This document shows, one piece after another, positions 1-64,000 of a DNA stretch of 64,000 nt; within the stretch, counting starts at the first letter, position 1, and every line of letters starts with the position of its first letter. The notes under the pieces were generated by a model. The model was given only the letters and a program-made list of their open reading frames with translations, searched no databases and was not told the DNA's origin. The stretch is from Niabella ginsenosidivorans (GTDB lineage: Bacteria > Bacteroidota > Bacteroidia > Chitinophagales > Chitinophagaceae): contig NZ_CP015772.1 in the NCBI RefSeq assembly GCF_001654455.1, positions 4,278,001-4,342,000 on the forward strand, in the 5' to 3' direction. The position numbers and the translations under genes were made by a program.

Positions 1-2
1 AT

Positions 3-566
3 AACCTGCCAAAGGATCAATGGCCCCCATCCGGCAAACTGAACCTGCTGTCAACAGAGATCTTTCAATCCATCAATCCTTTCTTCATTGTACTGTTTAC
101 CCCGCTGGTCATAGGAATGCTGGGCTGGCTGGCGCGCAGAGGCCGGGCGCCCAATACGCCTGTAAAAGCCGGCCTTGGAACATGGATCGCGGGGATATCA
201 TCTCTGTTGATGGTGTTTGCCGCCCTGAGCACCAATATTTACCATGATAAAACCTCTGCCTGGTGGGTGGTAGGCACCTACGCCATTTTTACGATCGGGG
301 AACTGTTTGTAAGCCCCGTAGGATTGTCGATGGTTTCCAAGCTGGCACCAGCCCGGCTGACCTCCTTAATGATGGGAGGGTGGTTTATTATTACTTCCAT
401 GAGTGGGAAAGTAGCCGGACTGATGGCTACTTTCTGGGATAGCTTTGAAAATAAAAGCAACTATTTTCTGATCCTGGTGGTAGCCGCGTTAATTGCGGGT
501 ATTATCATTTTTATTTTAAGCAAACGCATCGCACAGGTCATAAAGGAGAAAACAGGCAGTATTTAA
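3..566 (+). CDS. POT-family proton-coupled peptide transporter, C-terminal part (cut by window edge)
   Basis: This is the C-terminal ~187 residues of an inner-membrane MFS transporter of the POT/PTR (DtpT-like) family, which imports di- and tripeptides with protons. The frame is open from the window edge. It shows several hydrophobic spans and the family-typical stretches STEIFQSINPFF, GELFVSPVGLSMVSKLAP and MMGGWFIITSMSGKVAG. The last membrane helix is followed by a short basic tail. The N-terminal half, including the ExxERFxYY signature region, lies outside the window. The next gene on the same strand, 135 bp downstream, is another peptide-transporter family (OPT), which suggests a peptide-uptake neighbourhood. 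The family call is firm; substrate range cannot be read from this part. Confidence 0.88.
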   Translation, partial: NLPKDQWPPSGKLNLLSTEIFQSINPFFIVLFTPLVIGMLGWLARRGRAPNTPVKAGLGTWIAGISSLLMVFAALSTNIYHDKTSAWWVVGTYAIFTIGELFVSPVGLSMVSKLAPARLTSLMMGGWFIITSMSGKVAGLMATFWDSFENKSNYFLILVVAALIAGIIIFILSKRIAQVIKEKTGSI

Positions 567-671
567 GGACAGGGCCTGCGCTTTATGTATGACAATGCAC
601 CATTCATTCTCCTTTCAGAAACATGTAATGAATTTGTTACGTGTTTTTTTATTTTCTAAACAAGCATTCGT

Positions 672-679
672 TATCTTTC
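672..679 (+). promoter_or_regulatory. Candidate promoter -7 element (TATCTTTC) for the OPT gene
   Basis: TATCTTTC differs at one base from the Bacteroidota -7 consensus TAnnTTTG. A T-rich tract at about 644-650 sits roughly where a -33 element is expected. It would give a leader of about 20 nt before the start at 702. Supported by sequence match only. Confidence 0.4.
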
Positions 680-701
680 CGGCCTTCAATCAAAACAAAG
701 T

Positions 702-2747
702 ATGTCAGAAAAATCATCGTTTAAACCATTTGTACCGGATGAAGCACGGATGGCTGAGTTTACCGTAAAATCTGTTTTAACCGGGGCCGCATTCGGTGTT
801 ATTTTTGGTGCTGCTACGGTTTACCTTGCTTTAAAAGCAGGCCTTACCGTTTCTGCGTCTATCCCCATTGCTGTAATTGCCATTACACTGGGCAGAAAGT
901 TCTTAAAAACGACCATTCTGGAAAACAATATTATACAGACCACCGGGTCTGCCGGAGAAAGCATCGCCTCCGGTGTAGTGTTCACATTGCCCGGTTTTTT
1001 GTTTTTAAGCGATGGCAGCGGGGAGCACTTTTTTAATTACATCACTATTTTAACACTGGCGATCATTGGAGGCATACTGGGTACGCTGATGATGATTCCC
1101 CTGCGGCGGTCCCTGATCGTAAATGAGCACAAGACCCTGCCCTACCCTGAAGGGACCGCCTGCGCAGATGTACTGAAAGCAGGAGAGAAAGGCGGCGATT
1201 TTGCAAAAACAGCGTTCTGGGGCCTGGGCTTTGCCTTTGTATATGCCATTCTTCAAAAAATACTGCACGTAATTGCAGAAACACCGGCATTTGTGACCAA
1301 ACAAACCAATAAGTTTTTCCCATCTGCGAAGATCAGCGGAGAGGTCACGCCTGAATACCTGGGCGTGGGCTATATCATCGGACCAAAAATAGCAGGGGTA
1401 CTGGTTGCCGGTGGTGTATTGGCCTCGCTGGTATTGATCCCATTGCTTTCAAGCGTTGTTGCTCCTGAACTGATCGCAGCACAGCAGGTAAAATTAGGCT
1501 ACCTGGCTAATATTGGAGTTGCGGGCGGCAAAGGGGGCTGGGATCCCGTAGCCAAAACATTTGATGATTTTTCATCATCAATCTATTATGCTTATATCCG
1601 CCAGATCGGAGCGGGAGCCGTGGCAGCAGGGGGCTTTATTACCCTGCTGAAAACAATCCCTACTATTATCGCCTCTTTCAAAGGAAGCCTGGGCTCAATA
1701 AAAGGAAATGCCGCTGCTGCCGCAACAGCAGTAAAAAGAACGGAGCGTGACCTGAGCATGAAGGTGGTGGGACTGGGAAGCCTGGCATTGGTGATCCTGA
1801 TTGCATTACTGCCGCAGATCCCCGGCAATACCATTTTTCAGAAACTGCTGATCGGCATTCTTGTGGTCATCTTTGGAGCTTTCTTTGTTACGGTATCCTC
1901 AAGAATTGTAGGGCTCATCGGTTCCTCCAATAACCCCGTAAGCGGTATGACCATTGCCACCTTAATGGGCACCTGCCTGATCTTTATTGCCGTAGGCTGG
2001 AGCGGAAAAGCCTATGAGCCTATGGCATTGGTGGTAGGAGGGCTCATCTGTATTGCGGCTGCTAATGCGGGTGCCACCTCTCAGGATCTGAAAACAGGCT
2101 ACATAATCGGTGCAACACCCAAATACCAGCAAATGGCTTTGTTTGTAGGTGTTATTGTAGCCTCGATCGTAATCGGGTTAACCGTCAACTTCCTGGACAA
2201 ACCTACAGCGGCAATGGTGGCAAAAGGCATCACCGGGCATGCTATAGGATCTGAAGCTTATCCAGCTCCCCAGGGCACCTTAATGGCTACACTGGCACGC
2301 GGGATCCTGTCTTTTAATCTCGACTGGCAGTTTGTGCTGGTAGGCGTTTTTATTTCGATCGTATTAGAACTGTGCGGTGTTAAATCTTTAAGTTTTGCAG
2401 TAGGTGCTTACCTGCCGCTTTCCACCACATTGCCCATTTTTATTGGCGGGCTGGTAAGAGGTGCTGTTGAGCACAAAGCCGGCAAAGCCGCAAATCCTGA
2501 AGAAGAAGAATTGGGCCGCGGTAACCTTTTTGCCACCGGGCTGGTGGCGGGTGGTGCCGTGGCAGGTGTTGTCATAGCGATCCTTTCGGGGTTTGACGGG
2601 CCGGCAGCAGCATTGAACAAGGTAAACGCAGAGCACGGGCTCACCACTATTTTACACGAAGGCGGCTATTACATACTGGGCGCCCTGGCTTTTGCAGCAA
2701 TGGCATTTGTTCTCTACCAGGTGGGAGTGTCTAAAAACAAAGAATAG
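702..2747 (+). CDS. OPT/YSL family oligopeptide transporter
   Basis: A 681-residue integral membrane protein of the OPT superfamily, which imports oligopeptides or metal chelates with protons. The start at MSEKSSFKPFVPDEARMAEFT matches the soluble N-terminus usual in bacterial members. About 14-16 hydrophobic spans follow. Family-like sequences include the AAFGVIFGAATVYLALKAGL first helix, the IIQTTGSAGESIASG loop, LPYPEGTACADVLKAGE, and SSNNPVSGMTIATLMGTC. Length agrees with the bacterial family of roughly 600-700 residues. It follows the POT gene on the same strand with a 135-bp gap and its own candidate promoter. The superfamily assignment is firm; whether the substrate is peptide or a metal complex cannot be decided here. 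Confidence 0.93.
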   Translation: MSEKSSFKPFVPDEARMAEFTVKSVLTGAAFGVIFGAATVYLALKAGLTVSASIPIAVIAITLGRKFLKTTILENNIIQTTGSAGESIASGVVFTLPGFLFLSDGSGEHFFNYITILTLAIIGGILGTLMMIPLRRSLIVNEHKTLPYPEGTACADVLKAGEKGGDFAKTAFWGLGFAFVYAILQKILHVIAETPAFVTKQTNKFFPSAKISGEVTPEYLGVGYIIGPKIAGVLVAGGVLASLVLIPLLSSVVAPELIAAQQVKLGYLANIGVAGGKGGWDPVAKTFDDFSSSIYYAYIRQIGAGAVAAGGFITLLKTIPTIIASFKGSLGSIKGNAAAAATAVKRTERDLSMKVVGLGSLALVILIALLPQIPGNTIFQKLLIGILVVIFGAFFVTVSSRIVGLIGSSNNPVSGMTIATLMGTCLIFIAVGWSGKAYEPMALVVGGLICIAAANAGATSQDLKTGYIIGATPKYQQMALFVGVIVASIVIGLTVNFLDKPTAAMVAKGITGHAIGSEAYPAPQGTLMATLARGILSFNLDWQFVLVGVFISIVLELCGVKSLSFAVGAYLPLSTTLPIFIGGLVRGAVEHKAGKAANPEEEELGRGNLFATGLVAGGAVAGVVIAILSGFDGPAAALNKVNAEHGLTTILHEGGYYILGALAFAAMAFVLYQVGVSKNKE

Positions 2748-2813
2748 CGCACGCCTTAAGCAGGCTGCTCATTTTGGTAATGTGTTAAAGTCATAAAAGG
2801 CTGTCAACGCGCT

Positions 2814-3728
2814 TTACAGGAATGCATCGCACTCCCTGTAAGCAGCAATCAGTCGTTCCTCTCCTGCCTTTCCGGGTTGTGATATTCCATGCTCCATACC
2901 CAGAACACCTTTGTATCCCTTTTCATGCAGCCATTTAAAAATGTTCCTGTAATTAATTTCACCGGTGGTAGGCTCTTTTCTTCCGGGGTTGTCCCCGATC
3001 TGTATATACCCTATTTCCTCCCAGGTCTGATTCATATGGACAATAAGGTTCCCTTCATTTTTCTGCATATGATAAATATCATACAGGATCTTGCAGGAAG
3101 GGCTGTTTACAGCCTTACAGATCTCATAGGTTTGGGCAGATGTTCTTAAAAAGAGATCCGGGGTATCGCTCAATGCTTCCAGTACCATTACAAGACCGTG
3201 GGGTTCAAAAATTTCGGCACCTCTTCTCAACGCCTCCACCACGTTTGCCGTTTGTATAGCTATAGGCAGATCCCGCTGAAAATCACCGGGTACAACCGTT
3301 GCCCATTTTGCGTTACAACGTTTGGCCACTTCAACAGACTGGCGGCAGCCTTCGAGGAAGATATCAATATGCTCCTTTTTATTGGCAGCAAGGGTATTGG
3401 CACCGTTGCCCCCTTTGGGCACCACAAATACGCCCATACGCATGCCCAGTTTGGCCAGTGTTTCTCCTATTTTAGATTGCATTCCGGGCGTTCTGGAAGC
3501 CATTCCGTTATCTTCAATAGACCGGAACCCCTGGTCGTGCATAAATTTTATCTGGTCAATAAAGTCTTTACCGGCGCTATTGGCAAACATCCCCTCATGC
3601 GGCGCATAATCCAGGTTAAAGGTTTTACCCGATGCGTCCGGCCTGGCAGACTGTGCCCACAGGCCGGAGCTCATACCCAGGGCTCCTGCAGCTAAAATAT
3701 GATTCTTTACAAAACTCCTGCGATTCAT
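2814..3728 (-). CDS. Tat-exported TIM-barrel sugar isomerase/epimerase (hydroxypyruvate isomerase family)
   Basis: A protein of about 304 residues with an N-terminal twin-arginine type signal (MNRRSFVKN then a hydrophobic stretch ending LWAQS), followed by an AP-endonuclease-2-like TIM barrel. Recognisable parts are IEDNGMASRTPGMQSKIGETLAKLGM, the LVMVLEALSD strand with a metal-ligand Glu, ILYDIYHMQKNEGNL, IGYIQIGDNPGRKEPTTGEINY and LGMEHG near the end. These match hydroxypyruvate isomerase/xylose-isomerase-like proteins that bind a divalent metal and interconvert keto and aldo sugars or sugar acids. ATG at 3728 places RR at residues 3-4. It is transcribed divergently from the SUMF1-like gene. 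The true substrate is unknown. Confidence 0.85.
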   Translation of the reverse strand: MNRRSFVKNHILAAGALGMSSGLWAQSARPDASGKTFNLDYAPHEGMFANSAGKDFIDQIKFMHDQGFRSIEDNGMASRTPGMQSKIGETLAKLGMRMGVFVVPKGGNGANTLAANKKEHIDIFLEGCRQSVEVAKRCNAKWATVVPGDFQRDLPIAIQTANVVEALRRGAEIFEPHGLVMVLEALSDTPDLFLRTSAQTYEICKAVNSPSCKILYDIYHMQKNEGNLIVHMNQTWEEIGYIQIGDNPGRKEPTTGEINYRNIFKWLHEKGYKGVLGMEHGISQPGKAGEERLIAAYRECDAFL

Positions 3729-3844
3729 AATGGCAAAAAATTTCAAACTAAAATAGCAAAGTTTGGCAATTATAAAAAAGAATCAGCGTTTATTTTTACC
3801 GGTCAATTTTACAATACTATTAATTGTCAAAATGAAAATTTATT

Positions 3845-3852
3845 TATCTTCG
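3845..3852 (+). promoter_or_regulatory. Candidate -7 promoter element directly before the SUMF1-like start
   Basis: TATCTTCG fits the Bacteroidota TAnnTTTG element with one mismatch. A start site about 4 nt further on would fall at or beside the ATG at 3858, so the transcript would be leaderless or nearly so. A TTG lies about 20 nt upstream. Confidence 0.35.
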
Positions 3853-3857
3853 GCAGA

Positions 3858-4814
3858 ATGAAACAGATGATTGCTGCGCTTTTGAGCATTAGTATTGCCA
3901 CTCTGAACGCTCAGGAGAAAAAAGACACGGATTTCAAAAAGTATGAACAGACGATCCCGGGGTCCGATGTTAAATTTACAATGATCCCTATTCCCGCAGG
4001 AACCTTTACAATAGGGCGTGGCGCTGGTGATCCGGGAAACGATGCCGATGAATTGCCACAGGTTACCTTGCAGATAGATGCTTTCTATATGGGTGAAAAA
4101 GAAGTCACTTTTGATGAATACGCGCTTTATCAGAATGATGAAAGCCTGGGCCAGAATGTAGATGCAGATGCCGTTACAAGACCTACCACGCCTTATATTG
4201 ATCTTACATTGGGCATGGGTAAAGAAGGTGGCTTTCCAGCAAACAGCATGCAGCAGCGTGCTGCGATCATGTACTGTAAATGGCTGTACACAAAAACAGG
4301 GGTTTTTTACCGGCTGCCAACAGAAGCAGAATGGGAATATGCTGCAAGAGCCGGCTCCGCAACCCCTTATTTTTTTGGCACCGATGAAAAGCAACTGGCA
4401 GATTATGCCTGGTACGCCCAAAACAGCGATAATAAATATCATAAGACCGGCCTGAAAAAGCCGAACCCCTGGGGGCTTTATGATATTTACGGAAACGTGG
4501 CAGAATGGGTGTTGGATCAATACCAGCCGGATTTCTATAAAACACTGGGAAAACAGGCGGCAAATCCCGTCCGTTTGCCGGACAAGCGAAATCCGCGTAT
4601 TGTACGGGGCGGCAGCTTTAAAGACGCTGCAATGGAATTACGCAGTGCTAACCGCACAGAATCCGATCCCCTCTGGAACCGCCGCGACCCCCAGATACCT
4701 AAAAGCAAATGGTGGAATGCCGATGCGCCTTTTATAGGGTTCCGGCTGGTGCGCCCCGTACAGCAACCTACAAAAGAGGAAGCCGAAAAATTTTTCTCAA
4801 CCTATATCTTATAA
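3858..4814 (+). CDS. Secreted SUMF1/formylglycine-generating-enzyme-fold protein, catalytic cysteines absent
   Basis: About 318 residues: a short signal peptide (MKQMIAALLSISIATLNAQ), then a SUMF1/FGE-sulfatase domain. Typical elements are MIPIPAGTFTIGRG, the IDAFYMGEKEVTFDEYALY strand, YRLPTEAEWEYAARAGS, NPWGLYDIYGNVAEWVLD, VRGGSFKDAAMELRSANR and the closing FIGFRLVRP. True formylglycine-generating enzymes carry two cysteines late in the domain. Here the only Cys in that part of the protein is at IMYCKW, so sulfatase activation is unlikely. In Bacteroidota such domains often serve as secreted structural or ligand-binding proteins. It lies 25 bp before the Gfo/Idh/MocA gene, so the two are probably co-transcribed. 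Confidence 0.88.
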   Translation: MKQMIAALLSISIATLNAQEKKDTDFKKYEQTIPGSDVKFTMIPIPAGTFTIGRGAGDPGNDADELPQVTLQIDAFYMGEKEVTFDEYALYQNDESLGQNVDADAVTRPTTPYIDLTLGMGKEGGFPANSMQQRAAIMYCKWLYTKTGVFYRLPTEAEWEYAARAGSATPYFFGTDEKQLADYAWYAQNSDNKYHKTGLKKPNPWGLYDIYGNVAEWVLDQYQPDFYKTLGKQAANPVRLPDKRNPRIVRGGSFKDAAMELRSANRTESDPLWNRRDPQIPKSKWWNADAPFIGFRLVRPVQQPTKEEAEKFFSTYIL

Positions 4815-4839
4815 TTCCTGCAACTAAAAAAACGATACA

Positions 4840-6171
4840 ATGAATAACAAAACAACAAGAAGATACTTTGTAAAAAACAGCTCTTTAATTGCCGGTGGTT
4901 TATTAGCAGCTCCTTCCCTAGGAGGCATCAATTTTTTTTCCGGTGCTAACGATGAAATCAAAATTGCATTGATCGGGTGCGGCGGAAGAGGCACCGGCGC
5001 TGTTATCCAGGCCCTTTCCACCAAACAAAACGTAAAGCTGGTCGCCATGGCTGACGCTTTTAAGGACCGGCTGGACGGCTGCTACCAAACCATTACTGCA
5101 GATGATCTTTCAGACAACGGCATCAGGGGCAATCTTAAAAGCAAAATAGCGGTACCTGAATCCAATAAATTTACCGGCTTTGATGCTTATACAAAAGCAA
5201 TTCCGCTGGCGGATGTGGTCATTCTTACCACCCCTCCCGGGTTCCGCCCCATTCACTTCCAGGAAGCCGTAAAACAGAACAAGCATATTTTTACTGAAAA
5301 ACCTCTGGCAACGGATCCCGCGGGGATCAAAAAAGTGCTGGAAGCGGCTGAAACAGCCAAACAGAAAAAGCTGAATGTAGTAGTAGGCTTACAGCGCCGT
5401 TACCAGGATTCCTACAGGGAATTGTTTAAGAGGAAAGACCTGATCGGGGATATTCTTACCGGCCAGGTTTGGTGGAACAGTGGCGGGGTTTGGGTAAAGA
5501 AACGCGGACCCAACCAAACCGAAATGGAATACCAGATGCGCAACTGGTATTATTTCAACTGGCTTTGCGGAGATCATATTAACGAACAGCATATTCATAA
5601 TATTGATGTAATGAACTGGTTCAAAGATGCCTATCCTGTAAAAGCACAGGGCATGGGCGGCCGCCAGGTAAGGACCGGGAAAGAATACGGGGAAATTTAT
5701 GATCATCACTATGTGGAATTTCATTATGCGGATGGCACAATTTTAAACAGTCAGTGCCGGCACATTCCGGGCACTATGTATAAAGTAGATGAACTGCTGG
5801 TGGGCACCAAGGGATCGATCTTTTGTGATGAGGCTGTTATCAGGGATCGTTCCGGCAAAGAATTATACCGCTTCGACAAAAAAAATGAACGTAACCCCTA
5901 CCAGACAGAGCATGATGAACTGTTTGAAGCCGTTGCCAAAGGCGAATATAAATTTGCCAATGCAGAATACGGGGCCAAAAGCACTTTAACTGCCATCATA
6001 GGCCGTATGGCTACTTATAGCGGGCAGGTGATCGAATGGGATAAAGCGCTTAATTCGGGCATTGATATTATGCCTAAGGAATACAGCTTTGACGCTACCC
6101 CTCCTGTAGTGCCCGATGCAGATGGTGCATACCCCATTGCAATGCCCGGTAAGACAAAATTCTTTTCCTGA
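4840..6171 (+). CDS. Tat-type Gfo/Idh/MocA family oxidoreductase
   Basis: A 443-residue NAD(P)-dependent sugar/inositol dehydrogenase-like protein with a twin-arginine signal (TRRYFVKNSSLIAGG). The Rossmann dinucleotide motif is IALIGCGGRGTGAV near residue 45. The nucleotide-domain EKP motif appears as TEKPLATDPAGIKKVLEAAE, and the C-terminal Gfo/Idh/MocA domain contains GDHINEQHIHNIDVMNWF. Periplasmic members are frequent in Bacteroidota carbohydrate loci. It forms a likely two-gene unit with the SUMF1-like gene 25 bp upstream and is followed by a strong terminator. Its divergent neighbour is a sugar isomerase, so the three may act on one sugar-derived substrate; this last point is inference. 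Confidence 0.92.
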   Translation: MNNKTTRRYFVKNSSLIAGGLLAAPSLGGINFFSGANDEIKIALIGCGGRGTGAVIQALSTKQNVKLVAMADAFKDRLDGCYQTITADDLSDNGIRGNLKSKIAVPESNKFTGFDAYTKAIPLADVVILTTPPGFRPIHFQEAVKQNKHIFTEKPLATDPAGIKKVLEAAETAKQKKLNVVVGLQRRYQDSYRELFKRKDLIGDILTGQVWWNSGGVWVKKRGPNQTEMEYQMRNWYYFNWLCGDHINEQHIHNIDVMNWFKDAYPVKAQGMGGRQVRTGKEYGEIYDHHYVEFHYADGTILNSQCRHIPGTMYKVDELLVGTKGSIFCDEAVIRDRSGKELYRFDKKNERNPYQTEHDELFEAVAKGEYKFANAEYGAKSTLTAIIGRMATYSGQVIEWDKALNSGIDIMPKEYSFDATPPVVPDADGAYPIAMPGKTKFFS

Positions 6172-6196
6172 TCACCTTGTTTTCCCGGATAAAGCA

Positions 6197-6230
6197 AATC
6201 CCGCTGTTCGTTGAGTAGCGGGATTTTTTA
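6197..6230 (+). terminator. Intrinsic terminator after the Gfo/Idh/MocA gene
   Basis: A perfect 9-bp inverted repeat, AATCCCGCT (6197-6205) and AGCGGGATT (6217-6225), with an 11-nt loop, leads into a T-rich run. It begins 26 bp after the stop codon. Confidence 0.85.
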
Positions 6231-6253
6231 TAATCTTCTTGTAATAAAAAAGA

Positions 6254-6380
6254 GGGTATCTAAAAAGTCCCTTTTATCATGCTGAATTTATTTCAGCATC
6301 TAAAACGGCGTCTGATTGTCAATAGATTCTGAAACAAGTTCAGAACGACACTCTACTATAGACAGCCTTTTTAGACACCC
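6254..6380. repeat. MITE-like palindromic element with 14-bp terminal inverted repeats (family A)
   Basis: The 127-bp segment is bounded by GGGTATCTAAAAAG (6254-6267) and CTTTTTAGACACCC (6367-6380), which pair with a single mismatch. Inside are two smaller hairpins: TGCTGAATTTATTTCAGCA and a TTCTGAAACAAGTTCAGAA-type sequence. The inner part (about 6277-6349) recurs at 35313-35385. No open reading frame is present. It lies between convergent genes. This is a non-autonomous mobile or REP/BIME-like repeat; which one is not decidable here. Confidence 0.7.
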
Positions 6381-6401
6381 CCACTTCATTTAAAACAACT
6401 G

Positions 6402-7004
6402 TTAAACTGCCGCGTTATAATGCTCTTCAACCTTTTTCCAGTTAACCACATTCCAGAAGGCTTTTAAATACTCAGGGCGCCTGTTCTGGTATTTCAGATA
6501 ATAAGCATGTTCCCAAACATCCACTCCCAGAATAGGAGTACCTTTTACTTCTGCAACATCCATTAAAGGATTATCCTGGTTGGGTGTGGAAGTGATCTCC
6601 AGCTTACCATCTTTTACAATTAACCATGCCCAGCCACTGCCAAAACGTCCGGCACCCGCTGCGTTTATTTTTTCTTTCAGACCTTCCAGTGAACCAAAGG
6701 TCTCATTAATCGCATCTGCTAATTTTCCGGATGGTGCACCGCCCTCAGCGCTGAGGATCTCCCAGAAAAAAGAGTGGTTCCAGTGGCCGCCTCCGTTATT
6801 ACGAACAGCCGGAGAAATAGCACCGGCATTTTTTACCAGGTCTTCTAAAGACTTGTCGGCGTTATCTGTACCCTCAATGGCTTTATTCAGGTTATCCACG
6901 TAAGCCTGATGGTGCTTGTCATGGTGGATTTGCATCGTTTCTTTGTCAATGTGCGGTTCCAACGCATCGTATGCGTAAGGAAGGGCTGGTAGTGTAAATG
7001 CCAT
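6402..7004 (-). CDS. sodA: Superoxide dismutase, Mn-type active-site pattern
   Basis: A 200-residue cytosolic Fe/Mn superoxide dismutase that converts superoxide to peroxide and oxygen. Metal ligands are visible as H27 (IHHDKHH), H77 ([11 protein letters not shown]), D162 and H166 ([15 protein letters not shown]). The outer-sphere glutamine is in STPNQDNPL (Q143), the position used by Mn enzymes. Fe enzymes instead carry it near the second His ligand, where this protein has Gly-Gly-Gly-His. This favours Mn or cambialistic use, although metal choice cannot be proven from sequence. The length is standard. It is a single gene with a 167-bp upstream gap. Confidence 0.95.
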
Positions 7005-7171
7005 AATTGCTCTATTTTTTATTGAGTGAATAAATATTGTTTGTAACTATAACAAAGTTAACCCATTATAGTTTTAACAATAGTAATTGCACACAAAAAT
7101 TCAGCCATATTTTCAACCGGCTTTCTTAAGTTTCTGTTACATTAAATATTGGGCAGCGCATTATGCAGTTT

Positions 7172-7750
7172 TTAGAAATTGGTGAAATAATTGGTAAACA
7201 CAAGATCAAACAGGTTTACATTTGCCTTCTTGGTTTTTAATGAAACATCCGGTACCCTGATCTTACTGAGATCCCTGTAGTAAACCGTTTTTGTATCAAA
7301 AAGCTTTTCCAGCAAGGATTGTATATCCCTGATCTCATTAAGGTATTGCTGATGCCTGGTCTCGTTATTGATACAGAATTCATCATAGTCCAGCATCTTT
7401 ACACCATCAAATCCAAAAAAATCTGTTACCAGGATGGTATGATAAGGCTGCAGCACACTCAGCAGTACATGTACTTTAAACAATCCTTTCCCTTCTACCG
7501 GGTAGTAATCAAGATAATTACAGAATTTATCATGGAACAGGGCCGACTGATCGGTTACCACATGACCAGGTACCCGTTCACGCACTGCATTTACAAATGT
7601 GCTCCATTCTTCAGCGATTGCCCCTTTCAGACTTTGAACCGATTTTTTCCGGTTCAGATAGATCTGATCGTAATCTTCTTTACTGTGAAAAGGGCTTCTC
7701 CCTTTGGGATAATAACGATATATCTCCTTAAAAGAAGCCATATATTTCAT
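7172..7750 (-). CDS. Hypothetical protein, unrecognised, in AT-rich flank
   Basis: A 192-residue soluble protein I do not recognise. There is no signal peptide or membrane span. It is rich in Tyr, Phe, Lys and Asp (FKEIYRYYPKGRSPFHSKEDYDQIY; LFHDKFCNYLDYYPVEGKGLFKVHVLL; FGFDGVKMLDYDEFCINNETRHQQYLNEI). Two in-frame ATG codons exist, at 7750 and 7741. The 245 bp upstream are strikingly AT-rich compared with neighbouring intergenic DNA, which hints at acquisition by transfer. The reading frame is clean and codon use looks coding, so it is probably real. No function is proposed. Confidence 0.6.
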   Translation of the reverse strand: MKYMASFKEIYRYYPKGRSPFHSKEDYDQIYLNRKKSVQSLKGAIAEEWSTFVNAVRERVPGHVVTDQSALFHDKFCNYLDYYPVEGKGLFKVHVLLSVLQPYHTILVTDFFGFDGVKMLDYDEFCINNETRHQQYLNEIRDIQSLLEKLFDTKTVYYRDLSKIRVPDVSLKTKKANVNLFDLVFTNYFTNF

Positions 7751-7996
7751 ATATTTTTATTTATAATTTAATATTATCGTATACCACATTCATAATATTC
7801 ATATTTATACTCAATAAATCTACAACTAAATATTATAAATTCAAAAAATCATCAATATTAATAACAATATTATAATATAAAATATTAATACTATATTTAT
7901 AAAGCTTTTTAGAAAAGAACTAAAGAAAGAAAATAGATGCCAGTAGTTCACAATACGGGATAATTTACCGTATTAAAGCTATCCGGCCAGGTAACT
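7751..7996. other. AT-rich non-coding stretch
   Basis: About 245 bp, mostly A and T, with repeated TATTAATA/AATATTA-like words, between the start of the unrecognised gene and the end of tadA. No hairpin with a T-run and no reading frame of note was seen. It probably contains the promoter of the unrecognised gene. Confidence 0.6.
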
Positions 7997-8434
7997 TTAT
8001 CTTTTATTCATGAAGAAGGCTTTCATTAAAGCCGCGCATTCCGCTTCCAGCACGCCGGTTGTAACAGCTGTTTTAGGATGAAAAGGAGAAATGCCGGGCT
8101 GCACGCGGCTAAACCCGTTCTTGGGATCAGAAGCGCCCCATACCACCCTGCTTAGCTTGCTCCAGTATAAAGCACCCGCGCACATTACACAAGGTTCTAC
8201 CGTAACATATAGTGTGGCATCCGGCAGGTATTTTGCTCCTAAATGACCAAAGGCAGAGGTCAGCGCAATCATTTCCGCATGTGCGGTTGGGTCATTTAAT
8301 TTTTCAGTCATATTATATCCCCGCGCTATTACTTTATGTTGCTGCACGACTACTGCTCCTATAGGAATCTCATCTTCCTCAAAAGCCTGTTCTGCCTGCT
8401 TCAGCGCCAGTTGCATAAAATATTCATCCGTCAT
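7997..8434 (-). CDS. tadA: tRNA adenosine(34) deaminase TadA
   Basis: A 145-residue zinc-dependent deaminase that converts the wobble adenosine of tRNA-Arg to inosine. The zinc and catalytic site is seen as HAEM (His ligand and proton-shuttle Glu) and PCVMCAGALYWSKLSRVVWGASDPKNG (two Cys ligands). The N-terminal MQLALKQAEQAFEEDEIPIGAVVV is family-typical. The length matches TadA, and the context gives no reason to prefer a guanine or cytosine deaminase. It is transcribed away from the helicase-nuclease gene with 134 bp between starts. Confidence 0.93.
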   Translation of the reverse strand: MTDEYFMQLALKQAEQAFEEDEIPIGAVVVQQHKVIARGYNMTEKLNDPTAHAEMIALTSAFGHLGAKYLPDATLYVTVEPCVMCAGALYWSKLSRVVWGASDPKNGFSRVQPGISPFHPKTAVTTGVLEAECAALMKAFFMNKR

Positions 8435-8568
8435 TGACCCTGTTTAAAACATAAAAGTAGCAAATTAGACAAGGAATCGTTCCCGGTGACAATCCAATTT
8501 TTCCTAACTTGGATTTTTAAATTTATAAAGATGCGTTTGTGAATTACAAACCATAACAAAAAATACAA

Positions 8569-11500
8569 ATGGCATTTCCGAAGCAGCAACTGGAGCAGAA
8601 GTTCAATGAAGTCTATCAGCAATTAAACCAGCAGCAAAAGATAGCGGTGGACACCCTGGAAGGCCCGGTGATGGTAATAGCAGGTCCCGGTACAGGTAAA
8701 ACACAGATCCTTGCAGCACGTATCGGGAAAATTCTGCTCGATACCGATGCATTGCCCGAAAACATTCTTTGCCTTACCTATACCGACGCGGGTGTGGTAG
8801 CCATGCGCAGGCGGTTGCAGCAATTTATCGGGGCCGATGCCTATAAAGTGAATATTTACACCTTTCATGCGTTTTGCAATGATGTGATCCAGGATCATCT
8901 TTCCCTGTTCGAAAAGAACGCGCTGGATCCCGTATCAGAGCTGGAGCGCATCGAGCTTTTCAAAAAGCTTATCGATAGTTTTCCCAGAAACCATCCGCTG
9001 AAACGTTACCGGGGCGATGTGTATTTTGAAGCACCGCACCTGCAGCAGCTTTTCTCTACTATGAAACGTGAGGGATGGACTCCGGAATGGATCAACCGGA
9101 AAATTGATGAATATATCAATGACCTGCCTTTGCGCGATGAATACATTGCCAAACGCGCCACAAAAGAATTTAAAAAGGGCGATCTAAGAACCGATAAAAT
9201 TGCGGAAGCAACGGAAAAAATGGAAAGAGTGCGCGCGGCCATCAATGAGTTCAACACCTTTCAGCAACTCATGAATGACAAACGCCGCTATGATTTTGAC
9301 GACATGATCAACTGGGTGATCCGCGCTTTTGAAGAGAACAGGCCGCTTCTGGCAGACTACCAGGAGCGCTACCAGTACATACTGGTTGATGAGTTCCAGG
9401 ACACCAGCGGTACACAAAACAGGATCATACAACTGCTGATCAGCTACTGGGAACAACCCAATATTTTTGTGGTAGGTGATGACGATCAGAGCATTTACCG
9501 TTTCCAGGGCGCGAATGTGCAGAACATGCTCGACTTTGCGCAGCAATACCAGCAGGATCTGAAGACCATAGTGCTTACCAGTAATTACCGGAGCATACAG
9601 CCGATACTGGATCTGTCAAAGTCGGTCATAACAAGAAATACGGAACGGCTGACCACACAGCTTCCGGGGCTAAGCAAAGAGCTGGTGGCTGCCAATGAGG
9701 CCATCAATCATTTAACAGACCCACCTGAATTAATAGAATATAACAGTGAAAAGGAAGAAATGGCCGGTATTTGCCAGGAAGTAGATCAGCTGATACGGAA
9801 AGGAGTAGCTCCCGGCCGCATCGCGGTTATTTATAAAGAAAACAAATATGGCGAGGCGCTGGCCGGCTATTTGCAGCTGATGCAGATCCCCGTTTTCAGC
9901 AAACGCCCGGTCAATTTATTGCAGCATCCCTTTATCAAAAAGATCCTGTCTGTTTTAAGATACCTGAATGCCGAGCATGATATTCCTTATGGCGGTGATC
10001 AGTTACTGTTTGAAATATTACATTATGACTTCTATGCCATTCCTCCTATAGAAATTGCAAAGCTCAATACAGAGGTCAACAGGCGGCAATACAAGGGTGA
10101 AGCCACTTCCCTGAGGCAGTTGTTGTATGAAAAGGCCCATGCACCGGCAAGGGATCTGTTTGATACCGGCATTCATCCGGAATTAAAAAATTGCAGCGCT
10201 GTTTATGAGCAACTGATTGCGGATGTTTCCAATGTTACTTTACAGCAGCTTGTCGAAAATATTATCCGCACCGCAGGAGTGCTGCCTTATATTATGCAGC
10301 ACGCAGAAAAAGCAGCACTGATGCAGTATCTTTCGGCCTTTTTTGATTTTGTAAAAGAGGAGAACAGCCGTGATCCACAGCTGAACCTGGATGGATTGAT
10401 CAGCACCATTGATATGATGGAAAAAGAAGACATTCCGCTCTCAATGATCCGTACAATTGGTAACGACATGGGGGTAAACCTGCTGACCGCGCACGGAAGC
10501 AAAGGGCTGGAATTTGAATATGTTTTTCTGGCAGGAACAAATGCCAGCTACTGGGAGAAAAAGAAAACCTTCCCGGCCCTTTTCCGGCTACCGGATACGG
10601 TGTTCAGCTCACAGCCGGAAGGAGATTCCCTCCAGGAGCTGCGCAGGGTTTTTTACGTGGCCATTACGCGCGCCGAAAAACATTTGTATATTTCTTATGC
10701 AAAATTCAACAATGCAGGAAAGGAGCTGGAGCCCTCCCTGTTTATTGCTGAAATACTGGAACAGCATGATCTGAAGATTCAATCGCGGGAAATTGCACCT
10801 GATAGTATGACCCGCTTTCGTCAGCTGCAGTTTATCGCACAGGCGCCTTCTATTGAAAGCAATGAAGAAAACTTTATTGCACCGTTGCTGGAAAAATTTG
10901 TGATGAACGTAACCGCGCTGAACAGCTACCTGGACTGTCCCTTAAAATTTTACTACCAGAACCTGCTGCGCATTCCATCCGGCAAAAATGAGAATACGGA
11001 ATTCGGCAGCGCCATTCACTTTGCACTGGAGCGCTTTTTCCGCAAGATGCGGGAGGATGAAAACAATAACTTTCCACCGGTGCAAACGCTTTATGACGAC
11101 TTTAAATGGTATATGCGGCGCCACCGGCAAAATTTTACAAAGGAAACATTTGACCGTCGTATGGAGCAGGGGGCCATTATACTTCCGGAGTATTATAATA
11201 ATTATATCGGCGCCTGGAACAAGGTAGTGATGGTAGAGCTGAATATTAAAAACGTTGTGGTAAACGGGGTTCCTTTAAAAGGCAAACTGGACAAACTGGA
11301 ATTCAATGGCAAAGAGGTAAACGTGGTGGACTATAAAACCGGCAGCATCAAATATGCCCAGCCCAAATTAAAACCTCCATCAGAAAAAGACCCTAATGGT
11401 GGCGACTACTGGCGTCAGGCGGTGTTCTATAAACTCCTGGTGGATCATTATGACCAGAAGAACTGGACTGTTACCAGTACAGAGTTTGATTTTATTGAAC

Positions 11501-11712
11501 CGGATGAAAAGAAAAACTTCATTAAGCAGAAAATAATCATTCTTCCTGAGCATCTTGAAATTGTAAAACAGCAGATTACCGACACCTGGCAACGCATTCA
11601 GAACCGGGAATTTTACAAAGGCTGCGGAAAGGCAGATTGCCACTGGTGCAACTTTGTAAAAGACAACCGGTTGTATACTGGTTTAGAAGAGATAGAGGAA
11701 GAAGATATTTAA
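8569..11712 (+). CDS. UvrD/Rep-type helicase fused to a C-terminal Fe-S RecB/AddB-like nuclease domain
   Basis: A 1047-residue superfamily-1 DNA helicase with a PD-(D/E)XK nuclease tail. The helicase half has Walker A AGPGTGKTQ (K44), Walker B LVDEFQDTS (about 273-280), GDDDQSIYRFQGA, and late motifs LTAHGSKGLEFEYVFL and RRVFYVAITRAEKHLYIS. The nuclease half has FGSAIHFALERFF, GKLDKLEF, VVDYKTGS and QAVFYKLL, the RecB-family Asp, Asp-x-Lys and Gln motifs. C790 (YLDCPLKFYY) with C1019, C1024 and C1027 resembles the cysteine frame that holds a 4Fe-4S cluster in AddB and Cas4 nucleases. It is probably a self-contained end-processing or recombination enzyme. No AddA/AddB partner gene is adjacent. 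Confidence 0.92.
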   Translation: MAFPKQQLEQKFNEVYQQLNQQQKIAVDTLEGPVMVIAGPGTGKTQILAARIGKILLDTDALPENILCLTYTDAGVVAMRRRLQQFIGADAYKVNIYTFHAFCNDVIQDHLSLFEKNALDPVSELERIELFKKLIDSFPRNHPLKRYRGDVYFEAPHLQQLFSTMKREGWTPEWINRKIDEYINDLPLRDEYIAKRATKEFKKGDLRTDKIAEATEKMERVRAAINEFNTFQQLMNDKRRYDFDDMINWVIRAFEENRPLLADYQERYQYILVDEFQDTSGTQNRIIQLLISYWEQPNIFVVGDDDQSIYRFQGANVQNMLDFAQQYQQDLKTIVLTSNYRSIQPILDLSKSVITRNTERLTTQLPGLSKELVAANEAINHLTDPPELIEYNSEKEEMAGICQEVDQLIRKGVAPGRIAVIYKENKYGEALAGYLQLMQIPVFSKRPVNLLQHPFIKKILSVLRYLNAEHDIPYGGDQLLFEILHYDFYAIPPIEIAKLNTEVNRRQYKGEATSLRQLLYEKAHAPARDLFDTGIHPELKNCSAVYEQLIADVSNVTLQQLVENIIRTAGVLPYIMQHAEKAALMQYLSAFFDFVKEENSRDPQLNLDGLISTIDMMEKEDIPLSMIRTIGNDMGVNLLTAHGSKGLEFEYVFLAGTNASYWEKKKTFPALFRLPDTVFSSQPEGDSLQELRRVFYVAITRAEKHLYISYAKFNNAGKELEPSLFIAEILEQHDLKIQSREIAPDSMTRFRQLQFIAQAPSIESNEENFIAPLLEKFVMNVTALNSYLDCPLKFYYQNLLRIPSGKNENTEFGSAIHFALERFFRKMREDENNNFPPVQTLYDDFKWYMRRHRQNFTKETFDRRMEQGAIILPEYYNNYIGAWNKVVMVELNIKNVVVNGVPLKGKLDKLEFNGKEVNVVDYKTGSIKYAQPKLKPPSEKDPNGGDYWRQAVFYKLLVDHYDQKNWTVTSTEFDFIEPDEKKNFIKQKIIILPEHLEIVKQQITDTWQRIQNREFYKGCGKADCHWCNFVKDNRLYTGLEEIEEEDI

Positions 11713-11895
11713 AAGAGTTCATACCACATTTATAAAAAGTATGACCCACTCTGTTGATTTATTTATATTTATAACAACGATAAAAAGAAAGAGCAGTATT
11801 GCAGCCACTGATCCGCCTCTTTACAGGAAGAGACGACCGTCTTAACAATGCAGCTTTTTTCCATAACCCTATTGAGAACAATAAACCATGAAGTA

Positions 11896-12408
11896 ATGGA
11901 GATATGGGAGGCAAAAAATCTGATAAAGCCATTAGAGATTTCCTGCACCACCCCACAACGCTGGGCGGACTTAGGATGCGGTTCCGGTACGTTTACTTAT
12001 GCACTGGCGGATCTGCTGCCACCTTACAGCACCATCTATGCTTTTGATAAAAAGCACCAGGTATTCAAAGAGCCGGGCATCCAGTTCTTTCAGCTGGACT
12101 TTGAAAAGCATTCCCTGCCTGTTCCACCGTTATCAGGAATACTTATGGCCAATTCATTACATTTTGTTGAAGATCAACTGGAGCTCATTACAAAACTAAA
12201 AGAACACCTCAGCCTGGGTGGTGCTTTAGTCTTGGTTGAATATGATACGCACCAGTCCTCAAAATGGGTACCGTACCCTGTACCACCGGAAAAAGCAAAA
12301 AAGCTGGCAGCCCTTGCCGGGTTTAAGGATTTCAAATTGCTGGCAACAAAAAAATCGATTTTTCAGGGCGGTGAAATTTATGCGATGACGTTTACAAATA
12401 ACACCTGA
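11896..12408 (+). CDS. Class I SAM-dependent methyltransferase, small
   Basis: About 170 residues with a Rossmann-like methyltransferase core: motif I is WADLGCGSGTFTYALADLL, the acidic residue after strand 2 is in YAFDKK, and LSGILMANSLHFVEDQ and GGALVLVEYD follow. The ATG at 11896 (MEIWEAKNLI) suits the family. An in-frame ATG at 11848 would add 16 residues without visible conservation. The substrate is unknown. The stop codon at 12406-12408 directly abuts a truncated IS256 transposase, so the gene's last residues may have been altered by that event, although the fold looks complete. It follows the helicase-nuclease gene on the same strand. Confidence 0.75.
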   Translation: MEIWEAKNLIKPLEISCTTPQRWADLGCGSGTFTYALADLLPPYSTIYAFDKKHQVFKEPGIQFFQLDFEKHSLPVPPLSGILMANSLHFVEDQLELITKLKEHLSLGGALVLVEYDTHQSSKWVPYPVPPEKAKKLAALAGFKDFKLLATKKSIFQGGEIYAMTFTNNT

Positions 12409-12975
12409 TCGCCTGCACCTATAATCTCAAAGGTTTTACAGATGCCATCAAAGGGGTATTCCCTGATACGGTAACCCAGCTCTGTGTGGTACACCAGATC
12501 CGCAACTCCTGCAAGTATGTGGTTTGGAAAGACAGAAAAACCTTCTGCGCTGATTTAAAGGACGTTTATGGGGCTGTAAACCGGGATGCGGCAGGAAGTG
12601 CTTTGGAAAAATTATCCGAAAAATGGGGGCATAAGTACCGTCACGCCATTGAGGCCTGGCGCAACAACTGGGACTGCCTTACCAGCTATTTTGACTTTCC
12701 GCTGGAGATCCGCAAAATCATTTATACCACCAATACCATCGAAAACCTGAACCGGGGTATCCGAAAATATACAAAAACCAAAGTACAGTTCCCCGATGAT
12801 CAGGCCGCCTTAAAGGCTGTTTACATGTCCATTACTAATATCGAAAAAAAATGGAGTATGCCCATCCAAAATTGGAGGTTCATACTCCATCAGTTCTTAA
12901 CTATCTTTGACAACAGATGCCGCCTCTAAATGCAGTCGCTTAATCTATTTACACAATTTATTTTATACTCTCCTT
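12409..12975 (+). mobile_element. IS256-family insertion sequence remnant (3' part only)
   Basis: The 3' half of an IS256-type element: a truncated transposase frame followed by TTTACACAATTTATTTTATACTC near 12949-12970, which resembles the degenerate terminal repeat of this family. The left end and the 5' part of the transposase are missing. The left breakpoint sits at the methyltransferase stop codon. It is not capable of transposition. Confidence 0.75.
12411..12929 (+). pseudogene. IS256 (mutator-type) transposase, 5'-truncated
   Basis: The frame is open from 12411 with no start codon at its beginning and encodes the last ~172 residues of a mutator-type DDE transposase. Family sequences include NLKGFTDAIKGVFPDTVTQLCVVHQIRNS, the TTNTIENLNRGIRKYTKTK block carrying the final catalytic Glu, and ALKAVYMSITNIEKKW near the C-terminus. 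At least the first catalytic Asp and the whole N-terminal DNA-binding half are gone. The remaining frame has no internal stops, so truncation is probably fairly recent. Confidence 0.85.
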
Positions 12976-13002
12976 TATTAAAGCAAGCAAGATTTCTTTG
13001 AT

Positions 13003-13029
13003 GTAAAAAAGCCCGGACTTGCCGGGCTT
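13003..13029 (-). terminator. Intrinsic terminator for the 13.0-13.4 kb gene
   Basis: A perfect 8-bp stem AAGCCCGG (13009-13016)/CCGGGCTT (13022-13029) with a 5-nt loop. On the minus strand it is followed by a run of T residues, and it lies 4 bp after the stop codon of the gene ending at 13034. Confidence 0.88.
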
Positions 13030-13033
13030 CTGT

Positions 13034-13432
13034 TTATTTCCTCATCCCTGGGAACATTTGTTCTGCTCTTTCATTCCCTAATTCTTCCAATCTCTTTTTT
13101 GTAGCTGGATAATCTACATCACTGAAGAGTTCTGCGATATTGGTAAGTTTTTTCTGTAAAAAGCTCCTGTGCTCTTCAATGAAAGTTACATTGTTAAGAT
13201 TTTTTTCATCATACAATAGGGCTTTTACCAATGCTAAATCATACCAACTTTCATTGGGCTGATTACTCCGTATATCAACCGTTTCAAATGATTTAGAACT
13301 ACTAAACCTTAATTGAAAAAAGCCATTGGAAAATGTATCATAGTAGTCGCCAAAAAACGCAGATGTATCTTTTTCAATTAGCTCAAAGCCGTTTGACTTT
13401 AGAAAGCTATATATTTTTTCGTTATTATCCAT
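13034..13432 (-). CDS. Small acidic protein, putative immunity partner of the displaced RHS toxin tail
   Basis: A 132-residue soluble protein without signal peptide that I do not recognise as a named family. It is AT-rich, acidic at the N-terminus (MDNNEKIYSFLKSNGFELIEKDTSAFFGDYYDTF) and ends in a charged helix (KKRLEELGNERAEQM). Its position immediately 3' of an RHS-type toxin tail, and its size and composition, are typical of immunity proteins in polymorphic-toxin cassettes; the role is inferred from that context. A 20-bp tandem duplication covers its start, and the upstream copy carries an out-of-frame ATG. It has its own terminator. Confidence 0.6.
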   Translation of the reverse strand: MDNNEKIYSFLKSNGFELIEKDTSAFFGDYYDTFSNGFFQLRFSSSKSFETVDIRSNQPNESWYDLALVKALLYDEKNLNNVTFIEEHRSFLQKKLTNIAELFSDVDYPATKKRLEELGNERAEQMFPGMRK

Positions 13433-13450
13433 ATTTTTTCGTTATTATCC
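13411..13450. repeat. 20-bp perfect tandem duplication across a start codon
   Basis: Positions 13411-13430 and 13431-13450 are identical, and the next two bases continue the unit. Each copy ends at a CAT (minus-strand ATG), giving ATGs at 13432 and 13452. Because 20 is not a multiple of three, only the 13432 ATG is in frame with the gene. Confidence 0.9.
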
Positions 13451-13458
13451 ATAGCTTT

Positions 13459-13995
13459 CTATTTAACTAACCAAAGTCCGTCAGAACTTACTTTGTAGCC
13501 TTTGTCAAATAAATAATTCAATTCCTTCTGGAAGAAACTGCCCGGTTTAACTTGATTAAGCGGTGTAGCCAATCTAATGTTATCCCCTCTCAAAATCATT
13601 CTATCAAGAAACTTGGTGTTTGCAGTCCATTGCTCTGCTGCCGACATCTTATTCCAAACACTTGTCGGTATTTGAAATCTTCTTGCTCCTATGCTTTCTG
13701 CAAGTTTTACATATTCGGGATAGTGCCCTAAAACTGATGTTCCCGTCTCAGCGGCTAATTTCAAAGATAACCTTTCTACTAATCCCGGTACTGATCCTAA
13801 CAGGAATTCTATAGGGTTTGTAGTAGACTCTATTGCCTGCAAACCAAACTTTGTCTTCAGTATCTTAAATTCAGGAGCCCTGTCTGCAAAATTTTCGGGA
13901 TGATCCCTTACCGCAACCAGCTTCAGACCAACTGCTACTACAGTCTTTTGTTTGGTTTTCCATTCCGAGCCGACGACCTTATAAGTATCTAATTC
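13459..13995 (-). pseudogene. Displaced RHS/polymorphic-toxin C-terminal tail without its delivery core
   Basis: The minus-strand frame is open from a stop at 13996-13998 to 13459 (about 178 residues). No ATG occurs at its head; a TTG at 13842 is the only plausible internal start. The C-terminal half (IGARRFQIPTSVWNKMSAAEQW, FLDRMILRGDNIRLATP, FFQKELNYLFDKGYKVSSDGLWLVK) resembles tails I associate with Bacteroidota RHS-type toxins. The upstream part (VVGSEWKTKQKTVVAVGLK, RDHPENFADRAPEFKILKTKFG) looks like linker. It lacks the RHS core and any signal peptide, so it is read as a silent cassette that could recombine onto the intact RHS gene upstream. The gene at 13034-13432 would be its immunity partner. 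Confidence 0.6.
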
Positions 13996-14078
13996 TTAAT
14001 ATTAGGACATACTTCCCGATGGCTGATCAAAAGATGCAGAAATGACGACACTCGGAAAACAGCCATGACGAGGCATCT

Positions 14079-14849
14079 CTAATTCTCAACATTGTATAAA
14101 ATACGATCTTTATCTTTCTCAACCAGATTGCGGGGATCTTTAATTGGCGGATATTTTAGATATCCTTCGTGATCTGAGATAAAATAACTGAAAAAATAAT
14201 GTGCACATTCTATACCAAATAAATACCGGCCATTGGGATAAATAATAATGGGTCTATAGAAGGGATTAAAAGTTCCATATTCTTTTAATAACGCCCATTT
14301 ACCGGATTTGGAATACCTTGTTAATTCGCCTGCTAATAACATCAAAGCAAACCGTTTATCTTTACTCCCTTTTTTAAACTGTTTTCCATATTTTCTAAGA
14401 ACAAATGCAATTTTTTCGTTTTTTTCTTTAGGTGCTCCTCGATCATTTTTTGTATACGCTTCTATAATCCTATCAACCGTTTGATCAATATGTTTTAATT
14501 CGTTTTGATAGGATTCCTCCAGGGTAATATCCGCATGCTCGTTTTTAATGGGGAAATAGCCCGATTTATAATATTTTTGAAAAATCATTTTATCCTTAAA
14601 AAGGACGCCCTCTAACTCATCTTGAAGGCTATTAGGCATTAAGATAGCTTCACCACTTTTAAGGAAATAAACAAATGCATACGTATGCTGCAAACACATA
14701 TCATACCTTAACCAATCTCGCGGTTCCTTTTCAAGAATACGTTTCAGCTTGGCGACAGATACTATTTTATAATCGGCGGTTGTTATTTTATGATCATTAT
14801 TTGACGGAGGCATACATAAAAAGATAAAAAAAAATAAAAAAAATTTCAT
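14079..14849 (-). CDS. Putative immunity protein of the intact RHS toxin, exported by its N-terminus
   Basis: A 256-residue protein starting with a strongly hydrophobic stretch (MKFFLFFFIFLCMPPSNND) that may be a signal peptide or anchor; no clear lipobox is seen. The rest is charged and soluble, with blocks VAKLKRILEKEPRDWLRYDMCLQHTYAF, IAFVLRKYGKQFKKGSKDKRFALMLLAGELTRYSK and FGIECAHYFFSYFISDHEGYLKYPP. I do not recognise a family. It starts 12 bp after the stop of the RHS gene on the same strand and shares its AT-rich composition, the usual position of an immunity gene, so that role is inferred. A periplasmic location would fit protection against a secreted toxin. Confidence 0.55.
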   Translation of the reverse strand: MKFFLFFFIFLCMPPSNNDHKITTADYKIVSVAKLKRILEKEPRDWLRYDMCLQHTYAFVYFLKSGEAILMPNSLQDELEGVLFKDKMIFQKYYKSGYFPIKNEHADITLEESYQNELKHIDQTVDRIIEAYTKNDRGAPKEKNEKIAFVLRKYGKQFKKGSKDKRFALMLLAGELTRYSKSGKWALLKEYGTFNPFYRPIIIYPNGRYLFGIECAHYFFSYFISDHEGYLKYPPIKDPRNLVEKDKDRILYNVEN

Positions 14850-14861
14850 GAACTAACAAAT

Positions 14862-17800
14862 TTAATGTGACATCAGCCTTGAGCCACTCGTATTCATGTT
14901 CCAAAAACCAAATTCATACTGACCATTAACAATCCTGTACATTGCTTTATAATGAAAGTATTCTATCCCTCTTTTATTAGCATAATTGTTAATACCTGGA
15001 GAATATGGAACATCATACGTTGTAATTAATGTAACCGATGGAATATAACCCTTTTGCCTCCAATAAGCCATTTTTACATAAAGATTATCAATATGCCCTT
15101 TTATTTGACCCTGATTAGACGACAAATAAATTCCTTTATTACCTGCTTTAACTTCGAAAATAATTGATTGCCTTACTCGAGATTTGATTTCCTCTGTCCA
15201 TATTTTAATCGACCCAAATCCATGCCCTACTTTTTCATAGAAAAAACCATCGGCAACAAAATCCGGAACCGTGTTTCTTCCGGTACCTTCATCGAATTTG
15301 TCTAGATTTTTATGAAAATTTGCCATCTTACTGTCTTCAAAAAAAGACATAAAATCAGAAAATATAGCTTCCATTAGCTCTCCCATTTGTATACTTTTAT
15401 ATGCTTCAATATCAGCCGTTACCCAACCTGTGGATCGGCCATAAGTTTCCAAATCACTTTTATTAAATGGCAGCCAATTTTTACTATTGTTTATACTTCT
15501 ATCGTCTTTTCTTTCTTCTGTTCTATTCTGTCGCCGATAGTCAATTGCAATATTAGAACTTGCCCCAGGTCTCGAAGCTTCCACCCACTGTTCAGCCGTT
15601 AACCCATCTGCTCCCACGGTAAGCATGCCATCCGGGTCAATAAATCGCAGCGGGTTGTTGAAGGTATAATTATATGGCGTCCATTTTCGGTCAATATCTG
15701 CCATCGGGTCAATAACCATCCATCGCCCAACCTGGTTATCCAGCATTCTTGCTCCATAATCCAGCCACTCCAATCCGCTGCCATCACTAAATTCCTGCCG
15801 CTGTTCTTCTTTACCGTTGTACCTGAGCTTATTTGCCGCCACTCCAGTATTCTGGTAACTAATCCCTTTCATTGCCAGGCCAAACGGGTAATAATGCGTC
15901 TCTTCCAGCAAGGTACCATCCTCTTGCACCATCGATCGTATATTGCCTAAATGGTCCCTGAGAAAATAGTCATAGGTCCATCCACTGCCATTGGGTCGTA
16001 TACGCCCTTCCTCCATGGCCACATATTGTAGCACATTGTTTTCAAAGAGCAGCCCGCCCAGGTAATCCGTTGTCTCTGTTGTTGACCCCTCCGTTACCTT
16101 CTTCTGCAGCTTATTGCCCGCCGCATCATAAAGATAGGTAATTGTTCCTTTCCCTGTTACCGTGATCGATTGAGGAAGGTTCAGTATATTGTAGCTGATG
16201 CCGCCGATGTTCTTGTTCTGGTCTTTGACCAGGTTGCCGTTCAGGTCATAATCGTAATCATCCCCGCTATTGGTACCATCATTAAAATCGCCCAGACCAT
16301 AGGTTTTGGTGTTCACCCCGGTTTCTGAGACCTTAGCCAGCTTGTTACTGCCCGGCTGGTAGCTGTACACCAGGTTATCCATGTTGATGATCCCGTTGTT
16401 ATACATTCCCTTCTGGATCATAGCTTTAATATTACCGTTGTAATCATAGGCACTGGCTGCTGTACTGCCATCGCCCATCTGGCTTGTATAATCCACTGTT
16501 GTTTTTACGAAACTGCTGCCGGTATATTGCCCAAAGTCTGATTTTAACAGCCGGTTGACGGCATCATAACTGAACTTGTAGCGCCTGATCTCCGCACTGC
16601 CGTTCTTTCCCCGCCAGGTCATACTGGCAATATTTCCATTAAAATAAACCGGTACACCCGCTGCTGATTGCGACGGGCCTTTATCATAGCTTAGTTCAAA
16701 TCCAAAACGGATGTCGGTAGCAGCTGTTCCATTTGCATAGGCTTTGTTCATCCCCAGCAGCCAGCCTCGTATATTGTATTCATAAGCCTGCTTTTCAAGC
16801 GCTGTGCTGCCATCGGCATTCGTAGGATTCAGGCTTTTGTTGATCAGCCGGCCCAGCGCATCGTATTTATTAATGGTGATCGCTTTTTCCGTGCTCATGG
16901 TTCCCGCGTCTCTTTGCACCTGTTTCGTGGTCTTCACTATCCTGTATAATGCATCGTAGCTGTTGCGCGTTACTATTGTAACCGTGGTGGCATTGGTGCC
17001 TGCCTTGCCTTGCGTACTTACCATGGTCAGCGGCTGGCCCGCCCAGCTGTACTGTGTTGTTACCAGGTCCACACCGCCCGTATGATTTTTGCTCTTTACC
17101 TGGATCGGGCGTAGCTGATCATCATAAAAAGTAACCGTGTATTCATAGTTGGCGGTACCCAGCACATTGGTGCGCACACCCGTTACCATCCCCGTGGTAC
17201 GGCTATCCATGGTATTGGCCTGGGTGTAAGGGAACACTGTTTCTGTAGTCGTTTTCAGATAAGTATTATGCGCCGTACTATAGTTATTGTCCAATCCGCC
17301 CAGATCCGTGCGGCCGGCCATCCAGTTATAGTCATCATAGAAGGTCTCTGTTAATACACTCGCATTCCCGTTTGTGAGCATTGTATTGGTGGGGTACTGG
17401 ATCTCCGCATTCGTATCACCCGTTAAAGCCATCGCGGCAGTGGCATGGGCCGGTTGTCCTGCTACTGCTGAACTCAATAAACCTGTTTTTACCGGCCGGT
17501 TCAGTTCATCATACTGTGTATAGTTCCATAGTCCGTCCTGCCGCAGGTTCCCGTCCTGCGTCATCACCAAACGGTCCCGCAGATCATAGACCATGAAGAC
17601 TTCGGAAGCCCCCGGAACCTGTTTGATGATCATCCGGCCGCGGCCATCGTATTCATAACGGAAACATTGCTCGGATAACAGGGTTGCCGTGAGCTGCCAG
17701 CCATTAGCCGCCAGCGCTTTAACACCCTCTGGCTGGACCACACATCTCAGGTTACCCGTTTTGTCATAAATGTAGTACGTACACAACCAGCCTGTATGAT

Positions 17801-18788
17801 TATGCCCGGATCCGTTATCAGCGGCATTGTCATCGAGCTGGACCTTTTTTAATACTACCCGATTTTGCAGGTCTTTAAATTCGATCACCTGCCGGCCCTG
17901 TTCATCTACCGTTACGTCCTTATAAAGTGTTCCTTCAGGATAGATATGGGTACTGGCGTAGCTACTTGTAATAGCGGGGGTGATCGTACCCGCACTGGTG
18001 ATATATGCATGCAGGCTGCTGCCCGAAGGAACATAGAACCCATCCGTAAAAGTGATACTCTGGGTAGCTTTGAGCTCTGTTTCTCCGTTATAGCTGGCTA
18101 TCGTCCGGTTGGCCTGCGTGGCACCGCTACCCGTGCCCGGCTGACCGTCTGCTACCTCCCAGATCCTTACGCTGTCTTTAGCGGTATTGATCCAGTATTT
18201 GCTTTTGACGCTATGGCGCGTGGCCTCTGTGGTGGCCGCATAGCTTCCCGCCCAGCTTTTTCCCGGCGCATATTGTTCCAGTACGCGGTTCAGGGGGGAA
18301 GCCTCAAATACGGCCTGGCTGTAAAAATAATCTTCATTCTGGTTGCCATAAGTGTTACTTAAGAAGGTTTGCTGCTCAGTAAACGGGCTGCTCTTAAAGC
18401 TTCCGTTTGCAGCCGATGGAGCAGCATACGGTAAGAACTTGTACACTTCCCTGCCAAATTCATCATACAGCACCGGCGTAACCAGGTCTTTGGCATTGGC
18501 CGTATCGGTCTGTACATTTAGCGTAGTAGTCGTTACCATTGACCCCTTTTTGATCACCGTTTGCAAGGGGCGCCCCAGGCCGTCAAAATATTGTGTGGCT
18601 TCCTTACTTTGCAGTAACCCTCCCTGCATCAAAGCCGTCGGCGTGGTTACCGGTGCCGTTGCTGTCCAGGTTCGGATAGCATTCACAGATGTCGTAGCGT
18701 CATACGGCAGCGTAGTGGGCTTCTGGGCATATATTACTGCTGCCACTGTCATCAACCATGCCGTTAAAAATAATTTACTATAGCCCAT
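14862..18788 (-). CDS. DUF6443/RHS-repeat polymorphic toxin with PD-(D/E)XK nuclease-like C-terminus
   Basis: A 1308-residue secreted protein. It has a signal peptide ([22 protein letters not shown]), then a DUF6443 N-domain ([34 protein letters not shown]). A long run of YD/RHS repeats follows (for example [37 protein letters not shown]). The RHS core lies near 970-1055 ([47 protein letters not shown]). After PDGM a variable tail of about 253 residues begins. It contains VPDFV (D1176), IIFEVKAG (E1212, K1214) and a following Gln ([10 protein letters not shown], about 1226-1228), the pattern of a PD-(D/E)XK nuclease fold. The tail DNA is more AT-rich than the core. The RHS shell assignment is firm; the nuclease reading of the tail is inference. 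Confidence 0.9.
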
Positions 18789-18821
18789 AAGAGGTATAAT
18801 TTTGACTTTTACGGTTTAGAA

Positions 18822-21800
18822 TTAATAACTAAAATTGAGATTGACCGTTTGTGATTGCGAAAAATTGATCCCATTAAACGTAATTACATTATTACTTGTA
18901 CCGGCATTGAACGTACCCCAAAAACCGGCAAGCGTTGTAAGGGATGGAATCGCACCAGAACTAAGCTTAATCTCAACTTTAGAATTATTATTGATCGGAA
19001 CAACACAGTCAACAGGCATAGTCATGCCTCCGGCTATACTTCTGGGGCCTGTATAATTTACCCCGTCCACAAAAATCATAAAGTAAATAGCGCCCGGTAA
19101 ATTATTCTTTGTCGAAAACGTAATACTGATCTGCGATACAGGGCAGGCTGAACTATTCATTCCTATATTCATCCACCTTGTCTGGTTGTACGTGGGGCTA
19201 TTACTATTTAGGTCTTTTTCTTCCTGTTCCTGATAACCCGTATTGTTATTGGAGGCATCCTTCACACAACGCTTATTGCCCGTAGTGGTCCATAAAGGCG
19301 CTGTAGACACAGGGCAGGTACCTACCGTATTGGCATAAGTCTGCCCATTTGTATTAATGTCATTGATGGCCATCTGGTCTGCATCCTGCTGGCTGATCAG
19401 TGAGGTGTATTTACCTGAAGGCACTACATATAGCTCCCGGCTCCCATCTCCGCCACTGCATTGCTTGTAATAGTCCATAAAATACTTATTGCTGGCGTAA
19501 GCCCCTGTTGAAGGATATTCAGTAGTGGACTGTCCATAGGGGAATGCAAACGGACATTTATTGTCATCTCCCCGTATAGGTGCAAAATAAGGGCCGGTAC
19601 CACTTCCCTTTAAATTGGGTTCTGTAGCAACATATTCGCCGCCTACGTATTTAGTGCGTGTTCCGTATACATACATATTCGTGTACGTATAAAACGGAAG
19701 CGGATCGATACTTATAATTGAAGCCCCATTCCTGTTGGAGTTTAGCCATTCGGAGCCACCTACGGTCCTGGTCTTGACAGATTCGCCTACTTCAAATAAG
19801 ATCTCAGTATTTATAGATGGGTTACCCCCCAGATAATTTACCACAATCTTAACCAGTGCCCTGGAATCCTGATCCGGTACTGTACGGGAAACGGTAACGA
19901 TGGTATAGTTATTAGACCCGGGAGCGGACGCAACGGAAACGACGTATCCCTGCGGGTTCTTTGTAGGAATACTATCGACCCTTTTTTGACAATAAATCCC
20001 GGAGGGCTTCCATTCTACAAATGTTTTTAAGATACAACTTCCATAAGCATCCGCATAATTTTGACCGTTCTGGTTTAAATCAGCCTGCGCCATTTGATCG
20101 GCTTCTAATTGCGAATTCAGGGAAACATAACTTCCATAGGAAACTGTATAATCTACATAAGAACCATTTTCAGTTGAAGAACAGGTTGCTTTTCTAAAGG
20201 TTCCTCTTGCTGAATTACTATAATAAAATACGGGAAGCGTTTGCGGAAGTACCGGGTAATTTTTTATATCATACTGAAAACCCTTAAGCACAGCACCCTT
20301 CTCATTTTTAATATTTATCAGGCGTTGCAGCCCGTTATAATTATAGAAAGCAGGTCGTCCTTTTTCATCTATTTCTGCCGAAATATTAGCAAAGGAATTA
20401 TAGGCTAATGATTTCATTGTTGATTTACCAGGGCGGAGCTGAATATTATCCACCAATGTAGTGGCCGTGGTTGTAACCGTAATGGATGAAGTACTGTTTA
20501 ATGTAACCTGATGTTCATAATAATTCCATCCTAATGACCCCATTGGGATTGTTTTTGCAGGAGCGCCGCCATTGACCAGGCAGGCAGCCTTGGCATAATA
20601 AGAAACAATATAACTGCCGACAGGAACATTATTTTTACTAATGTTACCCGTTGGTGAAATAGAATAGACTCTATTTCCGGTCGTCAGTGAATTATCCGTA
20701 ACCACTCCGCTTTCATTGTACATCCAGTTTCCCTTGGTGGAGTCTTCAAAAGAGCCGAATGCAATCGCTTCAAACTCCGCGTTTTCTGCCGCAGCAATAA
20801 TAGCACCTTTTTCATTCCACAATAAAGCCGTTTTTGACCCGTCCTTTGCATATTCAATAATGTTATTCTGAGGATCTACCAGGGAATAATTTAGCCGCTT
20901 CCTGAACCCACCAGGTATAACAAACTGGCCACTTGTATTTACTACAGACGCTGTGTAATTATTAGTACCTGCAGGAGTACGCTCATAATAGTAATCTTCT
21001 TTTATAACAGGCACATTTGAATAGAATGTTTTAATACTTCCTGAGTTCACCTGTATTGTTCCTCCGGGTGATTTAATACCATTGATCTCTTCAACCGGCT
21101 GATTAATAATGTTCAGGTCATTCATATTCTTCAATCCTTTTGATGTATTATCCATTGAACCGGGAAGGTTATATTCAAACGGATATTTCACCATAGAGAT
21201 CAGGGTATCCTGTGCAGACGTTATACTTTTTTTACTGCTGATCAATCCCTTACTATTATAGACCGTAAGGTTCTGAGCAATAATATTTTTGGTAGAATCC
21301 CAGGTATACTCATTGGTATTTGACAACATCAGTGCCCCGGAATAGATGTCGTAATAAGAGGAATTGTATGGAAGCGGGTAGCCCAACGCCCCATCCTGAA
21401 CCTCTTCAGAGAACTGACCTACTCTTCTTACTCTTTCTTCAACCAAGATACCGGCATTAGGGAAAACGCCGTTGTTAATATTAGTATACGTATTGTAAAT
21501 TCTATGAATAAGCCTGTATTGGTTATTGGCCAGCTTTTTGAAATCTTCTTTCTGCGTCAGCTTACCCCGTTTCCAATAATTAGTGGTTGCATAAGGAATA
21601 CGGTCATAAGTATTGGTAACAATTTGGTCATAATCAAAAGTGTATTCATAGGTCGATTTGGAAAGGTTAGCCCCGGAGGTACCGGTATATTCTGTTACAA
21701 ATGGGTAATATACATTGGTGCCATCATAGTCATTAATGTCCTTATATGCATTTGAGCTATAGTAGCTATCGACCCAGGATTGCTTTACATAAGGAAACGG

Positions 21801-23453
21801 AAGTCCGCCAGCAGTGTTTAAGGCAAATTCTTCTACTTTAGTCGTTAAATTCCGGTATCGGAATCCTGAAAGGGAATTTATGATTCCTACGCCGGACTGA
21901 TCACCCGGATATTGTCCATAAACATAGGTTTTAATAACAGGAACAGCCCCCTGGGAAGGAAAACTGAAAATCGATTTAATACGCAACCCACCTCCCAGCA
22001 ATGTATCTGTCGCATAACTGTATCTATTTAATTCATAGTTAAATACAGAATAGCCACCCGTTGGAAACTGGATCCGCTTTAAAACGCCCAATTGCGCTTT
22101 CACGGAATCAGGGTCACGGGCATCGTCAGTACCGCCTATTTTTATGGCTTTAAACTGGCCATACGGACCAGTTGTTATGTACCCATTACTAAAGGGCGCC
22201 GATGTTCCGGGAATAAGGGTCGTATTGGACTTACCATTATAGTATCCCCAAAAATCCCTGCTTTTAGAATCCGCTGCAGGAAAGGGAGAAGATTCATCAT
22301 AGGTAAACCGATAAACTTCTTTTTCTGCATTGTCTTCAGATGCAATTACCAGTGAATCCAGCTTAAGACGCGATGTATTATTACCGGTAAAATAACTGTG
22401 ATAAAAATTTATCGTTTTTTGTACAGTATAGGTGCTTTTAGATTTTCCGTAAATCACTAAACGCTTTAACGCTTTGGCTTTATCGCCTGGAATATCGCTA
22501 CGTGTAGCGGCGTCCAATTCAAATTCAATCTTTCCCGAAGGATAGATAATTTGTTGCAACTGTCGTTGATCAACCATTGAAGAAACTGTCAGGGTGTTGC
22601 TGATATAGTTTGGATACATAGTCCTCTGGCCTTGCTGGCCAGCCTGTATACCATCCGTTATATCCGTATAATCTTCCCAATCTACGGGATAAGAAAGCAT
22701 CTGGCTGGGATAATAACTAAAAAGTACAGAATCTTTCTGATCCGGGGTTTCCATTTTTGTGAGTAAATAGGAATTTATTGATCCAAATGATGAAGAACCT
22801 CTTTGTGTGCTGCTACCTTCTGTAGCTGTACCACCAAAATAATAGTTAATCCCTGAAGCGTTCGTCAATTTAAAATTCCATGGCTGATTCGTAGCTTTTG
22901 CTATTTTGTAAGGCAGGTAAGGAATAAAAACCGGCTGGTTATTTATAAAAACAAATTTTCCATTGTCATTGGGAACTGAAAAGGAAAAAATATCCGGTTC
23001 CGCATCACGGGTATTTTCAAAAATATTCTTGAGTAAATAATATCCATTCGGTGTTGAAGGGTTAAGTGTTGAAGGATCAGGGTTCGTAATATTAAACAGA
23101 CCGGTAGTTTCCTCATCTGGCCGCCCTCGTACAGTGCGGGTCACAGCGCCTGCTACACTTAAATTCCAACCCAATCCAGACCAGCTTGCCACGTCCGTCA
23201 CTTTTATCCCCGATGCATGATAATCAAGGCTAATGGGTACCGACAGTCCTTTCGTTTTTACTTCAAACAGGGGGATGCTGATTTGTGGCAGGCCCCGGAA
23301 AAGGTCCACTTCATAATTGCCAAATCGTTCCATTGCTGCCGTATTAGGAGATTTGGGCGTATTCAAAATAGGCAGCGGGCTTACCTGGCCAATTGATAAT
23401 AAAGCAAAAAAACAACAAGCAATTGTAGCAGGCATTCTGGTTATTATCTTCAT
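18822..23453 (-). CDS. Very large secreted YD-type protein with two DUF5977 domains
   Basis: A 1543-residue protein with a signal peptide (ATIACCFFALLSIGQ). The N-terminal region (NYEVDLFRGLPQISIPLFEVKTKGLSVPISLDYHASGIKVTDVASWSGLGWNL) recalls the SpvB/insecticidal-toxin-like shell found beside RHS proteins. A long beta-rich body follows, with YNYNGLQRLINIKNEKGAVLKGFQYD near 1055-1075. Two DUF5977-like domains lie near 1080-1145 and 1320-1395, each with a Q-x2-AD-x-MA-x-D-x2-NGQ-x-YA pattern. The gene ends 33 bp upstream of the RHS toxin start on the same strand, so the two are probably co-expressed. It has no obvious toxin tail and may act in display or packaging of the partner; that role is a guess. 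Confidence 0.85.
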   Translation of the reverse strand: MKIITRMPATIACCFFALLSIGQVSPLPILNTPKSPNTAAMERFGNYEVDLFRGLPQISIPLFEVKTKGLSVPISLDYHASGIKVTDVASWSGLGWNLSVAGAVTRTVRGRPDEETTGLFNITNPDPSTLNPSTPNGYYLLKNIFENTRDAEPDIFSFSVPNDNGKFVFINNQPVFIPYLPYKIAKATNQPWNFKLTNASGINYYFGGTATEGSSTQRGSSSFGSINSYLLTKMETPDQKDSVLFSYYPSQMLSYPVDWEDYTDITDGIQAGQQGQRTMYPNYISNTLTVSSMVDQRQLQQIIYPSGKIEFELDAATRSDIPGDKAKALKRLVIYGKSKSTYTVQKTINFYHSYFTGNNTSRLKLDSLVIASEDNAEKEVYRFTYDESSPFPAADSKSRDFWGYYNGKSNTTLIPGTSAPFSNGYITTGPYGQFKAIKIGGTDDARDPDSVKAQLGVLKRIQFPTGGYSVFNYELNRYSYATDTLLGGGLRIKSIFSFPSQGAVPVIKTYVYGQYPGDQSGVGIINSLSGFRYRNLTTKVEEFALNTAGGLPFPYVKQSWVDSYYSSNAYKDINDYDGTNVYYPFVTEYTGTSGANLSKSTYEYTFDYDQIVTNTYDRIPYATTNYWKRGKLTQKEDFKKLANNQYRLIHRIYNTYTNINNGVFPNAGILVEERVRRVGQFSEEVQDGALGYPLPYNSSYYDIYSGALMLSNTNEYTWDSTKNIIAQNLTVYNSKGLISSKKSITSAQDTLISMVKYPFEYNLPGSMDNTSKGLKNMNDLNIINQPVEEINGIKSPGGTIQVNSGSIKTFYSNVPVIKEDYYYERTPAGTNNYTASVVNTSGQFVIPGGFRKRLNYSLVDPQNNIIEYAKDGSKTALLWNEKGAIIAAAENAEFEAIAFGSFEDSTKGNWMYNESGVVTDNSLTTGNRVYSISPTGNISKNNVPVGSYIVSYYAKAACLVNGGAPAKTIPMGSLGWNYYEHQVTLNSTSSITVTTTATTLVDNIQLRPGKSTMKSLAYNSFANISAEIDEKGRPAFYNYNGLQRLINIKNEKGAVLKGFQYDIKNYPVLPQTLPVFYYSNSARGTFRKATCSSTENGSYVDYTVSYGSYVSLNSQLEADQMAQADLNQNGQNYADAYGSCILKTFVEWKPSGIYCQKRVDSIPTKNPQGYVVSVASAPGSNNYTIVTVSRTVPDQDSRALVKIVVNYLGGNPSINTEILFEVGESVKTRTVGGSEWLNSNRNGASIISIDPLPFYTYTNMYVYGTRTKYVGGEYVATEPNLKGSGTGPYFAPIRGDDNKCPFAFPYGQSTTEYPSTGAYASNKYFMDYYKQCSGGDGSRELYVVPSGKYTSLISQQDADQMAINDINTNGQTYANTVGTCPVSTAPLWTTTGNKRCVKDASNNNTGYQEQEEKDLNSNSPTYNQTRWMNIGMNSSACPVSQISITFSTKNNLPGAIYFMIFVDGVNYTGPRSIAGGMTMPVDCVVPINNNSKVEIKLSSGAIPSLTTLAGFWGTFNAGTSNNVITFNGINFSQSQTVNLNFSY

Positions 23454-24043
23454 ATTTCGCTTTTTATATTCACAGTTTAGGTCATAATAGTATCATATGC
23501 AACGATCTATTGCGTTTTTTATGTTAACCAGCTTTAAGCTTTACTTTAATAATTCATCTCAATTAGATACAGTATTCGTTTGTCTATATTCTCCAGTAAT
23601 AGTTTAGGTCCAGAAGCTTTTCCTTCAACCCATCCACGCTGGCCTTTCTAATTGTCATACCCCATATCATAAAAGAACAACTTATATGACGAATCACTCT
23701 ACACCAAAACAGAGCCCTTATGAGCGGTGCAATAAACCTCGATTACAATAAAATCGGCAATATGGGAAGTTGCTATACCAAAAATCGCATCAGTTTCAGA
23801 TACTCTTTTCAGCAGGGTTTGATTTAGCCGGCAACTTTCATCAACAGTTATTTCAGCCTTTATTATTTTTCATACATCCGATTAGTTTTTAACCATCCAA
23901 AGGTAAATATAATATTTCTGTTTTAAATCCAAAAAATATTTTATAGTATGGGATTGATCTATGCTGAACACACATTTCAACAGATCAGTATTTTTAACCA
24001 AGGAGCATTACCCATTGATTTTCTTGTCAGCATTATATGCTTT
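23454..24043. other. Intergenic region without recognisable gene
   Basis: About 590 bp between the divergent DUF5977 protein and exonuclease genes. No good hairpin-plus-T-run and no family-like reading frame was found. A frame runs in from 23948 ahead of the exonuclease start but shows no conservation and precedes the candidate promoter. The promoter of the large secreted protein should lie here. Confidence 0.5.
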
Positions 24044-24070
24044 TTGAATGGAAAATTTGATGTAGGTTTG
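24043..24070 (+). promoter_or_regulatory. Candidate promoter of the exonuclease-ligase operon
   Basis: TAGGTTTG (24063-24070) matches the Bacteroidota -7 consensus TAnnTTTG exactly. TTTG at 24043-24046 is a possible -33 element with a 16-bp spacer, slightly short. A start near 24074 gives a 30-nt leader to the ATG at 24104, which supports that start codon. Confidence 0.5.
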
Positions 24071-24103
24071 ATTGTACATCTCCCTTTACTTAAATTACAC
24101 CTT

Positions 24104-25120
24104 ATGGTGCTCTTTAAAGAAGAAGGTATTTATTTTCCGGCAGCTGATCTGTACATCGATCCCTGGAAGCCTGTACAGCGGGCGGTGATCACCCACGGTC
24201 ACAGCGACCATGCACGCCCCGGCATGGGCAGCTATCTTTGCCATCCACTGACCAAAGAGATCCTCCGTTACCGGCTGGGCCCGGATATTCAGGTGCAAAC
24301 ACTGGACTATAATGTTCCCCTGGTCATCAACGGTGCTACTATCAGCTTTCATCCTGCCGGCCACATCATCGGCTCGGCACAGGTGCGGCTGGAATATAAA
24401 GGGGAAGTATGGGTCATTACAGGCGATTATAAACTGAACAACGATCTTGTATCAACACCTTATGAGCCTGTTCAATGCCATAGCTTCTTAACAGAAAGCA
24501 CTTTTGGTCTGCCGGTTTACCAGTTCCAGCCCTGTGCAACAATTTATGAAGAGATCAACCACTGGTGCGCAGCAAACGCCCGGCAGGGATTGAACAGCGT
24601 TTTGATCGGCTATGCATTGGGCAAATCGCAGAATATTTTAGCCAACCTCGATCCGGAACTGGGCGTGCCCTTGTTACATGGCGCCGTGTTTAACATGAAT
24701 GAAGCACTTGCAGGATCAGGTATCTGTTTCCCGGGAGAATGGCTGACCCCCGAGACCCCGAAAGAACGTTTAAAAAACGCGGTTATCATTGCCCCGCAAA
24801 GCGTCCTCGGCTCACCCTGGCTGCGCAAGCTGCAACCCTACCGCATAGCCGTTTGCAGCGGCTGGATGGCATTGCGTGGCCCCCGCAGAAGATTGTCGGT
24901 GGATAAAGGTTTTGCATTGAGCGATCATTGCGACTTTGAGCAGCTCAACACGGCCATAAAAGCAACCGGAGCCGAAAACGTTTATGTAACCCACGGATAC
25001 CAGGCGGTTTACAGCAAATGGCTCTGCGAAGCCTATGGGTTGAGAGCTGTGGAATTAAAAACACAGTTTGACAGTATAGAAGAAACCCTGGCAGCAGATT
25101 CAACAAACCCAACAGCATGA
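24104..25120 (+). CDS. Ligase-associated DNA exonuclease (metallo-beta-lactamase/beta-CASP fold)
   Basis: About 338 residues in the mRNA-3'-end-processing/SNM1-like group of metallo-beta-lactamase nucleases that pair with bacterial ATP-dependent ligases. The zinc-site motif is ITHGHSDHARPG. Further family elements are FHPAGHIIGSAQVRLE with the following WVITGDYK, LTESTFGLPVY, VLIGYALGKSQNIL, IIAPQSVLGSPW and the late FALSDHCDFEQL. ATG at 24104 (MVLFKEEGIYFPAADLYIDPWKP) is preferred to an upstream start because it matches the family N-terminus. Its stop overlaps the ligase start by 4 bp, so translation is probably coupled. Likely role: trimming of DNA 3' ends before ligation. Confidence 0.9.
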   Translation: MVLFKEEGIYFPAADLYIDPWKPVQRAVITHGHSDHARPGMGSYLCHPLTKEILRYRLGPDIQVQTLDYNVPLVINGATISFHPAGHIIGSAQVRLEYKGEVWVITGDYKLNNDLVSTPYEPVQCHSFLTESTFGLPVYQFQPCATIYEEINHWCAANARQGLNSVLIGYALGKSQNILANLDPELGVPLLHGAVFNMNEALAGSGICFPGEWLTPETPKERLKNAVIIAPQSVLGSPWLRKLQPYRIAVCSGWMALRGPRRRLSVDKGFALSDHCDFEQLNTAIKATGAENVYVTHGYQAVYSKWLCEAYGLRAVELKTQFDSIEETLAADSTNPTA

Positions 25121-26706
25121 AAGATTTTGTTCAACTCTTCCAGGAAATTGACAGCTCTACAAAAACCTCGGTTAAGGTAGCCGCCCTGGTAAAATATTTC
25201 CGGCAGGCAACGGACAGGGATCTGCTTTGGGCAATTACATTGCTGATCGGTAACCGTCCCAGGCGGCCTGTAACCACCACGAACCTGCGCCTTTGGATGG
25301 CCCGGCTCACCGGCCTTCCGCTCTGGCTGATCGAAGACTCCTATTATATTGTAGGCGATCTTGCAGAAACATTAGCGCACCTTGCCGGCAATGCACCCGG
25401 TGAAGATACGGCACAATTAACCTTAGCCGGGCTTATCAGTGCCCTGAGAGAACTGGCCACCCTTACCGTTGAAGAGCAGGAAGCCTATATTACCCTTTTC
25501 TGGAAGCAGCATACCGTGGAGGAAAATTTTGTGTTCAACAAGCTCATCACCGGTAATTTCCGCATGGGTGTCAGCCGGCAACTGGTGATCAGGGCGCTGG
25601 CCCAGCATCTTGAAAAAGATGAAAAGGAAATTGCTCACCGGCTGATGGGAAAATGGGACCCGGATCATGAAACCCCGGAGACTTTATTTGAGGCTCCTTC
25701 CGCAGGCCAGAAAATATTCCTGCCCTACCCCTTCTTTTTGTCCTATCCGCTGGAGGGAAACCCGGGGGCCACCCTGGGCGCAATCGGAGACTGGTACCTG
25801 GAAAAAAAATTTGATGGCATCCGCGGGCAGCTGATCGTGCGCAACCACCAGGTGTTTGTATGGAGCCGGGGCGAAGAGCTGGTTACGGATAAATTCCCTG
25901 AGTTTGACCGCCTGAAGGAGCTGTTGCCAGACGGAACCGTTATTGATGGCGAGATCATTCCCTGGAAAAACGGGCAGTTATTGCCTTTTGGACAGATGCA
26001 GACCCGCATCGGCCGTAAAAAGCTTTCTGCCAAACATTTAACGGAAGTTCCCATCATTATGATCTGTTTTGACCTGCTGGAACATGAGGGTGCAGACATC
26101 CGCTCCCGGCCACTGGAAGAACGCCGGATGCTGCTTTCCCAGTTGCTGAACCAGCCTTCTGTAAATTCAGTGCTGCAGTTATCCCGGTTACTGGATCTGA
26201 AAAGCTGGGAAGAGGCCGCCCGCTTCCGCACAAATGCCCGGGATTATTCCTGTGAAGGGCTGATGATCAAACGCATCAACAGCCCCTACGAAACAGGAAG
26301 ACGCAGGGGCAACTGGTGGAAATGGAAAACCGAGCCTATGACGGTTGATGCAGTGCTGATCTATGCCCAGGGCGGTTCCGGCAGAAGGGCGAATTTATTT
26401 ACGGATTATACCTTTGCGGTGTGGGACAATGACCGGCTGGTTCCTTTTACAAAAGCCTATTCCGGGCTCACCGATAAAGAAATTTACAGGCTGGACCGCT
26501 GGATTAAAGCGCATACCCTTGAAAAATTTGGACCCGTAAGAAGCGTAGAACCGCAGCTGGTCTTTGAAATAGCCTTTGAAGGGATTCAGGAAAGCAAGCG
26601 GCATAAATCAGGCGTGGCGTTGCGGTTTCCCAGAATCCTGCGCTGGCGCGAGGATAAGCCCGCCACAGAAGCCAATACCCTGGCAGACCTGGCGGCATTA
26701 CTATAA
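25117..26706 (+). CDS. ATP-dependent DNA ligase of the Lhr/ligase-associated repair type
   Basis: A 529-residue ATP-dependent DNA ligase. It has an N-terminal DNA-binding domain (about 1-200), an adenylation domain with the KxDG motif in EKKFDGIRGQ (K231), motif III region GTVIDGEIIPW, ICFDLLEHEG, motif IV CEGLMIK and motif V GNWWKWK. A C-terminal OB domain follows (TVDAVLIYAQGG; QLVFEIAFEGIQESKRHKSGVALRFPRI). It is translationally coupled to the exonuclease by an ATGA overlap. In many bacteria this pair is accompanied by a DEXH (Lhr-like) helicase and the PdeM phosphoesterase. Neither follows here; the next gene is an oppositely oriented transporter. Confidence 0.95.
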   Translation: MKDFVQLFQEIDSSTKTSVKVAALVKYFRQATDRDLLWAITLLIGNRPRRPVTTTNLRLWMARLTGLPLWLIEDSYYIVGDLAETLAHLAGNAPGEDTAQLTLAGLISALRELATLTVEEQEAYITLFWKQHTVEENFVFNKLITGNFRMGVSRQLVIRALAQHLEKDEKEIAHRLMGKWDPDHETPETLFEAPSAGQKIFLPYPFFLSYPLEGNPGATLGAIGDWYLEKKFDGIRGQLIVRNHQVFVWSRGEELVTDKFPEFDRLKELLPDGTVIDGEIIPWKNGQLLPFGQMQTRIGRKKLSAKHLTEVPIIMICFDLLEHEGADIRSRPLEERRMLLSQLLNQPSVNSVLQLSRLLDLKSWEEAARFRTNARDYSCEGLMIKRINSPYETGRRRGNWWKWKTEPMTVDAVLIYAQGGSGRRANLFTDYTFAVWDNDRLVPFTKAYSGLTDKEIYRLDRWIKAHTLEKFGPVRSVEPQLVFEIAFEGIQESKRHKSGVALRFPRILRWREDKPATEANTLADLAALL

Positions 26707-26863
26707 CCCGCTTCTGTTATCAGGAAAAATGCTAATCTCTTTCAGACATTAAAACCACAAAAACGAATGTCGTAGTAAGGCAACAGTAAGCATTTTCATT
26801 TATGCGTGCGATAACCGGTTTATTGAATCCGATCATTCGGATAATAAATCCCTTCCAACCCTT

Positions 26864-26906
26864 AGGGTTGACCAAAAAGCAATGTCAGCCAGCTTGACGA
26901 AGGCTA
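26864..26906. repeat. Copy of dispersed repeat family C (partial)
   Basis: The segment around GACCAAAAAGCAATGTCAG and AGCTTGACGAAGGCTA matches 28464-28498 with only a few differences. It lies in the 268-bp gap between the convergent ligase and MFS genes, which otherwise shows nothing recognisable. Confidence 0.55.
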
Positions 26907-26974
26907 AAAAAAGGTGCTACAAAGCCGCTGACAGCAGTAATTGCTATTGTGTTCCGAAATTGCAAAACCCATCA

Positions 26975-28198
26975 TCAACAACCCGCTTCGCAGCCTTCCG
27001 GAATGATAACCGGCTCAACAGCCGCCCTTTTTATTTTTGAAGGAGTAACTCTTACAGGCTGATACCGCATTATGAAAATAATACACAACCCCAGGCCGAT
27101 AAACGAAAGACCGGCCCCTACCAATGAAGGATAATTATAATCATAGCCCTGCTTTAACGGAATGCCGCCCAGGAAAGCGCCTATGGAATTGGCAATATTA
27201 AAGGCAGCCTGCATCACTGCTGCGGCCATCATTTCCGATTTCTTTGCAGAACGGATCATCATAATGTTTACAGGCGTTCCAATGGACATAGATAAGGCGC
27301 CGCAAATAAATGTCAGTATTAATGCGGTCACCTGGTTGCCGGAAAAAAAGAAAACGATCATCAGTGCCATCACCATCAGCAATAATAATATTGCCGATGC
27401 CTTTGCCGGGCGCATATGGTCTGCCATATAACCACCTGTCAGATTGCCCAGCACCATACCGCCCCCTGCAAGAACCATAATAGCAGACATGGAGTTCTTG
27501 CTGAACCCTGCAACATTTGTCATTAACGGTGCTATATAGCTAAACCAGGCAAACAACCCGCCAAAGCCAATAGCCGTTATGGCAATGATGAGCCAGGATT
27601 TTTTCGTCATCAGAAACTGCAGATCCTCTTTAAGGCTGGTTGTTTTCTGACTGGGCAAAGCGGGCAGCCAAAGTTGCAAAAACAGGATGGTAAATGCACC
27701 AATTGCTGCAACAACGCCAAACGCATACCGCCAGTTTAAGTGGTGCCCTATATAAGTCACCAATGGAACCATTGCAAGATTGGCAACGGTTAGCCCGGCA
27801 AACATCATAGAAATGGCCTGCGCCTGCTTTCCTTCTTTTGCCAGGCGCGATGCCACAATAGTGCCCACCCCAAAGAACGCCCCGTGCGGCAGGCCGGAAA
27901 AAAACCGGGCCAGGAACAAGGTATAAAAACCGGGCGATAAGGCAGAAAGACCATTGAATAACGTAAACAGGATCATCAACCCGATCAGTATCTTTTTTGG
28001 CGGGAACCGCGAAGACATGCCTACCAGCAGCGGCGCGCCGATCACCACACCCAGCGCATAGGCTGAGATCAGGTAACCTGCTACCGGAATGGTGATGCCT
28101 AAAGAACCAGCCACGTCCGGCAACAAGCCCATTATTACAAATTCAGTAGTTCCTATACCCAGCCCGCCTAAGGCCAGGGGAAATAATTTTTTATTCAT
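26975..28198 (-). CDS. MFS transporter, AraJ/YdhP-like drug or sugar efflux group
   Basis: A 407-residue major facilitator with about 12 hydrophobic spans. It opens with LALGGLGIGTTEFVIMGLLPDVAGSLGITIPVAGYLISAYALGVVIGAP, the signature of the AraJ/YdhP/PbuE-like DHA1 efflux group. The loop after helix 2 is GMSSRFPPKKILIGL, and motif C-like SGLPHGAFFGVGTIVAS follows. A short cytoplasmic tail carries basic residues and ends CEAGC. Substrate is unknown (drug, arabinose-like sugar or nucleoside efflux are all seen in the group). A palindrome lies 14 bp upstream of the start and could be the site of a local repressor. Confidence 0.9.
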   Translation of the reverse strand: MNKKLFPLALGGLGIGTTEFVIMGLLPDVAGSLGITIPVAGYLISAYALGVVIGAPLLVGMSSRFPPKKILIGLMILFTLFNGLSALSPGFYTLFLARFFSGLPHGAFFGVGTIVASRLAKEGKQAQAISMMFAGLTVANLAMVPLVTYIGHHLNWRYAFGVVAAIGAFTILFLQLWLPALPSQKTTSLKEDLQFLMTKKSWLIIAITAIGFGGLFAWFSYIAPLMTNVAGFSKNSMSAIMVLAGGGMVLGNLTGGYMADHMRPAKASAILLLLMVMALMIVFFFSGNQVTALILTFICGALSMSIGTPVNIMMIRSAKKSEMMAAAVMQAAFNIANSIGAFLGGIPLKQGYDYNYPSLVGAGLSFIGLGLCIIFIMRYQPVRVTPSKIKRAAVEPVIIPEGCEAGC

Positions 28199-28211
28199 TC
28201 ATTTGATTTTA

Positions 28212-28230
28212 ATGTGTACATAATACACAT
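28212..28230. promoter_or_regulatory. Palindromic operator candidate upstream of the MFS gene
   Basis: ATGTGTA (28212-28218) and TACACAT (28224-28230) form a perfect 7-bp inverted repeat with a 5-bp spacer. The centre is about 23 bp from the MFS start codon. Symmetry and position fit binding of a dimeric repressor; no regulator gene is adjacent. Confidence 0.45.
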
Positions 28231-28280
28231 TTACAATTAATTAGAGGTTTATATAACAGTATCTGCTGTCATAAGCAAAA

Positions 28281-28309
28281 TAAAAAGGCACTTCATACAG
28301 AAGCGCCTT
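28281..28309 (-). terminator. Intrinsic terminator on the minus strand upstream of the MFS gene
   Basis: AAGGCACTTC (28285-28294) pairs with GAAGCGCCTT (28300-28309) with one mismatch and a 5-nt loop. A run of T follows on the minus strand. It probably ends transcripts coming from the HMA gene about 300 bp upstream. Confidence 0.6.
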
Positions 28310-28411
28310 GCTGCAAAGATACAATTTTTTTGATTATGCTATTTTTTCCACAGAATGGGCGCATAAATTTTAACCTGAACGTCTACGAATAAAAATAACT
28401 AATAGCACTGG

Positions 28412-28450
28412 TTATAATGCCACGAATGCACGAATAAGTGCTAAAGAGGC
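28412..28450. repeat. Dispersed repeat family B, copy 1
   Basis: The segment beginning TTATAATGCCACGAATGCAC and ending AGTGCTAAAGAGGC aligns along its length with 40691-40729 and in part with 52149-52178. Confidence 0.55.
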
Positions 28451-28458
28451 AAAACGCC

Positions 28459-28574
28459 GGGGCCAACCAAAAAGTAATGTCAGCTTGAGGAAGGCTAACC
28501 CGCTTAATTGTCTATATTTCGTCAGGCTCCCCCGAAGTTTCGGGGTGACAATCAAGGACCTTTTTGATCAGCCC
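28459..28574. repeat. Dispersed repeat family C with imperfect terminal inverted repeats
   Basis: The left end GGGGCCAACCAAAAAG (28459-28474) and right end CCTTTTTGATCAGCCC (28559-28574) are imperfect inverted copies. The internal word ATTGTCTATATTTCGTCAGGCT (28507-28528) is repeated exactly at 35247-35268. The left half matches 26864-26906. No coding capacity. Confidence 0.6.
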
Positions 28575-28610
28575 AAAAATGTCTGGCTCCTCAGATTATT
28601 TTTTTCAGGT

Positions 28611-28832
28611 CTATGCGCCTGCCCGGATCTTTTCCGCCCTGTACCCGTTTTGCTGCAGCGCCTGTTCGATGGCTTTTTCATCCAGCGCTTCGCCGGATAG
28701 GGTCAATATCCGATCGGGATCCTTCAGGTCAACACTCCAGTTATGCACTTCTTTCAGCTCATCCAGGGCAGGAGTGATCTTGCTTACACAGCCATCACAT
28801 TTCAGGTTCGTCTTAAATCGTAAAGTATCCAT
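28611..28832 (-). CDS. Heavy-metal-associated (HMA) domain protein
   Basis: A 73-residue single-domain protein of the CopZ/HMA fold, a cytosolic metallochaperone for copper or a similar soft metal. The metal site is KCDGCVSKITPAL (Cys-x2-Cys). The typical second half is WSVDLKDPDRILTLSGEALDEKAIEQALQQNGYRAE. The start MDTLRFKTNL at 28832 is preferred over an ATG two codons earlier. No P-type ATPase or copper regulator is adjacent, so the metal is unassigned. Confidence 0.85.
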   Translation of the reverse strand: MDTLRFKTNLKCDGCVSKITPALDELKEVHNWSVDLKDPDRILTLSGEALDEKAIEQALQQNGYRAEKIRAGA

Positions 28833-28955
28833 AATCATTCCGCTTTTTTAAGTTATTAGTATAATACAAAGTTCCGCTTTTCCACAGGGCAAACAGTTAC
28901 AGGATTTCCGGGATTACTTATAACATTTACAGGGTTGCATTCCACCCTGTACAAC

Positions 28956-28987
28956 TTTTCAACGGCCTGGCTGTTAATATACCTTTG
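28956..28987 (+). promoter_or_regulatory. Candidate promoter of the LLM oxidoreductase gene
   Basis: TACCTTTG (28980-28987) is an exact TAnnTTTG -7 match. TTTT at 28956-28959 lies 20 bp upstream in the -33 position. It would give a leader of about 29 nt. Confidence 0.5.
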
Positions 28988-29019
28988 ATGATCTATCCTA
29001 ATACATTAAAGCTGCAACC

Positions 29020-30036
29020 ATGCCGCAAAACCAATTACAAAATATAAAATACTCTATCCTGGACCTTGCAACCGTTTGCAAGGGCGATACGATACAGCAA
29101 ACATTCCACCGCAGCCTGGATACTGCAAAACATGCAGAAAAGCTGGGTTACACACGTTACTGGTTTTCAGAGCATCACAACATGGAAAGTGTGGCAAGTG
29201 CGGCAACCTCTTTGCTGATCGGTTATGTAGCCGGAGGTACCACAACCATACGCGTAGGGTCCGGAGGTATTATGCTGCCGAACCATTCCCCGCTGATCAT
29301 TGCAGAACAGTTCGGCACCCTGGGCACTTTATACCCCGATCGTATCGACCTGGGACTGGGCCGGGCGCCGGGAACCGATGCCTTAACTGCCATGACCATC
29401 CGCCAGGCACCTATGAATATGCATTATGATTTTAAAGCAGCCATTCAAACCCTGCAGCAATATTTCAGTAAGGAAAACAAAACGGCCAGGGTACGGGCCC
29501 TGCCCGGTGAGGGGGTTACAGTTCCCATCTGGGTGCTGGGCTCCAGTACAGACAGTGCATACCTGGCTGCGGAAATGGGGTTACCCTATGCATTTGCCGC
29601 GCATTTTGCACCTGCCCAGCTACAGCAGGCGATGGAAATTTATCACACCAGGTTCCGGCCTTCTTCTTTTCTTGCCGAACCCTATGCGATGGCCTGCGTA
29701 AATGTAATTGCAGCTGATACCGCGGCAGAAGCAGCTTCCCTCTCAACCTCCCTGTACCGGATGTTCCTGGGTATTTTTACCAATAGCCGGTCGCCCCTGC
29801 AACCACCCGTTCCTTATGAAGAAATGGAACGGTTATGGACGCCCGAGCAAAAATACGGGGTTATGCAAATGCTTTCCGCAAGCTTTATCGGTACCCCGGA
29901 TACAATAAAAGAGGGAATTTCCGGTTTTGTTGCTGAAACAGGCATCCGGGAACTGATGGTCATTTCCCAGATATTTGACCAAAAGAAAAAGCTCCATTCC
30001 TATTCGCTGGTTCGGGAACTATTTACAGGGCAGTAG
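29020..30036 (+). CDS. LLM-class (luciferase-like) flavin-dependent oxidoreductase
   Basis: A 338-residue TIM-barrel protein of the bacterial luciferase-like monooxygenase superfamily. Characteristic sequences are SLDTAKHAEKLGYTRYWFSEHHNMESVASAATSLLIGYVAGGTTTIRVGSGGIMLPNHSPLIIAEQFGTLGTLYPDRIDLGLGRAPGTD, found here in order, plus PIWVLGSSTDSAYLAAEMGLPYAFA. The subgroup resembles the widespread YhbW-type single-subunit proteins whose natural substrate is unknown. FMN/F420-type binding is inferred from the family. It is a monocistronic gene with its own candidate promoter. Confidence 0.93.
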   Translation: MPQNQLQNIKYSILDLATVCKGDTIQQTFHRSLDTAKHAEKLGYTRYWFSEHHNMESVASAATSLLIGYVAGGTTTIRVGSGGIMLPNHSPLIIAEQFGTLGTLYPDRIDLGLGRAPGTDALTAMTIRQAPMNMHYDFKAAIQTLQQYFSKENKTARVRALPGEGVTVPIWVLGSSTDSAYLAAEMGLPYAFAAHFAPAQLQQAMEIYHTRFRPSSFLAEPYAMACVNVIAADTAAEAASLSTSLYRMFLGIFTNSRSPLQPPVPYEEMERLWTPEQKYGVMQMLSASFIGTPDTIKEGISGFVAETGIRELMVISQIFDQKKKLHSYSLVRELFTGQ

Positions 30037-30085
30037 CCGGAATGCTGCATATTAAGCATACCTTAGGATCAGAAAATTACTGTTG

Positions 30086-31549
30086 ATGAAACCGGACTGG
30101 ATCCTGATCGGGGAAATAATTTACATGATCGCTTTGCTGATTGTAAGCCTGCGGATCATTTATGATACCCGAAGCAGTACCAAAACACTCGCTTACCTGC
30201 TCCTGATCCTTTTTGTTCCCATAATCGGCATATTCATCTATTTTTCATTTGGAGTAAATTATCGCCGGAGGAAAATGTATTCCAAAAAATTAGTGCAGGA
30301 TGAAGCGCTTCAAAAAGAACTGGAAGACAAGATCCAGTTACATTCGCAAAATGTATTTGCCCAGGGAAACCCATCAGTTGTCTACAACAGTCGCCTGTTC
30401 CGTTATTTGTTAAAAGACGGCTCATCTGTTTTAACTGCGCATAATCATGTACAGCTGCTGATCAATGGCGAAGAAAAGTTTCCGCTTGTGCTGGAACAAC
30501 TGAGGCAGGCACAGCACCATATCCATATTGAATATTATATTTATGAAAATGATACCATCGGCAATGCTATTGCGGATGTTCTTATTGAAAAGGCAAAGCA
30601 GGGCGTTGAAGTGCGTTTTATCTATGACGATTTCGGGAGCCATTCCATACGAAGAAAACTTGCCAAAAGGCTGAAACAGGGTGGTGTAAAAGCAGTGCCT
30701 TTTTATAAGGTGCTGTTCATCGCTTTTGCCAACCGGCTGAATTACCGGAATCACCGGAAAATAATTGTAATTGACGGCAAAACAGCTTTTGTAGGAGGTA
30801 TTAACATCAGTGATAAATACATTAACCAACCGGGACTGGATAATGCAGTTTATTGGAGGGATACGCACCTGATGCTCCGGGGGCCTGCAGTTTATTATAT
30901 ACAATACCTGTTCATGACGGATTGGAATTTTTGCGCTCATGATTCCCTGCAGCATAATGAGCAGTTCTTTCCAAAAGCAGATTCCCTGAAGCAGGCAGAA
31001 AATAAAGTAGTGCAGACCGCTGCCAGCGGTCCGGATTCAGACAATCCCACCATTCTATATACCGTACTGCAGGCTATCGCCCTTGCCAAAAAGGAACTAT
31101 TAATTACCACTCCTTATTTCATACCAGGCGAAAGCATTATGGAAGCGCTGATCGTTGCAGCCTATAGCGGCATAAAAATAAAGCTGCTGGTACCCGGCGT
31201 TTCCGATTCCCTCCTGGTAAATACAGCCGCTAATTCCTATTACAGCGAGCTATTGCGGGCAGGTGTAGAAATTTACCGCTATCAGAAAGGATTTGTACAT
31301 GCAAAAACATTTGTATCAGACCGCAATCTTTCAATGATAGGCACAGCCAATATGGATCACAGGAGCTTTGACCTGAATTTTGAGGTAAATGCTGTTATTT
31401 ATGATGAAGCATTAGCAGCGCAACTGGCACAGGTTTTTGAAAATGATCTGCAATATGCCGAAAAGATCGATCCTGTAAAATGGCGCAACCGGCCGGTATA
31501 TGTAAAACTGTTTGAAAAAACCTGCCGGCTGCTTTCACCGCTGCTATAA
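30086..31549 (+). CDS. cls: Cardiolipin synthase (phospholipase D superfamily)
   Basis: A 487-residue membrane-associated enzyme that condenses two phosphatidylglycerols to cardiolipin and glycerol. Two N-terminal membrane helices (about 5-60) are followed by two phospholipase D domains. Their HKD motifs are NHRKIIVIDGKTAFVGGINISD and VHAKTFVSDRNLSMIGTANMDHRSFDLNFE. FIYDDFGSHSIRRKL and TTPYFIPGESIMEAL are also family-typical. ATG at 30086 is preferred to the overlapping TTG one codon earlier. It converges with the HdeD-like gene 17 bp downstream. Confidence 0.94.
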   Translation: MKPDWILIGEIIYMIALLIVSLRIIYDTRSSTKTLAYLLLILFVPIIGIFIYFSFGVNYRRRKMYSKKLVQDEALQKELEDKIQLHSQNVFAQGNPSVVYNSRLFRYLLKDGSSVLTAHNHVQLLINGEEKFPLVLEQLRQAQHHIHIEYYIYENDTIGNAIADVLIEKAKQGVEVRFIYDDFGSHSIRRKLAKRLKQGGVKAVPFYKVLFIAFANRLNYRNHRKIIVIDGKTAFVGGINISDKYINQPGLDNAVYWRDTHLMLRGPAVYYIQYLFMTDWNFCAHDSLQHNEQFFPKADSLKQAENKVVQTAASGPDSDNPTILYTVLQAIALAKKELLITTPYFIPGESIMEALIVAAYSGIKIKLLVPGVSDSLLVNTAANSYYSELLRAGVEIYRYQKGFVHAKTFVSDRNLSMIGTANMDHRSFDLNFEVNAVIYDEALAAQLAQVFENDLQYAEKIDPVKWRNRPVYVKLFEKTCRLLSPLL

Positions 31550-31566
31550 GGAATGGCGGAGGCACG

Positions 31567-32127
31567 TTATTTTAACCGGTTCTTTATATTCTTTAACCTG
31601 AGCGAAAGCGCAATCTGGACCAGTCCGAGCATCAGTAAGGCAATAGCCGTATATGCAACGATGGTTAAGCCTCCAAATACAGGGTTCGTAATCATCATTA
31701 TTGCAAAAACAATCCCGATAATTGCTGCAAACAGCGCCCATCCCCAGCCGGAAATGCCGATCCTTTTTAAGCTGAAAGAATGAAAGATGCCCAGTATAGA
31801 ACGGAACAAAATAACAAAACCGATATACATTGGCAGAACGGTCATGGTCAGCGCAGGGTATGAAAGCAGAAAGATCCCGAAAATAATATTGACAATTCCT
31901 CCAAATAAGGCCCAGCCCCAGCCGGCATCATAGCTTTTGCTGCTAAAGGCATAAGCTACTTCAAAAATACCAGAGACCAGAAAGGTGGCCGCAAAGAACA
32001 GGGATAAGGCCAGGTAGGATGCGAGAGGTTGGCTGAACATGTAGAAACCCAGTAAAAGAAATAAAATTCCGGAAAGCAGGAGCAGCCACCAGTTTTTCAG
32101 CCGTTCCTGTAACAATTGTGTAGCCAT
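31567..32127 (-). CDS. HdeD/DUF308 family membrane protein
   Basis: A 186-residue inner-membrane protein with six predicted hydrophobic spans arranged as repeats. Examples are LLLSGILFLLLGFYMFSQP, LALSLFFAATFLVSGIFEVAYAF, GWGWALFGGIVNIIFGIFLL and the internal repeat GWGWALFAAIIGIVFAIMMI. The repeated GWGWALF motif is diagnostic of DUF308. Members include HdeD, linked to acid resistance in enterobacteria; the biochemical role is not established. The start MATQLLQERLKNWWLLLLSG is usual. Confidence 0.88.
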   Translation of the reverse strand: MATQLLQERLKNWWLLLLSGILFLLLGFYMFSQPLASYLALSLFFAATFLVSGIFEVAYAFSSKSYDAGWGWALFGGIVNIIFGIFLLSYPALTMTVLPMYIGFVILFRSILGIFHSFSLKRIGISGWGWALFAAIIGIVFAIMMITNPVFGGLTIVAYTAIALLMLGLVQIALSLRLKNIKNRLK

Positions 32128-32249
32128 AGTTTTAATTTTTTACGTGAGGGGATATCGTCTATTAAAGATACAGTAAAAAAATAAGTTTTATATACCCTGT
32201 AATAACCGGTTTATTAAAATTGTATCTTTCACTATAAACAGGTCATTCA

Positions 32250-33383
32250 ATGATAAAGCAGTGCTCTTTATTAGTCTTTTTACTTTGCTTACTCCAATTA
32301 CGTGCAGCTGCCCAGTCTTCAGTAGAAGATACGATCATACAACTGATGGATCAGTACAGGGCCATCGGGTTATCTGTTGTGGCTGTAAAAGACAACAGGA
32401 TCATTTATAACAGATCCTTCGGGTATAAAAACCGGGAAGATAAAACCCTTATCCAGAACACGGACATTTTCCGTATTGCCTCTATTTCAAAGTCATTTAC
32501 TGCAACCTCCTTAATGCAGTTAGTGGAAAAGGGAACAATCAGCCTGGATGATGAGGTTTCGAAACTGATCGGGTTTACAATCAACAATCCCAAATACCCG
32601 GATGTGCCCATAACGCTCAGGATGCTCCTGTCGCACACATCCAGCCTCAATGATCAAAACGGGTATTTTAATCTGGATGTGGTCAACCCCGAAAAGAATC
32701 CCAACTGGGCCAACTGTTATAACAATTATAAGCCCGGCACCGGTTATGAGTACTGCAACCTGAATTTTAATCTTGCAGGAAGCATCCTTGAAAAGCAATC
32801 CGGTGAGCGCTTTGACCAGTACGTAAAGCAGCATATTTTAGTTCCCCTGCACCTGTATGGCGGTTACGATGTTGATTCCTTAGACAGGAACCGCCTGGTG
32901 ACCCTGTATGAATATAACGACTCATTAAAAACCTTTAACAGTGCGCCGGAAGCTTATACTTCTCCCAAAGCGAGGCTGGCTCATTATATAAGGGGCTACA
33001 GCGCTCCTGTTTTTTCACCAACCGGCGGTATGAAAATAGCTGGCCTGGATCTTGCAAAATATATGATGATGCATATGAACTATGGTACCGGCAACGGGGT
33101 AACGATTATTTCAGCACAAAGCAGCAGGACCATGCAAACCCCGCTCTCTGATAAAGAGCATTACGGACTGGCCTTATGGGTAACGGACAGCCTTATTAAC
33201 GGGGAAAGAATGGTAGGGCATACCGGAGATGCCTATGGCCTGTTCAGCAGCCTGTTCTTTCAACCGGAAAAAAAGTTCGGGTTTGTGGTGATTACCAACG
33301 GGTGCATTCCCCAATATAAAAATTCAACGATCGCATTACTATATGATGTCATCAACAGCCTTTATCAAAAGCTGATCCAATAA
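32250..33383 (+). CDS. Secreted serine hydrolase, class C beta-lactamase family
   Basis: A 377-residue periplasmic protein. The signal peptide (LLVFLLCLLQLRAAAQ) is followed by a penicillin-binding/class C beta-lactamase domain. The nucleophile motif SxxK is SISKSFTATS, the YxN motif is YCN in YEYCNLNFNLAGSILE, and the third-box equivalent is HTG in MVGHTGDAYGLFSS. Such proteins act as D-Ala-D-Ala peptidases, esterases or beta-lactamases; substrate cannot be told from sequence. TATCTTTC at 32222-32229 is a possible -7 promoter element. Confidence 0.9.
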   Translation: MIKQCSLLVFLLCLLQLRAAAQSSVEDTIIQLMDQYRAIGLSVVAVKDNRIIYNRSFGYKNREDKTLIQNTDIFRIASISKSFTATSLMQLVEKGTISLDDEVSKLIGFTINNPKYPDVPITLRMLLSHTSSLNDQNGYFNLDVVNPEKNPNWANCYNNYKPGTGYEYCNLNFNLAGSILEKQSGERFDQYVKQHILVPLHLYGGYDVDSLDRNRLVTLYEYNDSLKTFNSAPEAYTSPKARLAHYIRGYSAPVFSPTGGMKIAGLDLAKYMMMHMNYGTGNGVTIISAQSSRTMQTPLSDKEHYGLALWVTDSLINGERMVGHTGDAYGLFSSLFFQPEKKFGFVVITNGCIPQYKNSTIALLYDVINSLYQKLIQ

Positions 33384-33402
33384 CGCCCGGGTAGTAAATG
33401 GG

Positions 33403-33966
33403 TTATCCTTTCAGCAGGTCCCTGTATTCCTGTGTGTCGTAATTTTCCATCCCTTCCATCTTCCGGATCAGCGTTCCCTTTTCATCAAAAATAAATGTAG
33501 AGGGGATGGCCTGTACATTGAACAGGACGGGCAGCTGTTCTCCCGGGTAAAAAATGGGCAGCTTCAGCCCATGTGCTTTTTTAAATTCTGTGGCTTCTTC
33601 AAAACTGTTGTCAACAGAAAGTAATACAAAAGTTACTTTATCATCACCCAGCTTTTTACGCAGGTTTTGGATCGATGGCATTTCAGCACGGCAGGGCGGG
33701 CACCAGGACGCCCAGATGTTTACAAATACTTTTTTTCCTTTTAACGATTCCAGGGGTACGAACTGTCCTTTTTCATCCACCATTTTAAAGGAGGGCATTA
33801 CGCCGGAGGGGGCTTCTGTTAAAGCAGGCGGGGGCGCCGGCTGCATATTTGTATCAGCCGCTGCTGTAGCAGTTTCAGCCGGTTTGGGCTCTTTTGCTTT
33901 ATTTGTACAGGCTGCTGTCAGCAGCAATGCCAGAAAAACGATACCTGACCGGGGTTTTAATTTCAT
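33403..33966 (-). CDS. TlpA/ResA-like thioredoxin-fold lipoprotein
   Basis: A 187-residue lipoprotein with a signal and lipobox (FLALLLTAAC), an Ala/Pro-rich linker (AETATAAADTNMQPAPPPALTEAP), then a thioredoxin fold with WASWCPPCRAEMPSIQ (redox-active CxxC) and the cis-Pro strand AIPSTFIFDEKGTLIRK. Family members reduce or exchange disulfides in the periplasm, for example during cytochrome c maturation. It converges with the serine hydrolase 19 bp away. No cytochrome biogenesis genes are adjacent. Confidence 0.9.
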   Translation of the reverse strand: MKLKPRSGIVFLALLLTAACTNKAKEPKPAETATAAADTNMQPAPPPALTEAPSGVMPSFKMVDEKGQFVPLESLKGKKVFVNIWASWCPPCRAEMPSIQNLRKKLGDDKVTFVLLSVDNSFEEATEFKKAHGLKLPIFYPGEQLPVLFNVQAIPSTFIFDEKGTLIRKMEGMENYDTQEYRDLLKG

Positions 33967-34152
33967 TGAATGATGTATTATTGTTTCAATAATGCTTCCT
34001 GATAAAAACCAGGAACAGGGATGAAAAACGCTTCTTCCTGTTCCGGAAAAATGAACGGCAGCGATGCCTGCAGCATCAGCACCGGAGGTCCGTAAAGGTA
34101 AAGAAAAGCCGGCAATACCATAAGTTATTAAAACAGCGATGCCTCAACGACT

Positions 34153-35115
34153 TCAGATCGCGGATTCAGGATGATGCTGATAATCGTGCAGCTTTGACAA
34201 TTCTACAATGGTACCCTTTCCTTCGGGAGACTCATAATATACAGGCACAAACCTGGCACCGTTTATCAACTCGTCATATGTATAGCTGGTGCGGGCAATG
34301 ACCGTATTGGAAAAATCTTCATCAAACGCCTTCAGGTAGATCATCATTTCAAAATCGGCTTCCTGCAGCTCCTGTAAGGTCATATTGTAGACAGGGCTTT
34401 CCTCATTGATCGGATGCACAACCGTCCAGGAAATATGCAGGGAGTTGATGGTATTAAACTGTAACGGCAGGGAATAATACCGGTAACCGGAATGCCCGTT
34501 CTCATTGACCAGCATGCTTGCAGTTACCTGTATGGACACTTCGCTTAACATTGCATTTTTTATAGGCGCCAGACGGAACATGATTGCTTTACCACCTTTG
34601 AACGGGCCAATAACCGCATGCCGGCTGAAACGGATATAGGCTCTTGGCTTTACAAAACGCCCGTAAAGCAGGCCGGTAATAATGGCCAGTGTCAATATCC
34701 CCACAAGGGCTTCAATAGAGGCAATGGTATTGGTAATAAAGCCTACAGGGCTTATACGGCCATACCCTACGGTGGTTAAGGTTTGGGAGGAAAAGAAATA
34801 GGCTTCCTCAAATGTTTCCAGGGGACTGCCCGCTTCCAGGCCTTTTAAATGGGGGATACAGAAAAAATAATAAACACTGGCAAACAAAAAATTAATGATC
34901 GTATAGAAACCAAGCACCAGTAAGGCAAATTTCCAGCCGCTTAAGTTGATCAGGAAATTATAAATGCTGTATTTGTCAAAAACGGAGCCCGCCCTGTTGA
35001 TCACATTTGCCGATCCGTCTTTATTGATAAAGCGCGCAAATTTTGATGTAACAGATGTATTGAGCCCTGTATTATCAACAGGGATGCCTGCATTGCGTTT
35101 TCTTCCCAGTGCCAT
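34153..35115 (-). CDS. Prokaryotic inward-rectifier potassium channel (KirBac type)
   Basis: A 320-residue inner-membrane channel. Two transmembrane helices (about 65-85 and 135-155) flank a pore loop with the selectivity filter TVGYG in SSQTLTTVGYGRISP. The C-terminal cytoplasmic domain is immunoglobulin-like (RFSRHAVIGPFKGGKAIMFRLAPIKNAMLSEVSIQVTAS; LHISWTVVHPINEESP; SYTYDELINGARFVPVYY), as in KirBac proteins. The slide-helix region precedes helix 1. It is monocistronic, with 186 bp downstream in which no gene is seen. Confidence 0.93.
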   Translation of the reverse strand: MALGRKRNAGIPVDNTGLNTSVTSKFARFINKDGSANVINRAGSVFDKYSIYNFLINLSGWKFALLVLGFYTIINFLFASVYYFFCIPHLKGLEAGSPLETFEEAYFFSSQTLTTVGYGRISPVGFITNTIASIEALVGILTLAIITGLLYGRFVKPRAYIRFSRHAVIGPFKGGKAIMFRLAPIKNAMLSEVSIQVTASMLVNENGHSGYRYYSLPLQFNTINSLHISWTVVHPINEESPVYNMTLQELQEADFEMMIYLKAFDEDFSNTVIARTSYTYDELINGARFVPVYYESPEGKGTIVELSKLHDYQHHPESAI

Positions 35116-35167
35116 ACTGTGAAATTATTGAAATAAATGAAAAACCGGGCGCTTCTTTATTGGAAGC

Positions 35168-35469
35168 GGGACTGATCAAAAAGTATATTAGCCTGAGCCA
35201 GCGTGGATACCCTGCTCAGACGGGCTTGTCGACGGCTAACTTCTTGATTGTCTATATTTCGTCAGGCTGTCAATGACAGATGAAATATGTACTGGAAATC
35301 AATTATGCTTTCGTCATGCCGAACTTGTTTCAGCATCTATACATGATTCACATAGATCCTGAAACAAGTTCAGGATGACTATAAGCGCATTTTGTCATCG
35401 CCTCATTGATTTTGCAACGTAAATTATAAAACTCAATATAACAATCAGGAAGCCTTTTGGATCAGCCCC
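35168..35469. repeat. Composite dispersed repeat (families A and C) filling the Kir-PAP2 gap
   Basis: The ends GGGACTGATCAAAAAG (35168-35183) and CCTTTTGGATCAGCCCC (35453-35469) are imperfect inverted repeats. Inside are an exact copy of the 22-bp family C word (35247-35268) and a family A double hairpin (about 35313-35385; TGCCGAACTTGTTTCAGCA and ATCCTGAAACAAGTTCAGGAT) matching 6277-6349. No coding capacity; it occupies nearly the whole 356-bp gap. Confidence 0.65.
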
Positions 35470-35471
35470 AT

Positions 35472-36275
35472 CTAAAAGATTTTGATCATGCCCAGTCCAT
35501 AGGTTCCATCTGCCACCCGGGGATAGCAATAGATGGTTTTATGCTCTTTATTCCTTTTATTACCCATATGGAACTGGTTAAAGATGAGGTAGGAAAGGTT
35601 GGTGGAGGCAATTCCGAAACCCGCGCCCGCCACTACATCGCCCAGCCAGTGCCTGTTGTTATACATCCGCAGTATGCCTGTTGCAGCAGCTACTGCATAG
35701 CCGCCCACACCATACCAGGGGGAAACATCCTTATATTCCCTCCTTAAGAATTCTGCTGAAGCAAAAGCTGTTGACGTATGCCCCGACGGGAAAGAATAAT
35801 GATTACTGCCGTCTGGCCGCTCTTCTCTTGTAAGATGCTTCAACGGCGAGACAAATGCCCCGTTAATTCCCAGGGCCATGGCATAAAGCAGCGCTTCCCG
35901 GGGCACAGAGTTCCTGCCTTTCATACCCAATGCCTGCAACCCGAAAACAACAGCAGCAGGTGCATACTGCATCACATTATCAATATGGGTACTAAAATTC
36001 GGGTGATCTTCAACAATTTCATCTTTTGTGGTCTTATTCAACCCGTTAAAGATGTGCGTTCCATCGCCCAATGCTCCGATTGTAATGAGCGCCGCAGGCA
36101 GTATAAAATTTTTTGGCAGTATCCTGCTGCCGGAAGAAGGTAGCTCATCCGGATGAATGCCAGTAAACGCTTTTGCCGGTAATGAATCCTTTATTATTGC
36201 CGTGGAATCTTGTTGTTGTGCCAGTAAACGGGCACTACAGGAGAGAAAAAAGAAAATGCCAGCCAGTATTTTCAT
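35472..36275 (-). CDS. PAP2-superfamily membrane-associated phosphatase
   Basis: A 267-residue acid-phosphatase-fold protein. After an N-terminal signal/anchor (LAGIFFFLSCSARLLAQ) the three PAP2 signature blocks appear: KHLTREERPDG, YSFPSGHTSTAFASAEF and YNNRHWLGDVVAGAGFG. Catalytic residues are the two His and the Arg in these blocks. Likely substrates are lipid phosphates such as undecaprenyl pyrophosphate, lipid A or phosphatidate; not resolved here. The start is 1 bp after the TonB-receptor stop, so the two are one transcriptional unit and probably share a role at the envelope. Confidence 0.9.
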   Translation of the reverse strand: MKILAGIFFFLSCSARLLAQQQDSTAIIKDSLPAKAFTGIHPDELPSSGSRILPKNFILPAALITIGALGDGTHIFNGLNKTTKDEIVEDHPNFSTHIDNVMQYAPAAVVFGLQALGMKGRNSVPREALLYAMALGINGAFVSPLKHLTREERPDGSNHYSFPSGHTSTAFASAEFLRREYKDVSPWYGVGGYAVAAATGILRMYNNRHWLGDVVAGAGFGIASTNLSYLIFNQFHMGNKRNKEHKTIYCYPRVADGTYGLGMIKIF

Positions 36276-36276
36276 T

Positions 36277-38478
36277 TTATAATTTTAAACGAAGAGAGAG
36301 GTTTACTACGCGCCCGTCAATTGGCGCCCATAAGGGTTGGAACTGCGGATCTGTAACAGGCCCTGTATACAATGATTCCACCTTGCCCTGCCGGTAGTTG
36401 AGCAGGTTCTCACAATTCAGCACCAGGCTTACATGACTGTCCAGACGCTTTTGCACCATTACTGCCATAAACAGGTAGTCCGGCGTATCAGAGCCATCCA
36501 GTCGCTTCTGGTTTCCGTTATAGGAACCCTCAATGCCGGCCAGGAGACCCGCTTCATCAAAGTCGCGGGCAATGGTAAACGCCGCCCGGTTGCGGGGTGT
36601 TAAAGGCATAAACGGATTACCGGAAAGATAATTCCTGGTTACCACTGTGTAAGTATAGCCGGCATATAGCTCCCAATGCTGCACGGTTGCTTTTATGTAG
36701 GTATCAAAACCACGGCTTATCACTTCTTTGCTACCATTTTGATAGTAAAGATTGCCGGCCGCATCTATAGTACCATACACAGGGTCCATAATTTGGGTGA
36801 GGAAAAATGCCTGGTTAATAAAAACTGTATTCCCCTTATCCCATTCTTTTTTATAATTCACTTCTGCATTATAGCCAATGGATCGCTCCGGGGTAATATT
36901 CTCCGGCAGTGCAGCTATCTTATCTGGTGCATCATCCATATACCAGGGTGCAAAGGGATTGGGCACTTTATAGCCCCAGCCGACACCTGCACGCGCTGCC
37001 CAATGTTTATTAAACCGGTTAAAGAATGCAACCCTTGGCAAAAAGAAATTACCGTATTGCCGGTGGATATCATCACGAAGTCCTGCTTCCAGTGTTGTAT
37101 TCCCTTTTATAACCCAGGTATTCTGGGCAAATATTCCTACTGTGTTATTACTTAAAGAAGCAACAGGAATAAATACATTCTGGTGTGTAGCCCGGAACCG
37201 GTCTCCAGTCACATTGACACCCGCAACAAAACTATTCTTATTTCCATAAGAGATCAGCGTTGACAATTCACTGTAATAGCTTAGCTGGTTTCCTTTATAG
37301 CTAAGTTGTGCATCTGAATAGTCATTGGTAAAATCGCTGAACGTATTCTTGAAATACAGATGCTTCCTGCTGCCCAAAAGATGTTCTACCACCAGCTCCC
37401 CCGTATGGCGCATGGTATTGTTCTGTTCAAAATACTGATGCGTTGCGTCCGCATGATCTTCCAGCACCCGCATATCCCCGCCTTTTGAATTATGAAAACT
37501 TCCGCTATACCCTACGATGACGATTGTGTTTTTTGGATAGAAAAACAGTCTGGGGTGTATAGTGGAACTGTTTAAACGGGGCACATCAGAAAAGCCGTCT
37601 TTGTTTACATCTACCGGGTTTTGATGTGTATAGCCACCAAAGAAAGTATATCCGGTATTTTTATACCGTTTTGATAAAAAAAGATTTGCATCACTTTCCT
37701 GCAGGGAAGTCTGGTTCAGCGTTACTATACTTTCCTGTGCTGTTGCCGGCCGCTTTGAGATCATGTTCACCAACCCTCCGATCGCTCCCCCGCCATACAA
37801 TGTAGATGCAGATCCTTTTACCAATTCAATCTGCTGCAGATCCAAAGGAGGAATGGTTAATATTCCAAAGCTTCCGCTAAAGCCGTCATACAAGGGCATC
37901 CCGTCACGCAGTATTTGGGTATACCTGCCGTCAAGCCCCTGGATGCGGACACCTGAATTTCCGGAAACGGCGCTGGTCTGTTGTATCTGCACACCGCTCA
38001 CATCACCCAGTATACTGGCGATATTTGCCGGGCGGATCGTGTTTTCCTCCTCCATTTCTTCCTTCCCCAATACCTCTACTTTGATAGGTGCATTTTCAAC
38101 AGACTGATCATTTCTTGTTGTTGCAACCACTACTACCTCCTCCATTTCCTTATTCCTGCTTTTTAATTCAACTATGAATATTGTATCGCTTTTAATTACT
38201 GCCGACAATGCTGCATTTTCATATCCAACAGCTGAGAAAGAAAAACTTCTGTGCCCGGCGGGCAACAAAACGGAAATCATTCCCATGCTATCCGCAGCAG
38301 CCACCGGTGCTCCGTTTACGGATACGGTAACATTATTAACAGGCTCCCTTGTTATTACATTTTTAAACTGAAAACTGATCTTTAATTGCGCATACAAAAA
38401 CGATGTAATGAAACAGGCGATCATTAAAAAAAGGAACCGCACAACCCTTTTGCTGCTTTTACATTGCTGCATGTTCAA
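36277..38478 (-). CDS. TonB-dependent outer-membrane receptor with carboxypeptidase-like N-domain
   Basis: A 733-residue outer-membrane receptor. The signal peptide (FLFLMIACFITSFLYAQ) is followed by a CarboxypepD-regulatory-like beta-sandwich (about 30-110). The plug domain (about 125-245) has IASILGDVSGVQIQQTSAVSGNSGVRIQGLDGRYTQILRDGMPLYDG and LVKGSASTLYGGGAIGGLVNMIS. A 22-strand type barrel extends to the C-terminal NLSLRLKL. The plug resembles FepA/ferric-chelate or vitamin B12 type receptors more than SusC. No SusD partner is present. It sits between a two-component system and a PAP2 phosphatase, all on one strand; the ligand is unknown. Confidence 0.92.
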   Translation of the reverse strand: MNMQQCKSSKRVVRFLFLMIACFITSFLYAQLKISFQFKNVITREPVNNVTVSVNGAPVAAADSMGMISVLLPAGHRSFSFSAVGYENAALSAVIKSDTIFIVELKSRNKEMEEVVVVATTRNDQSVENAPIKVEVLGKEEMEEENTIRPANIASILGDVSGVQIQQTSAVSGNSGVRIQGLDGRYTQILRDGMPLYDGFSGSFGILTIPPLDLQQIELVKGSASTLYGGGAIGGLVNMISKRPATAQESIVTLNQTSLQESDANLFLSKRYKNTGYTFFGGYTHQNPVDVNKDGFSDVPRLNSSTIHPRLFFYPKNTIVIVGYSGSFHNSKGGDMRVLEDHADATHQYFEQNNTMRHTGELVVEHLLGSRKHLYFKNTFSDFTNDYSDAQLSYKGNQLSYYSELSTLISYGNKNSFVAGVNVTGDRFRATHQNVFIPVASLSNNTVGIFAQNTWVIKGNTTLEAGLRDDIHRQYGNFFLPRVAFFNRFNKHWAARAGVGWGYKVPNPFAPWYMDDAPDKIAALPENITPERSIGYNAEVNYKKEWDKGNTVFINQAFFLTQIMDPVYGTIDAAGNLYYQNGSKEVISRGFDTYIKATVQHWELYAGYTYTVVTRNYLSGNPFMPLTPRNRAAFTIARDFDEAGLLAGIEGSYNGNQKRLDGSDTPDYLFMAVMVQKRLDSHVSLVLNCENLLNYRQGKVESLYTGPVTDPQFQPLWAPIDGRVVNLSLRLKL

Positions 38479-38581
38479 CCTTTAATCCTGCTTTTGTCTA
38501 AAGCGGCCAAAATAATTGTTCGCATCTGAAAAAATTAGGAGTACCGGATAAAAACCGGGGTGCTGTAAATTGCTGCCCGAT

Positions 38582-38634
38582 TTTGTAGAAAAATGGAATT
38601 CTACAAAGCAAAAAGTGTTCTTAACAAAAATTAA
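38582..38634. promoter_or_regulatory. Inverted repeat and OmpR-type direct repeat in the receptor promoter region
   Basis: TTTGTAGAA (38582-38590) and TTCTACAAA (38599-38607) form a perfect 9-bp inverted repeat with an 8-bp spacer. Next to it, TTAA occurs at 38621-38624 and 38631-38634, a 10-bp spacing like PhoB/OmpR-family direct-repeat sites. Both lie in the 167-bp gap between the kinase and receptor genes and may be sites for the adjacent response regulator. Confidence 0.4.
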
Positions 38635-38645
38635 ACAGGCGCTTC

Positions 38646-39896
38646 TCAGGAAAACAGCACGGTAAAGCAGTGCTGCCCATCTTTAAAGGTATAGTTTAGC
38701 TGATAGTCGTAAAGCTCTGCTATTTTTTTACAGATCTGCAACCCCAGGCCCATGCTCTTTGAATCGGCCGATTGCTTGTTAAAGCGGTGAAAAATACAGG
38801 CCGGATCCAGCGCAGCTCCTGCTGCGGTATTGCTGATGGAAAGCTCATTATTGAAAAGCGATACGGTTATGGTGCCGCCGTGCGGTGTATGCCTTAAAGC
38901 ATTTGAAAACAAATTGCTCACCAGTATCTCTATAAGAGAACTGTTGGCTTTTACGGCAACAGTAGTAATATCCTGCACAATCAGGCGGAGCTTTTTTTCC
39001 TTCATCCTTCCGGAAAACTGCTCTTTATTATATTCAATGATTCTGGCAAGCAAGATCTGTTCTGTTTCAGGAAACTGATTATTTTCAATTTTAGTAAGCA
39101 GTAATAAAGAACGGTTCAGCTTTTGCAGCTTTCTTATCCCGTTTGTCAGTTCTTCTATAAGCCCTGCCTGTTCCCGGCTGACCGGGGTTTGCAGCAGCAG
39201 GTCCAGCTTGCTCTGAATAACGGCGAGGGGCGTTTGCAGCTCATGTGATGCATTTTCCGTAAATTCTTTTTGTGCCTTATACAAAGTGGCATTCCGGTGC
39301 AGCAGCAACTCCAGTGACCGGTTCAATTGCTGAAACTCGATGATCCTGGTATCCGTAAATTCCGGTACCCGGTGGTTATCTACACGGTAAAGCGATAATT
39401 TATTGAGCGTATCCTTAAAAGGATGAAAGATGTTTTTTGATAATTTCCGGTTGATCATAAACACTCCGATCAGCAGGAAAAATATAAATCCCAGCTGTAA
39501 AAGCAAAGTGCTTTTTACAAGATCCTCCCCCTCCAGCATTGATTTCTCAATCTGCACATGATAGTATTGTCCGTTGATGTGCAACACTGCTTCCAGTATG
39601 CGATGCTTCACCCATTCCTGATCATCCGGAATAAAGATATTCTTACTGTAAAAAGAATCCCGCGCGGGTTGTGCCGTTGCGGGTGTAATGGTGGTGCTAT
39701 TATTATAAGAAGTGAAATCTTTCAGCGAACCGGTCTGCAGCTTTTTATTGATCCAGTTTTTTTCAAAGATCAACGCCTCATCCAGGTTATCGATCATGAT
39801 ATGCTGCACCAGTAAATAAAATAACGGCACCAAAAGCAGGGCCAGCAGTATAGTGTAAAGACTGTACCGGATTACTATGTAGCGGATCAGTTTCAA
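38646..39896 (-). CDS. Two-component sensor histidine kinase
   Basis: A 416-residue inner-membrane kinase. Helix 1 (about 12-35) and helix 2 (about 129-148) flank a periplasmic sensor of about 95 residues. The HisKA box FTENASHELQTPLAVIQ has phospho-acceptor H218. The HATPase domain shows the N box VSNLFSNALRHTPHGGTITVSL and the G box KSMGLGLQICKKI. The apparent start is a TTG at 39896, giving a TTGA overlap with the regulator's stop and translational coupling. It most resembles envelope- or metal-sensing OmpR-partner kinases of Bacteroidota. The signal is unknown. Confidence 0.92.
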   Translation of the reverse strand: MKLIRYIVIRYSLYTILLALLLVPLFYLLVQHIMIDNLDEALIFEKNWINKKLQTGSLKDFTSYNNSTTITPATAQPARDSFYSKNIFIPDDQEWVKHRILEAVLHINGQYYHVQIEKSMLEGEDLVKSTLLLQLGFIFFLLIGVFMINRKLSKNIFHPFKDTLNKLSLYRVDNHRVPEFTDTRIIEFQQLNRSLELLLHRNATLYKAQKEFTENASHELQTPLAVIQSKLDLLLQTPVSREQAGLIEELTNGIRKLQKLNRSLLLLTKIENNQFPETEQILLARIIEYNKEQFSGRMKEKKLRLIVQDITTVAVKANSSLIEILVSNLFSNALRHTPHGGTITVSLFNNELSISNTAAGAALDPACIFHRFNKQSADSKSMGLGLQICKKIAELYDYQLNYTFKDGQHCFTVLFS

Positions 39897-40570
39897 GTTA
39901 CTTCAAATTTATAGCCCATACCATACACAGATTTCAGGTAATCAGCTGCACCGGCAGCGGCCATCTTCTTTTTCAGGTTTTTGATATGTGCGTAAATAAA
40001 ATCAAAGTTATCATACAGGTCAGCGTCTGCCCCGGACAGATGTTCTGCAATAGCCGTTTTCGAAAGAACCCGGTTCTTATTCACTATAAAATAGATCAGC
40101 AGGTCAAACTCCTTCTTTGTAAGATCTATTGCCGTATCATTTACCCGAACCATACGGGATGCAGTATCTACTCTGATTTCGTTCAATGCCAGCTCATTGT
40201 TTCCATCAAACCGTCTGCGCCGGATCACCGCTGCAATACGGGCGCTTAGCTCCGGCAGGTAGAATGGCTTGGCAAGGTAATCGTCTGCGCCTGATTGCAA
40301 CCCTGCAATTTTATCATCGATCGAATCCTTGGCTGAAATAATAATGATCCCATCTATGCGCTTATCCTGCTTCAATGTCCTTAATATCTTCAGACCGCTC
40401 CCGTCCGGAAGCATAATATCCAGCAATATACAGTCGTAGTCAAACTGATCCACTTTTTGAAGCGCATCCGCATAAGTAGACGCCGTTTCAACAGAATAGC
40501 TTTCCTGCCGCAGGTAAGTAGCAATGCTTTTACTTAAAGAAGCTTCATCTTCTATGATCAACACTTTCAT
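39893..40570 (-). CDS. OmpR/PhoB-family response regulator
   Basis: About 225 residues. The receiver domain starts MKVLIIEDEASLSKSIATYL; the phosphorylation site is the Asp in CILLDIMLPDGSG, and the conserved Lys is in DDYLAKPF. The C-terminal winged-helix DNA-binding domain includes LTKKEFDLLIYFIVNKNRVLSKTAIAEHLSG and IYAHIKNLKKKM. The ATG at 40570 gives the usual N-terminus. It is first in a minus-strand series with the kinase (4-bp overlap), receptor and PAP2 gene. Its most likely target is the receptor promoter. Confidence 0.93.
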   Translation of the reverse strand: MKVLIIEDEASLSKSIATYLRQESYSVETASTYADALQKVDQFDYDCILLDIMLPDGSGLKILRTLKQDKRIDGIIIISAKDSIDDKIAGLQSGADDYLAKPFYLPELSARIAAVIRRRRFDGNNELALNEIRVDTASRMVRVNDTAIDLTKKEFDLLIYFIVNKNRVLSKTAIAEHLSGADADLYDNFDFIYAHIKNLKKKMAAAGAADYLKSVYGMGYKFEVT

Positions 40571-40690
40571 GTGCTGCAAAATTCAGGAATAAAACTGAAT
40601 GAATGCTGAATTCAGCAACAGCAAACAGAAATGAGCGCACAGTTTATTCCAAGCCTTAATGAATAAAATAGAATATTCAATACTGCCGGT

Positions 40691-40729
40691 TTTATAATGG
40701 CGCAAATACGTGAATAAGCGCCAAAGGCG
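40691..40729. repeat. Dispersed repeat family B, copy 2
   Basis: Begins TTTATAATGGCGCAAATACG and runs to CGCCAAAGGCG. It aligns with 28412-28450 across its length with about eight differences. The surrounding gap 40571-40901 shows no gene or terminator. Confidence 0.55.
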
Positions 40730-40901
40730 ATCTGTTTCTATTTTGAAAGAAATCTGCTGCGTTGTATTGATCCGCGTCGCTTTCTTCGGCGCTCATTTCC
40801 GCCAGAATGCCATCCTTTCGGGCGGTGTGCCGGTACGTACGGAGAACAGGTCTGTAGTTAAATATTCTGCAGACTTATGTAATAGCCGGGGGCAGTACCG
40901 C

Positions 40902-41168
40902 TTAAAAATGCACGTTCAGGATGCTGTTGAGCGGAAGCAGCACTCCTCCTTTTAGCGAAATATGATTTTCCGTAAGCGACCAAACAGTAGTTTCCACAGA
41001 TCTGGGGCCAGCTGTTGTATTGAAGGTAATGGTAGTTTTACTTTTAAACTCATTCCCCAGGCGTACCGCGTAATTCAAATGTTGCTTCCAATAATCGCTC
41101 CGGTCTTCATCTGCAGGGACAATATGATAAGTTTCAACTTCTTCCTTTGGTATCAGATTTTCAAACAT
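40902..41168 (-). CDS. Hypothetical small protein
   Basis: An 88-residue soluble protein (MFENLIPKEEVETYHIVPADEDRSDYWK at its start), unrecognised. The second half alternates like beta strands (SKTTITFNTTAGPRSVETTVWSLTENHISLKGGVLLPLNSILNVHF), which suggests a small beta-barrel. The start ATG at 41168 is preferred to a TTG nine codons upstream. It stands alone. Confidence 0.6.
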   Translation of the reverse strand: MFENLIPKEEVETYHIVPADEDRSDYWKQHLNYAVRLGNEFKSKTTITFNTTAGPRSVETTVWSLTENHISLKGGVLLPLNSILNVHF

Positions 41169-41320
41169 AATCCAGTATTCAATAGTTCTTACCAAATTTA
41201 CTGGTATTTATGCTTTTGCGTATAAATTTACTTCATAAATCCATAACCGGACTGAAACCGGTATCAGTGTAGAGGGCAAACGCATAAATATCTAAAAATA
41301 TTTTCCCGGGTCATAGAATC

Positions 41321-41635
41321 TTAATACCGTTCCCCGTTCACCTGGTATTTTCTCAGCCGGTTTGCTGCACGTTGCTGTTTGGCAGCTATCTTATTTTTTT
41401 CATCGCAGGATAAGTAACCATCAAGATTGTATTTTCCAATAGCATACCGGATCGACTCCTGCTCTTCCATCAGCTTATAATATTCCTTTTCTGTTAAACG
41501 GCCTTTCCTGTAAGCAGCCTGGATATTTGCCTTTTGATTCCGCATAACCTTATAAAAGTTTTGAGCATATCCTGATGGGGTCAATCCTATACATAATAGG
41601 ATCAGAAAAAACACCTTATAGACCATGATCCTCAT
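41321..41635 (-). CDS. Small secreted basic protein, unrecognised
   Basis: A 104-residue protein with a clear signal peptide (VFFLILLCIGLTPSGYAQ). The mature part is strongly basic and helical: MRNQKANIQAAYRKGRLTEKEYYKLMEEQESIRYAIGKYNLDGYLSCDEKNKIAAKQQRAANRLRKY is its order of blocks, here given in separate motifs RKGRLTEKEYYKL and KIAAKQQRAANRLRK. RLTEKEYYKLMEEQ resembles short helical-hairpin domains in Bacteroidota exported proteins. An A-rich stretch precedes the ATG at 41635. Function unknown. Confidence 0.65.
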   Translation of the reverse strand: MRIMVYKVFFLILLCIGLTPSGYAQNFYKVMRNQKANIQAAYRKGRLTEKEYYKLMEEQESIRYAIGKYNLDGYLSCDEKNKIAAKQQRAANRLRKYQVNGERY

Positions 41636-41771
41636 TTTTAAAAGTATTGAAATAAAACAGCATAAAGCTACTATGCATTTCTGATCCGGTCAATCGTTTA
41701 AAACCCTGATTTTTTTCTACAGGTTTTCCCTGAGAACACCCCTGCAGAAGTTACCGCCCGTCAAAAAGTTT

Positions 41772-41805
41772 CCGGATTGCGGTATAAATAAACCGGATTG
41801 CAGTA
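41772..41805. repeat. Pair of 13-bp direct repeats upstream of the CocE-type gene
   Basis: CCGGATTGCGGTA (41772-41784) and CCGGATTGCAGTA (41793-41805) differ at one base and are spaced 21 bp start to start, two helical turns. They end 42 bp before the start at 41848, a position suited to an activator or repressor. Confidence 0.5.
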
Positions 41806-41847
41806 ACTTGTTGTACAAATACCCTCTATCACACATTCCGTATCAAC

Positions 41848-43665
41848 ATGAAAAGAATCACATCTTTCTGCTGTTTGTTCTTTATTATGCTGTTTTCAAT
41901 GGCACAGCAAACCCCTGCTCTTTATACGGTCACCCGGGAAATGATCCCTATGCGGGATGGCGTGCGCCTGTATACCGTCATCTGCAAGCCTGTTAACAAT
42001 AGTGGTCCGATGCCTATACTAATGACGCGTACACCTTATGGAGCAGGCAGGGCCTTACCAAATGACAGTACCATTGATTTAAGCAATAACCGGTATGGGA
42101 AGGAGCAGTACATACTGGTGTACCAGGATATTCGTGGTAAAAACAACAGCGAAGGGGAGTTCCGGATGCACCGCCCCGTAAATGATCCTGCCCAAAAAGG
42201 AACCATTGATGAAAGCACCGATACTTATGACACTATTGACTGGCTGATAAAAAATGTAAAAGGCAATAATGGCAAAGTGGGCATCCACGGCATTTCCTAC
42301 CCCGGATTTCTTACCTTAACAGGTAGTGTGCATCCGCACCCGGCTCTTAAAGCTGTTTCACCTCAGGCTGCCATGGGTGACCTTTTCCTGGGAGATGATT
42401 TTCATCACAACGGTGCTTTCCGGTTAAGTTATGGTTTTGAATATTCTTACAGGATGGAAACAGAAAAGGATAACAGCCAGTATTTTCCTTTCAAACAATT
42501 TGATCTTTATGACTGGTACCTGCGCCTTGGCTCTTTAAAAAATGTAAATGAAAAATATTTTAAAGGCAAAGTGCCTACCTGGAATAATTTTGTAAAGCAT
42601 CCCAATTATGATACTTTCTGGCAATATGATTCTCCTTTGCGTTATTTAAAAACCGCAGCGGTTCCCACCCTGCATATAGGAGGTTATTACGACCAGGAAG
42701 ATATTACCGGCCCCCAGCTGATCTATGAGCAGATGGAACGCTCAGATTTCCAAAAATGGAATCACCTGGTGCTGGGACCCTGGTACCATGGACAGTGGGA
42801 AGGAAAGGCTGACAGCATCGGCCGGATCGCGTTTACAGTAAATACCGCTGATTTTTACAAGGCCCTGGAACTGCGCTGGTTCAACTATTATCTTAAAGGG
42901 ATCGGTGACGGGAATTTTGATGAGGTATATGCGTTCCAAACAGGTAGCAACCAATGGAAATCTTACGCCACCTGGCCGCCGAAGGAAACGGTTATAAAAA
43001 AGTTATACCTGCAACCCGACAGAAGCCTTTCTTTTGTGAAACCTGCTGCGGCAAATGGCGCTGTAACATATATCAGTGATCCTGCCCACCCTGTTCCTTA
43101 CCGTGCATTGCCCATACAGGCCACTTACGGCCCCAAAAGCAGGTGGCGCACCTGGCAGGCAGAGGATCAGCGGTTTGTATATAACCGGCCGGATGTAGCC
43201 TGCTTTGTAATGGATTCACTTACAGAAGACCTTACTGTTACCGGAAAGATTATTGCACATTTGGTTGTCTCCACAACAGGTACCGATGCCGACTGGATCG
43301 TAAAGCTGATTGATGTATATCCCGATACAGACCCCACAGATCTTGAAATGAGCCAGTATCAGTTGCCGGTAGCCATGGAGGTTTTCCGGGGACGTTTCCG
43401 CAAAAATTTTTCCAGCCCTGTTCCAATGGTTCCGGGCAAAGCAGCAACCATTGCCATAGACCTGCACATGATCAATCATACCTTTAAAAAAGGGCACAGG
43501 GTAATGGTACAGGTACAAAGCACCTGGTTCCCGGTTATTGACCGCAACCCTCAAAAATTCATACCCAATATTTTTGAGGCAAAGGAATCAGACTTTATTA
43601 AGACCACACAATCTATCCGGTGTAACAGCAGCGAGCCAAGCTATATTGAGCTTCCTGTACAATAA
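41848..43665 (+). CDS. Secreted CocE/NonD family hydrolase (X-Pro dipeptidyl-peptidase S15-like)
   Basis: A 605-residue protein with a signal peptide (SFCCLFFIMLFSMAQ), an S15-type alpha/beta-hydrolase domain and a C-terminal beta-jellyroll. The nucleophile elbow is GIHGISYPGF (Ser in GxSYxG). MIPMRDGVRLYTVICKP and MTRTPYGAGR are the usual N-terminal strand motifs; LHIGGYYDQEDI carries the likely acid, and the His is in GPWYHGQWEG. The jellyroll includes VTGKIIAHLVVSTTGTDADWIVKLIDVYPD and KGHRVMVQVQSTWFPVIDRNPQ. Members cleave acyl bonds of esters or peptides; the substrate is not predictable. An HxlR regulator follows 53 bp downstream. Confidence 0.93.
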   Translation: MKRITSFCCLFFIMLFSMAQQTPALYTVTREMIPMRDGVRLYTVICKPVNNSGPMPILMTRTPYGAGRALPNDSTIDLSNNRYGKEQYILVYQDIRGKNNSEGEFRMHRPVNDPAQKGTIDESTDTYDTIDWLIKNVKGNNGKVGIHGISYPGFLTLTGSVHPHPALKAVSPQAAMGDLFLGDDFHHNGAFRLSYGFEYSYRMETEKDNSQYFPFKQFDLYDWYLRLGSLKNVNEKYFKGKVPTWNNFVKHPNYDTFWQYDSPLRYLKTAAVPTLHIGGYYDQEDITGPQLIYEQMERSDFQKWNHLVLGPWYHGQWEGKADSIGRIAFTVNTADFYKALELRWFNYYLKGIGDGNFDEVYAFQTGSNQWKSYATWPPKETVIKKLYLQPDRSLSFVKPAAANGAVTYISDPAHPVPYRALPIQATYGPKSRWRTWQAEDQRFVYNRPDVACFVMDSLTEDLTVTGKIIAHLVVSTTGTDADWIVKLIDVYPDTDPTDLEMSQYQLPVAMEVFRGRFRKNFSSPVPMVPGKAATIAIDLHMINHTFKKGHRVMVQVQSTWFPVIDRNPQKFIPNIFEAKESDFIKTTQSIRCNSSEPSYIELPVQ

Positions 43666-43705
43666 AACGGGTGACTATCATTAATAAAATTATTTATTTT
43701 CACAT

Positions 43706-43713
43706 TATCTTTG
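43706..43713 (+). promoter_or_regulatory. Candidate -7 promoter element before the HxlR gene
   Basis: TATCTTTG matches TAnnTTTG exactly and ends 5 bp before the ATG at 43719, so the start of transcription would fall at or just before the ATG (leaderless). No clear TTG is seen in the -33 position. Confidence 0.45.
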
Positions 43714-43718
43714 GTTGG

Positions 43719-44063
43719 ATGAAATACAGATCTTATTGCCCTCTTGCCCGGTCACTTGACGTAATCGGAGATAAATGGACTTTGCTTGTGCTACGCGAAA
43801 TCATTACATTTCGACGAACGACTTTTAAAGAAATTTCGCAGATGCGGGAAGGAATTGCCACGAATATCCTTGCAGACCGCCTGGGAAAACTTACAAAAGA
43901 AAAACTATTGCAACGCAGACAAAGCACTACCAATAAGCTGATTTATCATTACCTGCCCACTCAAAAAGCGCTGGATCTGTTACCGGTGGTACGGGAATTA
44001 GCAGATTGGTCCTCAGATCATCTTTTTGGGAAAAAAGAAACACCTGCCAAACTGGAATTGTGA
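43719..44063 (+). CDS. HxlR-family winged-helix transcriptional regulator
   Basis: A 114-residue dimeric DNA-binding protein. The start MKYRSYCPLARSLDVIGDKWTLLVLREI is the family signature. The recognition region is RTTFKEISQMREGIATNILADRLGKLTKEKLLQRR, and the wing is LIYHYLPTQKALDLLPVVRELADWS. The N-terminal Cys in SYCPLARS is the conserved residue that senses electrophiles in some members (YodB, HypR). The ATG at 43719 removes 16 unlikely residues. It may control the hydrolase upstream or itself. Confidence 0.92.
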   Translation: MKYRSYCPLARSLDVIGDKWTLLVLREIITFRRTTFKEISQMREGIATNILADRLGKLTKEKLLQRRQSTTNKLIYHYLPTQKALDLLPVVRELADWSSDHLFGKKETPAKLEL

Positions 44064-44348
44064 GCGGTTATCATTGCCGGTGCTTTTCATATTGATTCCT
44101 CCTACGGTTCAGACGAAAGTATTAAACGATACAGGCCGCTGAAATCAATTCATAAAGGAAACATTCTTCAGGACTGACGATTTGTGTACAAAGATCGTTC
44201 TGATGAAGACACATATAAACGGAAGTGATATTTTAATCAGACTTAAAAGCTTTTCGTAAGGATTACCGGATATCAGGGAGAGCAAGAACGCAGTGCGGTA
44301 ACTAATCCGTTTTGGTAGTTTCAACTGCCGCCTGTAAAACCGGAAGGC
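44064..44348. other. Intergenic region, nothing recognised
   Basis: About 285 bp between the convergent HxlR and OmpH genes. No reading frame with family similarity, repeat or RNA-like structure was seen apart from the terminator at its right end. Confidence 0.5.
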
Positions 44349-44376
44349 AAAAAAAAGGAGCCTTTAAAAAGGCTCC
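44349..44376 (-). terminator. Intrinsic terminator of the bamA-ompH operon
   Basis: GGAGCCTTT (44357-44365) and AAAGGCTCC (44368-44376) form a stem followed on the minus strand by a run of eight or so T residues. It lies 27 bp after the last OmpH stop codon. Confidence 0.88.
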
Positions 44377-44403
44377 CTGGTTATAGAATAGTATCTGTTT
44401 TTA

Positions 44404-44985
44404 TTATTTCTTGGCGGGTGTTTTTGCCGGAGTGGTAGCAGCCGGTTTTTCCGCAGCTCCACCAGCGGGTGCATTGGAATTCTGGTCTACCTTAATTCCT
44501 AATCTCTGTGCCACCGGAATGGAAAGGTTATCTGCATCCGGAGCTATTAAGAACGCCTCCTGATCCAGGACATAGGTATATCCTTTTTCTTTTGCAACAG
44601 CTGTGAGCGCCTGGTGCACTTTATTGTATAAGGGCGCCAGCAGCTGTTGCTGCTTTCCCTGGATTGCGTTGCCTGCAATTTGCTGCCAGTTACCTAAAGT
44701 AGTTTGCAAATCATTTAAATCTTTTTCCAAGGCGCTTTTTACGGAAGCAGATGTTTTCGGATCTTTATAAGTGCTGTCCTTTGTTTTAAACTCGTCATAC
44801 AAACGGGTATATTCGCCGCCCACAGAATCCTGCTGGAATTTCTGCATTTGCTCCTGGATACCTTTAATTTCCGGAAGGCTGTACACCAACCCGTTCATAT
44901 TTGCATAGCCGATCTTTTGGGCTGAAGCCGATAAGCCTGTAATAACAAAACCTGCTACCAATGCAAGAACTTTTATTTTTTTCAT
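44404..44985 (-). CDS. OmpH/Skp-family periplasmic chaperone, distal copy
   Basis: A 193-residue exported protein with a signal peptide (VLALVAGFVITGLSASAQ), then a coiled-coil Skp/OmpH domain: IGYANMNGLVYSLPEIKGIQEQMQKFQQDSVGGEYTRLYDEF, SVKSALEKDLNDLQTTLGNW and VAKEKGYTYVLDQEAFL. The C-terminus is a low-complexity Ala/Pro/Lys tail (APAGGAAEKPAATTPAKTPAKK), longer than in the proximal copy. Skp holds unfolded outer-membrane proteins for the BAM complex, which agrees with bamA upstream in the same operon. Confidence 0.92.
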   Translation of the reverse strand: MKKIKVLALVAGFVITGLSASAQKIGYANMNGLVYSLPEIKGIQEQMQKFQQDSVGGEYTRLYDEFKTKDSTYKDPKTSASVKSALEKDLNDLQTTLGNWQQIAGNAIQGKQQQLLAPLYNKVHQALTAVAKEKGYTYVLDQEAFLIAPDADNLSIPVAQRLGIKVDQNSNAPAGGAAEKPAATTPAKTPAKK

Positions 44986-45067
44986 TTACTTTTTTGTTTG
45001 TTTATAATTTTATTTGTTTTCTATGATGATCGTATGAATAAGAACGTTGCCTGTTCAGTTCGCTATG

Positions 45068-45580
45068 TTATTTTCCTGTCAGAACTTTCAGCACCGCATC
45101 ACTCTTATCCAGCTTTGGGTCGGCAAATATAATAGATTTTCCTTCACTTTTATCCAGAACCAGGTCGTATCCGTTATCTATGACCAGTTTTTGGACAGCC
45201 CGGTTCACTTTTTCCTGCAGAGGCTGCATCAGCTCCTGTCTTTTTTTAAACAGATCTCCCTCAAAACCAAAGCGCTTTTTTTGCAGGTCGCGCAATTCCT
45301 TTTCTTTGTTAAACAGGTCTTCTTCTTTTTTCTTGCGGGCTTCCGCGCTTAACATACTCTGCTGGGAATCATAGTCATCGTATGCTTTATCCAGGATCGC
45401 CTGCTTGTCATCAATCTCTTTTTGCCAGTCTGCAGCCGCTTTATTAACGGCGTCCTGCACCTGTTTGTATTCAGGCAGCTTATCAAAAATATAACGGGTA
45501 TCAATGATAATATATTTTTGGGCAGATACAGATGCTGCCGTGATCAATAACCCGATAGCCAGTGCAAATAGTTGTTTCAT
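45068..45580 (-). CDS. OmpH/Skp-family periplasmic chaperone, proximal copy
   Basis: A 170-residue exported coiled-coil chaperone with a signal peptide (LFALAIGLLITAASVSAQ). Typical blocks are YIIIDTRYIFDKLPEYKQVQDAVNKAAADW, a long Lys/Glu-rich helix pair near 65-125, and LVIDNGYDLVLDKSEGKSIIFADPKLD. It follows bamA by 127 bp and precedes the second OmpH by 82 bp on the same strand, the order usual in Bacteroidota. It probably escorts outer-membrane proteins to BamA. Confidence 0.93.
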   Translation of the reverse strand: MKQLFALAIGLLITAASVSAQKYIIIDTRYIFDKLPEYKQVQDAVNKAAADWQKEIDDKQAILDKAYDDYDSQQSMLSAEARKKKEEDLFNKEKELRDLQKKRFGFEGDLFKKRQELMQPLQEKVNRAVQKLVIDNGYDLVLDKSEGKSIIFADPKLDKSDAVLKVLTGK

Positions 45581-45707
45581 TCGTATATTTTTTATTTTTC
45601 CGGGGATTGCATCTCTTATAGATCCCTGTACAGCAGGGGATTATATATGTGATACTTCTCCGGATCTGTGTACTCCTTTAAAGAGATGTAAAAAATCGTT
45701 AAAAGGT

Positions 45708-48440
45708 TTACTCCGGTTCAAAGCCAAGCATAAAGGTGAACTTGCCCGCATTCTTAAGTCCCTGACCCGGCATCAGACGGTCAAGCCCGATACCGTAGTC
45801 AAATCCGAGCAAGCCAAACATGGGCAGGTAAAAGCGCATCCCCAAACCAACGCTGCGCCGTAAACGGAACGGATTATAATCTTTATAATCATGCCACCCG
45901 TTAGCTGCTTCAAAGAAAGCAAGGCCATAAATCGTGCTTCCCGGGTTGGTAACCAGCGGATACCGCAATTCAGCCTGGTACTTGTTAAAGATAATGAACA
46001 GATCGCTCATAATGCTGGTGGTACCGTTGTCCGGATTTACACGCGGATCAGAACTGGTAAAGATCGGATAGCCCCGCAGTGCCACAATGTCAAAACCGGT
46101 CAGCGAATAAGTGGTATTCATGCCCGCATCTCCCAGTTGGAAACGTTCAAACGGCGAATAGCCCAGGTTTTTATTATACCGGCCCATAAAGCCATACTTG
46201 GCAGCTAGTTTTAATACAAACTGTTTGTTTTTATCCTCCCCGGTCGGGCGGCCCAGCGGAACATACCAGGTAGCGCCAAAGCGCCATTTATGATATTCCA
46301 CATTTTCGTATTCCTTTCCGGGTTTATATCCTCCGCCCCACAGGGAATAAGGGGGTGTTGCCTGAACACTGGCGGTCAGTTCACTACCGCTCCGCGGGAA
46401 AATAGGATCTGAAACAGAGTTGCGGCTTAAAGCGATCTTCAGGCTGAAGTTATTGGATTTACCGGTTTGAAAGGGCAGCCCGTAACTAAGTCCCATATTT
46501 CGTACATCATATTTGGTGTAGGAAAGGATATAATTGATCGTAAACCAGTCATCCGGCCATTTCAACTGTTTGCCAAGGCCCACACTGATGCCGTTTACAG
46601 TAAGAGAGGAAGTGTCTGAGAAAATATACCGGTTGGTGGAATAATCGTATCCGCCCATATGATATTTACTGTTATTATACGCAATAGTCAGCGAATTACG
46701 TTTTTTTCCTCCCAGCCAGGGCTCTGTAAATGAAAAGTTATAGGATCGGTACATTTTTCCGTTGGACTGTACACGCAGGCTTAATTTTTGACCATCACCT
46801 ACCGGTAACGGATCCCAGGCTTCCTTTTTCCAGATGTTCCGTATGGAGAAATTGTTAAAGGTTACCCCTAAGGTTCCCGTAAGGCCAATACCTCCGCCCC
46901 ACCCGGCAGAAAGTTCCAACTGGTCTGAAGATTTCTCCTTCAGCTTCCAGTTAATATCTACTGTTCCGTCGGCCTGGTTGGGAACCGGTTGCGGATTGAT
47001 CGATTCCTGCTCAAAATAATTCAGCGTATTCAGCTCACGTATAGAACGCATCAGGTCTGTTCTGCTGAACAGTTCTCCCGGAATGGTTCTTAGCTCCCTG
47101 CGGATAACATGATCCTTGGTGCGCTCATTCCCCATGATCGTCACATTCTTGATCCGGGCTATAGGCCCTTCAACAACACGGATCTCATAATCAATCGTGT
47201 CATTATAGATCTTTGTTTCAACCGGGGTTACATTAAAGAAAAGATATCCTTTATCATTGTAGGCAGTTGTAATATCATACTGATCCTGGCTGGGCTCAAT
47301 GCCCAGTCTTTTGTTTAATATGGAAGCATCATAGGTATCCCCTTTATTGATCCTCAGTATCCCGTTCAATATAGTATCAGAAAATTCCTTATTCCCCTTC
47401 CAGGTAATATTGCCAAAATAATATTTATGCCCCTCGGTTACCTTAATGTCTACATACATCTTGTTGTCCTGGATCACCTGGGTATCTGCAAGGATCTGTG
47501 CATCCCGGTATCCTTTGGCATTGAAGTATTTCAGCACTTTCTCTTTGTCTTCCTCATATTTCTTGGGGTTGAATTTTGAAGAGCTGAAGAATTTGAACCG
47601 GAAATAAGGGTCCAGCACTTTCAGGGTCTTGGACCCTGTTAAAAACCCCCATTCTTTCATATATTCATTAAAGGAGTATACCTGCTTGGGACCGTAGGGG
47701 CTCACATACCTGGAAGGATACAGTGACATTTTGGTCATTTCCTTTGTGCCCTTCATCTGCTTCTTTAATTTCATTGATCCTACATTTTCGTTTCCGAAAA
47801 AGTTGATCTCATCAATCTTTACTTTTTTCCCTTTATCGATCTTTATAGTAAGAGCATTGGAATTGGGGTAAACAGGGTCTTTCTTTTCTTCCAGTGTGGT
47901 TTCCACATCATAAAATCCTTTTTCCTCAAAATAGTTTTTTACTACCTGCCGGATATTCTGCCGGGTATTTTCGGAGAGAATAGACTGTTTTACCAACCCG
48001 ATCTTTTTGGTAAGATCTTCGATTTCCGTTTTTTTAACTCCCTCAAATTTAAAACTGCCCAAACGGGGCCTTTCCGTAACAGCTATTTCAATGCTTATTT
48101 TATCATTATCTACATGCGTAACGTATACCTCCACATCAGCAAAGAGCTTCTGTTTCCAGAGGTTATTGATGGCACGGGCAAAAATATCAGAGCCGGGGTA
48201 TACAAATTTCTGCCCTTTCTGCACACCTGAAACAGATAATATGATGGACGAGTCGAGATAGGCGGCGCCGGTAATTTTCACATCTGCCACAGTATATTCT
48301 CTTGGCTGTGTATTTTGTAAAAATTCCTGTAATCTTGGATCAACAGATGTGACCGGGGTGGTGTCTACCTGAGCAAAAGCATGATTTACCGCAAAAATGG
48401 ATATAATTAAGATACAAACTTTGTATGTAGAAAAACGCAT
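45708..48440 (-). CDS. bamA: Outer-membrane protein assembly factor BamA
   Basis: A 910-residue Omp85 protein that folds beta-barrels into the outer membrane. The signal peptide (ILIISIFAVNHAFAQ) is followed by POTRA domains; VADVKITGAAYLDSSIILSVSGVQKGQKF opens POTRA1, and ITVTERPRLGSFKFEGVKKTEIEDL-type and LTIKIDKGKKVKIDEINFFGNE-type repeats continue to about residue 480. The 16-strand barrel includes the conserved late LRGYPIF (the Omp85 RGF/RGY loop) and ends GFEPE. It is larger than proteobacterial BamA (about 800), as is usual in Bacteroidota. It follows uppS by 176 bp on the same strand. Confidence 0.95.
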   Translation of the reverse strand: MRFSTYKVCILIISIFAVNHAFAQVDTTPVTSVDPRLQEFLQNTQPREYTVADVKITGAAYLDSSIILSVSGVQKGQKFVYPGSDIFARAINNLWKQKLFADVEVYVTHVDNDKISIEIAVTERPRLGSFKFEGVKKTEIEDLTKKIGLVKQSILSENTRQNIRQVVKNYFEEKGFYDVETTLEEKKDPVYPNSNALTIKIDKGKKVKIDEINFFGNENVGSMKLKKQMKGTKEMTKMSLYPSRYVSPYGPKQVYSFNEYMKEWGFLTGSKTLKVLDPYFRFKFFSSSKFNPKKYEEDKEKVLKYFNAKGYRDAQILADTQVIQDNKMYVDIKVTEGHKYYFGNITWKGNKEFSDTILNGILRINKGDTYDASILNKRLGIEPSQDQYDITTAYNDKGYLFFNVTPVETKIYNDTIDYEIRVVEGPIARIKNVTIMGNERTKDHVIRRELRTIPGELFSRTDLMRSIRELNTLNYFEQESINPQPVPNQADGTVDINWKLKEKSSDQLELSAGWGGGIGLTGTLGVTFNNFSIRNIWKKEAWDPLPVGDGQKLSLRVQSNGKMYRSYNFSFTEPWLGGKKRNSLTIAYNNSKYHMGGYDYSTNRYIFSDTSSLTVNGISVGLGKQLKWPDDWFTINYILSYTKYDVRNMGLSYGLPFQTGKSNNFSLKIALSRNSVSDPIFPRSGSELTASVQATPPYSLWGGGYKPGKEYENVEYHKWRFGATWYVPLGRPTGEDKNKQFVLKLAAKYGFMGRYNKNLGYSPFERFQLGDAGMNTTYSLTGFDIVALRGYPIFTSSDPRVNPDNGTTSIMSDLFIIFNKYQAELRYPLVTNPGSTIYGLAFFEAANGWHDYKDYNPFRLRRSVGLGMRFYLPMFGLLGFDYGIGLDRLMPGQGLKNAGKFTFMLGFEPE

Positions 48441-48616
48441 ATAATGGTTAAAGTATTACGGTAATCAATTTTATTGCGCAAAGCAGGAGCCTATCAATTT
48501 TCCAACTCCCCTTTCCATCCCATTGCGGCGGCAAATTAAAGGTAAAATTTGGAAACTGTATGTTAAAAAGAACCTGTATTTATCGTAATTGCAGCTTTTT
48601 ATAAACAAATAGGTAT

Positions 48617-49363
48617 TTATTGTGTTACTTGCGCTGATGTTTTGCCAAACCGGCGTTCTCTGTTCTGATAATCAAGGATTGCCATATAAAGATTTTTCTT
48701 CCGGAAATCAGGCCACCGCACATCTGTAAAGTATAATTCAGCATAGGCCAGCTGGTAGAGCAGAAAATTGCTGATTCTGTATTCCCCACTGGTGCGGATC
48801 ATCAGTTCCGGGTCCGGGAACTCACTGGTGCAAAGGTATTTCTGCAACACATCCTGGTCAATGGCTTCCACTGCCAACCGCCCGTGGCGCACTTCATTGG
48901 CTATATTTTTTACAGCATTCAATAATTCCCAGCGGCCGCTGTAACTTAAGGCCATGATCAGGTTCAGGCCCGTATTTTTCGCGGTGATCTCTAATGCCTC
49001 ATTCAGCTCCTGACGGGCGTAATCCGGCAACATGCTCATATCTCCTATTACATGCAGCCGGATATTGTTTTTATGCAATACTTCTGCCTCTTTGCGGATG
49101 GTAGATACCAGCAGTTCCATCAGCCCTACTACCTCATACTCAGGGCGATCCCAGTTCTCCGTGCTGAACGCATACAGGGTAAGATACCCGATGCCCAGTT
49201 CTGCACAGCCTTCTACAATATCCCTTACGCTTTCGACCCCATGATAATGCCCGAACAGCCGGTCCTGGCCCTGTTCCTGTGCCCAACGCCCGTTGCCGTC
49301 CATGATAATAGCAATATGATGGGGGAGCCGTTCTTTGTCTATTTGCTCCAATAAATCCGACAT
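48617..49363 (-). CDS. uppS: Isoprenyl transferase / undecaprenyl diphosphate synthase
   Basis: A 248-residue cis-prenyltransferase that extends farnesyl diphosphate with isopentenyl units to the C55 lipid carrier for peptidoglycan and O-antigen. The catalytic motif is HIAIIMDGNGRWAQ (D22). Other conserved blocks are LTLYAFSTENWDRPEYEV, NLIMALSYSGRWEL and the substrate loop IRTSGEYRISNFLLYQLAYAELYF. ATG at 49363 (MSDLLEQIDKERLPHH) gives the standard length; a longer frame upstream adds 12 residues without support. It lies 98 bp after asd and before bamA, so the block couples precursor supply with envelope assembly. Confidence 0.95.
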   Translation of the reverse strand: MSDLLEQIDKERLPHHIAIIMDGNGRWAQEQGQDRLFGHYHGVESVRDIVEGCAELGIGYLTLYAFSTENWDRPEYEVVGLMELLVSTIRKEAEVLHKNNIRLHVIGDMSMLPDYARQELNEALEITAKNTGLNLIMALSYSGRWELLNAVKNIANEVRHGRLAVEAIDQDVLQKYLCTSEFPDPELMIRTSGEYRISNFLLYQLAYAELYFTDVRWPDFRKKNLYMAILDYQNRERRFGKTSAQVTQ

Positions 49364-49384
49364 AGAAGATGCAAAGTAACAAAA

Positions 49385-49460
49385 TAGTTGACAGTTCATA
49401 GCAAATAGTTCATGGCAGCACCGATTGGCCTTACCATGAACTATGAACCATCAACTATGA
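49385..49460. repeat. Imperfect ~30-bp inverted repeat between asd and uppS
   Basis: ATAGTTCATGG (49405-49415) pairs perfectly with CCATGAACTAT (49434-49444). The outer flanks TAGTTGACAGTTCATAG and AACCATCAACTATGAACT continue the pairing imperfectly. No T-run follows on the minus strand, so it is more likely an RNA-processing or stability hairpin than a terminator. Confidence 0.55.
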
Positions 49461-49461
49461 A

Positions 49462-50469
49462 CTAAATTAAATTATTTGCAGCCAGGTACTCGGCAATCTG
49501 TACGGCGTTGGTAGCGGCACCTTTACGCAGGTTATCACTTACCACCCACAGGTTCAGGGCATTGGGCTGCGATTCATCCCTGCGGATCCTCCCTACGAAT
49601 ACATCATCTTTTTCATGGGCATCCATGGGCATCGGATATTTGTGATTTGGCAGGTCATCTACCACAATAACACCGGGTGCTGTCTCCAGCAGATGGCGTA
49701 CTTCAGCCAGGTCAAAATCGTTCTCAAATTCAATATTTACTGCTTCGCTATGGCCACCCATTACCGGAATACGAACGGTTGTAGCAGTAACCCGGATAGA
49801 GTCATCCCGCATGATCTTTTTGGTTTCGTTCACCATTTTCATTTCTTCCTTGGTATACCCGTTATCCAAAAAGACATCGATCTGGGGAATCACGTTCAGA
49901 TCAATAGGATACTTATAGGCCATTTCATAGCTGCTCTCTTTTCCGGCTACTTCCTTATGACGCTCACCTTTTAACTGCTCAACCGCTTTAACGCCCGTGC
50001 CTGTAACACTCTGATAAGTGGCTACCACTATGCGTTTGATCTTATAGGCTTTATGCAAGGGGGCCAGTGCCACTACCATCTGAATGGTGGAGCAGTTGGG
50101 ATTGGCAATAATTTTGTCATTGCTGGTCAGCACATCTGCATTGATCTCCGGAACCACCAGCGGAACCTTCGGATCCATGCGCCATGCAGAAGAGTTGTCA
50201 ACAACAGTAATGCCCGCCGCTGCAAATTTGGGCGCCCATTCTGTTGAGGTGCTTCCACCAGCAGAGAACAACGCCACATCCGGCTTGGCGGCAATAGCCG
50301 CTTCCATACCTGCCACTTTATATTTTTTACCCCTGAATTCTACCTCCCTGCCAACGCTTTTTGCCGAAGCAACGGGTATTAGTTCAGATACCGGAAAATT
50401 CCTTTCGGATAAAACCTGCAACATTTTGGTGCCTACCAAACCTGTGGCGCCTACAACGGCTACTTTCAT
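49462..50469 (-). CDS. asd: Aspartate-semialdehyde dehydrogenase
   Basis: A 335-residue NADPH enzyme reducing aspartyl phosphate to aspartate semialdehyde, the branch point to lysine/diaminopimelate, threonine, isoleucine and methionine. The nucleotide site is VAVVGATGLVGTKM, the catalytic thiol is C126 in IANPNCSTIQMVVALAP, and VPVMGGHSEAV-type residues supply the active His region (RIPVMGGHSEAVNIEFE). Substrate-binding residues are in YEMAYKYPIDLNVIPQID. It is first in a minus-strand series with uppS and bamA. It is preceded by a leader peptide and attenuator (50495-50605), so expression is probably set by threonine and lysine supply. Confidence 0.95.
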   Translation of the reverse strand: MKVAVVGATGLVGTKMLQVLSERNFPVSELIPVASAKSVGREVEFRGKKYKVAGMEAAIAAKPDVALFSAGGSTSTEWAPKFAAAGITVVDNSSAWRMDPKVPLVVPEINADVLTSNDKIIANPNCSTIQMVVALAPLHKAYKIKRIVVATYQSVTGTGVKAVEQLKGERHKEVAGKESSYEMAYKYPIDLNVIPQIDVFLDNGYTKEEMKMVNETKKIMRDDSIRVTATTVRIPVMGGHSEAVNIEFENDFDLAEVRHLLETAPGVIVVDDLPNHKYPMPMDAHEKDDVFVGRIRRDESQPNALNLWVVSDNLRKGAATNAVQIAEYLAANNLI

Positions 50470-50494
50470 TGTTGTTTATTTCGTATTTTATGTT

Positions 50495-50524
50495 AAAAAA
50501 AAGCCTCCCGTATTTACGGAAGGC
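50495..50524 (-). terminator. Attenuator terminator in the asd leader
   Basis: On the minus strand, GCCTTCCGT-AAAT-ACGGGAGGC forms a 9-bp stem (one G-U pair) at 50503-50524, followed by eight T residues (50502 to 50495). It lies between the leader peptide and asd, 26 bp before the asd ATG. The position makes it a regulatory terminator; it cannot be the terminator of an upstream gene, since the asd promoter is upstream of it. Confidence 0.88.
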
Positions 50525-50590
50525 CTGTTAAAAATTTATGTTAAAGACACAAACACCACTGACCTTCCATCAGGGACACTTTTTAGTGGT
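50516..50590 (-). promoter_or_regulatory. Mutually exclusive antiterminator and leader-pairing segments of the asd attenuator
   Basis: RNA segments, read on the minus strand. Segment 1, ACCACU (50585-50590), lies in the leader peptide's Thr6-Thr7 codons and pairs with AGUGGU (50555-50560); flanking ACAAA and UUUGU extend that stem. Segment 2, AUGGAAGGUC (50561-50570), starts at the last base of the leader stop codon and pairs over 10 bp with GGCCUUCCGU (50516-50525). The latter is the 5' arm of the terminator, so segment-2 pairing prevents termination. A ribosome at the leader stop codon would cover segment 2; one stalled on the Thr/Lys codons would leave it free. Confidence 0.8.
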
Positions 50591-50605
50591 TTTTGTATGC
50601 TTCAT
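50570..50605 (-). CDS. asd leader peptide MKHTKTTKKCP
   Basis: An 11-codon frame ATG AAG CAT ACA AAA ACC ACT AAA AAG TGT CCC then TGA. Three of eleven residues are Thr and four are Lys, both end products of the pathway that asd feeds. All are clustered where ribosome stalling would control the adjacent RNA structure. The preceding bases are A-rich, as usual for Bacteroidota starts, and the ATG is about 14 nt from the predicted transcription start. The sequence itself is seen directly; its translation and sensing role are inferred. Confidence 0.78.
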   Translation of the reverse strand: MKHTKTTKKCP

Positions 50606-50622
50606 TTTACTTGCCATCTGAA

Positions 50623-50654
50623 CAAAAATAGATACAGAACAGATATCATCCAAA
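50623..50654 (-). promoter_or_regulatory. Promoter of the asd leader transcript
   Basis: On the minus strand, TTTG (50651-50654) and TATTTTTG (50623-50630) match the Bacteroidota -33 and -7 consensus elements (TTTG and TAnnTTTG) with a 20-bp spacer. Transcription would start near 50619, just upstream of the leader ATG at 50605. Confidence 0.7.
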
Positions 50655-50712
50655 TATTGGAAAATTTTTTTTTATATAATTGATCCTAATACGGATGAAA
50701 AGACCGGCAGGA

Positions 50713-51018
50713 TTACCTGCTTTTTACAGGAACTGCCATTCTTTTTTTGCTAAAGTAGCCCGTTTTATTTATCAGGAACCACATAATGGTAAACGTTGGA
50801 ATAAAATCTGTTCCCGGCAGCGCTTCTTCTATAAAATTAAACAGCCCCCCTGTTATGCCTTTTTTGCCACCAAATGTAAATGCAAAGATCAGACCCGAAA
50901 CAGGCGCCCACAGAATATCGCCCAACTCTCCCAGCCCCGGAACAGCATAGGTCAAACAGCCGATCGCATCCATAACAAGACAAAACAAGAGCGAAGGTGA
51001 TTTTTGCGTTTTATCCAT
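50713..51018 (-). CDS. Small membrane protein, unrecognised
   Basis: A 101-residue protein with two or three hydrophobic segments (SPSLLFCLVMDAIGCLTYAVPGLGELGDILWAPVSGLIFAFTFGG and a weaker FIPTFTIMWFLI), Gly-rich between. It has a basic C-terminus (KKRMAVPVKSR). The GELGDILWAPVSGLIF block resembles small DUF-type Bacteroidota membrane proteins, but I cannot name a family securely. It sits 83 bp upstream of the asd promoter on the same strand. Confidence 0.7.
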   Translation of the reverse strand: MDKTQKSPSLLFCLVMDAIGCLTYAVPGLGELGDILWAPVSGLIFAFTFGGKKGITGGLFNFIEEALPGTDFIPTFTIMWFLINKTGYFSKKRMAVPVKSR

Positions 51019-51125
51019 TTTTATTGGTTGTTTTCAGATAAGAGCGCAAAAAGCGGTTACGGGTTGTATGGAAGCAGTTAGCATACACTGAAAAACTGAT
51101 AACTGACAGCTAATGACTTCCTCCC

Positions 51126-52052
51126 TTACAGATCCAGACCGGTTTCAAAACTCGTAAGCTCCCTGAAGAGTTGAATACGATCATTCAGCTCCTCTTTGGC
51201 CAGCTCTTTTAAACGGGTATTGCCGAATTTTTCCACGCAGAAGCTGGCCATGGCAGAGCCGGCGATAATGGCTTTCTTCATATTTTCAAAGCTGATATCC
51301 CCGCTCTTTGCCAGATAGCCTATAAAGCCACCAGCAAAGGTATCGCCCGCGCCTGTAGGATCAAAAACCTCTTCCAGTGGAAAAGCCGGTGCAAAGAACA
51401 CCTTATCTCCATGGAACAACAGAGCCCCGTTCTCTCCTTTTTTAATGATCAGGTATTTAGGACCCATTTCCCGGATCTTCTTGGCGGCCTTGATCAGTGA
51501 ATACTGTTGTGTTAACTCGCGTGCCTCGGAATCATTCACCATTAAAAGATCTACCTTTTTTAATACTGCTTCCAGATCCGGCATAGCGGTTTCCATCCAG
51601 AAATTCATCGTATCCAGCACAATCAGCCGGGGCTTTTGCTTCAGTTGCTCAATAACACTGATCTGCAGTTTGGGCATCAGGTTTCCCAGCATTAAAAAGG
51701 CTGCTCCCTGGTAGTTATCCGGAACCCTGGGATCAAAATCTTCCAGCACATTCAGGTCCGTAATCAGTGTATCGCGTGTATTCATATCCTGGTGGTACAA
51801 TCCTTTCCAGAAAAAGGATTTTTTGTCGGCCACTTTTTCAACACCCTCCAGCTGAACTCCTCTCTGCTGTAAAGATTCCAGTTCCTCATCCGGAAAGTCA
51901 TATCCGATGATGGAGATCTGCTGTACAGGCTTTACAAAGTAACTGGCGGCATAGGCTGCATACAGGGCAGAGCCACCTACAATTTTGTTCACTTTTCCAA
52001 AAGGAGTTTCTATGGCATCAAAAGCCATGGTACCAACAGTAATTAACGACAT
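51126..52052 (-). CDS. PfkB-family carbohydrate/nucleoside kinase
   Basis: A 308-residue ribokinase-fold kinase. The C-terminal PfkB signature is VFDPTGAGDTFAGGFIGYLA with the catalytic Asp. The substrate side is FDAIETPFGKVNKIVGGSALYAAYAASYFV, and LIVLDTMNFWMETAMPDLEAVLKKVDLLMVNDSEAREL contains the family strand with the NDSEA motif. The variant without the usual two-Gly N-terminal signature resembles adenosine- or inosine-kinase-like members. The phosphate acceptor cannot be fixed. It is monocistronic. Confidence 0.88.
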   Translation of the reverse strand: MSLITVGTMAFDAIETPFGKVNKIVGGSALYAAYAASYFVKPVQQISIIGYDFPDEELESLQQRGVQLEGVEKVADKKSFFWKGLYHQDMNTRDTLITDLNVLEDFDPRVPDNYQGAAFLMLGNLMPKLQISVIEQLKQKPRLIVLDTMNFWMETAMPDLEAVLKKVDLLMVNDSEARELTQQYSLIKAAKKIREMGPKYLIIKKGENGALLFHGDKVFFAPAFPLEEVFDPTGAGDTFAGGFIGYLAKSGDISFENMKKAIIAGSAMASFCVEKFGNTRLKELAKEELNDRIQLFRELTSFETGLDL

Positions 52053-52148
52053 GAAATTATTTTTTATTAAAATACGGCGGCAAAGGTAGGATTTATTAGG
52101 CAGCGATTAGCGTTTACGGGCTTTTTGATGAGGGCAGATGTATGAAAT

Positions 52149-52258
52149 ATAATGTCGCCACAGATTCACGAATAAGGATAAACCCGAAGTTTTCAGTCTC
52201 AATACCACCAATAATACGCCAAAGGCGCATTCGTGTATTTGTGGCAGACTGATACGTC
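52149..52258. repeat. Dispersed repeat family B, copy 3, with ~20-bp inverted ends
   Basis: CGCCACAGATTCACGAATA (near 52157-52175) is an imperfect inverted partner of CATTCGTGTATTTGTGGCAG (near 52228-52247). The left part matches 28412-28440, and CGCCAAAGGCG recurs from 40720. It occupies most of the gap between the PfkB and TetR genes. No coding capacity. Confidence 0.55.
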
Positions 52259-52306
52259 TGCCGTGGCTTTTGGGTTTTGTATTTTTCTATGCCTTTTAAA
52301 AATTAC

Positions 52307-52339
52307 TTGCCCGTTTTTTCTATAAAAAGCATAGTTTTG
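52307..52339 (+). promoter_or_regulatory. Promoter of the TetR-family gene
   Basis: TTG (52307-52309) and TAGTTTTG (52332-52339) with a 22-bp spacer match the Bacteroidota consensus. The -7 element ends 4 bp before the ATG at 52344, implying a leaderless or near-leaderless transcript. Confidence 0.55.
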
Positions 52340-52343
52340 GAAC

Positions 52344-52928
52344 ATGGCTACCAGTACACGCAAACGTTCGTCAAAAAAAGAAGAAATTTTAAAAACTGCG
52401 GCCCGCATGTTCAGGGAGAAAGGCTATGCCGGAACTTCTATGCGCGACCTGGCTGAAAAAATCGGCATTGAAGCGGCCAGCCTGTATAATCATATCCAGT
52501 CAAAAGGCGAAATTCTTGAAGAGATCATTTTTTCCATTGCCCGCGATTGCCAGGAGCAACTGGAAAGTATGAACCCGTCAGATACGGCATTACAAAAAAT
52601 TGAATCGCTGGTCCGCTTTCATACAAAAATGATGATCGATCACTTTGAATCTTATTCTGTAATGGTGAGCGAATGGATGCATCTCGATGATGAGAAACTG
52701 GGCGATTTTGTAAATGAACGCCGCCGTTATGTGAAAAAAATTGAAGCGATCGTTCAGGACGGTATCGATAATAAAGAATTCAAGCCCGTGCTGCCTTATG
52801 TAGTGGTATTAAATATTCTTTCCTCTGTGCGCGGACTGGAATTCTGGCAAAAAAGCGCCAAGACCCATACCGCAGAAGAGATGGAAGAAAATATGGTAAA
52901 ACATCTTATTGACGGGTTAAAGCTTTAA
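52344..52928 (+). CDS. TetR/AcrR-family transcriptional regulator
   Basis: A 194-residue one-component regulator. The N-terminal helix-turn-helix is KKEEILKTAARMFREKGYAGTSMRDLAEKIGIEAASLYNHIQSKGEILEEII (about 11-62), the standard TetR_N pattern. The C-terminal ligand-binding half (about 75-194) resembles the TetR_C_33/FadR-like group, with RFHTKMMIDHFESYSVMVSEW and RRRYVKKIEAIVQDGIDNKEF. The family often controls fatty-acid or degradation genes; no target is adjacent. PnuC follows 124 bp downstream on the same strand. Confidence 0.93.
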   Translation: MATSTRKRSSKKEEILKTAARMFREKGYAGTSMRDLAEKIGIEAASLYNHIQSKGEILEEIIFSIARDCQEQLESMNPSDTALQKIESLVRFHTKMMIDHFESYSVMVSEWMHLDDEKLGDFVNERRRYVKKIEAIVQDGIDNKEFKPVLPYVVVLNILSSVRGLEFWQKSAKTHTAEEMEENMVKHLIDGLKL

Positions 52929-53052
52929 AAAACTTGTACCGGGACTTTTTAAAGTAATTGCAGGCCATTTGCCCGGAAGCGAACGCTGTTTAGCTGCAAC
53001 AACAATTTCCTTGGCTACTATTTTTGACATCCGGAATGAATTTTTCAATATC

Positions 53053-53694
53053 ATGGGCTATTCCATGAGCTATATTGAATTTTTCGGGGTAATAACAGGG
53101 CTGGCTGCTACCTGGCTTTCTGCAAGAGCCCATATCATCAGTTGGCCGGTGGGTATTGTAAATGTGATCCTTTCTTTTATTCTATATTACCAGGTGCATC
53201 TTTACCCCGATATGATGCTGCAGCTTTTTTTCTTTATTACCAATATTATGGGCTGGTGGCGTTGGTCGCATCCCAAAGAAGAAGAAGCCGATACCAAAAA
53301 AGAATTAAAAGTAAGCTTTATGAAGCCGGCTCAGCGCATGCTTACTTTGGCCCTTACCGTTACCGGCACCCTGCTATTAGGCAGTTTTGCGGGGCATTTG
53401 CATCATTGGTTCCCGGGCGTATTTTCTGCACCAAGCTCCTATCCCTTTGCGGATTCTTTTATAATGATCATGAGCATTCTGGCTACCTTTTATATGATCC
53501 AGAAAAAAGTTGAGTGCTGGATCATCTGGCTGCTGGTAGATCTGGCAGCTACGATCTTATACTATGTAAAAGGGATCCGGTTTTACAGCCTGGAATATCT
53601 CATCTTTACGGTCATTGTTACTTTTGGGCTCATTCACTGGATCAAAGAGTACCGGTCTTATTCCAATCATCCTGCATCATCAACGATCACCTGA
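53053..53694 (+). CDS. pnuC: PnuC-family nicotinamide riboside transporter
   Basis: A 213-residue inner-membrane facilitator for an NAD or thiamin precursor. About seven hydrophobic spans are present, with IEFFGVITGLAATWLSARAHIISWPVGIVNVILSFILYY and the ligand-site FFFITNIMGWWRWSH (WWxW-like motif). VECWIIWLLVDLAATILYYVKGI is also typical. The ATG at 53053 is chosen because an upstream extension to 52969 is not conserved-looking; 53065 is also possible. No TPP riboswitch was found upstream, so nicotinamide riboside is the default substrate. The 3' end overlaps the opposite methyltransferase by 8 bp. Confidence 0.88.
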   Translation: MGYSMSYIEFFGVITGLAATWLSARAHIISWPVGIVNVILSFILYYQVHLYPDMMLQLFFFITNIMGWWRWSHPKEEEADTKKELKVSFMKPAQRMLTLALTVTGTLLLGSFAGHLHHWFPGVFSAPSSYPFADSFIMIMSILATFYMIQKKVECWIIWLLVDLAATILYYVKGIRFYSLEYLIFTVIVTFGLIHWIKEYRSYSNHPASSTIT

Positions 53695-54340
53695 TCTTTT
53701 GTACAAATAAGAACTCGGCAAAACCCATCAGATCCCAGAAAATATTACCCTGCAGTTTTCTGCCCCTTGCCCAGCTTCCTAAAATACGCAAAGGCATTGT
53801 GATGAGATACGCTGCATTTCTCCGGACACCGGAGGAAATGACACGACAGCCTCCTGATTCAAAAATTGCCTGCAGTTCTTTAACAGAATAGATACGTACA
53901 TGCGTAGGATCATCATAAAAATTAAGCGTTCCGCGCATTGAAGGCAGCTTTGTGCTTCTGGCACCGGGGTATTCTATATAAAAACAGCCCCCTTGTTTTA
54001 ACTTAGGGATCAGGTGCTTTACCACTTCATCCCCGTTTTTCAGGTGCTCTACCACATGGGCCATTCTCACAAAATCAAAATAATTATCCGGGATCATTTT
54101 ATAGTCCAGTTTGGTAAGATCCATTTCATAAAAAGCGGTCATGGCATCAAAATCAGACGGATCATTCTGGTAACTCTTATCCAGGTCTATTCCATGATAT
54201 TCACAATTGGGAAACAGCTTTTTTGTTTTTGAGGCAGAATGGTTGCCGGCTCCAACATCCAGTAACCGGAAGGGTTTAGAGCCAAAGCACTTTTTCAGGT
54301 AGATATTCTTAGGTGTCAGTTTTTGAATAGAAGGGTACAC
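53687..54340 (-). CDS. Class I SAM-dependent methyltransferase
   Basis: A 217-residue cytosolic methyltransferase. Motif I is FRLLDVGAGNHSASKTKKLFPN, followed by YHGIDLDKSYQND, DYKMIPDNYFDFVRMAHVVEHLKNGDEVVKHLIPKLKQGGCFYIEYPG (the methyltransferase type 11 pattern) and HVRIYSVKELQAIFESGGC. It resembles glycan- or lipid-modifying members of Bacteroidota. Its 3' end overlaps pnuC by 8 bp in convergent orientation. Substrate unknown. Confidence 0.85.
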   Translation of the reverse strand: MYPSIQKLTPKNIYLKKCFGSKPFRLLDVGAGNHSASKTKKLFPNCEYHGIDLDKSYQNDPSDFDAMTAFYEMDLTKLDYKMIPDNYFDFVRMAHVVEHLKNGDEVVKHLIPKLKQGGCFYIEYPGARSTKLPSMRGTLNFYDDPTHVRIYSVKELQAIFESGGCRVISSGVRRNAAYLITMPLRILGSWARGRKLQGNIFWDLMGFAEFLFVQKIR

Positions 54341-54525
54341 CAGATTTTTTGCCGATAAAAATAGGGGTTTTTAACAGGCACCCAATTATGCATTGGCTCT
54401 GTTATGTTATAAAAACGTTATAAAGAATCCGTTACATAACGAAAGAAGACTGACTCCATGCAAAAATAATTGTCATAAAATTGTAAGTTGGCTTATTTCT
54501 TGTTATTTTTAATAAAAATACATTT

Positions 54526-54846
54526 ATGAAAAAAATAATCATTGGCGCCTATATTGTTTTAATGGCTGGTGTTGCCTGTACGCCAAAGGCATCCCCTTCC
54601 GCTGTTGCTGCAAGCGCTGTACCTGAGGCCAGTGCCGTAAGCAGTGATGAGGCTGCCATCAGCGCGGGACAGGTGATTTTTACAACCAAGTGCACCAAGT
54701 GCCATGCAGCCAAAACCGAGGCAGTTACCTCAAAGTCCTATGATGAACTGCGGCCTGTATTAACATCAATGGTGAAGAAGGCCAAGCTGAACAATGAAGA
54801 AATTCAGCAGGTCTCTGCGTACGTTTATGCAAACTCCAAGAAATAA
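54526..54846 (+). CDS. Small c-type cytochrome lipoprotein, copy 1
   Basis: A 106-residue lipoprotein with signal and lipobox (VLMAGVAC), an Ala/Ser-rich linker, and one heme-binding CTKCHAAK motif (CxxCH). Helices with a Met that could be the distal ligand follow (VLTSMVKKAKLNNEEIQQVSAYVY). It is a membrane-anchored electron carrier. It is followed by a terminator and by a paralogue of similar length with the same layout. No oxidase or other partner is adjacent. Confidence 0.85.
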   Translation: MKKIIIGAYIVLMAGVACTPKASPSAVAASAVPEASAVSSDEAAISAGQVIFTTKCTKCHAAKTEAVTSKSYDELRPVLTSMVKKAKLNNEEIQQVSAYVYANSKK

Positions 54847-54868
54847 GCGATCCGTTTAAAAAACTTTG

Positions 54869-54892
54869 CCTCCTTTAACAAGGAGGTTTTTT
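54869..54892 (+). terminator. Intrinsic terminator between the two cytochrome genes
   Basis: CCTCCTT (54869-54875) and AAGGAGG (54880-54886) form a perfect 7-bp stem with a 4-nt loop followed by six T residues, 22 bp after the first cytochrome's stop. Confidence 0.88.
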
Positions 54893-54931
54893 AATTTTAC
54901 AAATTATCTAATCTGATTACGTTCATTAAGT

Positions 54932-55267
54932 ATGAAAAAATTGGTACTCCTGTTTGTGATGTTTGCTGCATTTGCGGTTATATATAGCTGTTCCCATAAA
55001 ACTGCGCCTACCATTCCCAGCAGGCCTGTTGAAGCGGTTACCGGTAACAAACCTGATACAGCGGATCTCTCATCCAGCGACCCACTTGTTGCAGGAAAAG
55101 CTATTTACGAAATAAAGTGTACCAAATGCCATCAGAAAAAGAACATAAGCGACTGGACGCAGGAGGAATGGAAGCCGATCCTGAATTCAATGGTTAAGAA
55201 ATCAAAACTGAATGATCTTGAAATTTCGCAGGTTACACAGTATGTAAACGCAAATGCGAAAAAATAG
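54932..55267 (+). CDS. Small c-type cytochrome lipoprotein, copy 2
   Basis: A 111-residue lipoprotein with a lipobox-like sequence (FAVIYSC) and a CTKCHQKK heme site. The helical tail ILNSMVKKSKLNDLEISQVTQYVNANAKK parallels copy 1. The linker differs (HKTAPTIPSRPVEAVTGNKPDTADL). The two genes are probably tandem duplicates: the heme halves align closely, the linkers do not. The intervening terminator implies that they can be transcribed separately. Confidence 0.85.
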   Translation: MKKLVLLFVMFAAFAVIYSCSHKTAPTIPSRPVEAVTGNKPDTADLSSSDPLVAGKAIYEIKCTKCHQKKNISDWTQEEWKPILNSMVKKSKLNDLEISQVTQYVNANAKK

Positions 55268-55296
55268 CAGCACCGGCGGCCCTCATACTGCCGCCT

Positions 55297-56082
55297 TTAT
55301 TTTATAAGCATTGACCGGAAGGCGGCAGTATCGCCATTAAAAACATTAAAATCCACATAAGCATTGATGCCGTTCACATGGCCGGCATCATTATGCTGCC
55401 AGATGAGCCAGCTCCGTTTTACCCGCGGCTTTCGTTTTTCATAATAATGTGCCACCCATAAGGGGTAGCCGTCAAAATTCCGGCCCAGGTTTTTTTCATA
55501 AAAATCGGCATTGGTATACAGTATGGGCTTTACTTTATAATGCGCTTCTACCAGATCCAGCCAGATTTTTGCGCCTGCCTGTATAACAGCAGGTGGCAGG
55601 TTACTGGCCTGCTCCACATCTAACACCGGGGGCAGATCTCCGGGGGAAAGAGTAACATTTCTTATAAAATTTGCTGCCTGTTTCCGGGGGTCTTTAGAAG
55701 GGATAAAGAAGTGATAGGCCCCGCATGGAAGTTTTACTTTCCGGGCCTGTTTCCAGTTTCTTTTAAACTGCTCATCTGTATCCTTTTCTCCTTCCGTTGC
55801 TTTTATAAACGCAAAACCGATCCTGATGTTATCAATGTTCATGGCTTTGACAGCGTCCCATACAATTGTTTTCTGGTAGCGGGAAACATCAATACCATGG
55901 ATGGCATAATCAACAGGAATTTCGATACCAAATTGAGGGTATTTTTTTACTTCCAGTTCCGGCTTGTGAAAAATTAATAAGACACCCGTTAATATTGCCA
56001 GTGCTCCCAGGAAAGCAATAAGCGCCCGCCGGGCAGGGCTCAACTGCTTTTTCCTTTTTTTTCTTTTTTTTCGCACTGCCAT
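55297..56082 (-). CDS. GH25-family lysozyme, membrane-anchored
   Basis: A 261-residue N,O-muramidase-type glycoside hydrolase. A very basic N-terminus (VRKKRKKRKKQL) and one hydrophobic helix (LIAFLGALAILTGVLLIFH, about 19-37) indicate inner-membrane anchoring with the catalytic domain in the periplasm. GH25 residues are in HGIDVSRYQKTIVWDAV (first acidic), FAFIKATEGEKDTDEQF, PCGAYHFF, LPPVLDVEQ (catalytic Asp and Glu) and WLIWQHNDAG. The ATG follows directly on the T-run of an upstream terminator. Likely role: peptidoglycan remodelling. Confidence 0.93.
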   Translation of the reverse strand: MAVRKKRKKRKKQLSPARRALIAFLGALAILTGVLLIFHKPELEVKKYPQFGIEIPVDYAIHGIDVSRYQKTIVWDAVKAMNIDNIRIGFAFIKATEGEKDTDEQFKRNWKQARKVKLPCGAYHFFIPSKDPRKQAANFIRNVTLSPGDLPPVLDVEQASNLPPAVIQAGAKIWLDLVEAHYKVKPILYTNADFYEKNLGRNFDGYPLWVAHYYEKRKPRVKRSWLIWQHNDAGHVNGINAYVDFNVFNGDTAAFRSMLIK

Positions 56083-56110
56083 AAAAAAACGGGCTCAATC
56101 ATTGAACCCG
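56083..56110 (-). terminator. Intrinsic terminator of the transposase-like gene, abutting the GH25 start
   Basis: CGGGCTCA (56090-56097) and TGAACCCG (56103-56110) form a stem with one G-U pair. The minus-strand T-run (56089-56083) ends at the GH25 start codon (56082), so the GH25 promoter must overlap or precede this structure. Confidence 0.7.
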
Positions 56111-56140
56111 GCAAAAATATCTGATTCCCGTTTATATCTT

Positions 56141-56770
56141 TTATTTATGGCTGAATTTTGCCTTAAATGTACTTTTCCTGTTCTCAATATCATCCAGGGC
56201 CTGCACTACTCCATTCAGCTTCATTATTTTAACCAGTCCCTCTCCTCCTGTTTCATAATCAAAGGCAGAACTATAGATAAAATCAGATGCATAACGTACA
56301 ATACGTTGCTGTACCGGGATATTATGAACCAACTCCAGGTGCTCTGCAATGCTTTCAGGGCGACTCAGATCCAGGCTGACCAGCTCTCTAACAGGCTGCC
56401 ATACCTCCAGCTTTTTATGGGTCTTTAAAAATCCGGAATTCTTTTGAAAATGCTCCATCAGCCATTGCTGCCGTTCGGCAGGCTCATTCAAAACGGCTTC
56501 TATGATCTTTTCCGTAGTAAATTGTTTAAAGCTTTTTCTTATATCTTTAAGGGAAGTGTTCTTGTGTGCCTGGCAAACCAGGTACAGCTTATTAGACATT
56601 AAGCACCAGCCATATACAATAAGTCCCTTGGTGTTTATATAGTGGTTTAAACTATGCACCGCTATCTGCTTATATACGGGTCGTATAAAGACATCGATCA
56701 GGTCAGCCGTTTCCAGCGTTATCAAATAACATCCATGATCTTCAAACGATATAACACGTTCCGCGTCCAT
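56141..56770 (-). CDS. REP-associated (Y1) transposase-like protein with degenerate active site
   Basis: A 209-residue protein that keeps the layout of IS200/RAYT Y1 transposases: YGWCLMSNKLYLVCQ where active enzymes have a YVIMPNHIHLL-like strand, DIRKSFKQFTTEKIIEAV, LEVWQPVRELVSLD and HNIPVQQRIV near the end. The HxH metal motif is replaced by NKLYL, and no clear nucleophilic Tyr helix remains. DNA cleavage by the known mechanism is therefore unlikely, yet the frame is intact and has its own terminator, suggesting a retained, non-transposing role. It may be related to the palindromic repeats in the window; this is inference. Confidence 0.7.
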   Translation of the reverse strand: MDAERVISFEDHGCYLITLETADLIDVFIRPVYKQIAVHSLNHYINTKGLIVYGWCLMSNKLYLVCQAHKNTSLKDIRKSFKQFTTEKIIEAVLNEPAERQQWLMEHFQKNSGFLKTHKKLEVWQPVRELVSLDLSRPESIAEHLELVHNIPVQQRIVRYASDFIYSSAFDYETGGEGLVKIMKLNGVVQALDDIENRKSTFKAKFSHK

Positions 56771-57153
56771 ACAAACGATCTCAATCTGATTATTTTTACT
56801 TTTCTACCAGTGGTAATTCCCCATAGGAGAATATTAAATATTAATTAAATGTTAACTAATCCAAATACGGCAAAACTTGTTCCAATTCTTGCTAATTAGT
56901 AAACAAATTTTAGTGATAACATACCTCCCAATGCTATTCAGTTAATAATCAGCAGTTAATAATACAGAAGATCCGGAATCAATTTATTTTTTATATTTTA
57001 CCTAACATGCATCCGGATATTGTATTGCCTTTGTTTAAGCAAACAGAGGGCCGCTGCATAAGAAAACCGGGCAGTACCATTCTGCCGGAAATGAATCTAA
57101 AATTTCATTTTTTTTAAATAGGATAGTGGATCACTTGTATGTATGTTCCCCGG
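56771..57153. other. AT-rich intergenic region, no gene recognised
   Basis: About 380 bp, AT-rich, between the transposase-like gene and the rhamnosidase. Weak direct repeats of CAGTTAATAAT occur near 56940-56965. An ATTTCATTTTTTTT run at about 57100 precedes the end of the rhamnosidase. No tRNA-like structure was seen. Confidence 0.5.
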
Positions 57154-59472
57154 TTAATTTGCCTGATGATAATGAACTTCCCAGACATCTCTCCCCGCAC
57201 GAACTTCTTTAACCATCCAAAAATCGCCATCGGGCAAACCGACGATCCGTTTGCCGTTCCTGAGCAGTACATCTGATGCAGACCGCCGGGGTAAATAAAC
57301 AACGCCCTGTGTATTAGCCGGCAAACGGGTTTGCAGCCGAAAGAACGTAGCCTGCTGATCAAAAACAACCGCAACTTTCCCCCTTAAAGTAGCCAGTTGC
57401 AACCCGGCATGGCTCAATGTGCCAGGGCGGGGTTTTATTGCTATGGTACCAAAAGCGGGTGATAAAGGAGTTATGCCCATCAGCTTGCCAACAATAATAT
57501 TTGCCGGCGCAGCGCCCCAGGCATGGTTCCAGTCCTGGTTGCCTTTGTATTCCGTATCCCAGGCTTCGGTTGTCATGGTAGCGCCTGAACGGATCATGTT
57601 ATACCAACTGCGTTTGCCTGTTGCTGTTAAAAGCCTGAGGCCATAGCCTGCGTTATTAGCATCATACAATGCATCCATTAAAAACTGTGCACCATATACG
57701 CTGCAGGCCATTCCTCTTGATTGGATAAAAGATAAAACGTTGGGTTGGATTTCAGGAGGAACCAGGCCAAAAGCAAGCGCCATCATATTAGCATGCAATG
57801 AGCTGTGCGTAGTTCCTTCGCCGTCTTTTACAATTCCTGAAGCGGGATCAATAAAGCTGCGCTGAAATGCCTGTTTTACCTTAGCAGCTTCGTGTTCATA
57901 AAATGTCGCATCCTCTTTTTTACCTAACGCCTTTGCCAGTTTTTCCATACAGATCAGGGCCTGGTAATGAAATGCGTTCACTACGGAATTATAATCAGTA
58001 AATTCAAAACCATCCGTTTCTCCCATTGCTGTTGCAGGTAAACCCACACCGCCCCTTTGCGGCCAGTCCACAATATCACGCAACACTGTTTTGCCATCAA
58101 AATGTATCAGGTGAATGGATTTGGCAAAATTACTGTCCTGTTTGCCGGTACGGGTGCTGATCAATCCATCAGGACGAGCCAGGGCTAATAAGGTTTTTGG
58201 CCTCAGTTCTGCATAAAGATTTTTTACGGTTCGAATATCGCCGGAATAGATATAATCATTCCAGGCAATCAGTAAGTTCTGCAACGACCATTCTGCAGGC
58301 CAGGTTGCATGATAAACGAGATATTCCAAAGACCTTTTGGCCATATTATATTCCGCATCCGTTGCATAATGCGACAACTGGTTAATGAGCGCATCGGCTT
58401 CATAAGGTGTACGTTCCCGGTCTCCATCAACATAAAACCCTGTAAAGCTCGTGGCTTTCATGGTGTATTTACACAAATCCCATACTTTGTTCAGCACCGT
58501 ATCCGAACTTTCAAATTCAGTAGCCGTATCATTAAAAATATAGTTTACAGCATATCGTTCCGGATTAATTACCTGAACTCCCGTATTGGTTTTCTCTACT
58601 TCCACATACCTGAAAGGCAATACCTCGCCAATATATGCAGGCATATGGATTGCCCTGGGGCCTGTATTGAGCTTAGCGGGCTTAAATACAGGACAATACG
58701 GATGTCTTCCTTTTTTTAATGGGATCTCTAACAGTTGATAACGCAGGGTACCTTTGGGCTTTTTTTCCACGCATCCCATATTATCAAGGGCCTCACCCAC
58801 ATGGATGCGTAAGGTATCCTGATCACCAACCGCGTTTACAACCAGACTTAACTGGCCAAACGCATCTTTGCCAAAATCGTAAAGGCTGTTTCCATTGCCT
58901 AACCGGGTCTGAACCAAAGGCTGCTGTGCCGATTTTACCAGGGGTGTATAAGGTGTCTGATAAGGCTTCAAAATGCTGTCGGTAAGAAAAGCAGCTGTTT
59001 TTGAAAACGGTGAAGATATTTTTTTATTATCCCAGATCTTTACTTTCCAATAATATACCGTATTGGGGTTAAGGTCTTTTCCATTGTATTCAACATTTAA
59101 TTGCTGATCCGATGCTACCCTGCCGGAGTTCCATACATCTCCAATGCCGGATTGAAGCTTTTGTGCCGAAGAAGCAACCAATACCTGATAAGCGGTTTGA
59201 TAAGCGCCCCGCTCACCACTGTTTATTACCCAGGAAAACCGGGGTCTCGAGCTGGCTATACGAACTGTTTGATAAATGTTTCTGTTCGTCCTCGCCTCCT
59301 CCGGATCCATATTTATCACAAAGCCATTTTGCCATACCTTATCCGTATTCAATACCAGATCTACGCGTAGTTCGGTTGGTGCCGCTGTTTGCTGTGCGCT
59401 TGTATCAATTACCAGGGTTAGTGCAATTAATAAAGTTAAACAGCAGTATGTTTTACGGCAAAAGAGTATCAT
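57154..59472 (-). CDS. Secreted GH78 alpha-L-rhamnosidase family protein
   Basis: A 772-residue protein with a signal peptide (CCLTLLIALTLVIDTSAQ). An N-terminal fibronectin/Bac_rhamnosid_N-like region (RPRFSWVINSGERGAYQTAYQVLVAS; NTVYYWKVKIWDN) is followed by a carbohydrate-binding beta region. The (alpha/alpha)6 catalytic domain has GFYVDGDRERTPYEADALINQLSHY with the acidic residues, MAMAFGLVPP-type late motifs and MTTEAWDTEYKGNQDWNHAWGAAPANII. A short C-terminal beta domain contains KPRPGTLSHAGLQLATLRGKV. It would cleave terminal rhamnose from plant or bacterial glycans. The gene is intact although downstream-strand neighbours are pseudogenes. Confidence 0.92.
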   Translation of the reverse strand: MILFCRKTYCCLTLLIALTLVIDTSAQQTAAPTELRVDLVLNTDKVWQNGFVINMDPEEARTNRNIYQTVRIASSRPRFSWVINSGERGAYQTAYQVLVASSAQKLQSGIGDVWNSGRVASDQQLNVEYNGKDLNPNTVYYWKVKIWDNKKISSPFSKTAAFLTDSILKPYQTPYTPLVKSAQQPLVQTRLGNGNSLYDFGKDAFGQLSLVVNAVGDQDTLRIHVGEALDNMGCVEKKPKGTLRYQLLEIPLKKGRHPYCPVFKPAKLNTGPRAIHMPAYIGEVLPFRYVEVEKTNTGVQVINPERYAVNYIFNDTATEFESSDTVLNKVWDLCKYTMKATSFTGFYVDGDRERTPYEADALINQLSHYATDAEYNMAKRSLEYLVYHATWPAEWSLQNLLIAWNDYIYSGDIRTVKNLYAELRPKTLLALARPDGLISTRTGKQDSNFAKSIHLIHFDGKTVLRDIVDWPQRGGVGLPATAMGETDGFEFTDYNSVVNAFHYQALICMEKLAKALGKKEDATFYEHEAAKVKQAFQRSFIDPASGIVKDGEGTTHSSLHANMMALAFGLVPPEIQPNVLSFIQSRGMACSVYGAQFLMDALYDANNAGYGLRLLTATGKRSWYNMIRSGATMTTEAWDTEYKGNQDWNHAWGAAPANIIVGKLMGITPLSPAFGTIAIKPRPGTLSHAGLQLATLRGKVAVVFDQQATFFRLQTRLPANTQGVVYLPRRSASDVLLRNGKRIVGLPDGDFWMVKEVRAGRDVWEVHYHQAN

Positions 59473-59534
59473 TAGTTTTCAAAAATTTAATGTGTACTGC
59501 AATATCGAACTTAATATTAAGTAATTTCATAAAA

Positions 59535-59919
59535 TTAATGCTTTAAATAATCCTGAATTACGCCATCTTTTGCAAACCTTCCCACTTTACCTTCCATTTT
59601 TAGGAAAGCCGGGATTATCAGATGGGCTCCTGTCTCACCCTGCGCACATCATTGCTATTGCAGTTAAAAGATCGCCATTGCCCGGCAAATAAAGTGTTAA
59701 TTGCTGATCCTGATAATTATGACCATTGAGCAAATAGGTATTCTTTTGCGAATCCATGAAAAGTGCGTCCAAAGCCTGTCCGGGTCGGTTCAGTCTTGCC
59801 GGTGTCATAGCCATCATGGGAAAATACCATCCCTGGTTCCGGGCCAGTACCACACTTTTAATATCACCTCGTATAAACCTCCGGGTTACCCTTTCAGGTA
59901 AAGGAACAATCTGCGTTTA
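59535..59919 (-). pseudogene. Remnant of a glycoside hydrolase C-terminus
   Basis: The minus-strand frame opens without a start at 59919 and encodes VPLPERVTRRFIRGDIKSVV, then NQGWYFPMMAMTPARLNRPGQALDALFMDS, NTYLLNGHNYQDQQLTLYLPGNGDLLTAIAMMCAG and a TGA at 59635. Reading on gives DRSPSDNPGFPKNGR, then a stop and a frame change to KVGRFAKDGVIQDYLKH ending at 59535. The block looks like the tail of a large secreted glycosyl hydrolase of Bacteroidota; the family is not certain. The TGA occupies a position where Trp would be expected. No 5' part remains. Confidence 0.65.
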
Positions 59920-60058
59920 TTATGTTACCGGAGATATAGTTTCCCGGTCATTTAAATAAAATGCAATTTACTCCTGCATCCAATTTGCAGACAATGGAAA
60001 CAGGCTTAACATTGTATAAAGGTGTTACCATAAAACTGTTTTGCTCAATTATTGACCC

Positions 60059-60385
60059 ATGTCCCACACCAGGCTTTCTTCTGGAACGTACACTTTACGG
60101 ATGCTATGGGCAATCCTGTTGATGGGTTGCACGTACCGGCTGTACGCCCAAAAATCATTTACGCTCCATGCCAACAGCCTGGACAAAAACATAGACCTGT
60201 CGTTTGTATTTGCCGACTGGTATTTTCATCCCGGTGATCTGCAACAGCCTGTTGTAAGCACACAAGGCTGGAAGGTTTTGCCCGCTGCTGATTTCGGAAA
60301 AAGGAACGCACCGCGCAACTGGAAAGGCTTCGGATGATTTGGGTTGTGGCTGAAAGCAGATAAAAAAGAGCAAACGGGCGAATAA
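60059..60385 (+). pseudogene. Remnant of a sensor-kinase-type N-terminus
   Basis: The frame encodes a hydrophobic start (MLWAILLMGCTYRLYAQ), then SFTLHANSLDKNIDLSFVFADWYFHPGD and VLPAADFGKRNAPRNWKGFG followed by TGA at 60335. Continuing in frame gives FGLWLKADKKEQTGE and a stop at 60385. The WYFHPGD ... WKGIGWFGLW pattern is what I associate with the sensor domain of Bacteroidota membrane kinases (7TMR-DISM-like). The TGA is where GFGWFGLW would need TGG. The rest of the protein is missing. Confidence 0.55.
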
Positions 60386-60513
60386 AAACAGGCTCTTTTA
60401 TTTTGATTATTCCCGGTACTTTATTTGAATAGCGAGAAGGTGCGATAGTAACCGGATACCTGATACAAAGAAAAAAAACTTCATTCCATATAAATAATTA
60501 GACTACCAATAAA

Positions 60514-61002
60514 ATGAAAAAACAAATAATATTTCACTTAACTGCAAGCCTGTTGCTGTTATCTGCCTGCAATTTCCAGCGCGGGCACAAATAAAGACCT
60601 GCGTACAGGGTTATCGTATCACTACAACGGCTCCGGGTAAATGATGTGTATTGGCGGATTCTATTGGTGGAAAATTACCCGGCAACGAAGTGCCTAATAA
60701 CAGTCGTGTCGGGTTGGTCGTAGCCGCATTTCAGGTTTTATGCTGAACAATGGAAAAGTATTTCCCGGTTTTGTTATAGACCTTACCAATAAAGACGGAA
60801 ACCCGGTAATGATGAGAACTCCACCGGACTTGTTTGCTCAAAACAGCGGTTTTACAGAGAAAGAAGCGTCCACCCTTTGGGTTCTGTCAAAATCATGGCG
60901 CCCATGAAGACCGGGGTAACTTATCATCTGGCGGGGCATCTTTGGGACAAAAATAATTCCTGCAATCCCGTGGATGCCGAAACGGAGATTGTAGTTAAAT
61001 AA
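60514..61002 (+). pseudogene. Frameshifted lipoprotein gene
   Basis: ATG at 60514 starts a lipoprotein signal (IIFHLTASLLLLSAC). The frame then breaks; coding continues in pieces: SAGTNKDLRTGLSYHYNGSG, DSIGGKLPGNEVPNNSRVG, ISGFMLNNGKVFPGFVIDLTNKDGN and VKIMAPMKTGVTYHLAGHLWDKNNS, ending EIVVK at 61002. At least three frame changes are needed, so the gene is dead or the sequence has errors. No family recognised. Confidence 0.65.
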
Positions 61003-61042
61003 CCCTCAGAACACAACCGCAGTTATGGATACAGCAAATAAA

Positions 61043-61279
61043 TCAGTTTGTTTCGCTTGTGACAGACGTTTGCTGAACCCCGGAGACGGTAATCTCTGAT
61101 TGCTCTAATACCTGTTGTTTGGTGGCCAGGATGGCTTTGGTAACTTTTTGCTCTTTCAGGCGTTTCTTGTAATTGCTACTTGCGCAGGCATGAGAGCAAA
61201 ATCTTGTTGTCGTTTTCTGTGCAACGAACGGTTGCCGGCAATGCTGACAAATTTTTTTGAGGCGAATGTTCGAGCTCAT
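61043..61279 (-). CDS. Short zinc-finger protein resembling the N-terminus of mobile-element excisionases, apparently truncated
   Basis: A 78-residue protein starting MSSNIRLKKICQHCRQPFVAQKTTTRFCSHACASSNYKKRLKEQ. It has four Cys/His-type ligands (CQHC ... CSHAC) as in the first part of excisionase-like helix-turn-helix proteins of Bacteroidota integrative elements. Full-length relatives continue into a helix-turn-helix; here the tail (ILATKQQVLEQSEITVSGVQQTSVTSETN) lacks one, so the gene is probably cut short. It lies 284 bp from the 3' end of mnmE. No integrase is present. Confidence 0.55.
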   Translation of the reverse strand: MSSNIRLKKICQHCRQPFVAQKTTTRFCSHACASSNYKKRLKEQKVTKAILATKQQVLEQSEITVSGVQQTSVTSETN

Positions 61280-61562
61280 TTTACTCCTTTTTAAAGCAGT
61301 CTGCAACGTATGGTAAGCTCTATTGAGCTGACACCAACTGTCGCCAACTGCCAGTTAATGACTGGAACTGCCTGTAGCTGCCTCTACCTCCCCGACCTAT
61401 CTAATTGTACCTTTTTCTAAATGTATTTTTGGAAGCAAGGTACAAAAGAGGTACAACACATCCATAAAAGAGCGGTAAAATGCAGTAAATTAACTTTGTA
61501 ATAAATTGCATTTCAAATAGTTAGTAAAATGAAGTAAAACTGTGTCAACTGAAATAACCCCG

Positions 61563-61580
61563 TTACTTTCCAATGCAGAA
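61563..61580. other. Potential attachment-site-like sequence at the 3' end of mnmE
   Basis: The last 18 bases of mnmE, minus strand, read TTCTGCATTGGAAAGTAA. From memory this differs at two positions from the 18-bp attachment site used by SGI1-type islands at the same gene end in Enterobacteria. A second copy was not seen in the window, so only the potential site is reported. Confidence 0.35.
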
Positions 61581-62948
61581 CTTCCCGAATATCGTTCCCA
61601 GTATATCCCTGTCCACTTCTACCTGGCCGGTGATCTCACCCAGATAATGCAGCGCACGCCGGATATCGATCGACAACAGATCGCCTGTAAGATGCCGCTT
61701 CATGCCTTCTTCAATCGCATTAAGGCTCTCCATCATTTTTGAAAGCGCCTCATAATGGCGGGCATTGGTAACAATACTGTTCTCTGTTTTTATGGTTGTA
61801 CCCACAGCTTTATCATACATCCGTTGTTTTAATATATCAACGCCCATATTTTGTTTAGCGCTGATAGCTATGGCGGAAGGCGAAATCTGCTTTCCTGAAG
61901 GTCGCAGCTGATCAGTTTTATTCAGCACAGTGATGGTTTTACCGGCATAAGGCTTCAGCCACCTGATCGGAGTAGTGTCAGGGTCTGTAACGTCTGTCAG
62001 CAGCAAAATAATATGTGCCTTTTCTGCATTTTGTTTGCTGCGCTCTATACCAATGCTCTCTATCTGGTCTGTAGTATGTTCCCGGATACCGGCTGTATCA
62101 ATCAGCCGGAACAATACTCCGTTTATATTTAACGTTTCTTCAATGGTATCCCTTGTTGTGCCGGCAATATCACTTACTATAGCCCGCTCTTCATTTAACA
62201 AGGCATTTAAAAGGGTGCTTTTCCCCGCATTGGGCTTCCCTATAATCGCTACACTAACCCCGTTCTTAATAACATTCCCAAGACGAAAGGAATCCAGCAA
62301 CCCTGAAACCCGGGCTCTGAGATCTGAGATCAATTCCTGAAACTGCTCCCGGTTGGCAAACTCCACATCTTCATCACTAAAATCCAGCTCCAGCTCTATA
62401 AGGGCCGCAAAATTGATCAGCTGATCCCGTAGTTTGCCAAGATCCCCGGAGAAACCGCCCCGCAACTGCTGCAACGCTGCATGTTGCTGGGCGCGACTGT
62501 CGGCAGCAATCAGGTCAGCCACCGCTTCTGCCTGTGCCAGATCCAGCTTTCCGTTTAAAAAGGCCCTTTGTGTGTATTCTCCTGCTTTTGCATTCCTTGC
62601 TCCTGCGGTTATGGATGCTTCCAGTATTTTCTGAAGAATATACGGAGAACCATGCCCGCTGATCTCTACCACATCTTCGCCCGTATAGCTTTTTGGGCCC
62701 CGGAATATGGTAACCACCACTTCATCTATCAGCTCCGGATCACCGGCATCATCCTTCAATACAGGATGCACAATATGCCCAAAATGCACCGTATGTGACT
62801 TTTGACCGGCCAGCTTTTTGCCTTTAAAGATCTTGTCGGCGATCAATATGGAATCAGCGCCGCTAAGCCGTATAATACCAATAGCGCCAATGCCCGGCGG
62901 GGTGGCAATTGCAGCAATTGTATCTCCTAAACCAGCAAGTGCATTCAT
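61563..62948 (-). CDS. mnmE: tRNA uridine-5-carboxymethylaminomethyl modification GTPase MnmE
   Basis: A 461-residue potassium-dependent GTPase that, with MnmG, adds the cmnm5 group to wobble U34 of certain tRNAs. The N-terminal folate domain begins DTIAAIATPPGIGAIGIIRLSG. The G domain has G1 GKPNAGKSTLLN, G2 AGTTRDTIEE, G3 DTAGIREH and G4 NKTD. The C-terminal helical domain ends FGKFCIGK, with the catalytic Cys of the FCIGK box. ATG at 62948 (MNALAGLGD) is chosen; the longer frame adds seven residues. It is transcribed divergently from the NIPSNAP gene. Confidence 0.96.
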   Translation of the reverse strand: MNALAGLGDTIAAIATPPGIGAIGIIRLSGADSILIADKIFKGKKLAGQKSHTVHFGHIVHPVLKDDAGDPELIDEVVVTIFRGPKSYTGEDVVEISGHGSPYILQKILEASITAGARNAKAGEYTQRAFLNGKLDLAQAEAVADLIAADSRAQQHAALQQLRGGFSGDLGKLRDQLINFAALIELELDFSDEDVEFANREQFQELISDLRARVSGLLDSFRLGNVIKNGVSVAIIGKPNAGKSTLLNALLNEERAIVSDIAGTTRDTIEETLNINGVLFRLIDTAGIREHTTDQIESIGIERSKQNAEKAHIILLLTDVTDPDTTPIRWLKPYAGKTITVLNKTDQLRPSGKQISPSAIAISAKQNMGVDILKQRMYDKAVGTTIKTENSIVTNARHYEALSKMMESLNAIEEGMKRHLTGDLLSIDIRRALHYLGEITGQVEVDRDILGTIFGKFCIGK

Positions 62949-63117
62949 GCTCCAAATGTAAGCATTCACCGGCAGATACCTGGTAGTGGTGACATTTGCA
63001 GGTTGTTATCAGTAGTTCCCGTATATTCTTATTACTGCCCTTTTATAAAGATGCGGGGTTTATGAACATCCTTTATATTTACACTGCAAACAGGGTTTGT
63101 CTGCTAAAAGAATTTTT

Positions 63118-63900
63118 ATGAAACAATTATTTACCGGGATACTGCTTTTACTGATCGCACCATCCATTGCCAGGGCGCAGCGGGTACCGGCGGTGCGTGA
63201 ATATTATCAGCTGACCGTTTATCATTATTCCACTACCCGGCAGGAAGAAGAACTGGACCGGTATTTGCAAAACGCATTGGTACCGGCCTTACATAAATTA
63301 AGGCTGATGAGAGTAGGTGTTTTTAAGGCACTGGACAATGATACGGCTTTGCAGAAAAAGATCTATGTGCTGATCCCTTTCCGCGGGCTGGAACAATGGT
63401 CGCAACTGGACCAACGGCTATTGCAGGACAATGGTTACCGCCATGCTGCCGGGGATTATATGAACGCACCCAATAAAGCCGGGGCATATGACCGTATGGA
63501 AACCATTTTAATGCGTTCTTTTTCCGGTGCACCAACGCTGGAAGTGCCTCAATTAAAAGGTGACAAAAACGATCGGGTGTATGAATTACGCAGTTATGAG
63601 AGCACTACCGAGAAGCAATTCCGCAGTAAAGTAAAAATGTTTAATGCGGGAAATGAGATCGGTATTTTTAAACGCCTGGGCTTCAACGCTGTTTTTTATG
63701 GCGAAGTGCTGGCGGGGTGCAGGATGCCCAATCTTATGTATATGACCACGCATGAAAACAGGGCCGCAAGAGAACAAAACTGGAAAAATTTTGGCAATGA
63801 CCGGGATTGGAAAAACCTGAATTTGCTGGAAGAATACAAAGACAACGTATCTCATATTGACGTTACTTTTTTAAAGGCAACTCCTTATTCTGATCTTTAA
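63118..63900 (+). CDS. Secreted NIPSNAP-family protein
   Basis: A 260-residue protein with a signal peptide (LFTGILLLLIAPSIARAQ). It carries two NIPSNAP ferredoxin-like units: REYYQLTVYHYSTTRQEEELDRYLQNALVPALHKL near the start and RVYELRSYESTTEKQFRSKVKMFNAGNEIGIFKRLGFNAVFYGEVLAGCRMPNLMYMTTHEN in the second half (given as its order of motifs). The function of bacterial exported members is not known. ATG at 63118 replaces an upstream alternative start. Confidence 0.85.
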   Translation: MKQLFTGILLLLIAPSIARAQRVPAVREYYQLTVYHYSTTRQEEELDRYLQNALVPALHKLRLMRVGVFKALDNDTALQKKIYVLIPFRGLEQWSQLDQRLLQDNGYRHAAGDYMNAPNKAGAYDRMETILMRSFSGAPTLEVPQLKGDKNDRVYELRSYESTTEKQFRSKVKMFNAGNEIGIFKRLGFNAVFYGEVLAGCRMPNLMYMTTHENRAAREQNWKNFGNDRDWKNLNLLEEYKDNVSHIDVTFLKATPYSDL

Positions 63901-63948
63901 GGCAACAGAATTTCAATAACGCCGGACGGATGCTTATTTTCGCGGCAC

Positions 63949-64000
63949 ATGAAGAAAGAAGATCTGAAAAATATAGACTTTGCAGAAGGTTCAGTTTTGC
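63949..64000 (+). CDS. Start of a gene cut by the window edge, possibly tRNA pseudouridine synthase TruB
   Basis: ATG at 63949 opens MKKEDLKNIDFAEGSVL, 17 codons to the edge. In Bacteroidota, TruB often begins with a similar short lead before LLINKP, but the identifying motif lies beyond the window, so the call is tentative. It is on the same strand as the NIPSNAP gene, 48 bp away. Confidence 0.3.
   Translation, partial: MKKEDLKNIDFAEGSVL

Follow-up and report, generated by a model that had tools for sequence, protein, structure and literature searches.

A putative ribosome-mediated attenuator with a lysine-rich leader frame upstream of asd in Niabella ginsenosidivorans and other Bacteroidia

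The stretch of Niabella ginsenosidivorans DNA analyzed here, referred to as the window, is 64,000 nucleotides long. On its minus strand the gene asd, the only match to aspartate-semialdehyde dehydrogenase in this genome, is preceded by a compact arrangement in which TTTG-N20-TATTTTTG is followed by ATGGCAAGTAAAATGAAGCATACAAAAACCACTAAAAAGTGTCCCTGA and then by the arms of an antiterminator and a terminator (Table 1). The TTTG tetranucleotide corresponds to the -33 element of the Bacteroidota primary-sigma promoter. The promoter, the short leader frame and the terminator with its eight T residues had been proposed by an initial annotation and all three were found on this strand.

Asd is followed on the same strand by uppS (49399-48617), recognized by NCBIfam, and by a 910-aa frame (48440-45708) named by eye as outer-membrane-assembly-like; an inverted repeat, AGTTCATGG/CCATGAACT, is contained in the 62 nt separating asd from uppS together with the beginning of uppS. 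If asd, uppS and the 910-aa frame were co-transcribed, an attenuator upstream of asd would reach envelope genes too. On the other side, upstream of the leader, a same-strand frame of 101 aa (50713-51018) returned no NCBIfam match.

Table 1. Features of the asd leader region, in window positions
Feature	Positions	Strand	Basis or remark
-33 element, TTTG	50651..50654	-	sequence
-7 box TATTTTTG (TAnnTTTG)	50623..50630	-	sequence; 20 nt 3' of TTTG
putative leader frame MASKMKHTKTTKKCP	50570..50617	-	sequence and relatives; stop TGA 50572-50570
tandem Lys codons AAA AAG (KK)	50579..50584	-	slightly 5' of the antiterminator arm
region 1, protector hairpin arm	50585..50602	-	folding, partner-swap test; partner 50560-50543
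region 2', pairs with region 1	50543..50560	-	folding
region 2, antiterminator 5' arm	50561..50570	-	folding, partner-swap test; starts inside the stop codon
region 3, antiterminator 3' arm	50516..50525	-	50524-50516 doubles as terminator 5' arm
region 4, terminator 3' arm	50503..50511	-	folding
terminator T tract, eight T	50495..50502	-	sequence
asd, aspartate-semialdehyde dehydrogenase, presumed controlled gene	49462..50469	-	NCBIfam TIGR01296, NF011456

Regions 2 and 3 form an antiterminator of 10 base pairs, two of which are G-U. Folding calculations returned -21.8 kcal/mol (z -4.7) for the stretch of the 2:3 hairpin and -35.3 kcal/mol (z -3.3) for the entire leader, values equaled by none of 200 shuffled sequences in either case, in agreement with the antiterminator of the initial annotation. 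A stem previously described inside the leader (50590-50585 with 50560-50555) does exist, but only as part of the longer, interrupted helix formed by regions 1 and 2'. The intrinsic terminator, which an attenuator requires ahead of its structural gene, is formed by the last nine positions of region 3 with region 4; in a 10-kb stretch for which 14 terminator-like sites were listed, it heads the ranking.

A leader frame and a terminator precede asd in all 17 Niabella genomes. With a covariance model of the element, R1, and a threshold of E<=1e-5, 178 of the 294 sampled genomes of the family (67 of 101 genera) were positive and the other 116 genomes and 34 genera were not, these being first matches, tied to asd solely at the loci fetched. 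Such a recurrence exceeds what chance would give. Among 104 fetched element loci, tblastn identified asd in 96 and dapA in five, and the other three are short stretches directly upstream of dapA genes. At the 99 loci that allowed a measurement, the terminator lay 17-234 nt 5' of the gene, on the same strand. The script retrieved the element within 300 nt at 24 of 80 named loci, to which L023, with the element farther upstream (seen as L138), is to be added; no element occurred within the upstream stretch read at the Mucilaginibacter, Pedobacter, Sphingobacterium, Spirosoma and Dyadobacter loci. A class-wide search with R1 gave matches at E<=0.001 in 40 of 395 genomes; loci were returned for 24 matches from outside the family, and these comprised 13 asd, two hisG and two thrA loci and seven without a recognizable feature.

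The 142 leaders collected were reduced to 124 unique peptide/gene pairs, after exclusion of L279 and of L282, which equals L281; L122 is without a frame. The 124 consist of 105 family asd leaders, a set which includes named loci whose family label was taken unchecked, 11 asd leaders from other families and eight dapA leaders. In L279, an asd leader from another family, an A run is shorter by one base and the frame is therefore shifted, owing either to decay or to a sequencing error. At L034 and L142 the word AAGTGAGTGACACAAC, and at L143 AAAAGTGAGTGACACAAC, lies between the attenuator and asd, and looks like a dispersed repeat.

The leader peptide had originally been read as MKHTKTTKKCP, with four Lys and three Thr codons, starting at the inner ATG 50605. 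The frame is real, but this start is probably four codons late, since the spacing of the promoter box and the very short 5' UTR favor ATG 50617, which is also backed by the leader frames of relatives; the window peptide would then have 15 residues. A TAnnTTTG-like box, with three spellings allowed, ends 4-11 nt 5' of the leader ATG in 103 of the 124 unique leaders, whereas shuffled upstream sequence places the box 2-12 nt away in 2.8% of cases. In F. psychrophilum the TAnnTTTG box spans -12 to -5 and leaderless mRNAs represent 5.5% of the mRNAs measured (PMC9723704). Transferred to our sequences, the same box position (PMC9723704) implies a 5' UTR of 0-7 nt in the 103 leaders and of 1 nt in the window, where transcription would start at 50618, so that the leader mRNA is predicted to be nearly leaderless.

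The alternative pairings were evaluated on a set of distinct sequences. Out of 97 loci the script flagged 44, three of which (L020, L046, L068) were removed by eye as devoid of a Lys-rich frame and one (L003) because it duplicates L094; the remaining 40 sequences were aligned. RNAalifold predicted the terminator, with two-sided changes in seven of its nine pairs. Cognate 2:3, 3:4 and 1:2' pairing outscored swapped partners in 2000 of 2000 shuffles with the 40 sequences and in 1000 of 1000 with the 124, statistics which ignore relatedness among the sequences. The arms co-vary: other families pair GGAAAGG with CCTTTCC and L013 pairs GGGGCT with GGCCCC, and an antiterminator that excludes the terminator is thus preserved by compensatory change. 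Region 1 pairs with the stretch immediately 3' of the antiterminator arm, and the 1:2' and 2:3 helices cross. The comparison with relatives therefore agreed with the initial annotation, both in the frame and terminator kept before asd throughout Niabella and in the covariation of the arms.

In every one of the 124 unique leaders the stop codon falls between -6 and +13 nt of where region 2 starts, region 2 having been sought within a range of -30 to +22 around the stop codon, and one single frame fits in 124 of 124, with region 2 positions derived from the chosen frame and so not independent of it. Stop positions form two clusters, 50 before region 2 and 74 inside it, and in both a terminating ribosome would sit over region 2. 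In 112 of the 124 leaders, the distance from the beginning of the last preceding Lys codon to region 2 is 11-20 nt.

Ribosome positions were modeled with a footprint of 30 nt on a transcript truncated after arm 3. Placing the last upstream Lys codon in the A site gave a 2:3 pairing probability above 0.5 in 112 of 124 leaders, and placing the stop codon there did so in 0 of 124; on the truncated RNA, therefore, a stall frees the antiterminator arm and termination of translation masks it, as expected for an attenuator. At equilibrium, the full-length RNA retained a terminator probability above 0.5 in 107 of 124 leaders even under the Lys stall, and the complete switch was obtained in just 17; the antiterminator hairpin is as stable as the terminator, or more so, in only 61 of 124. 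The model thus needs co-transcriptional folding. For the window, the equilibrium probability of the antiterminator was 0.99 with the ribosome at the KMKHTK Lys codons, 0.10 and 0.28 at KK and 0.00 at the stop codon. Without a ribosome, the probability of 2:3 pairing exceeded 0.5 in 88 of 124 leaders; the protector hairpin is therefore weak, and an untranslated leader would partly read through. As a stall at any upstream codon antiterminates, folding does not single out lysine.

The amino acid was therefore sought in the codons. Each of the 124 unique leaders contains at least two Lys codons, as selected by a frame-picking score that rewarded Lys and Thr. In the 116 unique asd leaders Lys accounts for 27% of the frame-0 codons, against 8% and 11% in the two shifted frames, so that a short frame, predicted to be translated, is rich in codons for a product of the pathway; the values for Thr are 13% against 3% and 11%. 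Tandem KK occurs in 94 of the 105 family asd leaders, in 10 of the 11 from other families and in 6 of the 8 dapA leaders. A core pattern, which itself restricts the letters per position, could be aligned in 89 of the 124 leaders, with Lys at core positions 1, 4, 7 and 8 in 83, 85, 85 and 79 of the 89.

The initial annotation had considered the leader as reading two end products alike, so that shortage of either Thr or Lys would raise asd, both branches using the Asd product. The lysine half of this proposal stood in 124 of 124 leaders, while an equal role of threonine is supported only in part, and we judge a dual Thr/Lys attenuator unlikely. Thr is certainly frequent close to the window: it provides three of the 15 codons of the window leader and a mean of 2.4 per leader in the 105 family asd leaders, being missing from only four, although R1 was trained mostly on KHTK leaders and Thr-free leaders are under-sampled. 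Thr stalls also antiterminate on the truncated RNA, the best Thr codon exceeding 0.5 in 109 of 110 leaders. A dual leader should nevertheless keep both codons everywhere, and Thr is absent from 9 of the 11 asd leaders of other families (for instance MMIKKIKCAKKLFR, MKMICSKKCMKKPVR and MKMILKNKKHGKKRFHSGKVN), which average 0.18 Thr and 5.2 Lys and each carry at least four Lys. Moreover, Thr in frame hardly differs from one of the shifted frames, unlike Lys. Core position 6 is Thr in only 54 of 89 leaders, otherwise Ile, Asn, Val or others, and the core Thr 3, mostly ACA, sits in the paired CATACAAA word, so that RNA pairing could explain its conservation. The Thr-free leaders rule out a signal made up of threonine alone; within the window's family, the leader may still respond to Thr in a subsidiary way.

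Further evidence came from related leaders at other genes. Two R1 matches at E<=1e-5 were obtained in 16 of the 294 family genomes, and a second copy of the element was confirmed upstream of dapA, the first step of the lysine-only branch, in nine genomes of five genera. The eight unique dapA leaders, such as MQLIKKHTKRVKKHSVYREG, have a mean of 4.6 Lys and 1.25 Thr codons, Thr being scarcer here as well. A dapA search over 117 genomes found the element at 5 of the 30 dapA loci returned, and in the window's genome R1 had no match at E<=0.1 besides asd, hence none at dapA. Example loci were confirmed by NCBIfam (dapA, TIGR00674; hisG, TIGR00070).

Upstream of the bifunctional thrA of the window's genome lies a frame ending GTTTTIITTPCGL with a Thr/Ile run (L206, before C1 910461), and such a frame occurs at 13 of 13 Niabella loci with an intact thrA frame (L199-L211). 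It is likely to represent a separate, putative threonine attenuator, and its presence in the same genome speaks against the dual reading of the asd leader. At hisG (L229) the window's genome carries the His-run frame MKILVHIHHHFADLPK followed by a terminator, and His-run frames with terminators were also found at hisG in five more family genomes (L153, L154, L157, L160, L162) and in two of other families (L283, L295), all seven being detected weakly by the asd-trained R1. The five family cases were recovered among 17 weak R1 matches fetched (L152-L168; E 4.6e-4 to 0.0066), one of them called by NCBIfam and the others by eye. The other 12 have the appearance of common terminators or of frames unrelated to the element, and in L159 the frame ending MKNKHTKTGKKS belongs to the 3' end of a longer frame. 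The gene lysC was also considered as a target, and the 330 nt upstream contained no terminator at 15 of 15 monofunctional aspartokinase loci (L213, L214, L216-L228). Leader codons thus follow the pathway, His at hisG, Thr/Ile at thrA and Lys at asd and dapA, which favors lysine as the main signal.

The same correspondence bears on a more general switch, in which the KHTK sequence, through nascent-peptide arrest, or slow near-leaderless initiation would set read-through independently of lysine. Such a switch would agree with the conservation of KHTK in most family leaders and with antitermination by a stall at any upstream codon; we regard it as improbable, as leaders of other families without KHTK retain Lys (MMIKKIKCAKKLFR, MKMICSKKCMKKPVR), favoring codon content, and the hisG and thrA leaders carry pathway-matched codons. 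A plain terminator of the upstream gene with a chance frame and no regulation would account for a strong terminator between a same-strand frame and asd, but is hardly credible given that frame, antiterminator and terminator co-occur with the promoter box over many genera and that the antiterminator is kept by compensatory changes.

Ribosome-mediated attenuation of asd, as the initial annotation had claimed, is strongly supported by the conserved frame, the covarying exclusive helices and a stop codon so positioned that a ribosome terminating there would mask the antiterminator arm, and charged tRNA-Lys is probably its main signal. From the parts, their conservation and covariation, the codon content and the geometry we infer a transcription start, translation of the leader, stalling and a response to lysine, which would be connected as follows. 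RNA polymerase would start about 1 base 5' of the leader ATG, with a ribosome following and reading MASKMKHTKTTKKCP. When lysyl-tRNA is short, the ribosome would halt at the Lys codons, occupying region 1 and leaving region 2 open to pair with region 3 ahead of the synthesis of region 4; the terminator would be blocked and asd transcribed. When lysine is ample, the ribosome would reach the stop codon, its leading edge would mask region 2, and 3:4 pairing would end transcription before asd. On balance we lean slightly towards a broader reading, a lysine attenuator of undescribed kind: a near-leaderless Lys-codon leader at asd in many Bacteroidia, copied to dapA in some, would constitute a two-gene lysine regulon run by stalling with neither riboswitch nor repressor, and leaders of the window's own family may integrate several amino acids derived from aspartate at once, namely Lys, Thr and possibly also Met and Ile.

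This proposal names lysine as the amino acid to test at the asd leader, makes a defined element available in over a hundred of the sampled genomes, and predicts control, in a Bacteroidota group, of a gene feeding cell-wall DAP, lysine, threonine and methionine. The His, Thr/Ile and Lys leader frames within one genome provide a natural test set for codon-specific attenuation. Bacteroidota are said to initiate translation without Shine-Dalgarno sites (PMC9723704), and the very short 5' UTR expected here raises the question of how leader translation begins.

As for known systems, an Rfam scan of the window gave 0 matches, and Rfam leader families had no match at E<=1 in L001, L130, L132 and L276, with none at the gathering cut-off; a hit to RF01407 overlapping the element in L132 (22.2 bits, cut-off 55, E 0.99) looks like chance. 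The lysine riboswitch (L box) shares with the asd leader the control of lysine-pathway genes but binds free lysine directly, and its covariance model found no match in the window or in ten loci scanned.

The nearest precedent is SEP5 of Sinorhizobium meliloti, a short frame that contains six Thr codons and three Lys codons and lies within the 5' UTR of an "aspartate dehydrogenase" gene; it is suggested to encode a leader peptide and is conserved in Sinorhizobium only (PMC10117765). Thr dominates in SEP5 and Lys in the asd leader, and the SEP5 account, in the portion consulted, presents neither a terminator nor an alternative structure, unlike the asd leader (PMC10117765). In Flavobacterium, clues for leader-peptide attenuation at amino-acid operons include conserved 5' elements at hisG and pheA; "asd" does not appear in the main text of that study, whose attenuation account, as far as consulted, does not name lysine (PMC9723704). 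Leader peptides were known in Proteobacteria, Actinobacteria and, newly, Firmicutes according to Naville and Gautheret in 2010 (PMC2965389). Searches of the open-licence literature returned no lysine attenuator and no Bacteroidota asd leader.

The thr operon attenuator (thrL, RF00506 Thr_leader) acts on an adjacent branch of the same pathway and shares with the asd element a short leader frame and exclusive antiterminator and terminator. It carries Thr/Ile runs at thrA, whereas the asd and dapA elements carry Lys and do not match RF00506; two Bacteroidia thrA leaders scored 40.5 and 36.5 bits against that model, below its cut-off of 55. In E. coli trpL a four-region logic is combined with tandem control codons, WW, slightly 5' of the switching arm, and the asd leader likewise has four regions and a tandem KK. 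The two differ in that the trpL helices share one arm, while region 1 of the asd leader pairs just 3' of the antiterminator arm and the helices cross. Overall, the element is very probably a real and widespread attenuator working by a known mechanism, with an apparently new pair of amino acid and target.
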